A DNA stretch of 55,723 nucleotides from Polyangiaceae bacterium (GTDB taxonomy: Bacteria; Myxococcota_A; Polyangia; Polyangiales; Polyangiaceae). A program made the position numbers and the translations under genes. This document shows, one piece after another, positions 1 to 55,723 of the stretch (its first letter is position 1; each line of letters begins with the position of its first letter). The notes below the pieces were generated by a model. The model was not told the origin of the DNA and ran no database searches. It saw only the letters and a list, made by a program, of their open reading frames with translations. Where the stretch lies: contig JABSRN010000027.1 in assembly GCA_013214025.1 (NCBI GenBank), positions 1 to 55,723 of the forward strand. The letters run 5' to 3'.

Positions 1-184
1 AGTCCATTAACTGAACGCTCCACACTCGGCTGCGTTGTGTCGGCTCCGTCGTCTCAGCTGCGTTCTCGCAGTGAGCCGGGCCGTGCGCGAGGTGCCGTGC
101 TGACGACGCACAAAACCCAAGAGACGAATGCTGGTAGTTCGGCCGTTTCTTGCAGCTGTTGCCCGCGCGTGTGAAAGATTGGTG

Positions 185-772
185 ATGACGGCATATTCGA
201 GTTCGCGCGCGGGCCGGTGGGCGAGTGGCGCGATGATGGGCGTGTGCCTGGCATGCGGCGGTCCCCGGGAGGCAGAGGATCCCCATACGCTTTTGGGCGA
301 TCCGGATTTTCTGGAGGATCCAGCCGATTTTAGCCCGCCGGAAGATTTCGAGCCGGATGGGCCCTACGCACCTGCTGGAGGTCGCGAAGGCCCTGCCTCA
401 TCCGAGGGCGATCACGACAGCCGACCGATCGCCAGCGCACGCCCAACGGTGCCACCGCGGCGGAGACTGGTTGCAGCCGAAGACCCGCCGAAGACCGGGC
501 CCGTCGCCAGTGAACAAGACTGCCGCGCCGCCTTCGAGCAACTGGAACGACTCGAACTGCGGGGCACCGTGCGCCGCGACATGCCGAAACTTTCAGCCAC
601 CGAACAGAAAGACCGCGCCGATCGAATGATGGGATCGATTCGTTCACGAGAAAGCATCCAGAGTGGCATCGCCGCGTGTTTGCTGCGCGCGACCACAGCC
701 TCCGAGGCGCGCTGTCTCTCTTCGGTGCACACGGCCGCTGACGCCGACGCCTGCATGAACGCCACCAACTAA
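185..772 (+). CDS. Putative lipoprotein of unknown function
   Basis: I do not recognise this 195-residue protein. The ATG at 185 gives a signal peptide that ends in a lipobox (LAC, Cys at residue 24). An in-frame ATG at 128 would put 19 extra residues before it, which fits a signal peptide less well. After the Cys the chain is acidic and rich in Asp, Glu and Pro for about 80 residues. A more ordinary helical part follows (about residues 110-195) with four Cys in the last third, which could form disulphides after export. It probably sits on the inner leaflet of the outer membrane. The gene stands alone: its neighbour is convergent and only 30 bases away. Export is well supported; function is unknown. 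Confidence 0.6.
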   Translation: MTAYSSSRAGRWASGAMMGVCLACGGPREAEDPHTLLGDPDFLEDPADFSPPEDFEPDGPYAPAGGREGPASSEGDHDSRPIASARPTVPPRRRLVAAEDPPKTGPVASEQDCRAAFEQLERLELRGTVRRDMPKLSATEQKDRADRMMGSIRSRESIQSGIAACLLRATTASEARCLSSVHTAADADACMNATN

Positions 773-802
773 ACGTTCGATCGCGACCCGAGGGAACCGT
801 AA

Positions 803-2170
803 CTAGTACGAGCTGCGAGCGATGACTTCTTCGACCCAACGCGGTCCAGACTCGAGACCGCTGAGCAATCGTTCCGCTGGGGTGGTCTCATCCGATAGCA
901 GACTCGCTAGGGGCTCGAGGTACAGACTCTCGTCCCGTCCCTCGGCGTTGCGACGATCGCGCCTCACCAGACCCACCCGGGCAATCTCCATCAACTCTTG
1001 GCCCCACTGCTGAACGCTACGTCCCGCTAGCTGCACGCCGGGTCCGCGTGTCACCAACTCCGCACGAATGTCTTGAACGTCCGCAAAGGAAAACTTCCCG
1101 AGTAGCTGCTCGGCTTCCGAGAGCGCCGTGGAGTCATAGAGGATGCCCGTCGAAAGAGCGGGAACCGCCAAGCTCAAGCCGGCGGGCAAGGAGTCCGCTC
1201 CGCGCACTTCGAGCGTGCTCTTGAGGCGCACCTCCGGAAATAACGTGGTGAGGTGCAAATGCCAGTCGCCCAATTCAGCGCAGTGCCCCTCAAAGCCATT
1301 GTCCAAGAAGTCCCGAAAGCTTTGCCCAGTATTGTGAACGTTCTTTCCGTCGCGCTTGATCAAGAACATACCCGCACCCAGCGCCCAGTCTACGTAGTCG
1401 CCATAGGACGGGCCTTCGATCGACCACAGGCTTTCGATCAGACCCGAGCGACTCGGGTCCATATGAAGCCACACGTCGCCACGCTCGCTGAGCCGCTCAC
1501 CCACCGCACCCTCTAGGAACGGTGCGTTCGCCATCAACGCCTGCACGATCGGCGACATGCGCAAGCTGACCATGAGCTTTCGCATGGCGTCGTTTTCATC
1601 CGCAAAGTCGTAGTTGGCCTGAACAGTCGCCGTCCGCTGCATCATGTCCAACGAGCGCCGCCCTTGAGTCGGCAAGTACTCTTTCATGACCGAGTAGCGC
1701 TGCTTGGGCACCCAGCTCAGCTCGTCGCGACGGGCAAAGGGATGAAAGCCAAGCCCCAACCAATGAATGCCGAGGGGCTCGGAAACCTGGCGCAGCTCGT
1801 CGCGGTGAGCCCAGGTTTCATCGTGCACAGCGTGCATGTCAGACAGCGGCGCGCCGGAAAGTTCGATCTGCGCTCCGGGCTCCAGCGTGATGCTCGCCTG
1901 GCCGCGGCTCATGCTGATGATCGGTCCACCGGGAACTTCGCTGTCCGCAGCCCAGCCAAATTTATCACTCAGGCCCTGCAGGACGGCGAGCACGCCGCGC
2001 TCGCCATCATAGGCAATGGCGGTGCCGTCGGCGAGAACGCCGAACTTTTCGGCTTCCACACCGATCAGAAAATCCGACTCGGGAGTTTCTGACTGACGAA
2101 ACAACGAGAGCAGCTGCTCTCGGTCGTGGAGCCGCTCAGTATTCGGAGGCGTGGAGGTCGTGACTGGCAT
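803..2170 (-). CDS. gshA: Glutamate-cysteine ligase, plant/proteobacterial type
   Basis: This enzyme joins Cys to the gamma-carboxyl of Glu using ATP, the first step of glutathione synthesis, in the cytoplasm. The 455-residue length fits the plant/alpha-proteobacterial GCS2 class. Family-typical stretches are visible: GVEAEKFGV near residue 37, TLEPGAQIELSG near residue 95 and MMQRTATVQANYD near residue 176. I chose the ATG at 2170 because it lies 19 bases after the stop of the upstream gene. The longer in-frame start at 2248 would overlap that gene and adds residues the family lacks. It is the second gene of a probable two-gene operon after a TauE-like exporter. No glutathione synthetase gene is present in the window. 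Confidence 0.88.
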   Translation of the reverse strand: MPVTTSTPPNTERLHDREQLLSLFRQSETPESDFLIGVEAEKFGVLADGTAIAYDGERGVLAVLQGLSDKFGWAADSEVPGGPIISMSRGQASITLEPGAQIELSGAPLSDMHAVHDETWAHRDELRQVSEPLGIHWLGLGFHPFARRDELSWVPKQRYSVMKEYLPTQGRRSLDMMQRTATVQANYDFADENDAMRKLMVSLRMSPIVQALMANAPFLEGAVGERLSERGDVWLHMDPSRSGLIESLWSIEGPSYGDYVDWALGAGMFLIKRDGKNVHNTGQSFRDFLDNGFEGHCAELGDWHLHLTTLFPEVRLKSTLEVRGADSLPAGLSLAVPALSTGILYDSTALSEAEQLLGKFSFADVQDIRAELVTRGPGVQLAGRSVQQWGQELMEIARVGLVRRDRRNAEGRDESLYLEPLASLLSDETTPAERLLSGLESGPRWVEEVIARSSY

Positions 2171-2189
2171 CGGCAACGCGGCGCGATCC

Positions 2190-2957
2190 TTAGGCACCGA
2201 GGTGCCTATACGCAAGCACGCATGTGAGCGAGATACCAATCGCGACAACCGCGTATCGAACCAAGATAGGTTTTAGCCCGCGGGCTAAGTGGGCGCCACC
2301 GTAACTGCCAGCCACCGCACCGATGGCAATCACCGAAACCGTGGCCAGTTGGGCCTTGCCCGTCGCCAAGAAGTAGATGGAGGCGACGCTCGTCGCCAGG
2401 CCGATGACCGCGCACTTTAAGGCGTTGGTCTCATGAATGCTGCGAGACTGAGCAATGCTCAAGAGCGCCAGCATGAGAATGTTTTTGCCAGCGCCGAAGT
2501 AGCCGCTGTAGACCGAAACGGCGCACACCGCGAACGCGAGGATCCACACCTGGCGCGTATTGAGGCGTCCCCGAGGACGGTTGCTCTGACGCCACACCAC
2601 ATCCTTGAAGAGAATCAGCAGAGTGCCGAACAACACCATGAACGGCACACTCGCTTCGAACACGCGTTCGGGCACCCGGCTCAGCAACAGGGCGCCACCG
2701 AGGCCACCTACGATGGCTGGCGGGGCGAGCATCGCGACGATCTTACTGCGTCCCTTGAGCTCCTTACGATAGGCCCAGGCAGCGGAAAGCGCGCCCGGAC
2801 AGAGAGCTGTGATTGAGGAAGCCGTGGCGGCGATGGGAGGCAGCCCGGCCGCAATCGCCACCGGGTAAAGCAGCAGCGTTCCGCCACCCGCGATGGAGTT
2901 CACGGCGCCCGCGAGAGAGGCGACAAACGCGAGTAGCGCGAGCTGAGCGGGTTCCAT
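2190..2957 (-). CDS. TauE/SafE-family membrane exporter
   Basis: This 255-residue, almost wholly hydrophobic protein has about seven to eight membrane segments. It starts with an alanine/leucine-rich segment followed by AGAVNSIAGGGTLL, the glycine-rich motif of TauE/SafE (formerly DUF81) proteins. A second half-repeat carries YSGYFGAGKNILML, as expected for the duplicated fold of the family. Members export sulfite, sulfoacetate or other organic anions across the inner membrane; the substrate here cannot be told from sequence. It is the first gene of a minus-strand pair with the glutamate-cysteine ligase, 19 bases upstream of it, so a link to sulfur or thiol metabolism is possible but inferred. 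Confidence 0.85.
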   Translation of the reverse strand: MEPAQLALLAFVASLAGAVNSIAGGGTLLLYPVAIAAGLPPIAATASSITALCPGALSAAWAYRKELKGRSKIVAMLAPPAIVGGLGGALLLSRVPERVFEASVPFMVLFGTLLILFKDVVWRQSNRPRGRLNTRQVWILAFAVCAVSVYSGYFGAGKNILMLALLSIAQSRSIHETNALKCAVIGLATSVASIYFLATGKAQLATVSVIAIGAVAGSYGGAHLARGLKPILVRYAVVAIGISLTCVLAYRHLGA

Positions 2958-3173
2958 GACCTTGGGATTACACGCCAGGCCGGCGACCGGCGAGCGATTA
3001 TGCTAAAGAAATTCAGTACATAGATACAAACCACCGAAATCCATACACTTATTTTCTCATTTTCCGACTGATTTAGTAGGGAACAGTCGGCTCGTTCGGA
3101 GGGACAGCGCGCAGGGACGGCAAGCGGAGGGCAGCGTCCGAGACCCCGCATCCGTGCCCCCGCTGCCCGCAGT
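2958..3173 (-). promoter_or_regulatory. AT-rich intergenic region, likely promoter for the exporter/ligase pair
   Basis: This gap between the end of the VWA operon and the start of the TauE-like gene is strikingly AT-rich from about 2995 to 3080 against a GC-rich background. On the minus strand it holds TTGTAT and, nearer the gene, CATAAT, but their spacing (21 bases) is longer than ideal, so I do not assign exact boxes. It is the only plausible promoter region for the minus-strand pair below it. No terminator hairpin with a T tract is obvious for the operon that ends at 3174. Confidence 0.35.
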
Positions 3174-5933
3174 CTACGAGACGCCCGAAGCGAAACGCCG
3201 GTCAAACAAGCGCACACGTCGAACCCACAAGTCCAAAAGGAAGATCAGCATCGCCAACAGGATGCTGGACTGCCATAGCGGTTCCTGACGCTCCAAGATG
3301 TCGTCACCCGGGTCGAAGAGTTGCGCGGGCGTCGGATCCACATGACCGAGACCGGCGACTGCGGCGCGCTGCAGCGTCTCCTTGTCCGGAGCGAAGCGCG
3401 CGTACTCCGCCGGGTAGGGATGCGAGATGTGACCGTAGCTGACGCCGACACGCCGCTGCTCGCCTTCGTCGTTCTCCCGCGAGTGTTCTGCTCGCAGCGA
3501 GAAGGAACCGTACTCCTCCAACAAGAAGTTCGCCTCATAACGACCGGGCGCGACTTGCCGCATCATCACCTCACGCTGCCTGCCCTTGGGCTCAGGTCCG
3601 CTCACCAGCAAGCGCGACGTGAATTGATTGTCAAAGCGCTGTCCCGCCGTGAAGGCGTCCACCACGGCCCTCACCCGATCGCCATCGCGCGACACCTTCA
3701 TGGGGATCTCGCGCCGATGTTTGCGGCGCATATGCTCGCGCACCAGTTGTCCCCAAAAGCGACCAAAATGTTGCCAACGAAGCCAATCGGACGCCCAAAG
3801 ATTCTTGACGTCACTAGTCCAGGCAAGCGTCCACCCCAAGCCGACTCGCCATCGCGCCAGAATGGGTTCCCCTTGGTCGCTAGCGAGAATGAGCTGGGCC
3901 GGTGCGGGCTTGAGCTGAGTAGCCACATATCCGTGAAGCAGGGGGGCGTGGCTGATCGCGATGCCTTTCAAGAAATCCGCGGCCCCGACCTGCACCACCG
4001 GAAACCACTCTTGCACCGCGGCCTGTCGCGAGATCATTTCCGTCTCGTGGGTGAAGATGCGTGGCAAGCTGTTGGGGTCCGGAACGTGATGATAGCGCCC
4101 GCCACCGGTGTCCGCGATCATGCGTAGCAAGTCTGCATTGGAACCGTTGCCGAGACCCACAGTCGTAACCGTAATGGACTCCGCCAACATTGCCTGGATC
4201 AGATCTCGTAAACCGTTGCTGTCCGCGTTGCCGTCCGTCAGCAAGATCACGTGTTTCTTCCGGGCTTGAACGACCGAAATATCTTGATAGGCCATGTCGA
4301 GGGGCCCGAAAAACTCAGTACCGCCGCCGGCCTGAATGCTCGCGATCTCGTTCTGAATGCGGCTGCGGTAGCGAGCTGGCTGCATCTTGACGTAACGCTT
4401 GGGTCGCGAATCGAAAGCGATAATCTCCAGCAAATCATCACCGCGGAGAACGCCGACGGTCGCTCGACACGCCGCCTTCGCCATCTCCATCGGCAGACCG
4501 GTCATAGATCCGGACCTGTCGATGACCAAGGCCATGGCCACGCTCGGCATCTCTTTTCGCCTCTCCGCATCCATGCGTACCGGGAGGATACGCTCCAGCG
4601 TGCTATGGGCCCAGCCGCCCAATCCGAATCCCGCCTCGCCACCGGCGAACACGAAGCCACCACCCAGGTCGCGCACATAACGCTCGATCAAATCTTGAGA
4701 GCCCGCACTGACCTTCTCCTTAGGCGTATCGGAAAGCACAACCAGATCGTAACGCTCCAGCTCTTTGAGTGAGCCCGGGAACCCGGAGGGCGATCGTACG
4801 TCCACCTCAAACTGTTGAGCCGATAGAGCGCCAGACAGGTAGTTCGCTCGCTGAGGCTGGCCTTCGATGTACAAGACCGTGGGGCGGCCTGGCACTTCCA
4901 AAGTAGCGGTCTGATGATTGTTCGCCACGAAACGGTCTCCTTTGACCTGGTCGATCACCAGGCGATAGGTGACCTTGCCGCCAAAGCGAACCACACTCTT
5001 GAAGCGCAATTCGTTGGTGCCGGCTTTCAGCTCGATCTTTCGAACACCGTCGAGGCCGTTGAGCATCTCCCCCTGGTAGAGGCGGCCCCTCACGCTTGTC
5101 GCCCGGCTGGCGTACACCTCGCCGACCAATTCGAAAGGCTGGCCCACCTCCACCTTATCCGGCACGGTCAACGAGCGCACCGCCACTTCCGGGGGCGGCG
5201 CCTGATCGATCACATGGGTGGACAATTTGACGCCAAAGATGGAGGCGCGGCCAGCCTCCGCCAACAAATCCCCTTGGGTCTCCAGCCCATCGCTGATCAA
5301 CACCATGCGCTTGAGGTAGCCCGGCGGAAAGACAGCGTAGCCAAGCTGCATCGCTGATTGGATATCGCTGGCCGCCAACAGCTTTGGCTCCTTCGACAAA
5401 GCGGTCCGCATTTCCTTAGCCGTCGGCAGCGTCCACTCTTCTTCGCCAACCGGTAGGTCGAGCAATCGCGCGCTGCCGGCGAAGACAACGACTCGGAGTA
5501 AATCCTCATTCGGGCGAGCCTGTTGCGCCGCGACCACTATCCCGCGCGCCGCTTCTAGCCCGTCGTCCGCGACCGAATTGCTTACATCGAGCAAAAACAC
5601 CGTCGCGACCCGAGCGCTGGTTTCGGTCCGTGACAAGCCGCCGACAGCTGTGGCCAGACAGGCGACAAAGGCCATACGCAAGGTCAACGAAACCACTCGC
5701 TGTTGCCAGGGCAGATCCGCGAGCGACTGGCTCATGACGAACAAAAGCGCAGGAATCGCCAACAACAAGGCAAGAGCCTTGGGGCGGAGTAATTCGAAAT
5801 GGTCTTCGCCGAACCGTACGGCGAAATCGCCCACCGCAGCATCCACGACATGCTGGCGGTACAGCTCGGCGAGCACGCCAAATCCTATCAGACAGACCGC
5901 TCCCCACAGCCAGCGGGCCAGCCGCGAACTCAT
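3174..5933 (-). CDS. Large membrane protein with two VWA domains flanking a glutamine-amidotransferase-like domain
   Basis: The protein has 919 residues from the ATG at 5933. Two hydrophobic segments near the N-terminus precede a first VWA domain with a MIDAS motif DVSNS (residues 116-120). A middle region (about 353-453) has the shape of a class I glutamine-amidotransferase/DJ-1 domain, including a GGGFVFAGGEAGFG stretch, with no clear catalytic Cys. A second VWA domain follows with DRSGS (472-476). A last hydrophobic segment lies near the C-terminus. The start overlaps the stop of the upstream gene (ATGA), which argues against the in-frame ATG at 5963. As last gene of a MoxR/DUF58/VWA operon it probably acts at the inner membrane with its VWA domains facing the periplasm. 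The specific target is unknown. Confidence 0.8.
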   Translation of the reverse strand: MSSRLARWLWGAVCLIGFGVLAELYRQHVVDAAVGDFAVRFGEDHFELLRPKALALLLAIPALLFVMSQSLADLPWQQRVVSLTLRMAFVACLATAVGGLSRTETSARVATVFLLDVSNSVADDGLEAARGIVVAAQQARPNEDLLRVVVFAGSARLLDLPVGEEEWTLPTAKEMRTALSKEPKLLAASDIQSAMQLGYAVFPPGYLKRMVLISDGLETQGDLLAEAGRASIFGVKLSTHVIDQAPPPEVAVRSLTVPDKVEVGQPFELVGEVYASRATSVRGRLYQGEMLNGLDGVRKIELKAGTNELRFKSVVRFGGKVTYRLVIDQVKGDRFVANNHQTATLEVPGRPTVLYIEGQPQRANYLSGALSAQQFEVDVRSPSGFPGSLKELERYDLVVLSDTPKEKVSAGSQDLIERYVRDLGGGFVFAGGEAGFGLGGWAHSTLERILPVRMDAERRKEMPSVAMALVIDRSGSMTGLPMEMAKAACRATVGVLRGDDLLEIIAFDSRPKRYVKMQPARYRSRIQNEIASIQAGGGTEFFGPLDMAYQDISVVQARKKHVILLTDGNADSNGLRDLIQAMLAESITVTTVGLGNGSNADLLRMIADTGGGRYHHVPDPNSLPRIFTHETEMISRQAAVQEWFPVVQVGAADFLKGIAISHAPLLHGYVATQLKPAPAQLILASDQGEPILARWRVGLGWTLAWTSDVKNLWASDWLRWQHFGRFWGQLVREHMRRKHRREIPMKVSRDGDRVRAVVDAFTAGQRFDNQFTSRLLVSGPEPKGRQREVMMRQVAPGRYEANFLLEEYGSFSLRAEHSRENDEGEQRRVGVSYGHISHPYPAEYARFAPDKETLQRAAVAGLGHVDPTPAQLFDPGDDILERQEPLWQSSILLAMLIFLLDLWVRRVRLFDRRFASGVS

Positions 5934-7801
5934 ACGGTCATCCTCCGGTGGTAGCTGATCCACTCCAGCAGAGAGAGAGCCGCCACGCCGAGCAACAAAT
6001 AGATCCAGACGCGTGCCCGCGCCCCGTCATGAAAACCACTAATGCCAACCGGCCGTGCCGCGCCCAACGTGATTTCAGCGTGGGGAGTAATATCGCTCTC
6101 GACTGGGTCGACTAGGTTCGCGGCGAAGGCTTGCTTCGGGCCTTCGCCCCGAGTGACCAGCTTGTAGAACCCGGCGCGATCGCCAAAGTAGGCCGCGCGC
6201 CCATGACGCACCGGTAGCGTACGTTGATTGCCCGCGGGATCGACCAGCTGAAGCGCCTCATCGTCGCCTGCGGCGGGTATATGCCACACCTCACCGGTCT
6301 TGTATGCGGAAAGATAGTCACTTTCCTCAGCGCTGAAGTAGTGAATCGTGTTGAGCAAGAACAGCGGCCAGCCTACGCGTAGAACAAAATCACTGTCCCG
6401 AGGATCGAAGCCTAAGGCCACGAAGTCGTGCCCGCGGCGCTTGCCCGCCACCAGAAAGGTTCCAAAATCACTCGTGGCAACCGCGGTGTCCCCCGGCTCG
6501 GGCCGCAGAGAGTATCCCGAGGCCGCTTGAATGTTGCCCGGTGCCATATGCCTAAGCAGGGGACTCTTGCGATCCCAGGTGTCGAAGCCAAAGTCACGCA
6601 GCGCTTTGCCACGCGCCACCGGACCGCCCTCAGCCGGAGGGTTCAGATAGAGCGCCGAGCCGCCACGCTCGTCCAAAGGCGGCGCGACTCCATCGAAAAT
6701 AGTTACGTCGAAGGCGCCAGCCGGTGGGTACGCGTCCGGCAAGACATGAGTCACGTCCAAGTACTCGTCGAGCAGCAGAGCGGCTTCCAAATAGGTATTC
6801 CCCCGGGTGACCACCGCCACACGCGCCCGTCTACGTTCGGGCAGGAGCGCGTAACCGTGGTTGTCCGACGGCTGGTAGTCTAAACTCGGATCCCTAGCCA
6901 CAACGCGGGCTTCTAAGGTCCGGCTGACGCCACCCAAGTCCGCATAGAAACGAGAATCACTCTCCCCGGGCTCCAGCGTCAACTCCGTGAGTTCCACCAG
7001 AATGCCGTCACCGAGTAGACGCAGCTCAACGGTTGCGCTCACCTCGTTGCTATTCGTGACCTCGATCATCAGCTCATAGCGAGACTTGTCCAAGGGATAG
7101 CGCCGCACCGAGAATGCCGTCACCGCCACGTTGGCGCTGCTGTGCCCGATGTGCAGATAACTGCACTTCGTATCCTTGAGCTCACCAGATCTCAGGACGT
7201 TCTTGTCCAGCGCCCCGTCGCTCACCAAAAGGATCTCCGATCGTTCCAGGCCCGTAAGCACGTCCTTCGCAAAGTCGATTCCGCGCCGCAGATCTACCCG
7301 GGTGTCGGACGCCTCCAGTCGGTTGACCGCTTCCGTCAGATCCCCGAGATCGGCTGTCATGCTGGACAGTGGAGTCACTCCGGCGTCCATTTTAGCGATC
7401 AGCATACGATCGGCCGCGCCCAAGCCTTGCACAAGCTTCAACAGCTGTATTTTCGCAGCTCCCAAACGAGACGGCGCCACATCAGTCGACTTCATGGACG
7501 CGCTGGTATCGACCAGCACCAAAATGTGGCGGCCATCGTTTTTCGAGCCCCAACGTGGATCGCCAAGAGCCAGGACCAGTAGGGCCAACAACAACAGCTG
7601 AAGGGCCAGGGACAGCCAGCGCTTGAGCTGTGAGAACAGCTGATTGGCATCATCGTCCAGCAACACGCGCTGCCAGAGCGGGGCGAAGGGCACAAATACC
7701 CGCCGGCGCCGGAGCTTCAATATATAGAGCACCGTCGTCACTAGGGCCGCCCCACCGAAAAGGGCCCCCAAGGTCGCGAGTGGCAAGCCGAAGAGCGACA
7801 T
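5930..7801 (-). CDS. BatA-like VWA membrane protein
   Basis: The first 85 residues form the aerotolerance-regulator N-terminal domain seen in BatA proteins: two hydrophobic segments (about 5-27 and 61-80) separated by the basic stretch KLRRRRVFVPFAPLW. A VWA domain follows with a complete MIDAS start, DTSAS at 98-102. The middle part (about 230-320) looks like a beta-sandwich. A C-terminal hydrophobic segment ends in a short basic tail, so much of the chain should be periplasmic. The start codon overlaps the stop of the DUF58 gene (TGATG) and its own stop overlaps the next start (ATGA), so the three genes are translationally coupled. In Bat operons such proteins work with MoxR and DUF58 partners; their clients are poorly known. 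Confidence 0.83.
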   Translation of the reverse strand: MSLFGLPLATLGALFGGAALVTTVLYILKLRRRRVFVPFAPLWQRVLLDDDANQLFSQLKRWLSLALQLLLLALLVLALGDPRWGSKNDGRHILVLVDTSASMKSTDVAPSRLGAAKIQLLKLVQGLGAADRMLIAKMDAGVTPLSSMTADLGDLTEAVNRLEASDTRVDLRRGIDFAKDVLTGLERSEILLVSDGALDKNVLRSGELKDTKCSYLHIGHSSANVAVTAFSVRRYPLDKSRYELMIEVTNSNEVSATVELRLLGDGILVELTELTLEPGESDSRFYADLGGVSRTLEARVVARDPSLDYQPSDNHGYALLPERRRARVAVVTRGNTYLEAALLLDEYLDVTHVLPDAYPPAGAFDVTIFDGVAPPLDERGGSALYLNPPAEGGPVARGKALRDFGFDTWDRKSPLLRHMAPGNIQAASGYSLRPEPGDTAVATSDFGTFLVAGKRRGHDFVALGFDPRDSDFVLRVGWPLFLLNTIHYFSAEESDYLSAYKTGEVWHIPAAGDDEALQLVDPAGNQRTLPVRHGRAAYFGDRAGFYKLVTRGEGPKQAFAANLVDPVESDITPHAEITLGAARPVGISGFHDGARARVWIYLLLGVAALSLLEWISYHRRMTV

Positions 7802-8745
7802 CAGCGCAAGAACCCGCCGTGACGGAACACGTTCAGCACCAGCTCATCAAAGCTCGTGTTCACGTCCGCTGGAAAGTACGTCACTTGGCTGCGCGCGCAA
7901 AAGCGATCGATCTCTTGATGATAGTCTCGCATGGCTTGCGCTAGACGACGTAGCAAGCCGTCGGTGACTGTCACCTCCCGAGACGCACCGGTTTCGCAGT
8001 CACGAATTTGCACATCGCCCTGGAGCCGGGGAATCGCCTCCGTTGGGTCCACGATGTGAATCACGTAGGGCTCAAACTTGTTGTACCGAAGAACATTGAT
8101 ACCGTTCTCGAAGCCTTGCGGGTCGTATAAATCAGAGATCAACACTGCCAAGCCGCGGCGCTTGTGAGCCGCTACAAACTGCGTCACCCGGGCACCGAGA
8201 TCCGTCTCTCCCTCCGGCTGCAAGCCTCGGAGAAAATCGAAAACTTTGAACACCTGACCCTTGCCCCGGGTCGTGGGCATCCGCGAGGAACCGTCCGCCT
8301 GCAAGGCCACGATCGTCACGCGGTCAAGCTTCGCCAGTCCGACATAGGCGAGAGCTGCGGCGAGTCGCCTAGCTTGATCAAACTTGCGCCCGTCCCCGAA
8401 CCCCATAGACGAAGAGCAATCGATCAAGAAGTAGACACTTAGATCCTCTTCTTCCTCGTAAAGACGCACCAGCAATTTGCCGAGACGTTGGTAGACATTC
8501 CAATCGACAAATCGGAAGTCGTCTCCTGCCGTGTATTCTCGGTGATCGGCGAATTCGACACCGCTGCCCCGCTTGCTGCTACGGCGCTCAGCCTTCAGTC
8601 GGCCCGCGAAAACCCGTCGGCTCACGATGGCAAGAGTTTCCAGCTTGCGCTGGAAGGCGTCGTCAAAAAGCAGGTCCGCCTTTTTCCGTGACTTCGACGC
8701 TCCCGACGAACGCGATCTCTGAAAGAGTTCAGTGAGTTTCATCAT
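7801..8745 (-). CDS. DUF58-domain protein (MoxR partner)
   Basis: This 314-residue soluble protein carries the DUF58 signature around DFRFVDWNVYQRLGKLLVR (about 76-94). A VWA-like core with DCSSS at 109-113 follows directly. The N-terminal 30 residues are basic. DUF58 proteins are almost always encoded next to MoxR ATPases, as here, where the MoxR gene ends 15 bases upstream. They are thought to bring VWA proteins to the ATPase. Two adjacent Met codons (8745 and 8742) could start translation. The stop overlaps the start of the next gene. I see no truncation or missing motif. Confidence 0.87.
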   Translation of the reverse strand: MMKLTELFQRSRSSGASKSRKKADLLFDDAFQRKLETLAIVSRRVFAGRLKAERRSSKRGSGVEFADHREYTAGDDFRFVDWNVYQRLGKLLVRLYEEEEDLSVYFLIDCSSSMGFGDGRKFDQARRLAAALAYVGLAKLDRVTIVALQADGSSRMPTTRGKGQVFKVFDFLRGLQPEGETDLGARVTQFVAAHKRRGLAVLISDLYDPQGFENGINVLRYNKFEPYVIHIVDPTEAIPRLQGDVQIRDCETGASREVTVTDGLLRRLAQAMRDYHQEIDRFCARSQVTYFPADVNTSFDELVLNVFRHGGFLR

Positions 8746-8760
8746 CCCAAGCAGCGGCGG

Positions 8761-9759
8761 CTAGACTTCGCTTTCCGGGAGGCCCTTCAAGATCCCTTCT
8801 ATGACTTCGTCCGAAGAAACCCCCTCGGCCTCACCCTCAAAATTCAACAGTACCCGGTGCCGCAGGGCCGGCAGCGCTGCCGTCTTCACGTCGTCCACCG
8901 ATGCCGCGAAACGTCCATCGAATAGCGCTCCGATCTTGGCCGCGAGAATCAGAGCCTGGGCACCGCGAGGAGAGGCGCCATTGCGCACAAAACGTTTAAC
9001 CGCATCGGGTGCCCCCGACTGATCCGGGTGCGTCGCATGCAGCAGTCGCACGGCGTAGTCTTGTACATGCTGGGTGACCGGCACGGTGCGGACGAAGTCT
9101 TGTAGTTGAATGATGTCCGATCGATTCGCGACCTTGGATGCGCGGGGTGCGCTTTGTCCCGTGGTGCGTGACAAGATCTCGTGAAGCTCTTTTCGAGACG
9201 GAAACGGCACCCGTAACTTAAAAAAGAAACGATCCAATTGGGCTTCGGGCAGAGGGTACGTCCCCTCCATCTCCAGGGGGTTTTGGGTCGCCAACACAAA
9301 GTACGGCCCCTCGATCACGTGGCTGGTGCGCCCAACAGTCACGCACTGCTCCTGCATGGCCTCAAGGAGCGCGCTCTGCGTCTTCGGGGTGGCGCGATTG
9401 ACCTCGTCCGCCAACACGATATTAGAAAAAATCGGGCCTTTCTGGAATTCAAAACGTTTGCTGCCTCCCGCCCCTTCCTCGATCACCGTCGTTCCGATGA
9501 TGTCGGCGGGCATCAGATCGGGAGTGAACTGAATTCTCGAAAACTCAAGATCCAACACCTCGCCAAGGGTGCGCACCAGCATGGTCTTGCCCAATCCCGG
9601 TACCCCTTCCAGCAGGACGTGGGAACCAGCCAGCACACAAGTCAGTGCGCCATCGATCACCGGCCTCTGGCCCACTATCACTCGGCCAATCTCTTCCCGA
9701 ATCGCACCGACTCGTCGTTGAAAATCAGCGACCTTTTCTTTGGCATTTTCAGCTGTCAT
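8761..9759 (-). CDS. MoxR-family AAA+ ATPase
   Basis: The 332-residue protein has a Walker A motif GVPGLGKT (52-59), a Walker B region ending LADE (115-118) and the MoxR signature NRATPKTQSALLEAMQE directly after it. A sensor-1 region, LATQNPLEMEGTYPLPEAQ, follows. These residues make it a hexameric AAA+ ATPase of the MoxR branch. Such proteins act as chaperones that activate or insert metal centres or remodel VWA-containing partners. It is the second gene of the five-gene operon, 22 bases after the coiled-coil membrane protein and 15 bases before the DUF58 gene. All expected ATPase motifs look intact. Confidence 0.93.
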   Translation of the reverse strand: MTAENAKEKVADFQRRVGAIREEIGRVIVGQRPVIDGALTCVLAGSHVLLEGVPGLGKTMLVRTLGEVLDLEFSRIQFTPDLMPADIIGTTVIEEGAGGSKRFEFQKGPIFSNIVLADEVNRATPKTQSALLEAMQEQCVTVGRTSHVIEGPYFVLATQNPLEMEGTYPLPEAQLDRFFFKLRVPFPSRKELHEILSRTTGQSAPRASKVANRSDIIQLQDFVRTVPVTQHVQDYAVRLLHATHPDQSGAPDAVKRFVRNGASPRGAQALILAAKIGALFDGRFAASVDDVKTAALPALRHRVLLNFEGEAEGVSSDEVIEGILKGLPESEV

Positions 9760-9781
9760 TTTTTCTCCGATGGCTGGGGTC

Positions 9782-11629
9782 TCACTCCCGGGGCCGAATC
9801 AATTGAAAGTAGCGGCGGACATAGAACTCGTAACCCGGCGGCACCTGATCTCGTGCCAGGACCTCTTCGGCTACAGTTTGGTAATCCACAAACACCTTCT
9901 TGTAACCGCGCCCAGTGAAACCTCGTTCGGCCGCCGAATAGACAACCTCGGCGGAAGCTTGCCCCTCGCCCGTGTCCACCCCGGCCGCTGTCACGTCTTG
10001 AGTTTTGTACTTGAATCGGGTGGCCTCTCCTTTGAGGTTGGGATCGTGGCCTGCCCCCCATTGATCACCGCCGCCTTGCCCGCGGCCCTGGCCCTGTTGC
10101 GAGCCGGACTGGGAGCCGCTGCCGGCCATCGGGATCTGCACTCCCCCGGCCCCCGCACCAAAACTCAGACGAGCCTTGCCGCGACCCTTGCCGGATCCCG
10201 GTTTTCCGCCACGAGCGCGTTTGCCAAACTTCATCTGTCGACGCATGCGCTCCTTGCCACTCGCCCCTTGCTGCCGAAGCAATTGCCGCATTTGCTCAAG
10301 ACGCTTTTTCAGCGACTTCTTTTCTTTGGCCGTCATGCGGTCGCGAGCGGCGCGGTTGATATCTTGAGCCGCCGACTCAAGATCTTCAGCGCCCAGGTCC
10401 AGATCCTTCATCAAGTCCCGCGCCGCCTTTTGCAAATCTCGATCAACCTGGCTCAGCTTTTCCTGGGCTCGCTTGGCGGCCCGTCGCTGGCGATCCAAGC
10501 GGCGCAATCGGCGGCGGTTCTTTTGCCGCTCTTTTTGGTTCGTGGCGCGACTTTTTGCATCCTGAGACTTCTGCTTGAGCAGCCGTTTCTCTCGGTCTGC
10601 CAGCTCCGCTCGCTTGGCGTCTAGATATTTCATGCGAGCCTGGCTTCGTGTTCCTGCCTTCTCCAGCGCAGACCGCAATCGCTCTAGTTGAGCCTTGTTG
10701 ACGCCCCGTTTCTTCTTCAGCTTCGCCGCCAGATCCCTAAAGGCTTTTTCGGCGTCCTTGAGCCGGTCGGTTTTGATCGCTTCCGCCGCTTTTCGGGTCA
10801 GCGGGCTTTGCTCCAGCGCCTTGGCGATGGATTCTAGTCCCTCATCGAGCGCTTGGCTTTCGAGATCTGCGTCTGCCAGTGCTCGCTTCTCTAGCTCCGC
10901 CATCCGACGGAATGCCTCAGGCCGATCGAGTTTGCGCGCGGCGATGTCTTCCACCAACTGGTTGAAGCCCCGGACAGCGGATGCCAGTTCCGGATCGTCA
11001 CTCTCGGCATCAAACTCGCCGGCCAGCTCGCCGAATAGTTCGAGGTCATCGTCACTGAGCAACTGCGCCGGGGGCAGGGGCGGCGCAACCACCTGAGGCA
11101 CCTCCTCCTGGGGCTCGGGAAGTTTCGTCAACCCGAATACCCCCAGACCGATCAAGAACGCGCCCAGCAGCCGTCCCGGAAGCCGAATGGGCGTCGCGGC
11201 CCGGGGATCGAGTAAATGTGCGTGGGCTGTCGCGTCCTCCACAGCAGCCTGCATCAGCGGGGTGCGTTCCTGCGGGGGCAGCGCATAGAACGCCAACGCG
11301 TTGCCTACACGCCCTGCCAACCCGTGGTGCCGGTCCAATATGGCAGCACCGTGAGCGGCCGGTCTCCGAATGCGCAGCACCTGAACCAAAGCGAGCAGCA
11401 GCCCAAACAAAACACCTAATCCACCTACAAGCCAACGCGTGCGGGCGTCGACACTGAGATCGCCGTACTTAAACAGCACGACGCAAAACCCAACATAGGC
11501 CGGCAACCACGGGGCCCATGCCCCCAAGCGACGCAGCAACTCGCTCGAAACGATACGCCGCTCCGTCGCGCGGACCGCAGAGGACAGCCTACCGATTGAC
11601 TCGCTCAGATCGCTGCTAACAGACTTCAT
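9782..11629 (-). CDS. Coiled-coil membrane protein opening the MoxR/VWA operon (DUF4175-like)
   Basis: The N-terminal third carries three hydrophobic segments (about 42-60, 67-88 and 150-166). A very long charged, helical region rich in Lys, Arg, Glu and Ala (about 190-470) follows, with the heptad look of a coiled coil. Next comes a Gly/Ser/Gln-rich low-complexity stretch (about 470-535). The C-terminal 80 residues are compact and end in YEFYVRRYFQLIRP. This layout resembles DUF4175-type proteins in MoxR/VWA operons. I cannot assign a biochemical role. As the first gene it may be the membrane scaffold for the ATPase and VWA proteins, which is an inference from position only. The start is the ATG at 11629. 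Confidence 0.7.
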   Translation of the reverse strand: MKSVSSDLSESIGRLSSAVRATERRIVSSELLRRLGAWAPWLPAYVGFCVVLFKYGDLSVDARTRWLVGGLGVLFGLLLALVQVLRIRRPAAHGAAILDRHHGLAGRVGNALAFYALPPQERTPLMQAAVEDATAHAHLLDPRAATPIRLPGRLLGAFLIGLGVFGLTKLPEPQEEVPQVVAPPLPPAQLLSDDDLELFGELAGEFDAESDDPELASAVRGFNQLVEDIAARKLDRPEAFRRMAELEKRALADADLESQALDEGLESIAKALEQSPLTRKAAEAIKTDRLKDAEKAFRDLAAKLKKKRGVNKAQLERLRSALEKAGTRSQARMKYLDAKRAELADREKRLLKQKSQDAKSRATNQKERQKNRRRLRRLDRQRRAAKRAQEKLSQVDRDLQKAARDLMKDLDLGAEDLESAAQDINRAARDRMTAKEKKSLKKRLEQMRQLLRQQGASGKERMRRQMKFGKRARGGKPGSGKGRGKARLSFGAGAGGVQIPMAGSGSQSGSQQGQGRGQGGGDQWGAGHDPNLKGEATRFKYKTQDVTAAGVDTGEGQASAEVVYSAAERGFTGRGYKKVFVDYQTVAEEVLARDQVPPGYEFYVRRYFQLIRPRE

Positions 11630-12119
11630 GGTTTAGTTGCTGGGGGCGTCGTCAGTCCGCGGGATGCGCCGCCGTGCCCTCGTCTTGGACCCGTGGACCC
11701 ATTCCCCCTTGGCTGACAAGTTAGCCGACGCTGTAGCTTACGACGAAGCAGCTCCAACGTTCCCAAAACCTTCTCCCAAAACTGGAATATCCTGTGTCTT
11801 TTTAACGATTTAGCCTGAGCGTCGTTTCAGACGCTGCCCTTCGCGACAGAGGCCGCAATCTCGTGATACTCGACAGCACTAACTGGCGCCGCCTTCTGCC
11901 CATTCCCGGAACGCGACTGAAAGTGCCTGCACCCGCCCCGCTGGCCGGCAAACATGCATGCACCGCAGCGGCGGCCACATCCGACCGCACCGAGGCGGTC
12001 GACCCAGACAGTGCACGACCCCGCTGAACAGCGAGGCGAAGTCGTCGCTCTTGTGCGACACTCATGCCCCCGGGCACTGTCCAACAACACCCCGGCCGCA
12101 AACTGGAGCCGAAAGAATT
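11630..12119. promoter_or_regulatory. Divergent intergenic region between the MoxR/VWA operon and the response-regulator gene
   Basis: This 490-base region must hold the promoters of both divergent transcription units. The only AT-rich part is about 11755-11830, which contains a run of T residues and is the best place for a promoter. I could not fix -35 and -10 boxes with confidence on either strand. Long open frames cross the region on both strands, but none has a recognisable product and they look like by-products of high GC. No RNA gene is visible. Confidence 0.3.
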
Positions 12120-12851
12120 ATGAGTTTGAACGAAGACACCGTCGTCTTGGTAGCCGACGACGAACCCAGCACGCTGGCACTTGTGAGTGCCCACCTACGG
12201 ACCAAAGGCTTCAAAGTAATTGAAGCCAGCGACGGCGACCAGGCGTGGCAGATGGCTCACGAGTACTTGCCCGACGTTGTCGTGCTCGACGTGATGATGC
12301 CGGGAATGAGCGGCTGGGAGGTCTGTCGAAAGATCCGCGAAGCCGTATCTCTCGCGCATACCGGAGTCGTCATGTTGACCGGCATTGGCGAGAATCTGAA
12401 CGAGCTCACATCTCCTCTTTACGGAGCCGACGCGCACCTCGACAAGCCCTTCGAGTTCGCGACCCTGGACGAAAAGATCCAAGAGACGCTGGACATCCGA
12501 CGCGCCGAGAGCGCGGAGTCCGAACCGCCCGAAGAGAGCTCCGAAGAATCCGAAGAGGGGTCCGAAGACAGCTCTGACGAGTCGTCCGATGCGACTGATG
12601 ACGACGAGCCGGCGAGCGGAGTTACAACGTCCACCAAGCCCGTAGACGACCCGGAAGAAGAGGCTGAGGAAAAGAATGCCGCTTCCAAGAAGAAGGCGAC
12701 GCCCAAGAAAGCGACGCCCAAGAAGAAGCCTGCCAAGAAGAAGGTGACTAAGAAGCCTGCCAAGAAGAAGGTGACTAAGAAGCCTGCCAAGAAGAAGGTG
12801 ACTAAGAAGCCTGCCAAGAAAGCCGCTAAGAAAGCCGCTAAGAAAAAGTAG
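12120..12851 (+). CDS. Response regulator receiver domain fused to an acidic linker and a histone-H1-like lysine tail
   Basis: Residues 5-120 form a complete CheY-like receiver: acidic pair D13-D14, phospho-acceptor D57 in VVVLDVMMPGMSG, T87 and K109. There is no classical output domain. Residues about 130-180 are a Ser/Glu/Asp-rich acidic linker. The last ~65 residues are Lys/Ala/Pro-rich with perfect KPAKKKVTK repeats, like bacterial histone-H1-type proteins (HctA, AlgP) that bind DNA non-specifically. The ATG at 12120 is chosen because the receiver fold begins just after it; upstream in-frame sequence is not protein-like. The gene ends in three successive TAG codons and a strong terminator. 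It is monocistronic, and the partner kinase is not in the window. Phosphorylation-controlled nucleoid binding is an inference. Confidence 0.85.
   Translation: MSLNEDTVVLVADDEPSTLALVSAHLRTKGFKVIEASDGDQAWQMAHEYLPDVVVLDVMMPGMSGWEVCRKIREAVSLAHTGVVMLTGIGENLNELTSPLYGADAHLDKPFEFATLDEKIQETLDIRRAESAESEPPEESSEESEEGSEDSSDESSDATDDDEPASGVTTSTKPVDDPEEEAEEKNAASKKKATPKKATPKKKPAKKKVTKKPAKKKVTKKPAKKKVTKKPAKKAAKKAAKKK
12726..12836 (+). repeat. Tandem repeats encoding the lysine-rich tail
   Basis: A 27-bp unit coding KPAKKKVTK occurs three times without mismatch (12726-12752, 12753-12779, 12780-12806), then a 12-base partial copy ending at 12818. Two copies of a 12-bp unit coding KAAK follow (12819-12842, overlapping the gene end). 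Perfect identity, including third codon positions, points to recent expansion by slippage or unequal exchange. Confidence 0.95.
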
Positions 12852-12899
12852 TAGTAGTCAACGCGAGATCGGCGTCTGTAAACGACGCCCTTCGGGAGG

Positions 12900-12932
12900 A
12901 CGGCTCGGAGCTTCAGGCTCTGGGCCGTTTTT
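12900..12932 (+). terminator. Rho-independent terminator after the response-regulator gene
   Basis: A 12-bp stem (arms 12900-12911 and 12917-12928, with two G-T pairs) closes a five-base loop and is followed by five T residues. It lies 48 bases after the stop codon. It may also serve the convergent helicase gene from the other side, but there is no matching T tract on that strand. Confidence 0.82.
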
Positions 12933-12992
12933 CATTTCACGCGGACCCGGCGTCGTTCTCGATCTCGGATTGTCGCGACGACGCGACGACGT

Positions 12993-15149
12993 TTACGAAT
13001 CCGCGATCCGAGTGTCATCTCCGGCGGCCAGGTGACTCTTCCAAAATTCATCCACCTCCTCGAGCCGCAGTGTACGGCGCGCCGGCGGCAATCCGCGGAG
13101 TATGGATTTCCCGTAAGAGCGGCGGTGAACGCGGTCGTCCAACAACGCCACCACACCCACATCTACGCGCGACCGAATCAAGCGACCAAAACCTTGCTTC
13201 AGTGTGATCTTCGCCGTGGGTACATGAAACTCCATGAACGCGTTGCCCCCCTCCTCTTCAATGGCTTTTCCACGCGCCTGCACGATTGGATCACTGGGGA
13301 CTGGAAATGGCAGCTTCTCCAACACCACAAGCCGTAGCGCTCGGCCCGGGACATCCACCCCTTCCCAAAAGCTCATGGTCGCCACTAGCACCGAGTCTTC
13401 CGCGGCGCGGAACGCACTGATGAGTGCGTTCTTCGGGGCAGAACCTTGCACCGTCACCGATCGCTCCGGCAGCGCCAGCTGGAGAGACTGGTGAAACGCG
13501 CGCATCGAACGCAGCGAGGTGGTCAGTACAAAACAACCCCCATCCGTCATGCGAACAAGATCGGCGATGCGCTGTGTCGCTAGCTCAGTGAAGTCCGAAT
13601 GATTGGGCGGGGGCAAGTCATCCGGGGTGTACAGCATCGCATGGGTGGCGAAATCGAAGGGGCTCTCGACGATCAGCTCACGAACGTCGAGATGTTCGCT
13701 GGTCAATCCCAATCGAGATCGCAAGAACCGATAGGGGCTCTTCGCCTTGCCGTCTTTCGGCTTTGACGAACCGCTCGCGAGGGTGGCGCTGGTGAGTATG
13801 CAGGCCGGAACTAAATCGAACAGTCGCTCTTCCAAAAGTGACGAAATGTCCACCGGCGAGGAACTGAGCTGGAAGCTCGATTTGCCGTCATCTCGGCGAT
13901 TGCGTTCCAGCCAGGTAACGCGTCCGGGCGCCCCTTCAACAATAATGCGAAGGTCGTCCCGTAGAGTCGAGGCGCGACGGGAGACGACATCGAGCGCATC
14001 CGTCAACGCGCGCAGTTCTTTCGCGTCGGCGCTATCAGATCCTTTGCCGCGCACCACCGCGGCGTAGGCGGCGACGCCCTCCAAGGCACTGTCCAGCGCA
14101 TACCAGGAAGGTGTCAATGCGAGCGTCGTTTTTTCATCCACAGCGACTCTGCCCGTGACGGCACCGCCGCTTTCAAACAGAACGTGTTCGAAAGCCTCGC
14201 TGGCGGTGCGCGCCGATCGAATCAATTGCCCCCCGCTATATGAGCCCACAGAGGAATCGATGCCATCAGCGAAAGCGAAGGCGCGCTCGGCATCATTCAG
14301 CAGCTTGTCCAAACGACGGGTGCCGAGGCGAGAGCTGAAAAAATCCGTCGCTATGTCTTCGAGTCGGTGAGCTTCGTCAAAAATCACAGCATCATAGTCG
14401 GGGATTACATGCCCCGGATGCGGGCCTCGAAGCGCGAGATCCGCGAAAAACAAATGATGATTGACGATGACAATTCTCGCTGACTCGGCCTCGCGCTTCA
14501 TGCGAGTGACGAAGCAATCGCCGTAATACGCGCAGTCCGGACCGACACGGGTATCGCTGCCGCTCACCGTTTCGCGCCAAATCGGAGCCGCTTCGCTTAG
14601 GGCCGCTAGCTCGGCAATATCACCGCTATCGGTCTCATCAATCCACGAGCCCAGGGTGTTGAGGGCTGTCGCATAGCGCGGCCGTAGCGCCTCGGCACTC
14701 ATCGCAAAGTCCCGGTGGCGGCGCCGGCACAAATAGTTCCCCAATCCCTTCATCACCGACGCTTCCACCGTGATGCCCATCGCACGCTCAATGAGCGGCA
14801 AGTCTCGCTCGAATATCTGAGTTTGCAGCGCACGAGTTGCCGTCGATATGATGATCTTCTTGCCGCTCAGAATTGCCGGAATCAAATAGGCGAGCGTCTT
14901 ACCCGTACCGGTTCCCGCTTCGCACAGGAGTGTGTGGTCTTCTTCGAGGGCTCGCTCGACGGCTTCGGCCATTTCGAGCTGCCCCGGACGAGCCTCATAA
15001 CCCGCCATCAATTTCGCCAACGGGCCGTCGGGGCCCAGCAGAGACACAGCGCGCGGCACGGAACTAGACGCTCTTCGGCGCGAGAACGCTGGCGGGGTGA
15101 ACGGCGATGGCGAGTCCGGCGATGGCGGGAACGCCGCTGCGGTAAACAA
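12993..15149 (-). CDS. dinG: DinG-type ATP-dependent DNA helicase (XPD-like), one Fe-S cysteine replaced
   Basis: The 718-residue protein shows superfamily 2 XPD/DinG helicase motifs: Walker A EAGTGTGKT (77-85), the DEAH box in FDEAHRLEDIA, VNHHLFFADL, SATLASGSS, and the C-terminal motifs FWEGVDVPG and QGFGRLIRS. DinG unwinds 5' to 3' and resolves R-loops and forked DNA. The Fe-S domain normally has four Cys in the pattern C...C-x4-C-x5-C. Here C141, C206 and C212 are present, but the second position is R201 (CGT, one transition away from TGT). The first 40 residues are Pro/Ser-rich and look disordered. It follows the PilZ gene by 29 bases on the same strand. Confidence 0.87.
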   Translation of the reverse strand: MFTAAAFPPSPDSPSPFTPPAFSRRRASSSVPRAVSLLGPDGPLAKLMAGYEARPGQLEMAEAVERALEEDHTLLCEAGTGTGKTLAYLIPAILSGKKIIISTATRALQTQIFERDLPLIERAMGITVEASVMKGLGNYLCRRRHRDFAMSAEALRPRYATALNTLGSWIDETDSGDIAELAALSEAAPIWRETVSGSDTRVGPDCAYYGDCFVTRMKREAESARIVIVNHHLFFADLALRGPHPGHVIPDYDAVIFDEAHRLEDIATDFFSSRLGTRRLDKLLNDAERAFAFADGIDSSVGSYSGGQLIRSARTASEAFEHVLFESGGAVTGRVAVDEKTTLALTPSWYALDSALEGVAAYAAVVRGKGSDSADAKELRALTDALDVVSRRASTLRDDLRIIVEGAPGRVTWLERNRRDDGKSSFQLSSSPVDISSLLEERLFDLVPACILTSATLASGSSKPKDGKAKSPYRFLRSRLGLTSEHLDVRELIVESPFDFATHAMLYTPDDLPPPNHSDFTELATQRIADLVRMTDGGCFVLTTSLRSMRAFHQSLQLALPERSVTVQGSAPKNALISAFRAAEDSVLVATMSFWEGVDVPGRALRLVVLEKLPFPVPSDPIVQARGKAIEEEGGNAFMEFHVPTAKITLKQGFGRLIRSRVDVGVVALLDDRVHRRSYGKSILRGLPPARRTLRLEEVDEFWKSHLAAGDDTRIADS

Positions 15150-15178
15150 CCGCCGTGTACACCGACGCGAAAACGCGC

Positions 15179-15586
15179 TCAGCTATCCGGGGGGGGCGGC
15201 TCACTGTCATGGCGCGGGGGGTGACTCCGTCGATAGGCCTCGCGTTGTTCCAACAGCCGGGGCGGCGGAGGCACCGTGCCCTCTACATCTTTGAATTTTA
15301 CGCCGACGATCTGCCCGTCGGGCTCTTTGCGCACCCAAATCACCTCAGCTGCTCGCCCTTTGGATTTTTCGCCGAGGGTCACCATGTATTGCACGCCGGT
15401 TTGAACCTCTTCGTCGAACAACACGAGCCGAGCACCCCCTCGACTAACGTTCAGCGTCCAGCCACTGACCTCAAAATCGTTGGAGCCATGCAATACCGCC
15501 CGCTCTGTCGCCTCCTGACGGGCTCCGCCAAGGGTTCGGCGGTGGGAAGCCACGCCGGAATCAGGTTTCTTCTCAGACAACCCCAT
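15179..15586 (-). CDS. PilZ-domain protein with a degenerate c-di-GMP motif
   Basis: This 135-residue protein has the PilZ beta-barrel pattern, with NVSRGGARLVL (NxSxxG) near residue 45 and a later IVGVKFKD strand. The RxxxR arm that completes c-di-GMP binding is not visible in canonical spacing before it, although several Arg lie between residues 16 and 30. It may therefore bind the second messenger weakly, or act only as a protein-interaction domain. It is probably cotranscribed with the helicase gene 29 bases downstream. The upstream gene is divergent. Confidence 0.75.
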   Translation of the reverse strand: MGLSEKKPDSGVASHRRTLGGARQEATERAVLHGSNDFEVSGWTLNVSRGGARLVLFDEEVQTGVQYMVTLGEKSKGRAAEVIWVRKEPDGQIVGVKFKDVEGTVPPPPRLLEQREAYRRSHPPRHDSEPPPPDS

Positions 15587-15782
15587 GATCCTACCACCTC
15601 AGGGGGGCTGTTCGGAAGTCCGACGGCATATGGGAACGAGATAGACCGCCCCAAGACGAACCGTCGGGTCAATAAGTCCGACGCCTTTTTCCCGCTGAAC
15701 CGTGCCGGCCGTGGACCCAGCCGGGACCGCCGTGGTATGTGCCGCCAGCACACGGGCAGCATCAATTGCCCAAGGAACTCAA

Positions 15783-17474
15783 ATGCTAAATTTCTTTCGA
15801 GGCGGCGGATTCATCCAGATCATCATGGTCGGGGTAGTGGGCGCCATCATTGCCACCTTCTTGTTCTCGTTTCAGGGAGCCGGCTCTTCCACTGGGGCGC
15901 TTGGTCGCGAATGCGCCGTCACGGTGTATGGCGAGTGTGTTCCCCCGAAGGATCTATTCAGTTCCTACGGTCTGGTTGTCGCTCGCGGCATGTCGGCCAA
16001 GCAAGCCCAGAATCTGGAGCTGAAGTCCCATCTGCTCGAGGGACTGGTCGAAAGAGAACTGTTGCTCCGAGATGCCAAACGCCTCGGGCTCGGCATCAGC
16101 CGCGACGCATTGGCCGCCGATCTCCGGCGGGGCCGTGCGCGATTGTCTCTGCCCGCCAGCCAGGCGTTGGAACTCGGGTACCGCTTGGGGCTCGGACCAG
16201 ACATGGTGCAAGCCCTGCCCGTACAGAGCGCCAAAACCCAGGCATTCGATCAACAGATTTATGAGCGCGTGATCCGCAACGTCGCTCGACGAACTCCCAA
16301 GGACTTTCGGCTATTCCAAGAGAAGGAAGCCGTCGCCGCCCGCATGCGCGATTCCATTCGCTCGCGGGTGCGCATGAGCGAGAAAGAGGCCTTCGCGGTC
16401 TACGAGCTCGAGAACACAAAGGCTGTGGCGCGCAACAGCCTTGTGCAGCAAGCCTGGTTCGGGCGATTTGGCACGAAGCTCTCCAGTGAAGCCGTCAGCA
16501 GCTGGGCCAGCGGCAACGGCGATGCCATCAAGAAAGAGTGGGAAACCGCCAAGTCCCAGTACGGCGCGGGTTGTGCTCTGGTCAGCGAAATCCTGCTCAG
16601 CACTGGCGCCACCGACGACGACAAGGCCAGTCAGCGCACCAGCATCGACCAGATCAAAACTGATCTCAAAAACGGCAGCAGCTTCGCCGCTCTTGCCCAG
16701 CGGCTCAGCGACGGGCCCGGCGCTCTTGCGGCGGGTCACATGGGTTGCCTGAGCGAGGCCTACGGGCCCGGACATGTGGAGCTCAGCTCGGCAATCAAAG
16801 ACCTCGCCGAAGGCGGCGTGTCCGACGTGGTCGAGACAACGCGCGGCTTTCATCTAGTCAAGCTGCACGCTCGTTTGACCAAGGACAACGCCGAACAGCA
16901 CGGCCGCGCCGCCGTCACGGACCGTTTGGCCGCCCAGGGGCTGGCGAAAGGCGCAGCCGAAACCTTCGCCAAACAGCTGATCACCCTCGCTGTCGGCGGA
17001 GAAGGCTTGGATCCCGCCACCAAGCGCCTGCGCCGTGAGTTCCTCGGTCTCCCGGCGGAGGCAACGGACGACGAGAAGCTGAACGCTCATCAAGAGAAAG
17101 CCCTAGCCTCCGAAGATCGCCCCCGGGTCGAGATCTCCAGCGAATTCAACTCCACCGGGCGTCCCGTGAGCAACACCCTTCCCGGCAGCTCGCCAGCCAA
17201 GATCGTGCTGGCACTCGCCAACGATGACGCGGTGCACCCGGAGCCCATCGGCACCCGCTCGGGCTTCGTTGTTCTGCAGCTCAAGAGCAAATCCGTGGCG
17301 GACACGGCGGAGTTCGAAAAGAACAAGTCCCAGCATATCAATCGCCTGCTCTTCGCCAAACGCGCGGACGCTCTCAAGAGCTACATGAGTCGACTGCGCA
17401 AAGCCGCTGAAAACAAGATCTCGATAAACGCGGCCTACGCCGACAAGACTCCGGCACCCAGCGATGACAGCTGA
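15783..17474 (+). CDS. Membrane-anchored parvulin-type peptidyl-prolyl isomerase (PpiD/SurA-like)
   Basis: The protein has 563 residues. One hydrophobic segment near the N-terminus (about 10-30) anchors it, leaving the rest in the periplasm. Residues about 60-240 are helical like SurA_N/PpiD N-terminal domains. A parvulin (rotamase) domain lies at about 262-365, with ALVSEILLSTG, FAALAQRLSDGPGALAAGHMG and GFHLVKLHAR. A second, weaker rotamase-like end, GTRSGFVVLQLKSK, occurs near residue 510. It should help fold outer-membrane or periplasmic proteins. The ATG at 15783 is preferred because the anchor segment follows it and AAGGA lies upstream. The M16 peptidase gene follows after 24 bases and is likely cotranscribed, giving a folding-plus-degradation pair. 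Confidence 0.8.
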   Translation: MLNFFRGGGFIQIIMVGVVGAIIATFLFSFQGAGSSTGALGRECAVTVYGECVPPKDLFSSYGLVVARGMSAKQAQNLELKSHLLEGLVERELLLRDAKRLGLGISRDALAADLRRGRARLSLPASQALELGYRLGLGPDMVQALPVQSAKTQAFDQQIYERVIRNVARRTPKDFRLFQEKEAVAARMRDSIRSRVRMSEKEAFAVYELENTKAVARNSLVQQAWFGRFGTKLSSEAVSSWASGNGDAIKKEWETAKSQYGAGCALVSEILLSTGATDDDKASQRTSIDQIKTDLKNGSSFAALAQRLSDGPGALAAGHMGCLSEAYGPGHVELSSAIKDLAEGGVSDVVETTRGFHLVKLHARLTKDNAEQHGRAAVTDRLAAQGLAKGAAETFAKQLITLAVGGEGLDPATKRLRREFLGLPAEATDDEKLNAHQEKALASEDRPRVEISSEFNSTGRPVSNTLPGSSPAKIVLALANDDAVHPEPIGTRSGFVVLQLKSKSVADTAEFEKNKSQHINRLLFAKRADALKSYMSRLRKAAENKISINAAYADKTPAPSDDS

Positions 17475-17498
17475 TCTCGGATTCCGAAGGGCCCATTC

Positions 17499-18788
17499 TT
17501 GAACTGGGAGAGCATCCCGGCGCAAAGCCACACGCTGAGTTCCGGCCTCCGTGTCGTGACGATCGCGATGCCCCACACGCACCGGATCGCTATCAACGCC
17601 CAAATCGCCATCGGTTCGCGTCACGAATCCAACGCAAACAACGGAGTGAGCCATTTTCTGGAGCATATGCTCTACCGAGGGATCCCCAGCCACCCCACCG
17701 CTCACCAGCAGGCCGTCGCCTTCGAGGAACTGGGCGGAACCCTCCACGCATCCACCGCTGTGGACGCCGGATCGCTGGCCATTTCGGTCCCGCCGGAGAA
17801 CTTCTCCCCCACGCTGTCCCTGTTCGCAGAAGTATTCCAGCACCCGCAGCTGGACGGCATCGATCTCGAACGAGGCATCGTCGAAGAAGAAATTCTCGAC
17901 GGCTTAGACGAGGTCGGAGAGAGCGTGGATGCGGACGACTGGATCCGCCAGTTGGTATTTCGAAATCACAGCCTGGGCATGCCCATCACCGGCACCCTCG
18001 ATACCCTGTCCGGCTTCGATGCTGACGGCCTGCTCGCCCACCATGCCGACTACTATTGTGGCGCCGCCTCCACTATCGCAATCGCGGGTCCCCTAGATCC
18101 CGACGCGGTATTTCGGCAACTAGACGCCGCTTTCGCCAAACAACGAAGCGGGCAACGCCAGGCCCTCGGCGCTTCCCCTACAGCGCCCGGCGGCAGGTAC
18201 CGGCACGTGCGCCACACTGCAAGCCAGACAGAGCTCCGCCTCGGCTTTCTCGCCCCGGGCATCGGACACAAAAGTGAACCGGCAGTCGAAATGTTGTTAC
18301 GCATTCTCGACGACGGTCTTTCCACGCGCCTCTACCAAGAGATCTGCGACAAGCGCGGCCTCTGTTACGACGTCAGTGGTCACTTCGAAGCCTACGAAGA
18401 CAGTGGCCTGGTCGAGCTAGCAGCGGAGTCTGCCCACGATCGAAGCCCGGCCGTGCTGGAAACCATTCTCGGCATTCTCGATAGCCTGCGGCAGTCGGGG
18501 CCAACGGAAGCCGAATTACGCAAAGCGCGCGACCGTCACCGCTGGGAGCAACTCGCCATGTTGGATCGCCCAGGCGCCATGGCGGAACACCACGCTGAAT
18601 ACGCCCAGTTTCGCGAAGGTGTCAGCCTGCAGTCTCGCCACGAAGAGCTCGCCAGCCTAACTCCTGCCGACATCCAAAACGCGGCAGCCTTCGTGTTCTC
18701 TGCGAACAACATGGCCGGCGTTAGCGTCGGCGTACAGAACGCGAAACAACAAGAGCAGCTAGAAAAACAGCTGCAGTCTTTTGTCTGA
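17499..18788 (+). CDS. M16-family zinc peptidase (pitrilysin type)
   Basis: The 429-residue protein has the inverted zinc motif HFLEH (52-56) and the downstream Glu pair in GIVEEEI (around 127-132) that supplies the third ligand, so it should be an active M16 peptidase subunit. The second half is the usual inactive M16_C-like repeat (GLRLGFLAPG-like strand, then YDVSGHFEAYEDSGL). The likely start is the TTG at 17499: it has AAGGG upstream and gives the standard N-terminal strand ending GLRVVTIAMPHTHR. The first in-frame ATG at 17569 would remove half of that strand. No signal peptide is visible. It follows the isomerase gene closely. Confidence 0.87.
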   Translation: MNWESIPAQSHTLSSGLRVVTIAMPHTHRIAINAQIAIGSRHESNANNGVSHFLEHMLYRGIPSHPTAHQQAVAFEELGGTLHASTAVDAGSLAISVPPENFSPTLSLFAEVFQHPQLDGIDLERGIVEEEILDGLDEVGESVDADDWIRQLVFRNHSLGMPITGTLDTLSGFDADGLLAHHADYYCGAASTIAIAGPLDPDAVFRQLDAAFAKQRSGQRQALGASPTAPGGRYRHVRHTASQTELRLGFLAPGIGHKSEPAVEMLLRILDDGLSTRLYQEICDKRGLCYDVSGHFEAYEDSGLVELAAESAHDRSPAVLETILGILDSLRQSGPTEAELRKARDRHRWEQLAMLDRPGAMAEHHAEYAQFREGVSLQSRHEELASLTPADIQNAAAFVFSANNMAGVSVGVQNAKQQEQLEKQLQSFV

Positions 18789-18859
18789 ACGGCGTCAGCA
18801 CGATCGATTCCGTCAACGACCATAGCGGAACACTGAGGGACCGCTGCCTGCGGAAACAA

Positions 18860-19549
18860 TTACGGGCGAGAGCCGAAGCGCTGCTCCACGGAACGCTCGG
18901 CCAATCCCGCCAAGCTCTGACGCATGAGCGCGTCGAGGCGGGCGGCGATCACCACATCCGCATTCCGACTCGCGTCGCGAGTCGAGTACAGCACACTGAG
19001 ACACTGGCGAGCCTTGGCACCGAAGTACTGCAGGTGTCCATGCACGCGCCCCTCAGGGTCTCGAAGCACAAAGGCCTGTACTCGTCCCGTGAAGTCTCGA
19101 GGTACCCGCACCTCCTGGCTATCGACCAGCTGGCTCGGCTCAGGCCTGAGGAGTTCCGGCCGCCAACGCCGCACCTGTTTCTCGCATTCGGTGGGTGTCA
19201 CCGGTAGCGACGCATTCCACATCCGCAACGACAAACGCGTAGCCGATTGCCGGTGCCGCCCTTCCAGCCATCGGCTATCGCGATCATTGAGCGCCCAGCC
19301 CGATCGGTCGTGAAGCGGTAAGGAAATCAGAAATCGCTGGGACATCAATCTTCGCACACGTCCCGTGAGAAACGCCTCGTCCAGTACCGGACGCGCGGGC
19401 GCCCGATCCGCTGACGCCGTCTCCCCGGATGCCTGGGGCACAGCCGAGCCAGGCGCGGCAGGCGCCAGCGCCGGGGCACAGGACAGACACAGCGCTGTAC
19501 TCAGGAGCCTAGGCCCCCAAGCTGCGAAATTTAGACTCGAGTCAACCAC
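18860..19549 (-). CDS. Putative exported protein of unknown function
   Basis: The reading frame looks like a real exported protein but matches no family I know. A GTG at 19549 gives a signal sequence (AAWGPRLLSTALCLSCAPAL). The cleavage could be by signal peptidase I or, less typically, II after the Cys. An Ala/Pro-rich spacer precedes a mature domain of about 180 residues. The alternative ATG at 19648 would overlap the ilvE gene by over 100 bases and bring an unlikely Arg-rich leader. With the GTG start the overlap with ilvE is 19 bases, which suggests cotranscription behind it. Confidence 0.5.
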   Translation of the reverse strand: MVDSSLNFAAWGPRLLSTALCLSCAPALAPAAPGSAVPQASGETASADRAPARPVLDEAFLTGRVRRLMSQRFLISLPLHDRSGWALNDRDSRWLEGRHRQSATRLSLRMWNASLPVTPTECEKQVRRWRPELLRPEPSQLVDSQEVRVPRDFTGRVQAFVLRDPEGRVHGHLQYFGAKARQCLSVLYSTRDASRNADVVIAARLDALMRQSLAGLAERSVEQRFGSRP

Positions 19550-20469
19550 TCGGGATGAGATTCGTCGGCGCCGCGAACGAGGCCGAAGTAGCGAGCCTGG
19601 AGTGATTTCGTGACGGGGCCCACCACCGGGGAAACCGACGGCAGACACCCGATGGGGCGATTATCCACTTCGCGCACGGGAGTCACTTCAGCGGCCGTCC
19701 CTACGAGGAACACTTCGTCAGCTAAGTAGAGCTGATCCCGCGTCAGCATGGCCTCTTCGACCACCAAGCCATCTTCTCTGGCCAGAGTCATGATGGTGTC
19801 CCGGGTAATGCCCGGAAGAATCGATGCGGATGCCGGCGGCGTGTACAAGCGGCCGCCTTTGACGATAAAGATGTTCTCGCCCGATCCCTCGCAAACGTAA
19901 CCGTTCACGTCCAACAGTAGGGCTTCGTCGTAGCCCGCCATCTGGGCTTCACGCTTGGCCATTACGGAGTTGATGTACTGGCCCGTCAGCTTGCCCTTCG
20001 TCATGTTCACGTTGGTGTGCAATCGGGAAAAGCTTGAGATCTTGCAACGGATGCCCTTGTCGAGGCCGTCCTTGCCGAGATAGGTCCCCCATTCCCACGC
20101 CATCACGTAGGTCTGCGGCGGATTGTCCGTGGGCAGCAATCCCATCGCCCCCGCCCCCAGCACCACTAGAGGGCGCAAGTAGGCAGCGTTGAGTCCGTTT
20201 TCACGGAGCACTTGCAAACACCCTTCGGTGACTTGATCGATACTGACCTGCGGCTCGAAAGTGGCGAGCCGACAAGAATCGAACAGTCGAACGATGTGCT
20301 CTCGTAGGCGGAAGATGTAGGTGTGCCCATCGTCGCGCTGGTACGCGCGGATCCCCTCGAAGGCGCCGACGCCGTAATGCAGGGTGTGGGTCAGGAGTGA
20401 GACTTGGCTCGCCTCCTTCGCATCGAGAATCTGTCCGTCTTTCCAGAGCTTTGCGCCAATATCGACCAT
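19531..20469 (-). CDS. ilvE: Branched-chain amino acid aminotransferase
   Basis: This PLP enzyme transfers the amino group between glutamate and the keto acids of Leu, Ile and Val. The 312-residue length and the fold class IV motifs fit IlvE: THTLHYGVGAFEGIRAY near residue 27, the PLP lysine K160 in TKGKLTGQY, and DVNGYVCEGSGENIF further on. The ATG at 20469 has a good GAGGAAAT ribosome site. A candidate promoter with a palindrome in its spacer lies upstream. It faces away from the unknown gene at 20907. Confidence 0.95.
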   Translation of the reverse strand: MVDIGAKLWKDGQILDAKEASQVSLLTHTLHYGVGAFEGIRAYQRDDGHTYIFRLREHIVRLFDSCRLATFEPQVSIDQVTEGCLQVLRENGLNAAYLRPLVVLGAGAMGLLPTDNPPQTYVMAWEWGTYLGKDGLDKGIRCKISSFSRLHTNVNMTKGKLTGQYINSVMAKREAQMAGYDEALLLDVNGYVCEGSGENIFIVKGGRLYTPPASASILPGITRDTIMTLAREDGLVVEEAMLTRDQLYLADEVFLVGTAAEVTPVREVDNRPIGCLPSVSPVVGPVTKSLQARYFGLVRGADESHPEWLTRV

Positions 20470-20489
20470 ATTTCCTCGTGGCTTTGGTG

Positions 20490-20519
20490 ATTAGATACAG
20501 TGGGCGTTCGCCCTGTGAG
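20490..20519 (-). promoter_or_regulatory. ilvE: Candidate ilvE promoter with an internal palindrome
   Basis: On the minus strand CTCACA (20519-20514) and TCTAAT (20495-20490) form a sigma70-like pair with an 18-base spacer, 21 bases above the start codon. The spacer contains a perfect inverted repeat (20502-20513, five-base arms around TT). This is a possible operator, or a transcript-start feature if the promoter lies elsewhere. Confidence 0.4.
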
Positions 20520-20639
20520 AGTGCGCCGTGTGGCTGAGTGCCGCAGGGAACACGGCTGCAAACGCTCGCGGACAGACCGCGAATCGCTGAATTTCGCCCT
20601 CGGATTGCACCGAAGCGCGTCGACCGTACCCCAGATTGA

Positions 20640-20651
20640 GCAAAATTTTGC
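20640..20651. promoter_or_regulatory. Twelve-base perfect palindrome in the ilvE divergent region
   Basis: GCAAAATTTTGC is a perfect palindrome and the most AT-rich spot in this 437-base region. It could be an operator for either divergent gene. No regulator is encoded nearby, so its role is open. Confidence 0.3.
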
Positions 20652-20778
20652 CGCTTCAGGCCCCTAGTGCGATTTTTTGGTTCGGCAGCCGGCCTGTGCG
20701 TGGTATCTCCTTGGGAGACGCCTAGCACAGCATTGTGAGTCGATGCGCCCCTGCGAACCAGGAGCGACAACCACTCAG

Positions 20779-20890
20779 CCGTGGCACTGGCGAACCCAAG
20801 CGGCAAAGCCGCAGGCGCCAACCCCCAAACGGTGGGATATGCAAAGGCGCCATGCCATGGAAAACCCCAGAGGGGATGAGCGAAACGCTC
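20779..20890 (+). ncRNA. Candidate structured leader RNA upstream of the 20907 gene
   Basis: Five helices can be drawn by eye. An 8-bp closing stem pairs 20779-20786 with 20853-20860. Inside it, TGGCG (20788-20792) pairs with CGCCA (20816-20820), and within that GCGGC (20800-20804) pairs with GCCGC (20808-20812) over an AAA loop. Then come two separate perfect hairpins, CCCC/GGGG (20865-20868 with 20872-20875) and GAGCG/CGCTC (20878-20882 with 20886-20890), again with three-base loops. The ribosome site AGGAG starts at the very next base (20891). The layout suggests a cis-acting RNA. It matches no riboswitch class that I can verify. Confidence 0.4.
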
Positions 20891-20906
20891 AGGAGCGAAT
20901 TTACGA

Positions 20907-21500
20907 ATGGACGGACAAGCCCGGAGATCTGGCGGCGGACGCCGCCGGCGCCGCAAGGCTCGGAACGAAACAAAAGCACCGGTGGTACCGGTAGTTGTGG
21001 CCGCTAGGCGCCCCAACTCACCACTCATTGCAGGGGGAGATCGAAAGATCGCAGCATCTGCTGCCCCTCAGCTAGAGAACGCCCCCAGCGAACCTCTGAG
21101 CGCGATGGAAGAGAAGCCGGTGAGTGGACGTGTGCGGCGAGCGGCCAGAATCATTCAGATTCCGACCAACGTGCCCAACGAAGCCACCCGCTTGCGGGAG
21201 CACCTGCTCGATCGGGTACTCACCAGCCAGGGCAGGGGCGCGGTTTCCAAAGCCGTGGACAATTATCTGGAAGAAGGTTTCGCCCTGCCGAAGGAACAAG
21301 CCGTCCAGCTCCAACTGCTCGAACACTTCGACGAGGAGCGCGCCCGAAACGCAATTCTGATCATGAGCCAACTGTTCGAAAAGGATGAGCCCATCAAGCG
21401 ACCAGTGCTGGACCAGCGCCTGCGCCGACTCGAAGACTCCGCCGAAGAGGCGACGACCCGGGATGCGGCCGCCTGCCTACGCCGTTCGCTGCGTTCCTAG
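20907..21500 (+). CDS. Hypothetical protein with a basic N-terminus
   Basis: I do not recognise this 197-residue protein. The ATG at 20907 has AGGAG eleven bases upstream. It gives a strongly basic, disordered-looking N-terminus with RRRRRKAR near residue 12, then an Ala/Pro-rich spacer. From about residue 75 the chain is helical and charged. An ATG at 21105 (residue 67) would give only this helical part and is a serious alternative if the upstream sequence is leader RNA. There are no membrane segments, so it is probably cytoplasmic; the basic arm could contact nucleic acid. Confidence 0.5.
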   Translation: MDGQARRSGGGRRRRRKARNETKAPVVPVVVAARRPNSPLIAGGDRKIAASAAPQLENAPSEPLSAMEEKPVSGRVRRAARIIQIPTNVPNEATRLREHLLDRVLTSQGRGAVSKAVDNYLEEGFALPKEQAVQLQLLEHFDEERARNAILIMSQLFEKDEPIKRPVLDQRLRRLEDSAEEATTRDAAACLRRSLRS

Positions 21501-21788
21501 GGTCGTCGCCTCTTGCCGCCTGGCATTCTCGCCGCCTAACTGCGCCGCCCCTACTCTGCTGGGTGAGGGTCGCCGAGCGCCCCAGCTCACACAAGACACG
21601 CGTCGCTCCGGCGTCTGCTTGCCAGCGGCGCTGGTTGCTCGCGCCGAACCGCCCCAGTGCGTTCTGACGCCGGCCCCAATCAGCAAATGAGAACGCAGAG
21701 CTTGAGACAGCGCTGGGCACAACTAAGCTATCCTCGGCTGGAGCATCAGTTGGCAGCAGCGCCCCTGAGCCCTAGGAGACAGAGCACC
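21501..21788 (+). promoter_or_regulatory. Intergenic region with a candidate promoter for the Cys-rich gene
   Basis: TTGAGA (21702-21707) and TAAGCT (21724-21729) are separated by 16 bases and lie about 60 bases above the next start codon, a reasonable sigma70-like promoter. AGGAGA at 21774-21779 is the ribosome site of that gene. I see nothing else in this stretch. Confidence 0.35.
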
Positions 21789-22232
21789 ATGTCGGAAGAG
21801 CGCAACCCTCCAGAACAGCTGACAGCTCAAGACTTCGAACACCGCTACCAAGCGTTACTCGACGGCGATGCCAAAGGCGGAGAGAACGTCAACTGCGTCG
21901 AGTGCAAAGCATGTCAGAGCTGCAGCCGTTGCACCTTTTGTCGCGACTCAGAACATCTAGTGCGCTGCCACTATTGCGTCTCCTGTGAGCGCTTGACGGA
22001 CTGTTCCCACTGCCGTCACTCAGAAGAGCTACTGGGCTGCACGCACTGTGTGGGGAGTGTACGCTGCACGGCGAGCTCCTATCTCACTCAGTGCTTCGGA
22101 CTGTCTGGCTGCAGCTATTGTTTCGGTTGTGTCGGTCTCAGCCAAAAAGATTTTCACATCTTGAACGAACCCTACGAACGTTCCGAATACTTCAAGATCA
22201 CCCGGCGCCTCGCCCAAGAGCTGAGGCTGTAG
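21789..22232 (+). CDS. Cysteine-rich repeat protein
   Basis: The 147-residue protein has 18 Cys within about 85 residues (roughly 35-120). They are arranged as CxxCxxC clusters spaced about 20 residues apart, with repeating pieces such as CxxCxxSxxL. It has no signal peptide, so in the reducing cytoplasm the cysteines most likely bind metal (zinc or Fe-S), or the repeats build a small solenoid. I do not know a characterised homologue. The ATG at 21789 has AGGAGA nine bases upstream. The stop codon shares a base with the GTG start of the next gene, so the two are translationally coupled. Confidence 0.72.
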   Translation: MSEERNPPEQLTAQDFEHRYQALLDGDAKGGENVNCVECKACQSCSRCTFCRDSEHLVRCHYCVSCERLTDCSHCRHSEELLGCTHCVGSVRCTASSYLTQCFGLSGCSYCFGCVGLSQKDFHILNEPYERSEYFKITRRLAQELRL

Positions 22233-22555
22233 TGACAGATCTCGGCGTGGACTTGTTATGGAAGAAGCTGATCGATGACTGGGACAACGATGCCGCCCAC
22301 CGCGCGTTGCTCGAGCACTGCAACGAGGCGGACTTATTAGTGGAGGCTGCGTTGCGCTACCGAGGCGTGATGCATGACGAACGCTACCAGCCGAAAGCCG
22401 ACGAACAACTCGAGCGCATCACCGCACTCGCCATGGCGACCATCGAAGTGCGAAGAACCACCCCCGAGGTCGCCCAAAAAGAAGCCGCAAAAATCCTGGT
22501 GAGCTTTGTTTTTCTAGCGATGGCGGCAGCGATTTTTGTCTCCATCGGCAGGTAA
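22232..22555 (+). CDS. Small tail-anchored protein coupled to the Cys-rich protein
   Basis: This 107-residue protein starts at a GTG that overlaps the upstream TAG by one base. Residues 1-85 are charged and helical (LWKKLIDDWDNDAAHRALL near the start), and the last 20 residues form one hydrophobic segment ending in GR, as in a tail-anchored membrane protein. It may hold the Cys-rich partner at the inner membrane; that is an inference from the coupling. No known family is evident. Confidence 0.6.
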   Translation: MTDLGVDLLWKKLIDDWDNDAAHRALLEHCNEADLLVEAALRYRGVMHDERYQPKADEQLERITALAMATIEVRRTTPEVAQKEAAKILVSFVFLAMAAAIFVSIGR

Positions 22556-22798
22556 CCACTGCTGACCACCTGACCGGCCCGCCGAAGTTCTTGTTCGGTA
22601 TCCGACACATACAGCGATCCAGTATTTCACACAGGCGGAAATAATTAATGGAATCCACCCGATATCTCAGGCGTTAGCGAAGTACCGGCCAATAATCCGA
22701 CCGTACGCAAAGGCTTGCAGCGCTAGCTCAGCCAGGGAAAACCCGGGGCGAGGCCAGCACCGCACCCACATTGTGCGAGAGGCCCCAGAGGAGGCGAT

Positions 22799-23338
22799 AT
22801 GAAATCCAGCACCCAAAAGCTTATTTCCCTACTCGGCGTGAGCGCCCTGACCTTTGCCTGCGGATCCGATCCGCAGCCGCCACCGGAAGTCCCTACGGCT
22901 CCCCCGGGCGCCCCCGTAGCCCAAGGCTCTGAGGGGCAAAAGCCAGGCGACGATCCCAGCCAGAGCAACATCAACATCGATGACGCCATCCGCAAGGCCT
23001 GTGGCTTGACCGACACCGAAGCCAACTTCGCGTTCAACTCGTCAAACATCCAGCAGGGTGACCACGATGTGCTCGGCAAGCTAGCCACCTGTTTTATCTC
23101 CGGTCCCCTCAAGGGAAAGAGCATGCGCCTGGTCGGACACGCCGACAATCGCGGCGAGTCCGAATACAACCTGGTGCTAGGCGGCAAGCGCGCCGACAAT
23201 GTCCGGGGTTTCTTGGCCCAGAAGGGGCTCCCCGAGACCCAGGCTGAGTCCACATCCCGCGGCGAGATGGATTCCACCGGAACAGACGAAGCATCCTGGT
23301 CCCGGGACCGTCGTGTCGACATCGTTCTCGCCAACTGA
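22799..23338 (+). CDS. pal: Peptidoglycan-associated lipoprotein (OmpA-like)
   Basis: The N-terminal signal ends in TFAC, with the lipid Cys at residue 21. A Pro-rich linker is followed by an OmpA-C domain (about 70-179). Its peptidoglycan contact motif is RLVGHADNRGESEYN, and D116 and R131 lie at the expected diaminopimelate-binding places. Pal ties the outer membrane to the cell wall and is recycled by Tol proteins during division. A strong GAGGAGG ribosome site precedes the ATG. It is the first gene of the Tol operon here, whereas in gamma-proteobacteria pal follows tolB. The tolQ gene starts 33 bases on. Confidence 0.87.
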   Translation: MKSSTQKLISLLGVSALTFACGSDPQPPPEVPTAPPGAPVAQGSEGQKPGDDPSQSNINIDDAIRKACGLTDTEANFAFNSSNIQQGDHDVLGKLATCFISGPLKGKSMRLVGHADNRGESEYNLVLGGKRADNVRGFLAQKGLPETQAESTSRGEMDSTGTDEASWSRDRRVDIVLAN

Positions 23339-23371
23339 CCCACCTCCTCATTGCTGATATAGGCATCTCAC

Positions 23372-24097
23372 ATGTTTGCGCCGGAAGTCGCCGCCCCTGC
23401 CGCGGAGAAGCTAGATCCCTTGCACCTAATGCTCGATTCCTCCGGGGTCGTGCTGGTGGTACTCGTCATATTGGTCATCGCCAGCTTCGCGGTTTGGGTG
23501 ATTTGGATTCTCAAATGGCTTCAGCTCGGCCGACTTCTGAAAGCGCAAAAGCAATTTGAAGAAGAGGGTCAGCACGTCACTCGAAGCGCAGAGCTAGTCG
23601 CCTTAGCTCTGCGCCACGGTGACGCCCCCGGTGCTCGCATCGTCATCGACCTCGGCAAACGCCATCAGCTTCCCAATCTGACTCCGGGCATCCTGAAGGC
23701 TGTCGGAGAGCGCGCCTTGGTGAACGAAAGCCAGCGCGCCAATCTGCTTATGCCCACGCTCTCCAGCATCGCCTCGGCGGGCCCCTTCATCGGTCTATTC
23801 GGCACTGTGTGGGGCATCATGGACGCCTTCCTAGCGATCGGATTGGCTAAGAGCGCATCGTTGCCCGTCGTGGCTCCCGCCATTGGCGAGGCCCTCATTG
23901 CCACAGCCTTCGGACTGATCGCGGCCATCCCCGCCACCATCGCCTACAACTTCGTTGAACAGCAGCTGACGGATTTGCTCGAAGAGGTGGAAGCCTCCGG
24001 CGGAACTTGGCTCGAACTGTTGCTCGCCGATCCCGCCACCCCCATCCAATCCGCCTTCCCTGCCCCCGCCAAAAAGGAAGCGCCCGCGGCATACTGA
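23372..24097 (+). CDS. tolQ: TolQ/ExbB/MotA-type proton channel subunit
   Basis: The 241-residue inner-membrane protein has three hydrophobic segments: about 25-47, then the pair at about 125-150 and 165-190. The conserved channel region contains SIASAGPFIGLFGTVWGIM, and the last segment has GEALIATAFGLIAAIPA. With TolR it forms the proton-driven motor that energises TolA. The context (pal before it, tolR and tolA after it) makes TolQ the best of the ExbB/TolQ names. The gap to tolR is 108 bases, longer than usual, with no clear promoter or terminator in it. Confidence 0.88.
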   Translation: MFAPEVAAPAAEKLDPLHLMLDSSGVVLVVLVILVIASFAVWVIWILKWLQLGRLLKAQKQFEEEGQHVTRSAELVALALRHGDAPGARIVIDLGKRHQLPNLTPGILKAVGERALVNESQRANLLMPTLSSIASAGPFIGLFGTVWGIMDAFLAIGLAKSASLPVVAPAIGEALIATAFGLIAAIPATIAYNFVEQQLTDLLEEVEASGGTWLELLLADPATPIQSAFPAPAKKEAPAAY

Positions 24098-24205
24098 TCC
24101 GGGGAATCGCTTCTCAGCTGCCATGTCTTTTGTTTTGATTGTCGTGACCCCGTTGTCGACATCAACGCACGCCCGCGACTTACGGGTGGATAGAGGAGTC
24201 CGCTG

Positions 24206-24637
24206 ATGGGCGGCTCAGTCGGTAAACGAGGCGGAAAAAAGGGCTTCCGCGATATCAACATCACGCCGCTCGTGGACGTCATGTTGGTGCTGCTCGTGGT
24301 GTTCATGGTCACCGCCCCCATACTGACGGCGGGGCTGCACATCGATCTGCCCCAGGTGAACGCCTCGGAAACCGACGTCAAAGACGCCCGGCTCCTGGTC
24401 ACCGTCACCAAAGAGGGCAAAACGATCTTTGGTGAACAAGACATCACGGGCCGCGTCGAAGACGTATTGCTTCACCACAAACGCGTTCAAGCTGAGAAAG
24501 AGCTGTTCATCCGAGCCGACAAAAAGGCCATGTATGGCGACGTCGCCATCGTGGTGGGCGCAGCCCGAGCCGCGGGAGTTGTTTCACTTAATCTCTTGGT
24601 CGAGCCGGATATCGAGGAAGTTCCGGACAGTCCCTAA
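24206..24637 (+). CDS. tolR: TolR/ExbD-type motor subunit
   Basis: The 143-residue protein has the family layout: a short basic cytoplasmic N-terminus, one membrane segment with the proton-carrying Asp in [18 protein letters not shown], and a periplasmic domain of about 95 residues. The Asp near residue 23 is the essential ionisable residue of the ExbD/TolR family. GAGGAG at 24193-24198 is the ribosome site. The stop is two bases before the tolA start, so the two are surely cotranscribed. Confidence 0.9.
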
Positions 24638-24639
24638 CC

Positions 24640-25656
24640 ATGCCGATCCGACCTCAGGACTTTTCGCGCAAAGAAATCCAACGCGCTGTTGGTTTCGCGG
24701 GAGTGATCGAGCTGGGCCTACTGATACTGATGGGAAGCGCCGACAGCGGCGCCAGCATCGCCCCCGAAAAGGAGCCGGAAAAGGCGCTGGTTCCAATTCA
24801 GATAACGCCTGTGGTGGACGAAACACCCCTACTGAAGCTGGGTTCCAAGAAGAAACCTAAGCTACCCAGCATGTGGCGCCGCAAGCCAACGCCGAAAAAA
24901 CTCTTCGAAGAGGTCAGCGCTCCCGCCGAGAACGCGGAAGACGATCCCGAAGAGCTGCCCACCTCCCGCCTAGCGGAATTAGACGAAGAGGCCCCGCCGC
25001 CTGATGCATCCATCGTCAAAGAATTGGACGAAGATGTTCCCGAGGTGGATGCCTCGGCGGAAGATCCCGAAGAGCTGAGCGAAGACGGGGATGAGATGGG
25101 CGTCGAGGAAGGGACCGAGACGGATCCGCTAAAAGCGCGGGTCGTCAGCCTGTATCGAATGAAGATCATTGGCTGGTTCAATCGTCGCTTCCGTATACCC
25201 GACACAAAAATTCCCTGCGCGGAGTTGAAATCTTTGCGTGCTCCTGTCGCCGTAGCCGTCAACTCTCAGAGGGCCGTTGCCAGCTACACGATCAAATCGA
25301 GCGGAAACGCCATATTCGATGCCCGAGTGCGGGCCAGTATGGACGCCACCATTGGTCAACAGCTGCCACCGCCTCCGCCGAAGTATCCTGATATTCTCGG
25401 CACCACCGTTCAGCCGGTGTTCAACGGACTGCAGGCCAAATGCAAGGTGGCGGCGGTCCCGCCTGCCGCGAGACCCAAACCACCTGCCGGGAGCGACTCG
25501 CCACCCAGCGAGCCCGCCACGCCCACTGAGCCCGCACCCACTGAGCCCGAGTCTGCTGAACCCGAGTCCACGCCAGAGCCAGCCGCGCCGCCTGCGCCCG
25601 ACCCGGCCCCCGCCATTCCATCTGAGCCGAGCCCAGCACCCGAATTGTCCGAATGA
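24640..25656 (+). CDS. tolA: TolA/TonB-like energy transducer with an acidic proline-rich tail
   Basis: The 338-residue protein has a short cytoplasmic start and one membrane segment (about 14-32). A long acidic linker (about 60-165) is rich in Glu, Asp and Pro rather than the Ala/Lys helices of E. coli TolA. A TolA/TonB C-terminal-like domain (about 168-275) includes FDARVRASMDATIGQQLPPPP. After this domain comes an extra tail of some 60 residues made of Pro, Glu, Ala, Ser and Thr, with about ten Glu and no Lys or Arg in its last 50 residues. The C-terminal domain is normally the end of the protein, so the tail is unusual. It links the TolQR motor to TolB and Pal in the periplasm. Confidence 0.75.
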   Translation: MPIRPQDFSRKEIQRAVGFAGVIELGLLILMGSADSGASIAPEKEPEKALVPIQITPVVDETPLLKLGSKKKPKLPSMWRRKPTPKKLFEEVSAPAENAEDDPEELPTSRLAELDEEAPPPDASIVKELDEDVPEVDASAEDPEELSEDGDEMGVEEGTETDPLKARVVSLYRMKIIGWFNRRFRIPDTKIPCAELKSLRAPVAVAVNSQRAVASYTIKSSGNAIFDARVRASMDATIGQQLPPPPPKYPDILGTTVQPVFNGLQAKCKVAAVPPAARPKPPAGSDSPPSEPATPTEPAPTEPESAEPESTPEPAAPPAPDPAPAIPSEPSPAPELSE

Positions 25657-25745
25657 CGTCGGCGCGCTATGGCACCGGCTAACGACCTGGGCGCAGCCCC
25701 CCAGGGCCGTCAGCGTAAAACGCGAACACCCGAAAGAATCCACCG

Positions 25746-27347
25746 ATGTTGACTCTCCTCCGACGCCGTTTCGCCCTGTTCACCGCCCTCGCCATCGCAG
25801 GGGTGCTGGTGGCTCAGACGGCGTCCGCGGGCCCCACGCCCCCGGAGGATGAAACCGTTCTGGGCGAGCTGCCCATCACCGGCAGTAGCGAGGAGCACAT
25901 CACCAAGCTCGCCATCTTGCCATCGCTCTCCTGGGATATGGCGGACGTGGTCGTCCGTGGGGTGGTGCGCCGAGACTTCGAACTCACCGGCATGTTCGAT
26001 CTCATCGATGACAAGAAGGCGCCTCCCGGGCTCTACGGCTTTCGTGATGCCGTCGACGTGGACGAGTGGAAGAAACTCGGTGCCGAGGTGATCATCAAAG
26101 TCGCCGCCAAAAAAACCAAAGACGGCAAGGTCGAAGTGTTTGGCCTCGCCTACTTTCCCAGTGTCGGAACAGATCCAGTCTACGAGAAGAAGATCACCGT
26201 CGCCGAAGACCAAGTGCGAGTCACCGCCCATCGAGTCACCGACGGCTTGCTCGGCGCTATCACCGGTCGCGACGGCGGCTTCGCCAGTCACCTGACCTTC
26301 TCTGGCAAGTGGGGACGCAACCGCCGCATCTTCACCCTCGACAGCGACGGGCAAAGCCTGAAGCCCGTCACCGAAGAGACCGATACGTCCATCGCGCCGA
26401 TATGGGGGCCGAAGGGTCAGCTGTTCTACTCTCGGAGCCGCAAGTACAGTCCCTTTCGCTTGACCGCCTTCGATCCTGCCTTTGCCCTGAAGCTTCCATT
26501 TCGTGGGTCGATCTACAGCGCTGCCTTCAACAATGATCACAGCAAGCTGGCAATCGCTGTCGCTGAAAAGGGCACATCCAAGATTTACGTCGGCCGCGCC
26601 GATGGCTCCGGCATGAAGAAGGTCTCCACAGCTGAACTGGCGACGCACCCGGTGTGGAGTCCCTCCGGCAAGCTCGCCTACGTCGGTGGCGGCGGCAAGC
26701 GCGGCACTCAGCGTATCTACGTCGACGGAAAGCCCGTCTCTCCTGCCGGATTCACAGCGTCAGCCCCCGCCTTCTGCGACACCGAAGACGGCATCAAGCT
26801 GGTTTTCGCTGTCGCCGTGGGCGGAAATCGCCAGGACTTGATCCTCACCGGCGAACGCGGCGGGCAAATGATTCGCCTCACTCAGAACAAGGGATCCAAC
26901 TCCTACCCAGCCTGCAGCCCCGATGGCCGTCTGCTCGCGTTCTTTTCCACTCGTAAGACCGGCAAGGGTCCAGGGCTCTACATCAAGTCCCTGAGGCGCT
27001 GGCGCTCCCAACGCATCAGTTCGCGGGTGGGCGAGAGCCTCCGCTGGGCACCCCTGCCCGCTCCTCCGGCGCCTCCGAAAGCCGCCAAGACGCCCAAAAA
27101 AGCCAAGCCGCCCAAGGCGAAAAAGCCGGCTCCTACCAAAACCGCTGCCCCGACAAGCAAGACCAGCACCGCCGCCAGCCGCCGCACCGTTCCTGCCAAA
27201 CCCAGGGGCAAGCCCAGGAAGCCCGCCGCAGGCAAGCTGGCTCCTGCTGGGGCGACGGTTACGCCCATCCCGCCTTCGGAAAAGGCGCCAGCACCGCGTC
27301 TGCCGGCGCCTGCCACGCCGATGCCCGCGGCTCCCGCTACCAAGTAG
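25746..27347 (+). CDS. tolB: TolB-like beta-propeller protein with a basic low-complexity tail
   Basis: A signal peptide ends near residue 25 (QTASA). The TolB N-terminal domain (about 40-155) is followed by a beta-propeller built of PD40/WD40-like blades, seen in KWGRNRRIFTLDSDGQSL, HPVWSPSGKLAYVGG and YPACSPDGRLLAFFSTR. The last ~100 residues are Lys/Ala/Pro-rich (PKAAKTPKKAKPPKAKKPAP and similar), strongly basic and surely disordered. E. coli TolB has no such tail. TolB is periplasmic and hands Pal to the TolA machinery. The gene closes the operon, and its stop codon is part of a 27-base duplication. Confidence 0.83.
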   Translation: MLTLLRRRFALFTALAIAGVLVAQTASAGPTPPEDETVLGELPITGSSEEHITKLAILPSLSWDMADVVVRGVVRRDFELTGMFDLIDDKKAPPGLYGFRDAVDVDEWKKLGAEVIIKVAAKKTKDGKVEVFGLAYFPSVGTDPVYEKKITVAEDQVRVTAHRVTDGLLGAITGRDGGFASHLTFSGKWGRNRRIFTLDSDGQSLKPVTEETDTSIAPIWGPKGQLFYSRSRKYSPFRLTAFDPAFALKLPFRGSIYSAAFNNDHSKLAIAVAEKGTSKIYVGRADGSGMKKVSTAELATHPVWSPSGKLAYVGGGGKRGTQRIYVDGKPVSPAGFTASAPAFCDTEDGIKLVFAVAVGGNRQDLILTGERGGQMIRLTQNKGSNSYPACSPDGRLLAFFSTRKTGKGPGLYIKSLRRWRSQRISSRVGESLRWAPLPAPPAPPKAAKTPKKAKPPKAKKPAPTKTAAPTSKTSTAASRRTVPAKPRGKPRKPAAGKLAPAGATVTPIPPSEKAPAPRLPAPATPMPAAPATK

Positions 27348-27394
27348 TCGCGCCTACCGCGACTTCGGCTACCAAGTAGCCGCGCCTACCGCGA
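27336..27394 (+). repeat. 27-bp duplication carrying the tolB stop codon
   Basis: The 27 bases 27336-27362 (last three codons, TAG and 15 bases beyond) recur at 27368-27394 with one mismatch. The second copy therefore contains a silent second ATK-stop. Each copy also has an inverted repeat around CCTAC; the first is a 7-bp stem at 27346-27364 with no T tract after it. Confidence 0.9.
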
Positions 27395-27404
27395 TCATTC
27401 GCCT

Positions 27405-27989
27405 TCAGGCGAAGAGTCCGCCCAGCGCCATCGCCAGGTTCGCGTTGCCGACGATGCGCAGACGTTTTTCGAAAAACATATCCATGGGATCTGCCCGTTG
27501 CTCTTCAACGGCGACTATCGTTTCTAGATCCGCGTGAACCACACAATCGGGCTCATCCAAATTGGGCTCGCCGGCTCCCGGAGTTAGATACAAGCGGTGT
27601 TCCTTGCCTCCGTCAGTGAGCGCGAGCGCCAAGGTGTGACCTCTCAGACTCCGAATCAGTTCGGCCCGCTCGTCATCTAGCGCCAGTGCACTCCCACTTT
27701 TTTCTAGAGCGTGCGCACCACGCTCAGCCGCGCGGCGCACGGCACGCAACACCATGGGGTCGAAATCCTGCTCTTTCACAGTCAGTTGGGCCAGCACTTC
27801 TCCGACCACGCCGGCTTGGTGCCGCAGCTGCCCTTCTTCGATCCAGTAGCTCCACTCGCCGACGCCAATGATGCGCAGTACGCCGGATCCTGCCGCTGTT
27901 TGTGCCTTCAGGACGGAGCCAAAGTCGGCGAGCCGAGCCGGTAGGTATTGCTCCGCGAACTCGACGGCGCTGTCGGGGATCTTGTGCAA
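27405..27989 (-). CDS. SCP2-like sterol/lipid-carrier domain protein
   Basis: The C-terminal third fits the SCP2 fold: a strand DCVVHADLETIVAVEE, then a helix and the closing FEKRLRIVGNANLAMALGGLF, the usual lipid-pocket end of the family. The N-terminal part (about 1-130) has strands and helices that I cannot assign. SCP2 domains bind fatty acyl chains or sterol-like lipids in the cytoplasm, and the ligand here is unknown. The start lies 14 bases after the stop of the PilZ gene, so the two form an operon. There is no signal peptide. Confidence 0.6.
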   Translation of the reverse strand: MHKIPDSAVEFAEQYLPARLADFGSVLKAQTAAGSGVLRIIGVGEWSYWIEEGQLRHQAGVVGEVLAQLTVKEQDFDPMVLRAVRRAAERGAHALEKSGSALALDDERAELIRSLRGHTLALALTDGGKEHRLYLTPGAGEPNLDEPDCVVHADLETIVAVEEQRADPMDMFFEKRLRIVGNANLAMALGGLFA

Positions 27990-28003
27990 GAGGCGGACCC
28001 CCG

Positions 28004-28381
28004 TCAGCTCTTCAGCTTACTGAGAGCGTGAGTTTCCTTCGCGCCCAGCAACCCAAACTGAAGTCCGATGCCCCCGGCCTTGTTCCATCGAACTGTGCTC
28101 GGCAGTTCCAGGGGCGACTTGTTTCCCGGTAGCTCGACCACCAACGTGCCCTTCGTGCCGAAGGCTGGGGTTTCGGCGTCATCCCCCAGCTCTAGGAAAG
28201 CGCCGCCGACGCTGATGTCCTTCAGCTGTCCACCAATACCGGCATCCGACGACAGCTGAAACGTCGCCTCGACGGAAAGGGCAACCCGATTATGGCTTCG
28301 CTTGTCAGTCACTACAGTCGCTTTACAGCACAAGAAACGGCGCGAGTGGCCGGATTCTTTCGCCGGATCGTGCTCCGGCAC
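28004..28381 (-). CDS. PilZ-domain protein with complete c-di-GMP motif
   Basis: The 125-residue protein has both halves of the c-di-GMP site: RSHNR (RxxxR, near residue 28) and DISVGGAF (DxSxxG, near residue 57). It is therefore a good candidate receptor for cyclic di-GMP. The start is ATG 28381, 30 bases from a palindromic -10 element. A GTG at 28312 would give just the domain and is an alternative. The SCP2-like gene follows after 14 bases, suggesting joint regulation. Confidence 0.82.
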   Translation of the reverse strand: MPEHDPAKESGHSRRFLCCKATVVTDKRSHNRVALSVEATFQLSSDAGIGGQLKDISVGGAFLELGDDAETPAFGTKGTLVVELPGNKSPLELPSTVRWNKAGGIGLQFGLLGAKETHALSKLKS

Positions 28382-28410
28382 GGCTAGCCCACCGATCCCT
28401 ACCGGCTAGA

Positions 28411-28421
28411 GCTATAATAGC
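28411..28421. promoter_or_regulatory. Palindromic -10 element, likely bidirectional promoter
   Basis: GCTATAATAGC gives a perfect TATAAT (28413-28418) for the plus-strand gene at 28436 and TATTAT for the minus-strand PilZ gene at 28381. It is midway in a 54-base divergent gap. I see no good -35 box on either side, so an activator may be needed. The plus-strand leader would be only about 10 bases. Confidence 0.45.
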
Positions 28422-28435
28422 GCCCAGCGGCCAAC

Positions 28436-29407
28436 ATGTCAGAAAACCCCGACCCCCCGAAACACCCCGAACCGGAGGCGGAGTTCGACACCGAGGCTGG
28501 TCGGCCGACAGCTAAGGCGCCGCCCGGTGGCCGGTCCGGCTCCCTGAAAAAACACTTCGAGGGCTGGCAATCAGCTGTGGTGGTCGTCGTACTGGCATTG
28601 CTTTCCACTCGTCTGTTCGCCCGATTTGATGCCGTACCGATAGATCTGCCCATCCCCCGTGCAGACGGCCGAGAGCTCAAGATCGAGACACACCACGTAA
28701 AAGCCTCTGCCGGCGCCGCAGCCAGAGACGGGCTGAGCGTGGAGATCCGCAGCGTCGGTGAGTTGATGCGAAAACACAGCGTCGCCACCGAATCGACAAC
28801 CGCCCGATCTTTGTTCAGGGAAATCAGGCGAGCTGTGGGCATCGCTCACAGCAAAGACGGCGAGCACTCGCTCATCCCTCTGCGCGATCTGCAAACGGAA
28901 TTGTTCGTCGCCGCCGTCGATGTCTGGGTGGAAACCGGGAAGGTCAACAAGGATCTGACCGAGCTGGGCGCCAATTTTGTCAACAACGGTCTCAAGAACA
29001 AATGGGTCGGCCCGAGGGAGTCGAAGATGAGCCACGACGACCTGCGCGCCTTTTTCCGAATTCACTGGGCTAAGCTGTCCGGCCAGGCGCAAACTTTTCC
29101 CTATGCGCCTAGCTTGAGCGATTGGCGGCTGTTCTACTCGTTTTTGCTGCGCCACCCGCCCATGCGAGTTCGAGCGAGCCCCGTGCTGCTGATGCACCAC
29201 CGGCTCGCCACGATCAAGTCACTCTCCCAGATCGACTCTGAGTACCCCGTCCAATTCGCCAACGGGATCGCACGCTATCAAGGGGGTGACTACGGCGCCG
29301 CTGAGAAGTCCTTCGAGCGACATTTGCTCGTGTCCCCCGACGGGCCGTGGACCCTACGAGCGCAAAATCATAGGGCAGCGGCTCTCGCGCGCAGTGAGGG
29401 GCGCTGA
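28436..29407 (+). CDS. Single-pass membrane protein of unknown function
   Basis: The 323-residue protein has an acidic, Pro-rich cytoplasmic N-terminus of about 45 residues, one hydrophobic segment (SAVVVVVLALLSTRLF, about 46-61) and a large extracytoplasmic part. The C-terminal 60 residues look like a tetratricopeptide unit (ARYQGGDYGAAEKSFERHLL). I do not recognise a family. The stop codon falls at the start of a 15-bp tandem repeat, so repeat changes could alter the C-terminus or the distance to mfd. Confidence 0.62.
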   Translation: MSENPDPPKHPEPEAEFDTEAGRPTAKAPPGGRSGSLKKHFEGWQSAVVVVVLALLSTRLFARFDAVPIDLPIPRADGRELKIETHHVKASAGAAARDGLSVEIRSVGELMRKHSVATESTTARSLFREIRRAVGIAHSKDGEHSLIPLRDLQTELFVAAVDVWVETGKVNKDLTELGANFVNNGLKNKWVGPRESKMSHDDLRAFFRIHWAKLSGQAQTFPYAPSLSDWRLFYSFLLRHPPMRVRASPVLLMHHRLATIKSLSQIDSEYPVQFANGIARYQGGDYGAAEKSFERHLLVSPDGPWTLRAQNHRAAALARSEGR

Positions 29408-29462
29408 ACTGGGTCGCACTGAACTGGGTCGCGCCAAACTGGGTCGCGCTGAATGGGGCGAA
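29404..29462 (+). repeat. Four 15-bp tandem repeats spanning a stop codon
   Basis: Units start at 29404, 29419, 29434 and 29449. The core ACTGGGTCGC is constant in the first three, and the fourth is degenerate. The TGA of the upstream gene is in the first unit and recurs in frame in the second and fourth. The third has CAA instead. The array lies between the unknown membrane protein and mfd. Confidence 0.92.
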
Positions 29463-29524
29463 TCACTGCCGTGTCGCTTTGCAGCCATCGCCGGCCAGCG
29501 CCCCTTCATGTTAAGAGCGCGAGC

Positions 29525-33211
<3,687 letters not shown>

Positions 33212-33216
33212 CCGCG

Positions 33217-34341
33217 CTACTGCTGGGGGTTCTGCCCGCGCCAGCGCAGGATATGATCCGCCAACACGATGGCGACCATGGCTTCCGCCATCGGGATGAA
33301 GCGGGGGAGCAAACAGGGGTCGTGCCGCCCCTTGGTGCGAATGGTGGTTTTGTTGCCGTCGCTGTCGACGGTGTCCTGCTCCACCGACAAGCTGCTGGTG
33401 GGTTTCACTGCCGCGCGCAGCACGATGGGCATGCCGCTGGAGATCCCACCCAACATACCGCCATGCCGGTTGGTCACCGTGCGCACCTGAGGCTTTCCGT
33501 CCGGGCCCGTTTCGCTCACGAAAACATCGTTGTTTTCGCTACCGCGGGCGGTGACACAGCCGAAGCCGATTCCGTATTCGACGCCCAGAACCGCGGGCAG
33601 ACTGAACAGAGCCTTCGCTAAGTCGGCCTTGAGCTTATCGAAGACTGGCTCTCCGATGCCCGCCGGGATGCCGGAAGCGACGATCTCAGCTGAGCCGCCG
33701 ATGGAATCTTGAGATTTTCGGACCTCTTTGATCAGGTCAATCATCTCCGCCGCAGCCACCACATCGGGGCAACGCACGATATTCGGCTCGCCGTCGGGTA
33801 AAGTTTCGACCTGGTCGAGGGTCACCGCGGCGGGATCGTCGATGGTCGCAACAATGTTTCCGACTTGCTTCACGTAGCCCACGACCGACCCACCACAGAC
33901 GGAATTGATGAGCTTTTTCGCGACGACACCCGCGGCAACCCGGGCGGTGGTTTCCCGAGCGCTGGCCCGTCCGCCGCCTCGATAGTCGCGAAATCCGAAC
34001 TTCTGATCGTAGGTGTAATCTGCGTGCCCAGGACGATATTTGTCTTTGATGTCGCTGTAGTCGCGACTTCTCTGGTCTTCGTTTCGGATCAAAATAGCGA
34101 TGGATGTACCGGTTGTACGCCCCTCGAATACGCCGGCTAGGATCTCGGCCTCGTCGGACTCCTGCCGCTGGGTGACAATTTTACTCTGTCCAGGCCGCCG
34201 ACGTTCCAGATCGACGCTCAGATCCGCGGGGCTGAGTGGAATGCCAGGGGGACAGCCGTCGATAATGACGACGTTGCCCGGCCCGTGGGATTCCCCTGCC
34301 GTGGTGATGCGAAACGCCTGTCCGAAGCTATTGCCCGCCAT
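33217..34341 (-). CDS. aroC: Chorismate synthase
   Basis: This enzyme makes chorismate from 5-enolpyruvylshikimate 3-phosphate using reduced FMN, the last shared step of aromatic synthesis. The 374-residue protein has the three family signatures: GESHGPGNVVIIDGCPPG near residue 16, the RPGHADYTYDQKFGFRDYRG region near residue 103 followed by RASARETTARVAAG, and the C-terminal RHDPCLLPRFIPMAEAM. It is complete and ordinary. It is transcribed alone, convergent to mfd and divergent from the acyl-CoA dehydrogenase gene. Confidence 0.97.
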   Translation of the reverse strand: MAGNSFGQAFRITTAGESHGPGNVVIIDGCPPGIPLSPADLSVDLERRRPGQSKIVTQRQESDEAEILAGVFEGRTTGTSIAILIRNEDQRSRDYSDIKDKYRPGHADYTYDQKFGFRDYRGGGRASARETTARVAAGVVAKKLINSVCGGSVVGYVKQVGNIVATIDDPAAVTLDQVETLPDGEPNIVRCPDVVAAAEMIDLIKEVRKSQDSIGGSAEIVASGIPAGIGEPVFDKLKADLAKALFSLPAVLGVEYGIGFGCVTARGSENNDVFVSETGPDGKPQVRTVTNRHGGMLGGISSGMPIVLRAAVKPTSSLSVEQDTVDSDGNKTTIRTKGRHDPCLLPRFIPMAEAMVAIVLADHILRWRGQNPQQ

Positions 34342-34431
34342 CCTGAGTCCATTGTACGCCCTCGACCGGGCAATTAGTCCGCTCCCTGCTTAGCAGGGCG
34401 CTCCCAAAACCACTACTCAGAAGGCCGATCG

Positions 34432-35592
34432 ATGACCACCCCCGCGCTGACCACGCTCTCGGAAGAAGAAACCATGTTTCGGGACTCCGTCCTCAAGTAC
34501 GCCCGCGAGCGCATCGGCCCGAAGGTGGCCAAAATGGACGCCCAGAACCAGCTCGACGACGACGTGCTGCCAGGACTTTTCGAGCAGGGCATCATGGGCA
34601 TCGAGATCTCCGAAGAGTACGGCGGCGCAGGCGGCAGTATCTTCGATTCGATTCTCGCCATCGAAGCCATCGCATCGGTGGATCCCGCCGTCAGCGTCAT
34701 CGTCGACGTGCAGAACACCCTGGTCATCAACGCCATTCGCGCCCACGGCACCCAAGCCCAAAAAGACAAGTACCTGCCGAAGATGGCCACGGAGTGGGTC
34801 GGCTCCTACGGACTGAGTGAAGCGAGCTCGGGCTCCGACGCCTTCGCACTAAAAATGCGCGCCGAGAAGAGGGGCGACAAGTGGATCCTGAACGGACACA
34901 AGCTTTGGATCACGAACGCCAAGGAGAGCTCGCTGTTCATCATGCTCGCCAATGTAGATCCCAGTAAGGGTTACAAGGGCATCACGGCATTCCTGGTAGA
35001 GAAAGATTTCAAAGGTTTCTCTGTCGGCAAGAAGGAAGACAAACTCGGCATTCGCGCGTCGAGCACCTGTGAGTTGCTCTGCGAGAACTGCGAAGTCCCC
35101 GAAGAGAACGTGCTGGGCCCTGTGGGCAAAGGCTACAAGGTTGCCATCGAAACCCTCAACGAGGGACGCATCGGCATCGCGGCTCAGATGCTCGGCCTCG
35201 CTCAAGGTGCCTTCGATCTCGGCATGAAGTACATGCTCCAGCGAGAGCAATTCGGTCAGCCTATCGCGCAGTTTCAAGGCCTGCAGGTGCAGTACGCCCA
35301 CGTCGCCATGGAAATCGAGGCGGCGCGTTTGCTCGTCTACAACGCGGCCCGTCTCAAGGACGCCGGCGAGCCCTTCCTAAAGGAAGCTGCCATGGCCAAA
35401 CTGTTCGCCTCCGAGGTCGCTGAGCGAGCTGCCTCGCTTTCCGTCGAGTGGCATGGCGGGGTGGGCTTCACCAAAGAATTCCCCGTCGAGAAGTTCTATC
35501 GCGACGCGAAGATCGGCAAGATTTACGAAGGCACCAGCGTCATTCAGATGACCACCATCGCAAAGATCCTGCAAAAAGAATACGCCGACTGA
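34432..35592 (+). CDS. Acyl-CoA dehydrogenase, short/branched-chain type
   Basis: This flavoprotein puts a trans double bond between C2 and C3 of acyl-CoA and passes electrons to ETF. The 386-residue protein has both family signatures: GLSEASSGSDAFAL near residue 125 with WITNAKESSLF after it, and the C-terminal EWHGGVGFTKEFPVEKFYRD. The catalytic Glu is in IYEGTSVIQ near residue 370, the position of short- and branched-chain enzymes. Chain-length preference cannot be fixed by eye. It is monocistronic, followed by an 8-bp hairpin. Confidence 0.93.
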   Translation: MTTPALTTLSEEETMFRDSVLKYARERIGPKVAKMDAQNQLDDDVLPGLFEQGIMGIEISEEYGGAGGSIFDSILAIEAIASVDPAVSVIVDVQNTLVINAIRAHGTQAQKDKYLPKMATEWVGSYGLSEASSGSDAFALKMRAEKRGDKWILNGHKLWITNAKESSLFIMLANVDPSKGYKGITAFLVEKDFKGFSVGKKEDKLGIRASSTCELLCENCEVPEENVLGPVGKGYKVAIETLNEGRIGIAAQMLGLAQGAFDLGMKYMLQREQFGQPIAQFQGLQVQYAHVAMEIEAARLLVYNAARLKDAGEPFLKEAAMAKLFASEVAERAASLSVEWHGGVGFTKEFPVEKFYRDAKIGKIYEGTSVIQMTTIAKILQKEYAD

Positions 35593-35617
35593 GCGCCCAC
35601 TCCCTGGGTGTGGGCGC
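35593..35617 (+). terminator. Hairpin after the acyl-CoA dehydrogenase gene
   Basis: GCGCCCAC (35593-35600) pairs perfectly with GTGGGCGC (35610-35617) over a nine-base loop, beginning right at the stop codon. No T tract follows, so it may stabilise the mRNA end rather than act as a classical terminator. Confidence 0.5.
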
Positions 35618-35645
35618 CTACTGGTAGACAGCCCTACTGGTAGAC
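35617..35645 (-). repeat. 13-bp direct repeat duplicating a stop codon
   Basis: CCTACTGGTAGAC occurs at 35617-35629 and 35633-35645. The second copy encodes, on the minus strand, the final codons and TAG of the beta-barrel gene. The first copy repeats that coding end and stop just downstream. Confidence 0.88.
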
Positions 35646-36332
35646 CAGCGTGAAGACTAAAGCGGCGCCGGCGACGAGATCGTCCTCAGCGAACAGGCGG
35701 CCTTCACTCCGGGTCTCCGTGTCAAGATTCGCGATCATCATGGTGGCCCGCACACCGGCGGACCACTCATCGCCCACCCACCATTCGTGACCAGCCGCAA
35801 GGGATGCGCCCCAACCGTCGCCTCCCAGCTTCTCCACCGGAGAGCCGGGAGATGCCGGCACGTCGGCGGCGGCGCGCCCCAGGGTGAACGCCAGGTTCCA
35901 GCCATCGCTCGGCCAAGGATAGTATTCCACGGTCGGACCCAACAGGACGATCGTGAGCTCCTCCGCCAGCTCCCGCGGCACGTCCGTGTCGACTTTGAGT
36001 ACAGGGCTAGCTTGTACGTAGTTGCCCAACGAGCCCCCGATGGCCACGCCAGGCCACACGGTGGTGGCCAGCACAATTTCCGCGAACATCGCGCCACCCT
36101 CGATGCTGGACGAGCCGTCGAAGTCCACGGCTTGCCCCGTTGTATCCCGTTCCAACAACATGGACCCGGCGCCGAGACTGAGACGGAGCAAGAAGCCGTC
36201 GTGTTCGTGGTAACTCAGCGGATTGGCGGCAGCCGAGGGCGCGAGCCCTAACAGAGCCATCACGACCGCCCCACTCATCCAACGCTTGGGGGCTGAGCGA
36301 ACGCGACCTGTGTCGCTTACCCGGGGCCCCAT
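35634..36332 (-). CDS. Putative outer-membrane beta-barrel protein
   Basis: The 232-residue protein has a signal peptide (MSGAVVMALLGLAPSAAANP, ending near residue 37). Alternating hydrophobic strands with many Gly, Trp and Tyr follow, as in small outer-membrane barrels (LRLSLGAGSMLL, TTVWPGVAIGGSLGNYV, WNLAFTLGRAA). It ends in LVFTLVYQ, a strand with near-terminal aromatics. I know no specific family. The ATG at 36332 overlaps the upstream stop (TGATG). An internal ATG 18 codons later would give a shorter signal peptide. It is coupled to the large repeat protein, perhaps as its membrane partner. Confidence 0.62.
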   Translation of the reverse strand: MGPRVSDTGRVRSAPKRWMSGAVVMALLGLAPSAAANPLSYHEHDGFLLRLSLGAGSMLLERDTTGQAVDFDGSSSIEGGAMFAEIVLATTVWPGVAIGGSLGNYVQASPVLKVDTDVPRELAEELTIVLLGPTVEYYPWPSDGWNLAFTLGRAAADVPASPGSPVEKLGGDGWGASLAAGHEWWVGDEWSAGVRATMMIANLDTETRSEGRLFAEDDLVAGAALVFTLVYQ

Positions 36333-39300
36333 CAGCGACGCACCTGTTCGCGGGGCACCCGCAAACTATCGACTCCGCCGGAACGACTGACTTCGACCAC
36401 GACGTCCGTACCCATTCTACCGCTCATCCGCGAGCGTGCGTCTTCGATAGATTCCGGCGCCACGGCATCCACCGACAAGATGATGTCCCCCGCGCGCAGA
36501 CCGGCGCGCATGGCTTCGCTAGCCGGAGCGACCTGCATCACGACCACACTGAGCTCGCTAGGCTCATCCGGATCGGTCCCCTCTCCCAGGGTCACCGCTA
36601 CCGTAGCGTCAGCCACAGCTCCGTCGTCCTCTGCCGAGTCGTCTAGCTCGATGGTTATCTCGTCGTTGCGATCGCCGGCCTCCACCGTCACCGCCGCCTC
36701 GCCACGCCCTACGCCAACGCCGTACGCGTGCAACATCACCTCGCCGGGCGCCACGCCTCGAAGTTCGAAGCTACCGCTGCGATCGGTCTGAGCCATGCCG
36801 ACTGGAAGAGAACCGAGGGACAAGTAGGCCGACACAAATGTTGTGGCCACCCGGGCCCCCGCGACGGGTTGACCTTCCAGATCCAACACGAAGCCGATCA
36901 CAACGCCAGCTTCATCGAGATCGATTGTGGGAATGACGAAGGGGCGATCGCGGCGATCCATCGCGACAATCGTAACCTCGCCTTCGCTCTCGGCATCCCC
37001 CGGAAAGTTGACGCGAATGCTCGTCACCCCGGCGGGCACGTGCTGCAAACGGAAGCGGCCCTCTACATCCGCCAAGGCCGAATAGCGCTTGCCTTGAGTG
37101 GTGAGTGTGATGGTCGCGCCAGCCGCCGCCCGGCGCCCTCTCACGCGAGTGACCTGCCCCTCTACCAACACCCCAGCGAACAGTGACACCTCGGCTGCCT
37201 CCGGGGCCGGATCCAGCGTCATAACGCCGGGAGAAAAACCAAAAGCATCCACCTCCAAACGCAGCTTGATACCTCGGGCCATGGGCAGCCACACTTTCCC
37301 CGCATCATCCGTAAACAGCGTTCGGCGCATGGGCACCTCCGGATCTAAGGAGAGCGCGAGCACCCGGGCCATCTCGATCGGCTCGCCGTGTTCATCCACC
37401 AGAGTCAATGCCACGTCTTCCCGGGGTTCCGGCAAAAGCAACTCCAACTCCAGACGCGACTGGTCGCCGAATTCAAACTCCTGTTCCAGGACGATACTGG
37501 CGATATCTTCAGGATCTGCCAGCCCCAAGCGGAACTCATTCGGCACAGCAGCAAAGGCGAATGTCCCATCCAGCGCCGTTAGCGTGGACAATCGAAGAGT
37601 GCCGCGCACACTAGTGAGCAAGACCCTCGAACCTGCCACCGGTCGCTCGTGACTGTCCAGAACGCGACCCTCCAGCAACCCCCCTTGGCGGAGGACCACG
37701 TTGATCTCTACTTCCCCGCCCGGCGTCAGGGTGACAGCGTCGCTCACCGCCTCGATGTATTCAGGATGGCGCACCAAGATTCGGACGCGACCGGGTATCA
37801 CGGTCTTGAGTTCGTAGCGCCCCGCGATGTCGGTACTCCAAGCGTTCGGCTCCCGCTCGTCTTCCAGTAGCGGGCCCTGGCGAAACCCCGCCGAGCCGGG
37901 CAACACCGGGATGGGACCCGGCATGACGCCTAGCTCTCCCGCGGGCAAGAGCGGGCTGGGACCGAGCAGTGCCGACGCAAAGTGGTGAGAGCTAGCCTGC
38001 ATCAAGTACGGGCTTTGGGCGATGGGGAGGCCGTCGAGATCGATACCGATCACCTCGATGGTGACGCCGGCTATTCCGTGTCCGTATTTGTCCTCGATCC
38101 GACCGCGCAACAACCCGCCGCGCAACATACTCAGCCGCACGGGCACGTCCAGTACCTCTGGCACCTCCACGGCGCACCGTCCCACGAATCCCTCCGCCCG
38201 TGCTGCCAGTATAGCCGGACCCTTGGGGATAGGGCCGAGCCGGACTGTGCCATCCGCACCCGTACGGCCTTGTTGCGGGAACGGGCTCACTCCGCTCTCG
38301 ACCAACACGACTTCGGCGTTGGGTACGACAATGGGATTGTCACCATCGCCGTCGGTGACCATCGCCGTCACCAGTCTGCCCGCACCGAGCCGCAGCACCA
38401 GCCGGCGAACCTCACCACGCGATAGCGAAAATCCGATTTCCGTTTCTGAGATGCTGTGATCGGTCCGTGCACTCAGATCGTAGCTACCCGAAGATAGTCC
38501 GCCGATTCGCACTTCGCCTTTGGCGTTAGTCATGGTGCTTCTTGCTGGCCAAAGCGCGCTGCCGACGATCATCACCGTCGCGCCAGGAGCCGGTTTGCCG
38601 TCCGCCTCCACCACCGACAGCTCAATCGCAGCCAAGCGCTTGAGAATCACTTTGAGGTCGTCGCGAACGCCCTGGCGCCGGAACTGATCGTATCCCTCGC
38701 GAGACACCCTCACACGATAGGGTGCATCGCCGAGGGCGGGAAAAATCGCGTTGCCTTTGGTATCCGTCAAGCCGCCAAAGGGCAGCATATCCCCGTCTCG
38801 AACCAGAACCGTAGCCTGGCGGATCGATTCACCCTTCTCGTCCCGTACGCTGACTTCGAGTTTTACGGCTGGGGGCAGTTCCAGACGGATCTGGCGACGC
38901 TCTCCCGGTACCAGCACAATCTTAGCTGAGCGCCGGGCGAAGCCAGGAGCGTCCACCAGGACCCAGTATTTGCCGGGCACCAAATCGTCCACGGCGATGA
39001 GCGGTGTGTAGGGCACGCTGGTTTCCCGCACCGGAGAAAACCAACGGCCCTGTCCGCGAAAAAGCCGGATCCGAATCGGAACGCGGACGACGTTTGTTAT
39101 CGCATCGCTTCCACCGTCGCTCCCACCCTCATCCGATGCTGCCCCCGCCTCCGCTCCCCCCGGGAATGAGGCCAGCGTGACCACTAGGTCCAGACCTGTA
39201 AAAGCTGTAGCCGCAGCGGGGCCTGTACCGCACCCCAGCGTGGGCTGAGTTCTGCCGACAGACAGCGCTAAGAGCAGCAACAGCAGCGCCAGCCCATACA

Positions 39301-39358
39301 AGCCATAGGCGCGGCGATCGGCCCGGCTCGTCCACTCTTGCTCAACTGTCCCTTTCAC
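36332..39358 (-). CDS. Large exported protein with carboxypeptidase-regulatory-like repeats and a C-terminal PDZ domain
   Basis: The 1008-residue protein has one N-terminal hydrophobic segment (about 17-35) that could be a signal anchor. At least six beta-sandwich units of the carboxypeptidase-regulatory (transthyretin-like) type follow, recognisable by phrases such as VLDLEGQPVAGARVATTFV, TDRSGSFELRGVAPGEV and VLDSHERPVAGSRVLLTSV. The end is a PDZ domain (about 930-1000, VMQVAPASEAMRAGLRAGDIILSV). It should be a long periplasmic or surface rod whose PDZ binds a partner's C-terminus. No peptidase catalytic domain is present. It is first in an operon with the barrel gene. Confidence 0.78.
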   Translation of the reverse strand: MKGTVEQEWTSRADRRAYGLYGLALLLLLLALSVGRTQPTLGCGTGPAAATAFTGLDLVVTLASFPGGAEAGAASDEGGSDGGSDAITNVVRVPIRIRLFRGQGRWFSPVRETSVPYTPLIAVDDLVPGKYWVLVDAPGFARRSAKIVLVPGERRQIRLELPPAVKLEVSVRDEKGESIRQATVLVRDGDMLPFGGLTDTKGNAIFPALGDAPYRVRVSREGYDQFRRQGVRDDLKVILKRLAAIELSVVEADGKPAPGATVMIVGSALWPARSTMTNAKGEVRIGGLSSGSYDLSARTDHSISETEIGFSLSRGEVRRLVLRLGAGRLVTAMVTDGDGDNPIVVPNAEVVLVESGVSPFPQQGRTGADGTVRLGPIPKGPAILAARAEGFVGRCAVEVPEVLDVPVRLSMLRGGLLRGRIEDKYGHGIAGVTIEVIGIDLDGLPIAQSPYLMQASSHHFASALLGPSPLLPAGELGVMPGPIPVLPGSAGFRQGPLLEDEREPNAWSTDIAGRYELKTVIPGRVRILVRHPEYIEAVSDAVTLTPGGEVEINVVLRQGGLLEGRVLDSHERPVAGSRVLLTSVRGTLRLSTLTALDGTFAFAAVPNEFRLGLADPEDIASIVLEQEFEFGDQSRLELELLLPEPREDVALTLVDEHGEPIEMARVLALSLDPEVPMRRTLFTDDAGKVWLPMARGIKLRLEVDAFGFSPGVMTLDPAPEAAEVSLFAGVLVEGQVTRVRGRRAAAGATITLTTQGKRYSALADVEGRFRLQHVPAGVTSIRVNFPGDAESEGEVTIVAMDRRDRPFVIPTIDLDEAGVVIGFVLDLEGQPVAGARVATTFVSAYLSLGSLPVGMAQTDRSGSFELRGVAPGEVMLHAYGVGVGRGEAAVTVEAGDRNDEITIELDDSAEDDGAVADATVAVTLGEGTDPDEPSELSVVVMQVAPASEAMRAGLRAGDIILSVDAVAPESIEDARSRMSGRMGTDVVVEVSRSGGVDSLRVPREQVRR

Positions 39359-39395
39359 GCCGCCAACAATAACGCCTTGGGGGCCATCTGCCTTC

Positions 39396-39413
39396 CCGAG
39401 AAACCATTCTCGG
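39396..39413. promoter_or_regulatory. Inverted repeat in a divergent promoter region
   Basis: CCGAGAA (39396-39402) and TTCTCGG (39407-39413) are perfect inverted arms with four bases between, centrally placed in the 68-base gap between divergent genes starting at 39358 and 39427. The position suits an operator controlling both, but no regulator is known. Confidence 0.35.
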
Positions 39414-39426
39414 TGTCGCAGCTGCT

Positions 39427-40608
39427 ATGCTTGGGGCGATGCGCCTGGCCCAAGCCACTTTTTGCCTCGCTGTAGCCCTCAGCTGCCATTCCGAGGAGGC
39501 CACCCCAGGTAGCGACTTGCTCAGTGGCGGTAACTCCGAGCAGTCCCAGGGCCAGGGCGGAGGCCTCTTGCAGGTGGCGGACGCCAGTTATTGTGGGCTT
39601 GGCGTCTCGGAACTCGAGATCCAACGCCCTAACCTCTATTTCGTGCTCGATGCGTCCGGGAGCATGCTGCGGCCCATGGGCGGAACGCCGGATAACCGCC
39701 ACGAGGCCGCCCTCAACGCTGTGCGAAACGTGATGCGAGCGGTCGGCACCCTCACCCGCGTGGGGGCCGCCAACTTTCCGGGGGCCAGGGTGGGCGACCT
39801 TTCGACTCAATGCGACGTGGGCGAGGAAGTATACCAGCTTCGCACCATCAACGAAGATCCCTTCGCCACAACCGGGTTCGATGGCTTCGATACCATCGCA
39901 TTGATGGACCAGCTCAGTCGCCGGGATCCAGCTGGTGGCACTCCAATCACAGCCACCCTGCGATTGCTAGAACCGCAGCTGCTCGCTATGGAAGGGCCCA
40001 GCGCCGTGTTTTTGCTGACCGACGGCGGACCGAACTGCTCTGAGTTCGTCACTTGTAATCGCGAAAACTGTATCCCCAACATCGAGCGCACCCAGTTGGA
40101 CAACGGGGTGCTCTGCGACGACTCCGTCAACTGTTGCGATCCGGACAAGCTGGGATCGCTTCATTGCCTGGACGAAGGATCGAGGCCGATACTCGAGCGC
40201 CTTCGAGACGCCGGTGTAGCGACCTATGTCATCGGCTTGCCGGGCACGGAAATCTACGCCCGCGTGCTGAACGTGATGGCTGTTGCCGGCGGCGCCCCCC
40301 AGGACGGTGAGACCAGCTACTACGCTGTGACTGACACCGAGGCGCTATCTAACACTCTGATCGATCTCGCCAAGACGGCGGTATTACGCTGTGATTTCGA
40401 CCTGCGCCAGCCACCGGATGATCCCGCGCTCGTGAACGTACTTTTCGATGGTGAGCCCATCCCCTTCGACGCGGACGACAGCGGCGACGGCTGGATCTAT
40501 TCGAGCGGACAAACACTGACCGTGGTGGGTCGATACTGCCAAGATCTCAAAGATTTGACCGTTACCCGGGTCCGGATCCAGGAGGGCTGCCCGAGTATCG
40601 TTAACTGA
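39427..40608 (+). CDS. VWA-domain putative lipoprotein
   Basis: A signal peptide ends in ALSC (Cys near residue 20), so it is probably lipidated. The ATG at 39439 would give a tighter signal peptide than that at 39427. After a Ser/Gly-rich spacer comes a VWA domain with a full MIDAS, DASGS, near residue 75, and TDGG near residue 200. Ten or so Cys in the second half suggest disulphides. The C-terminal 60 residues form a separate beta-rich part. This VWA-plus-Cys layout suits a surface adhesion or metal-dependent binding role, which is inference. It is not part of the VWA operon at 3-12 kb. Confidence 0.75.
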   Translation: MLGAMRLAQATFCLAVALSCHSEEATPGSDLLSGGNSEQSQGQGGGLLQVADASYCGLGVSELEIQRPNLYFVLDASGSMLRPMGGTPDNRHEAALNAVRNVMRAVGTLTRVGAANFPGARVGDLSTQCDVGEEVYQLRTINEDPFATTGFDGFDTIALMDQLSRRDPAGGTPITATLRLLEPQLLAMEGPSAVFLLTDGGPNCSEFVTCNRENCIPNIERTQLDNGVLCDDSVNCCDPDKLGSLHCLDEGSRPILERLRDAGVATYVIGLPGTEIYARVLNVMAVAGGAPQDGETSYYAVTDTEALSNTLIDLAKTAVLRCDFDLRQPPDDPALVNVLFDGEPIPFDADDSGDGWIYSSGQTLTVVGRYCQDLKDLTVTRVRIQEGCPSIVN

Positions 40609-40750
40609 GCCGATTTTCAGCGCCCGGCGGAAGCTGAGGCGGCAACTACGCTGACACAGGGGGGGTGTACCGAAGCGACGCGAAATCAGCCGATTGTTTC
40701 CGCCCGACGCCAATTGCGAGATCGAGTGGTTGGCACTAGCATCCCCGACC

Positions 40751-41032
40751 GTGACTACCCCTGAATTGCTACAACTTCGCGTCGCCATCGACGAAGTCGA
40801 CCACAAGATTTTGGAGCTGGTTGCCGAACGGATCCGCATCGTTCTGCGAGTCGGGGAGATCAAGCGCGAGCGAGGGATCGACGTGTACGATCCTGAGCGG
40901 GAGCGCGCTGTACTGGAGCGCCTGGGCGCGGCGGGCCCAGCCCCCTTGGATGCCAGCTCCACCCGACAGGTGTTCGAGCGATTGATCGATGTCTCCCGGC
41001 GGCTAGAAAAATCCCACATGGAACGCAGCTGA
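40751..41032 (+). CDS. AroQ-type chorismate mutase
   Basis: The 93-residue, all-helical protein fits the AroQ fold and rearranges chorismate to prephenate. Likely active-site residues are R10, R27, K38 in VGEIKRERG, and R50 and E51 in YDPERERAV. The start is uncertain. GTG 40751 gives the usual N-terminus (MTTPELLQLRVAIDEVD), while a TTG at 40694 would add 19 residues that the family lacks. Neither has a strong ribosome site. It is a stand-alone mutase with no prephenate dehydratase or dehydrogenase attached. The aroC gene is about 6.4 kb away. Confidence 0.85.
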   Translation: MTTPELLQLRVAIDEVDHKILELVAERIRIVLRVGEIKRERGIDVYDPERERAVLERLGAAGPAPLDASSTRQVFERLIDVSRRLEKSHMERS

Positions 41033-41241
41033 AGGCCCCCTAGTGCGCGATTCACTTCTCTTGAGGGGAATCGCCACCATGAAAAACATGCGTCAGATAC
41101 GATCATAGGCTTAAGTAATCGAGTTATTCGCTCACCTTAGGTGAGCGAATAACTCGATTACTTAAGCCTATCTGAATCCCACACTAGCCCGCGCCCGCAG
41201 AGCGTCTGAGCGCCCGGCGAATCACTGCTACGCCCGGCAAA
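41033..41241. other. Convergent intergenic region with a perfect 67-bp palindrome and a duplicated stop region
   Basis: The gap between the chorismate mutase and the convergent HExxH peptidase gene holds the long palindrome at 41105-41171 and a 17-bp direct repeat reaching into the peptidase stop codon. No gene is visible in it. The palindrome is clearly more AT-rich than its surroundings. Confidence 0.8.
41105..41171. repeat. Perfect palindrome, 33-base arms with a one-base centre
   Basis: I checked all 33 pairs outward from the centre at 41138 (41137/41139 to 41105/41171) and found no mismatch. Beyond this, CAGATA (41094-41099) is the reverse complement of TATCTG (41168-41173), so the match goes on if an eight-base insertion in the left arm is allowed. 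In RNA it would form a very long hairpin serving either direction. It could be a bidirectional terminator, a small mobile palindromic element or an assembly fold-back. Confidence 0.97.
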
Positions 41242-41247
41242 TCAGTG
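41211..41247 (-). repeat. 17-bp direct repeat duplicating a stop codon
   Basis: 41211-41227 and 41231-41247 agree at 15 of 17 bases with a period of 20. The right-hand copy holds the TGA that ends the peptidase gene on the minus strand. The left-hand copy repeats TGA beyond the gene end. Confidence 0.85.
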
Positions 41248-42507
41248 CAAGGTGTGCCAGTCCCCATCGTGCTGCACGATGGGGATCTCGCGCTCGCCTG
41301 TGAGTTTCTCGCGCGCCGCTCCGACCACTCCAGCCGGAGCGTTCACGGAGGGCTCCGTATCTCGCAACACAATGTGGACTCGGCCACCGCTCGCCTTGAC
41401 CGCAGCCGCCATCTTGATGGCATCTTCCCGGGCCTCTTCCACGGCCCATTTCGCCATGGTCGCCTGAGCCCGAGTCTTGCGTCGCCGCCAACCGAGAAAG
41501 AATAGCCCAATGGCGCCAACCCAAATCAGGCTGCCGCTAAGCAGCACCGGCCAAAAACTGTAGCGTTTGGCTACGTCTTGACGCCATTCGTGCTCAAGGT
41601 TCGTCATCTCCACGCCATAGGCCGTTTCTAGCGACCGAACGAAACCCTTGCCGCTGCGAGCGCGAGAAATCATCGACTGAAAGCGATAGCTATCTTGCTG
41701 ACGAATGAGGTAGCGAACGATGTCAGCAGATTGCGCATAGGCCAACATCGCTGACTCGGAATCCGCGGGAAATCGCTCGTCTATATGCCGTAGCGGCATC
41801 AGTCGTCCCGCCAAGCTCGCCGTCCACAGGGTCTGCAGTCGCGCCAGGGGGCTCTCGCGAGAAATATGCACGGCGAAACCTTCGTTGAACCAACGAGGGA
41901 TGGCCTGACCGTCGACAGCATCGTGCAACGCCACGTGCGCGAGTTCGTGGCGAAATATCTCCCCTAGGTTGTGGTTCGCACCGGTGTGCGGTGGCTGAAT
42001 CGTCAGCAAGATCAATCCAAGGCTCGAGTAGGCGACACCGGAAGCGTACTTGGGGTACGGCGCCCCCTTGGGTGCCAGAGTCGACATTTCCCCGGGCGTG
42101 CGAGCGATTCGCACGACCACTCGATCGAGCACGCTCTGGCCCAAGCGATCCGCGAGCTCGTGACGATACTCATCGGAGACGGCTATGAGCTCTTGCACGT
42201 GCTCTCGTACTGACGGCGGGTAGGCAAACTGCACCCAGCCGCCATCGTAATTGTTGTAACCCTTCGGCGCCCGCGGGATCGCCAAACGCGCGCCGTCGGC
42301 GGGAGCATGCGCGATGCCGCTGTCCGCCCCGTGAGGGCCCGATGGCGCTGCGATCTTGGACTCGGGGACGTCCCCTGACGCGATCACATCAGCGCTGGCC
42401 GTCGACGGCAGCACCAGTGTGCATAGCAATGCGAACAGCATTGCCAACCTCGGCACGCTACGCCGAAGCCGTGCGTAGCTCACGAGCAATACCTGAGGGG
42501 CCAACAT
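41242..42507 (-). CDS. Exported HExxH metallopeptidase-like membrane protein (peptidase MA type)
   Basis: The protein has 421 residues from ATG 42507, which gives a clear signal peptide (LAMLFALLCTLVLPSTASA). An in-frame ATG at 42663 would add 52 residues without signal character. The zinc motif HELAH is at 187-191 with the third ligand in WFNEGFA near 208, the gluzincin pattern of the peptidase MA-like family. A membrane segment (about 320-342, LLSGSLIWVGAIGLFFLGW) is followed by a basic stretch and a cytoplasmic tail of some 75 residues. The catalytic part should be periplasmic. The substrate is unknown. Confidence 0.78.
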   Translation of the reverse strand: MLAPQVLLVSYARLRRSVPRLAMLFALLCTLVLPSTASADVIASGDVPESKIAAPSGPHGADSGIAHAPADGARLAIPRAPKGYNNYDGGWVQFAYPPSVREHVQELIAVSDEYRHELADRLGQSVLDRVVVRIARTPGEMSTLAPKGAPYPKYASGVAYSSLGLILLTIQPPHTGANHNLGEIFRHELAHVALHDAVDGQAIPRWFNEGFAVHISRESPLARLQTLWTASLAGRLMPLRHIDERFPADSESAMLAYAQSADIVRYLIRQQDSYRFQSMISRARSGKGFVRSLETAYGVEMTNLEHEWRQDVAKRYSFWPVLLSGSLIWVGAIGLFFLGWRRRKTRAQATMAKWAVEEAREDAIKMAAAVKASGGRVHIVLRDTEPSVNAPAGVVGAAREKLTGEREIPIVQHDGDWHTLH

Positions 42508-42834
42508 CGTGCGCAGTATAGCGCGAAGACCGCCCGTCGCGTAGGGCGTGCCAAGACGCTGCACGCCCGACGAGTGCTTCGAAGTGCAGCCATCTTGCGG
42601 GTTCACATCCGCGCCGATTGAATCAGTTTGCCTCTCAAGCCAAGAAGTCATCGAAAATTCCAATGTTGGCGAGAAACGACTTTCCTTAAGAAAATCGCCG
42701 GAGGCACTGCCACACCGCCGCGTTCGCTTACGCCAGGCAAGCTAAGGATGACCCCGACCCTGTCAACTCCACAGCCTCCGGATTTTATTGACGCCCGCAG
42801 CTCCCAGAGGAGAACGGCAATATTCGCTCCAAAG

Positions 42835-43647
42835 TTAACGAAGCCATGCCAGAGCGCCGCACTGTGCGGGTGCGTTCCCACATGCCACCACAGCGTCAGG
42901 ATTCTGCAATAGGAGCAGAACGCCCACCGCACAGCAGACACCTCCGACGGCGTATCCTAGCTTGGACAATTGGGTCGAATCGCTATCCCAGATCGGCGCG
43001 GTCACTGCCGTGTAGACCAAACCGAGACCCACGATGGCGTCGACCACCCCAGCGCGAAGTTGAGCCGTGGCGAAATCCAATGACGCTAGAGGGAGCGACA
43101 AATAGAACAACGCGAAGACCGAACCAGTGCACAAGAATCCCAACGCGATGCGGGCGGCGCGAAACTCGCTGGCAATGCGCAGCAAGCGCGCCACCAGCGT
43201 CACCACAACGGCTGCCGCTAGCAACGCCAACAACGCGAAGACAACGCCGCCCAGCTGACGATGATGGGTGTAAGTTTTCAGCAGCATGCCGAGAGCCGTC
43301 CAGAGCGGGACACATACTAGCGCTCCCAACGCTGCTGCGGATGCGACGGGAGGCAAGGGGATCGCCAAGCGGCCGATCAGCAGCGCCGGAACAAAACTCA
43401 GAGCAGAGCCAAGGACGAGCAGCGCGTACTGAACGGAACTTCCACCGTGCCTAAACAGCGGCAAACTCGCCCACAACAGAGCGCACAGGCAGCCCAGCAG
43501 TAAGGAGTGCCCCAGGTGACTGAACCCGTGAAACGACCGCGGCGGGCTCGCTGCCACGCCTTCGGTAGCCCCATCGCTTGCGTCGGCGGGGGGCTCGGTC
43601 GGGGACACTTCGGACTCGGGCATGACTCGCCAGAGACCTTCGCACAA
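42835..43647 (-). CDS. Polytopic membrane protein of unknown function
   Basis: The 270-residue protein has a hydrophilic, Pro/Ser/Glu-rich N-terminus of about 45 residues and then roughly seven hydrophobic segments, several rich in Leu, Ala and Val. I do not recognise conserved polar motifs of a transporter family. ATG 43647 or ATG 43623 could be the start. It lies 26 bases after the HEAT-repeat gene would begin downstream, on the same strand but with its own stop well before the peptidase gene. No function is assigned. Confidence 0.58.
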   Translation of the reverse strand: MCEGLWRVMPESEVSPTEPPADASDGATEGVAASPPRSFHGFSHLGHSLLLGCLCALLWASLPLFRHGGSSVQYALLVLGSALSFVPALLIGRLAIPLPPVASAAALGALVCVPLWTALGMLLKTYTHHRQLGGVVFALLALLAAAVVVTLVARLLRIASEFRAARIALGFLCTGSVFALFYLSLPLASLDFATAQLRAGVVDAIVGLGLVYTAVTAPIWDSDSTQLSKLGYAVGGVCCAVGVLLLLQNPDAVVACGNAPAQCGALAWLR

Positions 43648-43673
43648 CTGGCCGTCGGGAGAAACTTGCTGGC

Positions 43674-46253
43674 CTAGCGCTGGCTCGCTGCGGCGCCCTT
43701 AGCTGCGGCGCTCTTAGCCCGGCCGCAGGCACCCGCCCGCGACATCACGTCAGCAGCGGCTCGCTGGGCTGCGTGGGGCGACCCTTTTGCCGTCAACACC
43801 TGGAGCCGCGTAGCCAGATCTGCCGGGGCGATGTCCCCCAGCGCCAACAGGGCAGAACGACCGATCATCCGCTCATCCCCGCTGATGTTCGCGGATCCCA
43901 ACTTTGCCGCGTATGTCGTGAGCACATCTGCGCTCGCTGCGTGGCAGATCTGACCAAGGGCCCGCGCCGCTGACGCGCGAACCGGCGCGCCCTCGTCCTT
44001 GTCGTCCAGGCTATCGAGCAACGCCGGCGCCATGACCGCACGCCCGGTAACTCCTATCGCGGTGGCCGTGCCCCGGCGCACCTTGGCTGACGGATCATCC
44101 AACGCATCGATTAAGGCTCGGTCCACTTCCGCGCCGAGTCCGACAGAGCCCAACGCAAGAGCGGCCGCGTGCCGCACCAGGGGCCATACGTCATTGGCGA
44201 GCAGCACGACCAACGCCTGGGTAGCCGGTCGATGGGCGAGCTCCCGCAAACGAGTCACGACAGCTTCCCTCACCCGAACGTTCTCGTCCTCCAGCAGTCG
44301 GAGCAGACGCGGTGCCGATGCCCGGCTGGCCCCGCGTGACGCCGCTGCGCGTATCTCTGCGCGAGGATCCCCCAAAGCTTGCTCTTCGATACGCTTCCTG
44401 AGCGGCGATGACTCATCGAGCCCAAAGACCGCCGGCAACAGTAGGTAGCGAGTACGGAAGGATGCCTTGGGCGTCCAAAGGCGCTCGATCAACGCCACAG
44501 CCTCCGGCACCAAACCAGCCCGTGATGACGCGAGAGCGCGCAGCATCTCGACCTGCCGGGACTCGCCGGCGTCTTCTGCCTGCAGGAGCGCGCTCAGCTG
44601 ATTCTGAGCTTCCGAATGCTCGGCGGCGTTGCCCCAGGCCTCCCGCAGGATCTCCCGTGCGGGCGCTTTTGCCCCGTCAAAACGCTTCGCCAATCGAGTC
44701 AGCGTATCCGTGGGGCTCAATTTCGACAGCATGGTCGTGAGCAGCAGCAGCTCCTCAGTTTTGGCGCCATCGAGGGCACCCTCAATGGCGTCCGCACTGG
44801 CGGCTCCGCATTGCTGTAACAAGCCCCCCGCCAAGCCGACCAACTCCGGTGAACCGTGAAGAGTGGCCGACACCAGAATCGGCGACTTCTTCGAACACTC
44901 GCTATCCTCCAACGCGCCCAGGGCCAACACCTGGCCTTCAGGCGTCAGCTTATCGTAGCCATGTATCACCCGATCCGCTGCCTCTGCACCCCGGCCCCGG
45001 AGACTCCGCGACGCCGCACGCCCTTTGGCGCCCCCAGCATCCAATAGAGTCACTAGTTCATCGTTACTGCTGGCTGCCAAAGAGGAGCGCGCCTGAAATT
45101 CGGCCAAACCCACCGCCACTTTGGGATCCCGGGAGGCCGCCTTATCAAGCACCACGGCAACACATTCAGTGCTCCACGGCTTCGGCAAGGTCACGCGAAA
45201 ATGCTGCCCCTTCGCCTTTTGGTTTTTGGGCACGTCTACACGAACCGCACGCTGATCTCCCAAGATCCAGAAGCTCAGCGGCGGCTCCACGATCTGTTTC
45301 TTGGCATCCGCAGACAACGCGAGCTCACGCGGTGCCAAGGAAAAATCAAAGCCGGAAATTTTCAACTCACTCGGCGCGTCCATCACCACAAATTCACCGC
45401 GCCCGGTCCCCCTTCGTTGTTCAATCCACGCCGTATCCAATCGGCCGTCCGTCAGCGCCTGGGGGCTCGTCTTCGCACTGGACGCGACCCGAGCCCGCAA
45501 CAATGCAGAGGCGGCCGGCGCCTCTATCGCTTCTGCCATCAAGCGGGGCGCTGTACGCATCTCCTCGGGACCCAAACGAGGCACCCGGGCGCGTTGTATG
45601 CCCAAATCGCGAGTGACCACCTTCACGCCCAGCATCGCCGAGCGACCACACAGGCTCACCTCCTCACGCTGGGAGCCGATCGCGACGAAGCTACCGCCCC
45701 GCTTCTCCTTGTGGGCGACCACCATCGGACCCCGGCGATCTCCCGGAGGACCCGTCATCAGCCCCGTCCAATCAGCAAATAGGATCTTCGCTTTGGATCC
45801 GCCACCGGTGGGAGCGGCGACCACCGCTTCCCACGCGCGTTCCGATTTCGGGGCCTTCAATCGCACGTGCAGAACGCGGCGACCTCGCGCTACTTTGAGA
45901 ACGGTTAGCTGAGCCAGGGCGACGTGCGCCTGCACCTCGTCGGGGAGGGGGATGTTTGTACTGCCGGCGAGCGAACAGTTCGCACCGGGGCATACGCGAA
46001 GTCGCAACCCCCCGGCAGACAAACCCACCGCCAGGGCGGATTGTCCCGTACCTACCGGCACTATCAAGAGGGGGGACGACGCCGGCTTGCGAGACTTTCC
46101 TGGCGCTTTCGACGCTGCCCCTTTCGACGCTATCGCTTGCGGGGAAGCCACTGTCCCAGCCGTCCCGCGGTCTTCGGCGGCTGCAGCCGATGAGCTAGCC
46201 AGCAACGCCAGCAGCAGTGGAGTGAAGCCAACACGCGGAGAGATACGAGTCAC
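43674..46253 (-). CDS. Exported HEAT-repeat protein with a discoidin-like segment
   Basis: With the GTG at 46253 the protein has 859 residues and a good signal peptide (VGFTPLLLALLASSSAAAA). A middle part (about 255-410) has the look of an F5/8C discoidin-like domain (LTDGRLDTAW, FWILGDQRAVRVDV). The second half is helical, with HEAT repeats typical of PBS-lyase-type solenoids (ALGSVGLGAEVDRALIDAL, ASAARALGQICHAASADVL). The last residues are Ala/Lys-rich, with an internal 18-base repetition. The ATG at 46325 would add a 24-residue leader before the signal peptide and is less likely. It is probably a periplasmic or surface binding scaffold. Confidence 0.7.
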   Translation of the reverse strand: MTRISPRVGFTPLLLALLASSSAAAAEDRGTAGTVASPQAIASKGAASKAPGKSRKPASSPLLIVPVGTGQSALAVGLSAGGLRLRVCPGANCSLAGSTNIPLPDEVQAHVALAQLTVLKVARGRRVLHVRLKAPKSERAWEAVVAAPTGGGSKAKILFADWTGLMTGPPGDRRGPMVVAHKEKRGGSFVAIGSQREEVSLCGRSAMLGVKVVTRDLGIQRARVPRLGPEEMRTAPRLMAEAIEAPAASALLRARVASSAKTSPQALTDGRLDTAWIEQRRGTGRGEFVVMDAPSELKISGFDFSLAPRELALSADAKKQIVEPPLSFWILGDQRAVRVDVPKNQKAKGQHFRVTLPKPWSTECVAVVLDKAASRDPKVAVGLAEFQARSSLAASSNDELVTLLDAGGAKGRAASRSLRGRGAEAADRVIHGYDKLTPEGQVLALGALEDSECSKKSPILVSATLHGSPELVGLAGGLLQQCGAASADAIEGALDGAKTEELLLLTTMLSKLSPTDTLTRLAKRFDGAKAPAREILREAWGNAAEHSEAQNQLSALLQAEDAGESRQVEMLRALASSRAGLVPEAVALIERLWTPKASFRTRYLLLPAVFGLDESSPLRKRIEEQALGDPRAEIRAAASRGASRASAPRLLRLLEDENVRVREAVVTRLRELAHRPATQALVVLLANDVWPLVRHAAALALGSVGLGAEVDRALIDALDDPSAKVRRGTATAIGVTGRAVMAPALLDSLDDKDEGAPVRASAARALGQICHAASADVLTTYAAKLGSANISGDERMIGRSALLALGDIAPADLATRLQVLTAKGSPHAAQRAAADVMSRAGACGRAKSAAAKGAAASQR

Positions 46254-46347
46254 GCGCCCATGGTGGCAGTCGAAGGCTGATCTGACAACGTTAAGCGCCC
46301 GAGCATGACACCATGCGGCGACCACTCAAGGCAAACTGTGTGGATGA

Positions 46348-47262
46348 CTAGACGTCGACGCCGCAGGCTCGTTGGGCGCTCTTATCCATGCCCAGCGCGC
46401 CGAGCACTTCGCCAAGACGGGCGGCGGGAACACTGATTCGCGTGGGCATGCCGCCTTGCATTTTCAGCATTTTTACAAAGTCGAAACCACTGTCAAAAGC
46501 GGCTGCCACGGCGACGGAGTTCTTGTCGAGCACCACGCTCACTGCCGCGCGCTCCTGGCCCATCAGCAATAACGCTGTGCGGTCGGTTCGGCTGAAACCC
46601 TCGACGATGTTCACGAAGGCCACGCCGGGCTCGTATACGCGATATCCGTCGGCGGCCCGGCGCGTCTCTCGCTCCACCGGTACCAACTCTGCCGCCGCTT
46701 CATCGATGGGCTGCCACAGTCCGTCGTCGCTGAGCTGTGTGTACAGGTGCCGCACGATCAGTCCCTGCAGACCGGCATCCCGGGGACGACCTCGAAGCGC
46801 GCGATCGAATCGGTCACCGATGGGTCCGGGACAGCCAATTCTCGTATCGATGGCGTGAGCATCTGCATCACAAGCCGCGTAGGGATCCTCGCCACCCAAC
46901 ATCCATTTGGCTGCGCTCGCGAGGCCGTCAAAGTCGTTGTGGCAAACCACTGTTTCGTAGGGCCCCATGCGCTCCACCAGCTCCGGAGTAATCATCTCCG
47001 GGCATGCGCCGTGTTGGGCCTTGGTCCTCAACACAAAGCGGGGGTCGTCGACGAATCGCACGTGTTCGTCGTGATCGTGGTGGTCCACCCAAGCGCAGAG
47101 GCGGGGTCCGAGGCCCGTAATAAACGGCAGCGTCACCTTCTCGAATCCGGCCTTCCCGCCGAGCCCAGCGAAGGCCACGTCCAGCACTACCACTTTACCG
47201 GAAAGCCTCTTAACTTTCGGCAACTTACGGGGCGTTCCGAAGGCGAGTTCAGCGGGTAACAT
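46348..47262 (-). CDS. DHH-family phosphoesterase-like protein
   Basis: The 304-residue protein carries VDHHDHDEH near residue 59, the DHH motif that binds Mn in RecJ-like and oligonucleotide phosphoesterases, and CHNDFDGLASA near residue 108, a second metal-site Asp motif. The C-terminal third resembles the substrate-binding half, ending in a Gly-rich GGMPTRISVPAARLG that matches the DHHA1 style. The likely substrate is a short oligonucleotide or cyclic nucleotide, not identifiable by eye. The order of the motifs differs slightly from standard DHH proteins, so the activity is tentative. The gene is divergent from the SH3-like gene at 47383. Confidence 0.7.
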   Translation of the reverse strand: MLPAELAFGTPRKLPKVKRLSGKVVVLDVAFAGLGGKAGFEKVTLPFITGLGPRLCAWVDHHDHDEHVRFVDDPRFVLRTKAQHGACPEMITPELVERMGPYETVVCHNDFDGLASAAKWMLGGEDPYAACDADAHAIDTRIGCPGPIGDRFDRALRGRPRDAGLQGLIVRHLYTQLSDDGLWQPIDEAAAELVPVERETRRAADGYRVYEPGVAFVNIVEGFSRTDRTALLLMGQERAAVSVVLDKNSVAVAAAFDSGFDFVKMLKMQGGMPTRISVPAARLGEVLGALGMDKSAQRACGVDV

Positions 47263-47339
47263 GTGTTTATTCGAGACCAGGCGAGAGTTCTGACAATAGA
47301 TTCGACCCGCGGATCGTCGAAGACGACAGACAAGCCGCG

Positions 47340-47345
47340 TAGAAT
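47340..47345 (+). promoter_or_regulatory. Candidate -10 box for the 47383 gene
   Basis: TAGAAT lies 38 bases above the start codon in the divergent gap. The matching -35 region is weak. A good ribosome site, AGGAGA, precedes the ATG at 47383. Confidence 0.3.
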
Positions 47346-47382
47346 GGGCGGGTGAGCCCGAGCTGCGCTCGCAGGAGATAGC

Positions 47383-48456
47383 ATGAAGATCGGTTTGTAT
47401 CGTCGCGTTCTAGTTTTTTTCGCACTCGCCATGACCGTCGGCATGGCGCATGCGGAACCTGAGCCGGAGCAGCCCGTTCCGAGTCCCGTCACTCCCCCGT
47501 CCCCCGACGCGCCTCCCACGCTCGGAACGGCCAACTGCAGTCTGTCGGGATCCACCATTCTCAGTTCCTCGGTCAAGCTGTACCCCGAGGCCACCGGCGA
47601 CAAACCCCTGGCGCGATTCACCGGCGCCACCAGCCAACTGCTGGTGGTCGAGTTCCCGTCCGCGAGCAGCGGCCGAGCCAAAGTGGAGACGGGTATCGGC
47701 AGCGGTAGCATACGCATCGCCGGCTATATCAACGCCAAGCGCATTCCACTGTTCACCTCCAATGACGTGCCCGTTTACCCGCCTCATTTGTTCATCGCCG
47801 GGCATCGCTCGGTGCAATTCGGCGGCGCAAAAATCGGCAAGCTCAAGATCAAGAAAGCCGTCAGTTACCCTCTAGAGCAGTCTTTCGCTGCCTGGGCACC
47901 CTGCAGTGCCCTGACTATGACCCAGAGCCCGGCGCCCCCCTGGAGCCCGCCGGGGAACGCTCACGGCTTCATCATCAAGAAGCCTTCCATCGATCTCTTC
48001 GATAGCTATTCTAGGGATCGCAATCAGATCACCACCCTGGTGCGGGCAGACTTCGGCGACGGCGTGCTGGTGTGGAGCACCGAGCGCAAGGGTGGCTACG
48101 CGCACATTCTCTACCATGGCGACGTGATCATCGACGCCTGGGCACGAACGCGCGATCTAAAGTGGCTGCCACCGGGTGAAACCCAGGACGACATCCCCCA
48201 ACGTATGCGCAAGAGCCGTTCTGTGCTGAAGATCAGCGGCACACCGCGAGTAGTAAAACTGACTCAGGATGTGAAGGTGCTGAGTGCCCCCAAAGCAGAC
48301 GCCCCCGTCATCGGAACCGCCGAGACAGAGACGGAATTGTACGTCGTGGACGTGGTCGCCGGATTCGCCAGCGTGCTGCCAAAATCCATGGAGCTGGCCC
48401 CCGCCGGGGATACTCAATTCTGGGTCTTGGCCTCGGAGCTACCGGAGGACGAGTAA
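47383..48456 (+). CDS. Exported protein with SH3-like segments, function unknown
   Basis: The 357-residue protein has a signal peptide (VLVFFALAMTVGMAHA) and then an acidic Pro-rich spacer. Two segments have the strand spacing of bacterial SH3 domains: about 65-110 (SSSVKLYPEATGDKPLARF) and about 290-345 (KVLSAPKADAPVIGTAETE). Bacterial SH3 domains often bind cell-wall peptides. No catalytic motif is apparent. The gene is followed by purC after 68 bases, possibly on the same transcript. Confidence 0.6.
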   Translation: MKIGLYRRVLVFFALAMTVGMAHAEPEPEQPVPSPVTPPSPDAPPTLGTANCSLSGSTILSSSVKLYPEATGDKPLARFTGATSQLLVVEFPSASSGRAKVETGIGSGSIRIAGYINAKRIPLFTSNDVPVYPPHLFIAGHRSVQFGGAKIGKLKIKKAVSYPLEQSFAAWAPCSALTMTQSPAPPWSPPGNAHGFIIKKPSIDLFDSYSRDRNQITTLVRADFGDGVLVWSTERKGGYAHILYHGDVIIDAWARTRDLKWLPPGETQDDIPQRMRKSRSVLKISGTPRVVKLTQDVKVLSAPKADAPVIGTAETETELYVVDVVAGFASVLPKSMELAPAGDTQFWVLASELPEDE

Positions 48457-48524
48457 GTCGCGGTATTTAATGGGTTTATCGTTTATTGCGCATGGGCCGC
48501 GCGAGTCCTAAGCTCGCGCCCCTC

Positions 48525-49487
48525 ATGACCACCGACGCTGAAATCAGAAAAGCCCTCGCCTACCCACTCACCGGGACCAACTTCGCCGATTATGGCGAGC
48601 GCTACGAGGGCAAGGTTCGCGACAATTATTCTCGCAATGGCAAACGCACGATCGTCATCAGCGATCGCATCTCCGCCTTCGATCGCGTGCTCGGCACGCT
48701 GCCGCTCAAGGGTCAGATCCTCAACTGGATCGCGGCTTGGTGGTTCGAAAAAACGCGCCACATCGCCGACAACCACGTCATCTCGGTGCCAGATCCCAGC
48801 GTGATGGTCGCGACGGAATGTAAGCCCTTGCCCGTCGAAATGGTGATGCGCGCCTACCTAACCGGCAGCACCTCCACCAGCATCTGGGTGCACTACCAGA
48901 ACGGTTCACGCAAATTCTGCGGGCACGATCTGGCGGACGGCATGAAGAAGCACCAGAAGCTTCCGAAACCGATCCTCACACCCAGCACCAAAGCAGAGCT
49001 GGGCGAACACGACGTATCCGCATCCAAAGAAGAAATTCTGAAACTGAGCGGCATGCCGGAAAGCGAGTTCGATATTGCCGCCAAGATGGCGCAGGATCTC
49101 TTCGCCTTCGGTCAAAAGGTCTGTGGGGAGCGCGGGCTGATCCTCGTGGATACCAAGTACGAGTTTGGCAAGACGCCCGACGGACGCATCGTGATCATCG
49201 ACGAGATCCACACCCCCGATTCGTCTCGCTTCTGGTTCTCCAACAGCTACCAGGCGCGTTTTGACGCCGGCCAAGATCCAGAGAGCTTCGACAAAGAGTA
49301 CGTGCGACGCTATCTTAAGGGACAGGGTTTCATGGGAGACGGCGACATTCCTGAGATCCCCGACGACGTAAAAGTGGAAGCCGTGAAGCGCTACATCGAA
49401 GCTGTCGAGACCATCACGGGCGAAAGCTTCCCGGCCAATCTCGATGAGCCCATAGCTCGATTGAAGAACAATCTCGATCTTTGTTGA
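48525..49487 (+). CDS. purC: SAICAR synthase (phosphoribosylaminoimidazole-succinocarboxamide synthase)
   Basis: This purine-pathway enzyme joins aspartate to CAIR with ATP. The 320-residue size and sequence fit the longer, yeast-like PurC class: YEGKVRDNYS with a basic phosphate-binding segment, SDRISAFDRVLG, VEMVMRAYLTGS, and the C-terminal LVDTKYEFGKTPDG with IDEIHTPDSSRFW. I prefer ATG 48525 because the family starts a dozen residues before this core. ATG 48492 and TTG 48486 are in frame upstream. The gene is complete. The MBL-fold gene begins 19 bases further on. Confidence 0.94.
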   Translation: MTTDAEIRKALAYPLTGTNFADYGERYEGKVRDNYSRNGKRTIVISDRISAFDRVLGTLPLKGQILNWIAAWWFEKTRHIADNHVISVPDPSVMVATECKPLPVEMVMRAYLTGSTSTSIWVHYQNGSRKFCGHDLADGMKKHQKLPKPILTPSTKAELGEHDVSASKEEILKLSGMPESEFDIAAKMAQDLFAFGQKVCGERGLILVDTKYEFGKTPDGRIVIIDEIHTPDSSRFWFSNSYQARFDAGQDPESFDKEYVRRYLKGQGFMGDGDIPEIPDDVKVEAVKRYIEAVETITGESFPANLDEPIARLKNNLDLC

Positions 49488-49506
49488 AACGATGCAGGTC
49501 TAGACC

Positions 49507-50412
49507 ATGACCACCAGCACCGATCTGGATCCCCCGCGCCCGCTGGAACTATCGCCCGCGCTGAGTTGTTTTCCGACTCGCACACCCACGTTGCTGCCGG
49601 CGACCCACACCAATAGCTATGCCCTCGGTAGTCGCGATGTATTGCTCGTCGAGCCCGCCACGCCCTACGAAGACGAACGACGAGAGTGGCTCGCTTGGGC
49701 CCGCGGCCTACAAAGCCAAGGGCGAAATCTGGTCGGCATATTTCTCACCCATCACCACGTCGACCACACAGGGGGTGCGGATTTTTTCGCCGCCGAGCTC
49801 GGTCTGCCCAAGTGGGCCCACCCGATCACCGCATCCCTACTGCAACCCGGCGCCTCCCGCGGCACCGCGACAGCGAGCATCGACCGCGAATTGCTCGATG
49901 GGGAAACAATCATCCTGGACGGCCCCGAAGCAGAATCGTGGGCGGTGTTGCACACGCCGGGGCATGCGCCCGGGCACCTTTGTTTGTTCAACGGCAGCAC
50001 GGGAGATCTCGTTTGCGGCGATATGGTCGCCAGCATCGGAACCATCATCATCGAGCCGGTGGACGGCGACATGATGCTGTACATCGAGCAGCTTCAGCGA
50101 TTGCTCGATCTGAACGCTAGCCGGGCGCTGCCCGCTCACGGGGCGGCCATCAACGATCCCTCACGCTTCTTCGCTCACTACATCGCGCACCGACTCAAGA
50201 GAGAGCTGAAGGTACTCGACGCCCTGCACGCGGTCGGCGATTCTGGCGGTGTAGCAAAAGATCTCGTGCCCCACGCCTACGACGACACGCCCGAAGCGCT
50301 GTGGCACCTAGCCGAGCTGAGTGTGCAAACCCATCTCATCAAGCTAGAACAGGACGGGCGCGCGACCCGCGACGGCGAGCGCTACTTCAGGCTCCCGGGG
50401 GGATCCCCATGA
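49507..50412 (+). CDS. Metallo-beta-lactamase-fold hydrolase
   Basis: The 301-residue protein has the HxHxDH metal motif at 82-87 (THHHVDHTGG), a later HTPGHAPGH and VCGDMVAS, and ALPAHG for the final His, so the dinuclear metal site is complete. A C-terminal helical part (about 230-300) resembles the winged-helix end of LACTB2-like hydrolases, which cleave RNA or thioesters. It begins a run of four overlapping genes; its stop shares bases with the next start (ATGA). AGGTC is the ribosome site. Confidence 0.87.
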   Translation: MTTSTDLDPPRPLELSPALSCFPTRTPTLLPATHTNSYALGSRDVLLVEPATPYEDERREWLAWARGLQSQGRNLVGIFLTHHHVDHTGGADFFAAELGLPKWAHPITASLLQPGASRGTATASIDRELLDGETIILDGPEAESWAVLHTPGHAPGHLCLFNGSTGDLVCGDMVASIGTIIIEPVDGDMMLYIEQLQRLLDLNASRALPAHGAAINDPSRFFAHYIAHRLKRELKVLDALHAVGDSGGVAKDLVPHAYDDTPEALWHLAELSVQTHLIKLEQDGRATRDGERYFRLPGGSP

Positions 50413-50645
50413 CCGAGCTGCGCGATGCTCAAGACAGCTTCCAGTGTGGATTGCTAACGGCAGTCTACATGCTCGGGGCGCGAGAACACGAACTCAGTAA
50501 AGTCCTAACGCAATCACAGCGTAGCGAAGTCGCCCGTCGGCTGCTCCGCGGTCTGAGCGCCGAGGGGCGGGAAGCTCGCGCCAAAGCCCTCGCCCCGGAA
50601 CTAGCGCGATTACTCCAGAGCACGGAGGCGCGACGCATCCGATGA
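50409..50645 (+). CDS. Small helical protein of unknown function
   Basis: The 78-residue protein starts at an ATG that overlaps the stop of the hydrolase gene and ends overlapping the next start, both by ATGA, which is strong support for translation. The sequence is helical and charged (QRSEVARRLLRGLSAEGREAR). There are no Cys clusters or membrane segments. Its place before an FliH-like gene suggests a small partner of that protein, which is an inference only. Confidence 0.62.
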   Translation: MTELRDAQDSFQCGLLTAVYMLGAREHELSKVLTQSQRSEVARRLLRGLSAEGREARAKALAPELARLLQSTEARRIR

Positions 50646-51316
50646 CCATCCGCCGAGCCCGCATCCAGCGCGCCAACGCACAGTCGCCGGCAGAGGGCAC
50701 CCCAACCATCCAGCGGGAAACGGACGCTTCGCGCCCCGCCCGCTTGAAGATCCGCAGCCAGAGCGCACAGCAGACCGAGCGACAAGCTCAACAGGTGCTG
50801 CTGGATGCCCAGGCTCAGGCCCATGCCACCGTGGCCGCCGCCGAGCAGCGAGCTGACAGCATCCGTCAGCAGGCCACCACCGCGGGAGAACAAGACGGCC
50901 GCGCCCGCTTGGCCGTCGAACTGTTGGCGTGGAATCGAGCGTGCCACAGCGTTGAATCCACTCAACTGTCGGGGGCCACGGAAGTCGCCGGACTGCTGGC
51001 GGAACGCTTGCTCGGAGCCGAACTTGAACTAGATCCAGGCGCTGTGATTCAGCTGGCCAAAGAAGTGCTCAAAGGAGCCCGAAGTGCCCGAAGCATCACG
51101 CTATACCTGCACGAGCTCGATCTGCCCTTGCTCGCCGGCCGAAAGGACGAGCTCGGGATCGAAGACGCGGACCTTCAGCTCAAGGAGGACCGCGATTTGG
51201 CGCGAGGCGAAGTGATCGTGGAGAGCGAGCTGGGGTTGCTCGACGGACGCTTTTCCGTGCAACTGGAGCGTCTGCTCCAACATCTCAACGGACACCCCGC
51301 AGGAAGGCGCGCGTGA
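50642..51316 (+). CDS. FliH/SctL-like stator protein, outside any secretion cluster
   Basis: The 224-residue protein has a basic N-terminus and a long Gln/Ala-rich helix (about 40-90) typical of FliH, SctL and V-ATPase E subunits. The C-terminal domain (about 115-215) includes DARGEVIVESELGLLDGR-like sequence, here RGEVIVESELGLLDGRFSV, the most conserved part of the FliH/SctL family. Such proteins tether the FliI/SctN ATPase. No ATPase or other type III secretion gene is in the window, so it is either a solitary paralogue or one part of a dispersed system. It overlaps both neighbours. Confidence 0.75.
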   Translation: MTIRRARIQRANAQSPAEGTPTIQRETDASRPARLKIRSQSAQQTERQAQQVLLDAQAQAHATVAAAEQRADSIRQQATTAGEQDGRARLAVELLAWNRACHSVESTQLSGATEVAGLLAERLLGAELELDPGAVIQLAKEVLKGARSARSITLYLHELDLPLLAGRKDELGIEDADLQLKEDRDLARGEVIVESELGLLDGRFSVQLERLLQHLNGHPAGRRA

Positions 51317-52383
51317 CCGAGACCCCGCCCGGCAACTTTCCGCCCCCAGCCAACCACCCGCCGTCGGTCAAGCCTACCGGCGACGGCCCATCGGACGGCG
51401 ACGATCTCGCGCCGAACCCGCCGTCCAGCGATCCCCCGGTGCGCATCCCGGATCCCGCCGAACAGTTCCGGCTGGCCGCGATGTTGTTCGTCGCCACCAC
51501 TCTGAGCGTGTTTTACGCCGGCGCGTTCTGGGCCACCGGAGAGCCCGCTCCCGACGAAATCGGCCAGCTGTTGCCCTATATGAAGCAGGGCTGGGTATTC
51601 GCCGTACCGCTGCTCAGCATCTTGGTCTGCCACGAGATGGGGCATTACGTCGCTGCGCGCATTCATCGGGTGCCCGCGTCCCCGCCGTATTTTCTCCCGC
51701 TGCCGGTGATCGGAATCTTTGGCACCCTCGGCGCCGTGATCGCCATGCCGGGCCGCATTCGGTCCCGAAATGCCCTGCTCGACATCGGAGCTGCCGGTCC
51801 CATCGCGGGAATGGTTGTCGCTATCCCTGTGCTCGTCGTCGGTCTCGGCCTATCAGAAGTGAAGGAACTCGGCGGACCGGGATATCTCCAAGAGGGTCAA
51901 AGCCTCTTGTACTGGGCAATCAAACGCGCCGTTCTCGGTCCCATGCCCATCGGTCACGACGTCATCCTGCACCCCACGGCCTTGGCAGGCTGGGCGGGTT
52001 TGCTCATCACTATGTTGAACCTCCTGCCGTGGGGTCAACTGGACGGCGGGCATATCGCCTACGCGCTCTTCGGTAAGCAGCACGACAGCTGGGCACCCCG
52101 GGTGCGGCAGCTATTGCTCGTGCCGTTCGCCTACAACGTCATTCAGTTCGTCGTGCCCCAGGCTATGGGCGACTCGACACTCAGTCGCGGGGACGCCATC
52201 GGCAATTGTTTGTTCTGGCTCGTCTGGTACGCCATCACCGGTGGCCTCGCTCGACTCTCCGGCGGCCCCGAGCATCCGCCCTTTGAACCCGGCAAGCTCT
52301 CTGCTTGGCGCGTACGCGTCGCCATCGGCTGCCTCGCGCTCTTTATCGCGCTGTTCATGCCAACACCCATGGCCGTCTACTAG
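51313..52383 (+). CDS. M50 site-2-type intramembrane metalloprotease
   Basis: The 356-residue protein begins at GTG (GTGA overlap with the upstream stop). The first 50 residues are Pro-rich and disordered. Then come about six to seven hydrophobic segments. The zinc motif is HEMGH at 107-111, and the third ligand lies in NLLPWGQLDGGH (LDGG at 243-246). Both are complete. It belongs to the plain M50 group without a PDZ domain and would cleave a membrane-bound substrate within the bilayer. A short hairpin follows the gene. Confidence 0.9.
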   Translation: MTETPPGNFPPPANHPPSVKPTGDGPSDGDDLAPNPPSSDPPVRIPDPAEQFRLAAMLFVATTLSVFYAGAFWATGEPAPDEIGQLLPYMKQGWVFAVPLLSILVCHEMGHYVAARIHRVPASPPYFLPLPVIGIFGTLGAVIAMPGRIRSRNALLDIGAAGPIAGMVVAIPVLVVGLGLSEVKELGGPGYLQEGQSLLYWAIKRAVLGPMPIGHDVILHPTALAGWAGLLITMLNLLPWGQLDGGHIAYALFGKQHDSWAPRVRQLLLVPFAYNVIQFVVPQAMGDSTLSRGDAIGNCLFWLVWYAITGGLARLSGGPEHPPFEPGKLSAWRVRVAIGCLALFIALFMPTPMAVY

Positions 52384-52401
52384 GACGCCTACTGGCGCGT
52401 C
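52384..52401 (+). terminator. Short hairpin after the M50 protease gene
   Basis: GACGC (52384-52388) and GCGTC (52397-52401) pair around an eight-base loop, directly after the stop codon. No T tract follows. The loop contains CTACT, like the hairpins after tolB and the acyl-CoA dehydrogenase gene. Confidence 0.35.
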
Positions 52402-52502
52402 AGGCGGGCGCACACAGGCGTGGCTCGCTTCGATCCGACTTCACGGTCGCGTGACGGCACGACACCGCCGCAAGCGATCTTTGCTGGCGACGGAAAGTCC
52501 AC

Positions 52503-52988
52503 TCAACCGAATTTGGTCTTCAGAGCACGGCAGACGGAGGCCGGAGCGTATCGGCTGACGTCACCACGGTGGCTAGCGATTTCCCGCACGAGAGAAGCAG
52601 AGATGAAGCCGTGGCGAGTCCGAGTGGGCAGGAATATCGTGTCGATCTCCGGAGCCAAGTCGCTGTTAGCGTGAGCGATCTGCAGTTCGTACTCAAAATC
52701 CGTGATGGCGCGCAGTCCACGAACGATCACGCGGACGTTGTTTTCCCGGGCGTAGTCCACCAGCAGCCCCGTAAAGATGCTGGTTTCAACGTTCGGATAC
52801 TCGCCGCAAACTTCGTCGATCAGGGCAACACGTTCATCCGCGGTGAACAGAGAGTTGCGGGTGGGGTGTTTACCCACAGCGACAATCACACGATGAAAGA
52901 GCTGGGAGGCACGCTGGACCAAATCCAGGTGGCCGTTGGTCAAGGGATCAAAACTGCCGGCGTAGATCGCTGTTTGTTTCTCAGACAT
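52503..52988 (-). CDS. coaD: Phosphopantetheine adenylyltransferase
   Basis: CoaD adds AMP to 4'-phosphopantetheine, the penultimate step of coenzyme A synthesis. The 161-residue protein shows the nucleotidyltransferase motif AGSFDPLTNGHLDLV at the N-terminus, RGLRAITDFEYELQIAHAN with the phosphate-binding Arg, and the C-terminal ISASLVREIA. Length and motifs are standard. It is on the same strand as, and 62 bases downstream of, the retropepsin-like gene. The stretch to the M50 gene (52384-52502) holds nothing more than a hairpin. Confidence 0.97.
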   Translation of the reverse strand: MSEKQTAIYAGSFDPLTNGHLDLVQRASQLFHRVIVAVGKHPTRNSLFTADERVALIDEVCGEYPNVETSIFTGLLVDYARENNVRVIVRGLRAITDFEYELQIAHANSDLAPEIDTIFLPTRTRHGFISASLVREIASHRGDVSRYAPASVCRALKTKFG

Positions 52989-53050
52989 GGCTTCGTACTC
53001 CGTGCTTCCGCAATATCAGCTGCGCGGCAACTCTCTTCGACCGGCAGAGC

Positions 53051-54388
53051 CTAACCGGCAGGTTTTTTCGGGGCCACCGGGTCGCCGGCTCCCGGAGGTG
53101 CGGGGCCGGATGGCGAGGCTCCGGACGGCGAGGCGGCGGGGCCCCTCCGCGGTGCCGGTGCTGGCCCCGCGTAGACGGCCTGCTCCTCTAACCACATCGC
53201 CTTACCACCTCGAAACCAGGTAACCCGGAAGGCGGCCAGAACCCCGGAACCGATCACTCCGTCGATATCGACGTTGAGATTGGCCTCTACCTCGTCGACC
53301 GCGATGCCATGAACGGCTGGGACGCGCGGCAGCTCGTAGGCGCCAAGACCCAAAGAGGGGATGTCTCCCTGGCGCAGTCCTTTGGCACCGGGGATGTCCT
53401 GGAGACTGTCCAAAGATACGCCAGCCTTCTTCCAGCCTCCCTCGTCGAGGGCGAGGGGGAATTGCATGCCGGTATCGATCAACAGCGCTGCATCGGATGC
53501 CGAGCCACCAGCCCCGAGGGAACTATTGACAACCATGCCGCCACCACGCACGTAGCGCAGCTCGGCTGTGGTCGCGACCGGAGGCGGCGGCGGTTCAAAG
53601 TTTCGCACAACAAATTGCCCGCCCATCAGATCCACAGTCGGATTGATATGCCGCAGCAAGTTCACGCCCAAGAGTAATTTGATGGGCGCTCGCAACTCGC
53701 GGGAGATGCCCGACAGATCTTTGGTGATCGCGGGAACGTCTTTTACTTCCAGCTTTTGCCCAAAGCGCAAGCTGACCCACTGGGGATCTCGTTGCTTAGA
53801 AGAATCGATCACCACCTCCGCCGTACCGGTAGACACTAAACCCAACGCCGGCTCGCCGTTGAGCTCCAAGGGAACCACCAGAGCCGAGCTACCGATCTGG
53901 GGCATGTCGGTCACGGCCAGCATGGCGCCAGTCAATCGAAACGGCTGTCGACCCGAGCCCCGCCGCGCCAACTTCGCGATGTTCTCCGCCCATACGTCGC
54001 GCACATCCGGATCAGCGATCAACGCCTCTAATTCGTCGGCGGCTTGCTCCAAGCGACCCGAGTACCAAAAGGCACGACCTCGGGCGGCGCGGGCCTCGCT
54101 CGACTGAATGCCCTCAAGCAATTCAATGGTGCGATCATACTCGAGCTGGGCCAGGGCAATTCTGGCCGCGAGCAATCGAACCTTGGGACGCCGGTCGAGC
54201 CGCAATGCGTTCTCGATGGCGATCTGGGCTTCGTCGATGTCCACATGATGAAAACTCGCACTGGCGCGTTCAAACCATTTCTTCGCGCGCGGCGGCCACT
54301 CCGCCTCACTGGGGCCACCCGGACCGCAGCCGATCAGCAGAGCGCACAAGCCCGTTCCTAGAACTAGACGGGACCAGCTGAGCGCCAC
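53051..54388 (-). CDS. Lipoprotein with TPR-like region and two retropepsin-like domains, the first lacking its Asp
   Basis: From GTG 54388 the protein has 445 residues with a short signal peptide ending in LIGC (Cys at 21). The longer ATG start at 54571 would place 61 residues ahead of it. Residues about 35-130 look like tetratricopeptide helices. Two aspartic-protease-like units follow. In the first, the DTG position reads STG (186-188). In the second, DTG (305-307) is intact. Retropepsin-like proteases need two such Asp, normally from a dimer or a two-domain chain, so activity in cis is doubtful. A Pro/Ala/Gly-rich tail ends the chain. The coaD gene lies downstream on the same strand. Confidence 0.7.
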   Translation of the reverse strand: MALSWSRLVLGTGLCALLIGCGPGGPSEAEWPPRAKKWFERASASFHHVDIDEAQIAIENALRLDRRPKVRLLAARIALAQLEYDRTIELLEGIQSSEARAARGRAFWYSGRLEQAADELEALIADPDVRDVWAENIAKLARRGSGRQPFRLTGAMLAVTDMPQIGSSALVVPLELNGEPALGLVSTGTAEVVIDSSKQRDPQWVSLRFGQKLEVKDVPAITKDLSGISRELRAPIKLLLGVNLLRHINPTVDLMGGQFVVRNFEPPPPPVATTAELRYVRGGGMVVNSSLGAGGSASDAALLIDTGMQFPLALDEGGWKKAGVSLDSLQDIPGAKGLRQGDIPSLGLGAYELPRVPAVHGIAVDEVEANLNVDIDGVIGSGVLAAFRVTWFRGGKAMWLEEQAVYAGPAPAPRRGPAASPSGASPSGPAPPGAGDPVAPKKPAG

Positions 54389-54624
54389 TGACGGGCTGAG
54401 CGGCACTGACGCGCACAAGGCGGAGCTGGAGCTGCCGAAATTATCGGTGGAAGCGGGAACGCGAGAGGGGACGATAGAACGAGCCAAGACGTTCATCGGA
54501 TAACCCAACAAGCGCCGCGGGTCGAGTCTCCATAGCTTCACGCTTTCTTCTGGGCCGGGGTCGGGGCCCATCGAATCCGGACGGCTCAGGTCCGATGGCG
54601 GGAACTTGCGGCTACAGTCGCCCT

Positions 54625-55177
54625 ATGAAGTTCATCGGCCTGCGCAGGCTCATCAGCAACCATGCTCTCGCTTACCTTCTCGTCGGCTGCGGCCCCTCGA
54701 GCGACGTGAAAAGCCCGGCCGACACCGACACTGATTCGGCTGACTCTGTTGGTAGCGGCGCCAGCACGGAAACTGGCGAGTCCAACTCAACGGAGGCTGA
54801 GACGGCAAACGACCCGTCGCCGATGGACGCGGATCTGGAAAAGCAGGAAGGCGAATCGGATACGGAGCGTGCCCGACGCCTAGCCAACAACACGGAAAGC
54901 CGCACGAACCAGGTCATCGCTGACACTGTGGCGAAGAACCGAACTGACATTCGAGGCTGCGCTCAAGCGCACGGCCATCCAGGGTAAAGTGACGATCACC
55001 TTCACTGTGGATCCTGACGGCAAGGTCAGCCGTGCCAGCTTGACCCGGGAGCTCAGTGACTTTTCCGATCCAGGTTTTTCGCAATGCGAGACTCATGCGG
55101 TGAAGCGCATTCTGTTTCCGGCCTCCTCCCGGGGCAGAGAAACCACCGTGAACTTCCCGTTCCACTTCAAGCCCTGA
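54625..55177 (+). pseudogene. Frameshifted AgmX/TonB-C-like lipoprotein gene
   Basis: The first part (54625-54987) encodes a lipoprotein signal (LLVGC, Cys at residue 22), an acidic Ser/Thr/Glu-rich spacer and the start of an AgmX/PglI C-terminal-type domain (DTVAKNRTDIRGC), then shifts out of frame and stops at TAA 54985. The rest of that domain continues in the +1 frame from about 54955 to 55177 (ALKRTAIQGKVTITFTVDPDG ... FSQCETHAVKRILFP). Family members read RGC-YEAALK at the break. The sequence lacks about 11 bases, exactly the span expected if two GGCTGC copies had recombined. It is either a real inactivation or a sequencing error. Confidence 0.72.
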
Positions 55178-55520
55178 GCCGAGGGCAAGGGAGTCGGTGG
55201 GCTCAGTCGCTGGCTCACTTCCGCGGCGACCACCCTATAAATACTGGCAATTATTACACTTTATAGGAATCCTGCGGGGCACAGGGCGCAGCTGACCGGC
55301 GCTGGGCTCAGCGACAGGGGTGACGGCCGCGGCTGCCCGACGGACCAGCTGGCGTGGGGGGAGCGACAAGGCCAGGGGCGCAAGGCGACGGTGGAACTCG
55401 TCAACGAGCGAGTACGCGAGCCGCTCTCTGGAAGACAAACCTTCTGAGCCGGCTGGCGATCTACCCTACAGATCTAGTCATTTTTCTCGTTTCTGAGATT
55501 CCTAGGCCACAAAAAGCGCA

Positions 55521-55561
55521 AATCCCCGGGCTCCACTGTTCTGTGAAGCGGCTCGGGGATT
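55521..55561 (-). terminator. Second candidate terminator of the lysine-rich gene
   Basis: AATCCCCG (55521-55528) and CGGGGATT (55554-55561) pair perfectly, with a few more pairs inside. On the minus strand the hairpin is followed by TTTGCGCTTTTT. It lies 87 bases past the stop codon at 55648. Confidence 0.6.
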
Positions 55562-55598
55562 GAGCAAAAGAATAAGAAAAGTAGAAGAGGCTCTGCGC

Positions 55599-55627
55599 GG
55601 GGCGCACTTTCGAAAAAGCGGCGCCCC
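55599..55627 (-). terminator. Hairpin just after the lysine-rich gene
   Basis: GGGGCGC (55599-55605) and GCGCCCC (55621-55627) pair perfectly around a loop that itself contains TTTCGAAA. On the minus strand a pyrimidine-rich tract (55565-55590) follows. It is 20 bases beyond the stop codon. Confidence 0.6.
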
Positions 55628-55647
55628 GGCGGCAGAAGCCTTAGGCG

Positions 55648-55723
55648 CTATTTTTTCTTGGCCTTCTTCTTGGCGACCTTCTTCTTGGCGACCTTCTTCT
55701 TGGCGACCTTCTTCTTGGCCTTC
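55648..55723 (-). CDS. C-terminal end of a lysine-rich, histone-H1-like protein (partial)
   Basis: Only the last 24 codons and the TAG (55648-55650) lie in the window; the gene runs in from the right. The frame reads KAKKKVAKKKVAKKK and so on, a perfect KKKVA repeat ending in KAKKK. This resembles bacterial histone-H1-like or AlgP-type tails, or a lysine-rich tail on another protein like the one at 12120-12851. The nature of the N-terminal part cannot be told. Two hairpins beyond the stop support a real gene end. Confidence 0.7.
   Translation of the reverse strand, partial: KAKKKVAKKKVAKKKVAKKKAKKK

Follow-up and report, generated by a model that had tools for sequence, protein, structure and literature searches.

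The gene under study lies in a 55,723-nucleotide stretch of DNA from a Polyangiaceae bacterium (hereafter the window), where its open reading frame begins with an ATG at 12120 and closes with a stop codon at 12849-12851. Its product has three parts, listed here with the DNA repeat that lies within the last of them:

12120..12851, + strand: whole gene, receiver plus acidic linker plus lysine-rich tail (243 aa and stop)
12120..12503, + strand: receiver domain, residues 1-128 (Pfam PF00072, conserved site, confident fold)
12504..12677, + strand: acidic Ser/Glu/Asp linker, residues 129-186 (composition and charge; not conserved across the family)
12678..12848, + strand: histone H1-like lysine-rich tail, residues 187-243 (composition, predicted disorder, family conservation)
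12723..12820, + strand: exact 27-bp tandem repeat coding KKPAKKKVT, 3.6 copies

The initial annotation had described a complete receiver with D13, D14, D57, T87 and K109, joined through an acidic Ser/Glu/Asp linker to a KPAKKKVTK-type basic tail, and both descriptions were borne out. The five residues are as stated, residues 9-120 match Response_reg (PF00072, E 1.2e-22, 80.6 bits against a cut-off of 30.2), and composition and charge agree for the remainder: the linker holds 17 E, 12 S and 8 D among its 58 residues (net charge -23), and the tail 30 K among 57 (net charge +30), the two together making up the 115 residues that follow the receiver. The copies of the 27-bp repeat match each other at 100%. 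In an AlphaFold model built on 31 family sequences (mean pLDDT 77.4), 10-residue blocks scored 87-98 up to residue 130 and 48-61 from residue 141, i.e., a confident receiver followed by predicted disorder. No second Pfam family was found in the 243 residues at E<=0.1; with one Pfam family and the remainder modelled as disorder, a folded output domain is absent after the receiver. A scan for promoters and terminators returned 0 of either. On the opposite strand, an open reading frame of 132 aa (12419-12817, -) encodes hydrophobic repeats that mirror the lysine codons of the tail, and it is likely not a gene. A frame artefact as the source of the tail was ruled out, since it is the lysine-rich frame that relatives keep.

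As a rule, a response regulator exerts its effect via a folded output domain; one that consists of a single domain works through partners instead. Having no folded output domain, the protein studied here is a single-domain response regulator. Among the best 50 PDB matches, its fold matched ordinary receivers at 22-38% identity, DivK and CheY-type chains included, and the best 25 of 96 NCBIfam matches were to other regulators, all far under their cut-offs. The codon of the phospho-acceptor D57 occupies 12288-12290. No kinase was identified adjoining the gene.

We searched for orthologues in 97 genomes (the own genome and 96 relatives), accepting one strong match per genome, down to 1.4e-30, the next best match standing at 6.1e-22. 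Orthologues were present in 48 of the 60 sampled genomes of the window's family, which includes Sorangium, and in 32 of 37 genomes from the rest of the order, with each of its 11 other families represented. D57 and K109 are kept in all 48 and all 32, so that the phospho-site is intact in 80/80 orthologues. Every one of the 48 own-family orthologues carries a Lys/Ala/Pro-rich extension, the length of which is very variable: the proteins span 165-617 aa in total (at least 200 aa where no contig end cuts the protein), and the extension 71-489 aa in members without such a cut. Five of the 48 are cut by a contig end, one (L074) looks frame-disrupted and one (L054) contains masked bases. The same kind of extension was seen in 15 further own-family genomes and in G107 (L238, cut), with 64 own-family genomes read in all. 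Outside the family, the tail was found in 0/32 orthologues: in 27 the end lies no more than 8 aa from the receiver as delimited, and the other five, all from family f8, have short basic ends of 22-24 aa. Likewise, 19 orthologues chosen from further families of the class and phylum have 0-14 aa after the receiver, and 0/19 carry the tail.

With a receiver profile, 89 of 108 family genomes matched at E<=1e-30, one of them (G119) with two strong matches; in the 19 without an orthologue at this threshold the gene is either dispensable or was missed. In a sample of the phylum 162 of 377 genomes matched, 9 of these reaching just 1e-33 to 1e-30 and thus possibly representing other receivers. A scan of named genomes yielded four clear orthologues only (L139-L142), including those of a Polyangiaceae bacterium (L139, 77%) and Sorangium cellulosum So ceGT47 (L140, 63%). 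The latter is an exception from 5001 onward, being acidic in the receiver's frame and lysine-rich in another; the tail region of L074 (genome G023) is arginine-rich in the receiver's frame. Judging by their reading frames, both tails look disrupted, whether by assembly or in nature. As to the own genome, 80 other receiver open reading frames, read in 60 stretches that cover all but 8 of its 86 other receiver places, carry no such tail, the lysine fraction reaching at most 0.20 in any 40-aa window after the receiver.

These distributions bear on two points of the initial annotation. It had named homologues that keep the receiver and lack both linker and tail as the sign of a local repeat expansion; such homologues do exist outside the family, yet inside it every orthologue read is tailed, and the tail is therefore not a local expansion. 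A local oddity or chance run was rejected on the same 48/48 count together with the lysine bias described below. It had also placed the tail where an output domain would normally stand, which is slightly off: since the orthologues of other families are receiver-only, the tail came as an addition to a regulator of one domain.

The history of this addition was followed on a quick, midpoint-rooted tree of 80 receivers (131 columns, 38 of 76 inner branches open), on which the tail was coded as present in own-family proteins of at least 165 aa. A single change, on a branch of SH-aLRT 95, accounts for the tail; with midpoint rooting, the tree alone cannot tell its gain from its loss. Because the 19 more distant orthologues lack the tail, a single gain in the lineage of the window's family appears to be the simpler reading.

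The tail could also be functionless, a short basic end that grew by repeats and was tolerated. Its exact 27-bp repeats are of a kind that expands easily, the extension varies as widely in length as given above, and the five f8 orthologues have short basic ends. Against this, the tail is kept in 48/48 family orthologues, and it holds to lysine in place of arginine, the residue preferred by the window's other proteins. In 46 basic tails (the 48 family orthologues less L074 and L054; median 93 aa and net +37, the four shortest coming from proteins cut at contig ends) we counted 1601 Lys and 205 Arg, a K/(K+R) of 0.886; the receivers of those proteins give 0.394, and 14 genes from the window, whose G+C content is 0.61, give 0.303. 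This bias points to selection for lysine. Moreover, from genome to genome the repeat units change and the charge stays. That lysine persists against a background leaning to arginine, and charge persists through drift in sequence and length, argues against neutral repeat growth, which we regard as very improbable. The tail being kept across a bacterial family, it likely has a function, acting on a polyanion that is probably DNA.

The linker has a different history. We defined a strongly acidic stretch as at least 10 D/E in 30 aa and found one in 12 of the 48 family orthologues, with 29 of the 48 having at most 5 D/E per 30 aa. On the tree the acidic trait changes 7 times, against a mean of 10.8 in shuffles, of which 1 in 200 was as low; the acidic state is therefore partly inherited, yet often gained or lost. 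By these comparisons the conserved feature is the tail, not the linker. This matters for the mechanism proposed in the initial annotation, in which the acidic linker of the unphosphorylated protein folds back on the basic tail and phosphorylation of D57 frees the tail to coat or compact DNA globally. The charges of linker and tail (-23 and +30) nearly cancel, the phospho-site is intact in all 80 orthologues and acidic members cluster on the tree, all of which speaks for such a release switch. It sits poorly, however, with the scarcity of strongly acidic stretches, with their repeated gain or loss and with the structure model, which predicts no contact and renders both linker and tail as disorder. 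Fold-back of the linker thus fails as a general mechanism of the family; it may hold for the members with an acidic linker, and on the whole we consider it quite unlikely. Phosphorylation-gated compaction of the nucleoid is possible as a hypothesis.

We then turn to similar tails elsewhere. The Pfam profile HC2, built on the chlamydial histone H1-like nucleoprotein, matched 8 of the 31 family members scanned (out of 48), with a best E of 9.3e-9; the window's own protein has no match, and the likeness is one of composition, with no evidence of descent. Matches to HC2 occurred in 10 of 20 genomes, over the cut-off in 6, and those of G007 and G003 lie in orthologues of the receiver-tail gene itself. 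The own genome has one match (E 4.7e-6, 28.4 bits, under the cut-off of 40), located at the C-terminus of DNA topoisomerase I (L303:3001-5970, -; contig C37, about 17000-19969), where the last 86 aa include 38 K. We had entertained the idea that the receiver tail is the only one of its kind in its genome, and a tail-only search found just itself, yet the HC2 profile found the topoisomerase tail, and the idea was dropped. Kinship or gene conversion between these two tails was also rejected: they share KKKVTKK, and in 535 of 2000 trials shuffled tails had a shared string of at least that length. In relatives, HC2-matching or HC2-like lysine-rich tails were seen at the C-terminus of S-adenosylmethionine synthetase (MetK; G006, L307:2120-3694, -) and on an AHSA1 protein (G060). 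Thus the lysine-rich tail, given its occurrence on such different proteins, is a reusable module. Elsewhere in the window, a protein that looks TolB-like by eye (25746-27347, +) has a signal-peptide-like start and a KPKAKKP-type C-terminal part, from which tails of the latter type may also occur on envelope proteins. As to whether HU carries such a tail instead, a lysine-rich end is absent from L299 and L300, the two read among four HU/IHF-family matches (L299 to L302); the HU-family protein L299 (own genome, contig C147, 17645-17914, -) ends in a run of Asp, of charge opposite to an H1-like tail.

Several tails of related composition have been characterised in other bacteria. The PAKKA tail of Rhodococcus MLDS is described as binding DNA, with binding abolished upon its removal (PMC5504291); a fragment of the Pseudomonas AlgP tail and KPAA-repeat peptides are reported to bind DNA, the AlgP tail being also required for the spacing of polyphosphate granules (PMC9239181); and the histone H1-resembling lysine repeats of actinobacterial topoisomerase I are reported to confer processivity (PMC7398561). 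It is from these other proteins that we infer DNA binding by the receiver tail. The granule phenotype of AlgP can be turned the other way, suggesting a role off the chromosome: RNA, ribosomes or polyphosphate could be what the tail binds, or it could simply help the protein to stay in solution or to gather in condensates. The tails on S-adenosylmethionine synthetase and the AHSA1 protein speak for such a role, and because of them a tail of this kind is on its own no proof of a chromosomal one. Nevertheless, the two bacterial tails of such kind described in PMC9239181 and PMC5504291 bind DNA, and the one HC2 match of the own genome is the tail of an enzyme that works on DNA, which makes an off-chromosome role unlikely in our estimate.

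The genes around the receiver gene offer a different kind of clue. It is separated by 491 bp from a divergent gene for a 615-aa protein, beyond which lies a set of genes on the same strand as that neighbour:

9782..11629, - strand: divergent neighbour, 615 aa, coiled-coil-looking by eye (no Pfam family)
8761..9759, - strand: MoxR-type AAA+ ATPase (Pfam AAA_3, bpMoxR)
7801..8745, - strand: DUF58 protein (Pfam DUF58)
5930..7801, - strand: BatA N-terminal/VWA protein (Pfam BatA, VWA_2)
3174..5963, - strand: second VWA protein (Pfam VWA)

A homologue of the 615-aa protein is present in the flank in 22 of 48 own-family genomes (the window counted once) and at L140, and MoxR and DUF58 genes were seen at 9 of those 22 own-family loci and at L140. 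The MoxR counts are minima, the flank being just 1.5 kb at most own-family loci. In other families, BatD or a BatE-like TPR protein (the latter our own label, Pfam showing TPR only) lies in the flank at 18 of 32 loci, and at 10 of these 32 the TPR gene lies upstream on the receiver gene's strand, its end 34-139 bp away. At 8 of the 19 distant loci (L222-L226, L231-L233), a large protein, FHA-TPR-like by eye, flanks the tail-less receiver; its association with the receiver is perhaps older than the Bat one. The receiver thus has old ties to MoxR/Bat-type gene sets.

Taken together, we favour a reading (with a probability of roughly 0.6) in which a single-domain response regulator, its gene often found next to MoxR/Bat genes, is tethered to DNA by an acquired, disordered, H1-like tail. 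The simplest course would be a single gain of a PAKKA-type disordered lysine tail by a receiver in the window's family lineage, one that presumably is still phosphorylated at D57 and, like other single-domain regulators, signals through contact with proteins. The tail would serve as a sequence-non-specific tether to a polyanion, most likely chromosomal DNA, keeping the switch and whatever the receiver binds on the nucleoid. Its sequence and repeat number could then drift freely, provided that charge, disorder and lysine content stay, and where an acidic linker is present, as here and in some other members, it probably adjusts the affinity of the tail. DNA binding, tethering and phosphorylation, and any effect of the last on the tail, are conditional in this proposal. 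We counted in its favour the tail's presence throughout the family orthologues read and absence outside it, its single change on the tree, the lysine bias, the predicted disorder, the HC2 matches of 8 of 31 members, the comparable tail of the own-genome topoisomerase I and the DNA-binding tails of other bacteria; counted against it were the window's own tail falling under the Pfam HC2 threshold, the similar tails on S-adenosylmethionine synthetase and the AHSA1 protein, the easily expanded DNA-level tandem repeats, the 19 of 108 family genomes without an orthologue at E<=1e-30, and the frame-disrupted look of the L074 and L140 tails.

The closest working analogue of such a tethered switch is CarD of Myxococcus xanthus, whose architecture sets a direct precedent within the myxobacteria. 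CarD is described as a folded protein-binding domain followed by an acidic segment and then by a DNA-binding tail that is basic and disordered; that tail can be replaced by other basic disordered domains without loss of function, and CdnL is a tail-less homologue (PMC4374960). The window protein shares with CarD the folded N-terminal domain, the acidic segment, the basic disordered tail and the existence of tail-less homologues. It differs in that CarD has an HMGA-like tail with RGRP AT-hooks, whereas the window protein has Lys/Pro/Ala repeats and no RGRP in its translation, and in that its N-terminal domain is a receiver, no CarD_CdnL_TRCF domain being found by Pfam at E<=0.1. With CheY and DivK it has in common a receiver with an intact phosphorylation site and no folded output domain; those regulators lack a long tail. 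With AlgP and PhaF of Pseudomonas it shares a repetitive, disordered Lys/Pro/Ala C-terminal tail, which in those proteins has been linked to nucleoid tethering (PMC9239181); they have a granule-binding N-terminal helical domain and a KPAA repeat in place of the receiver and the KKPAKKKVT repeat found here. MLDS, too, has PAKKA-type C-terminal motifs, described as binding DNA and tethering another structure to it (PMC5504291); its N-terminal domain targets lipid droplets and is not a receiver. Finally, H1-like AlgP and the response regulator AlgR are reported to act at one Pseudomonas promoter as separate proteins, unlike the present case, in which both kinds of module are joined in one (PMC4064291).

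A combination of receiver and H1-like tail was not found in the open-licence literature (titles and abstract starts, among the matches listed). The parts are already known; new is their combination, kept across one bacterial family. A bolder version of the proposal, which we think rather improbable, is two-component control of chromosome packing: phosphorylation of the receiver would alter the DNA affinity, valency or clustering of the fused H1-like tail, so that a sensor kinase sets the state of the nucleoid or brings MoxR/Bat-linked partners to DNA through a protein that has no sequence-specific output domain and is kept family-wide. With the tail in every own-family orthologue read and absent from the sister families read, the receiver provides a natural before-and-after experiment, which poses the question of whether an added non-specific chromosome tether rewires a signalling switch, and it offers a simple test case for nucleoid packing under two-component control in bacteria.
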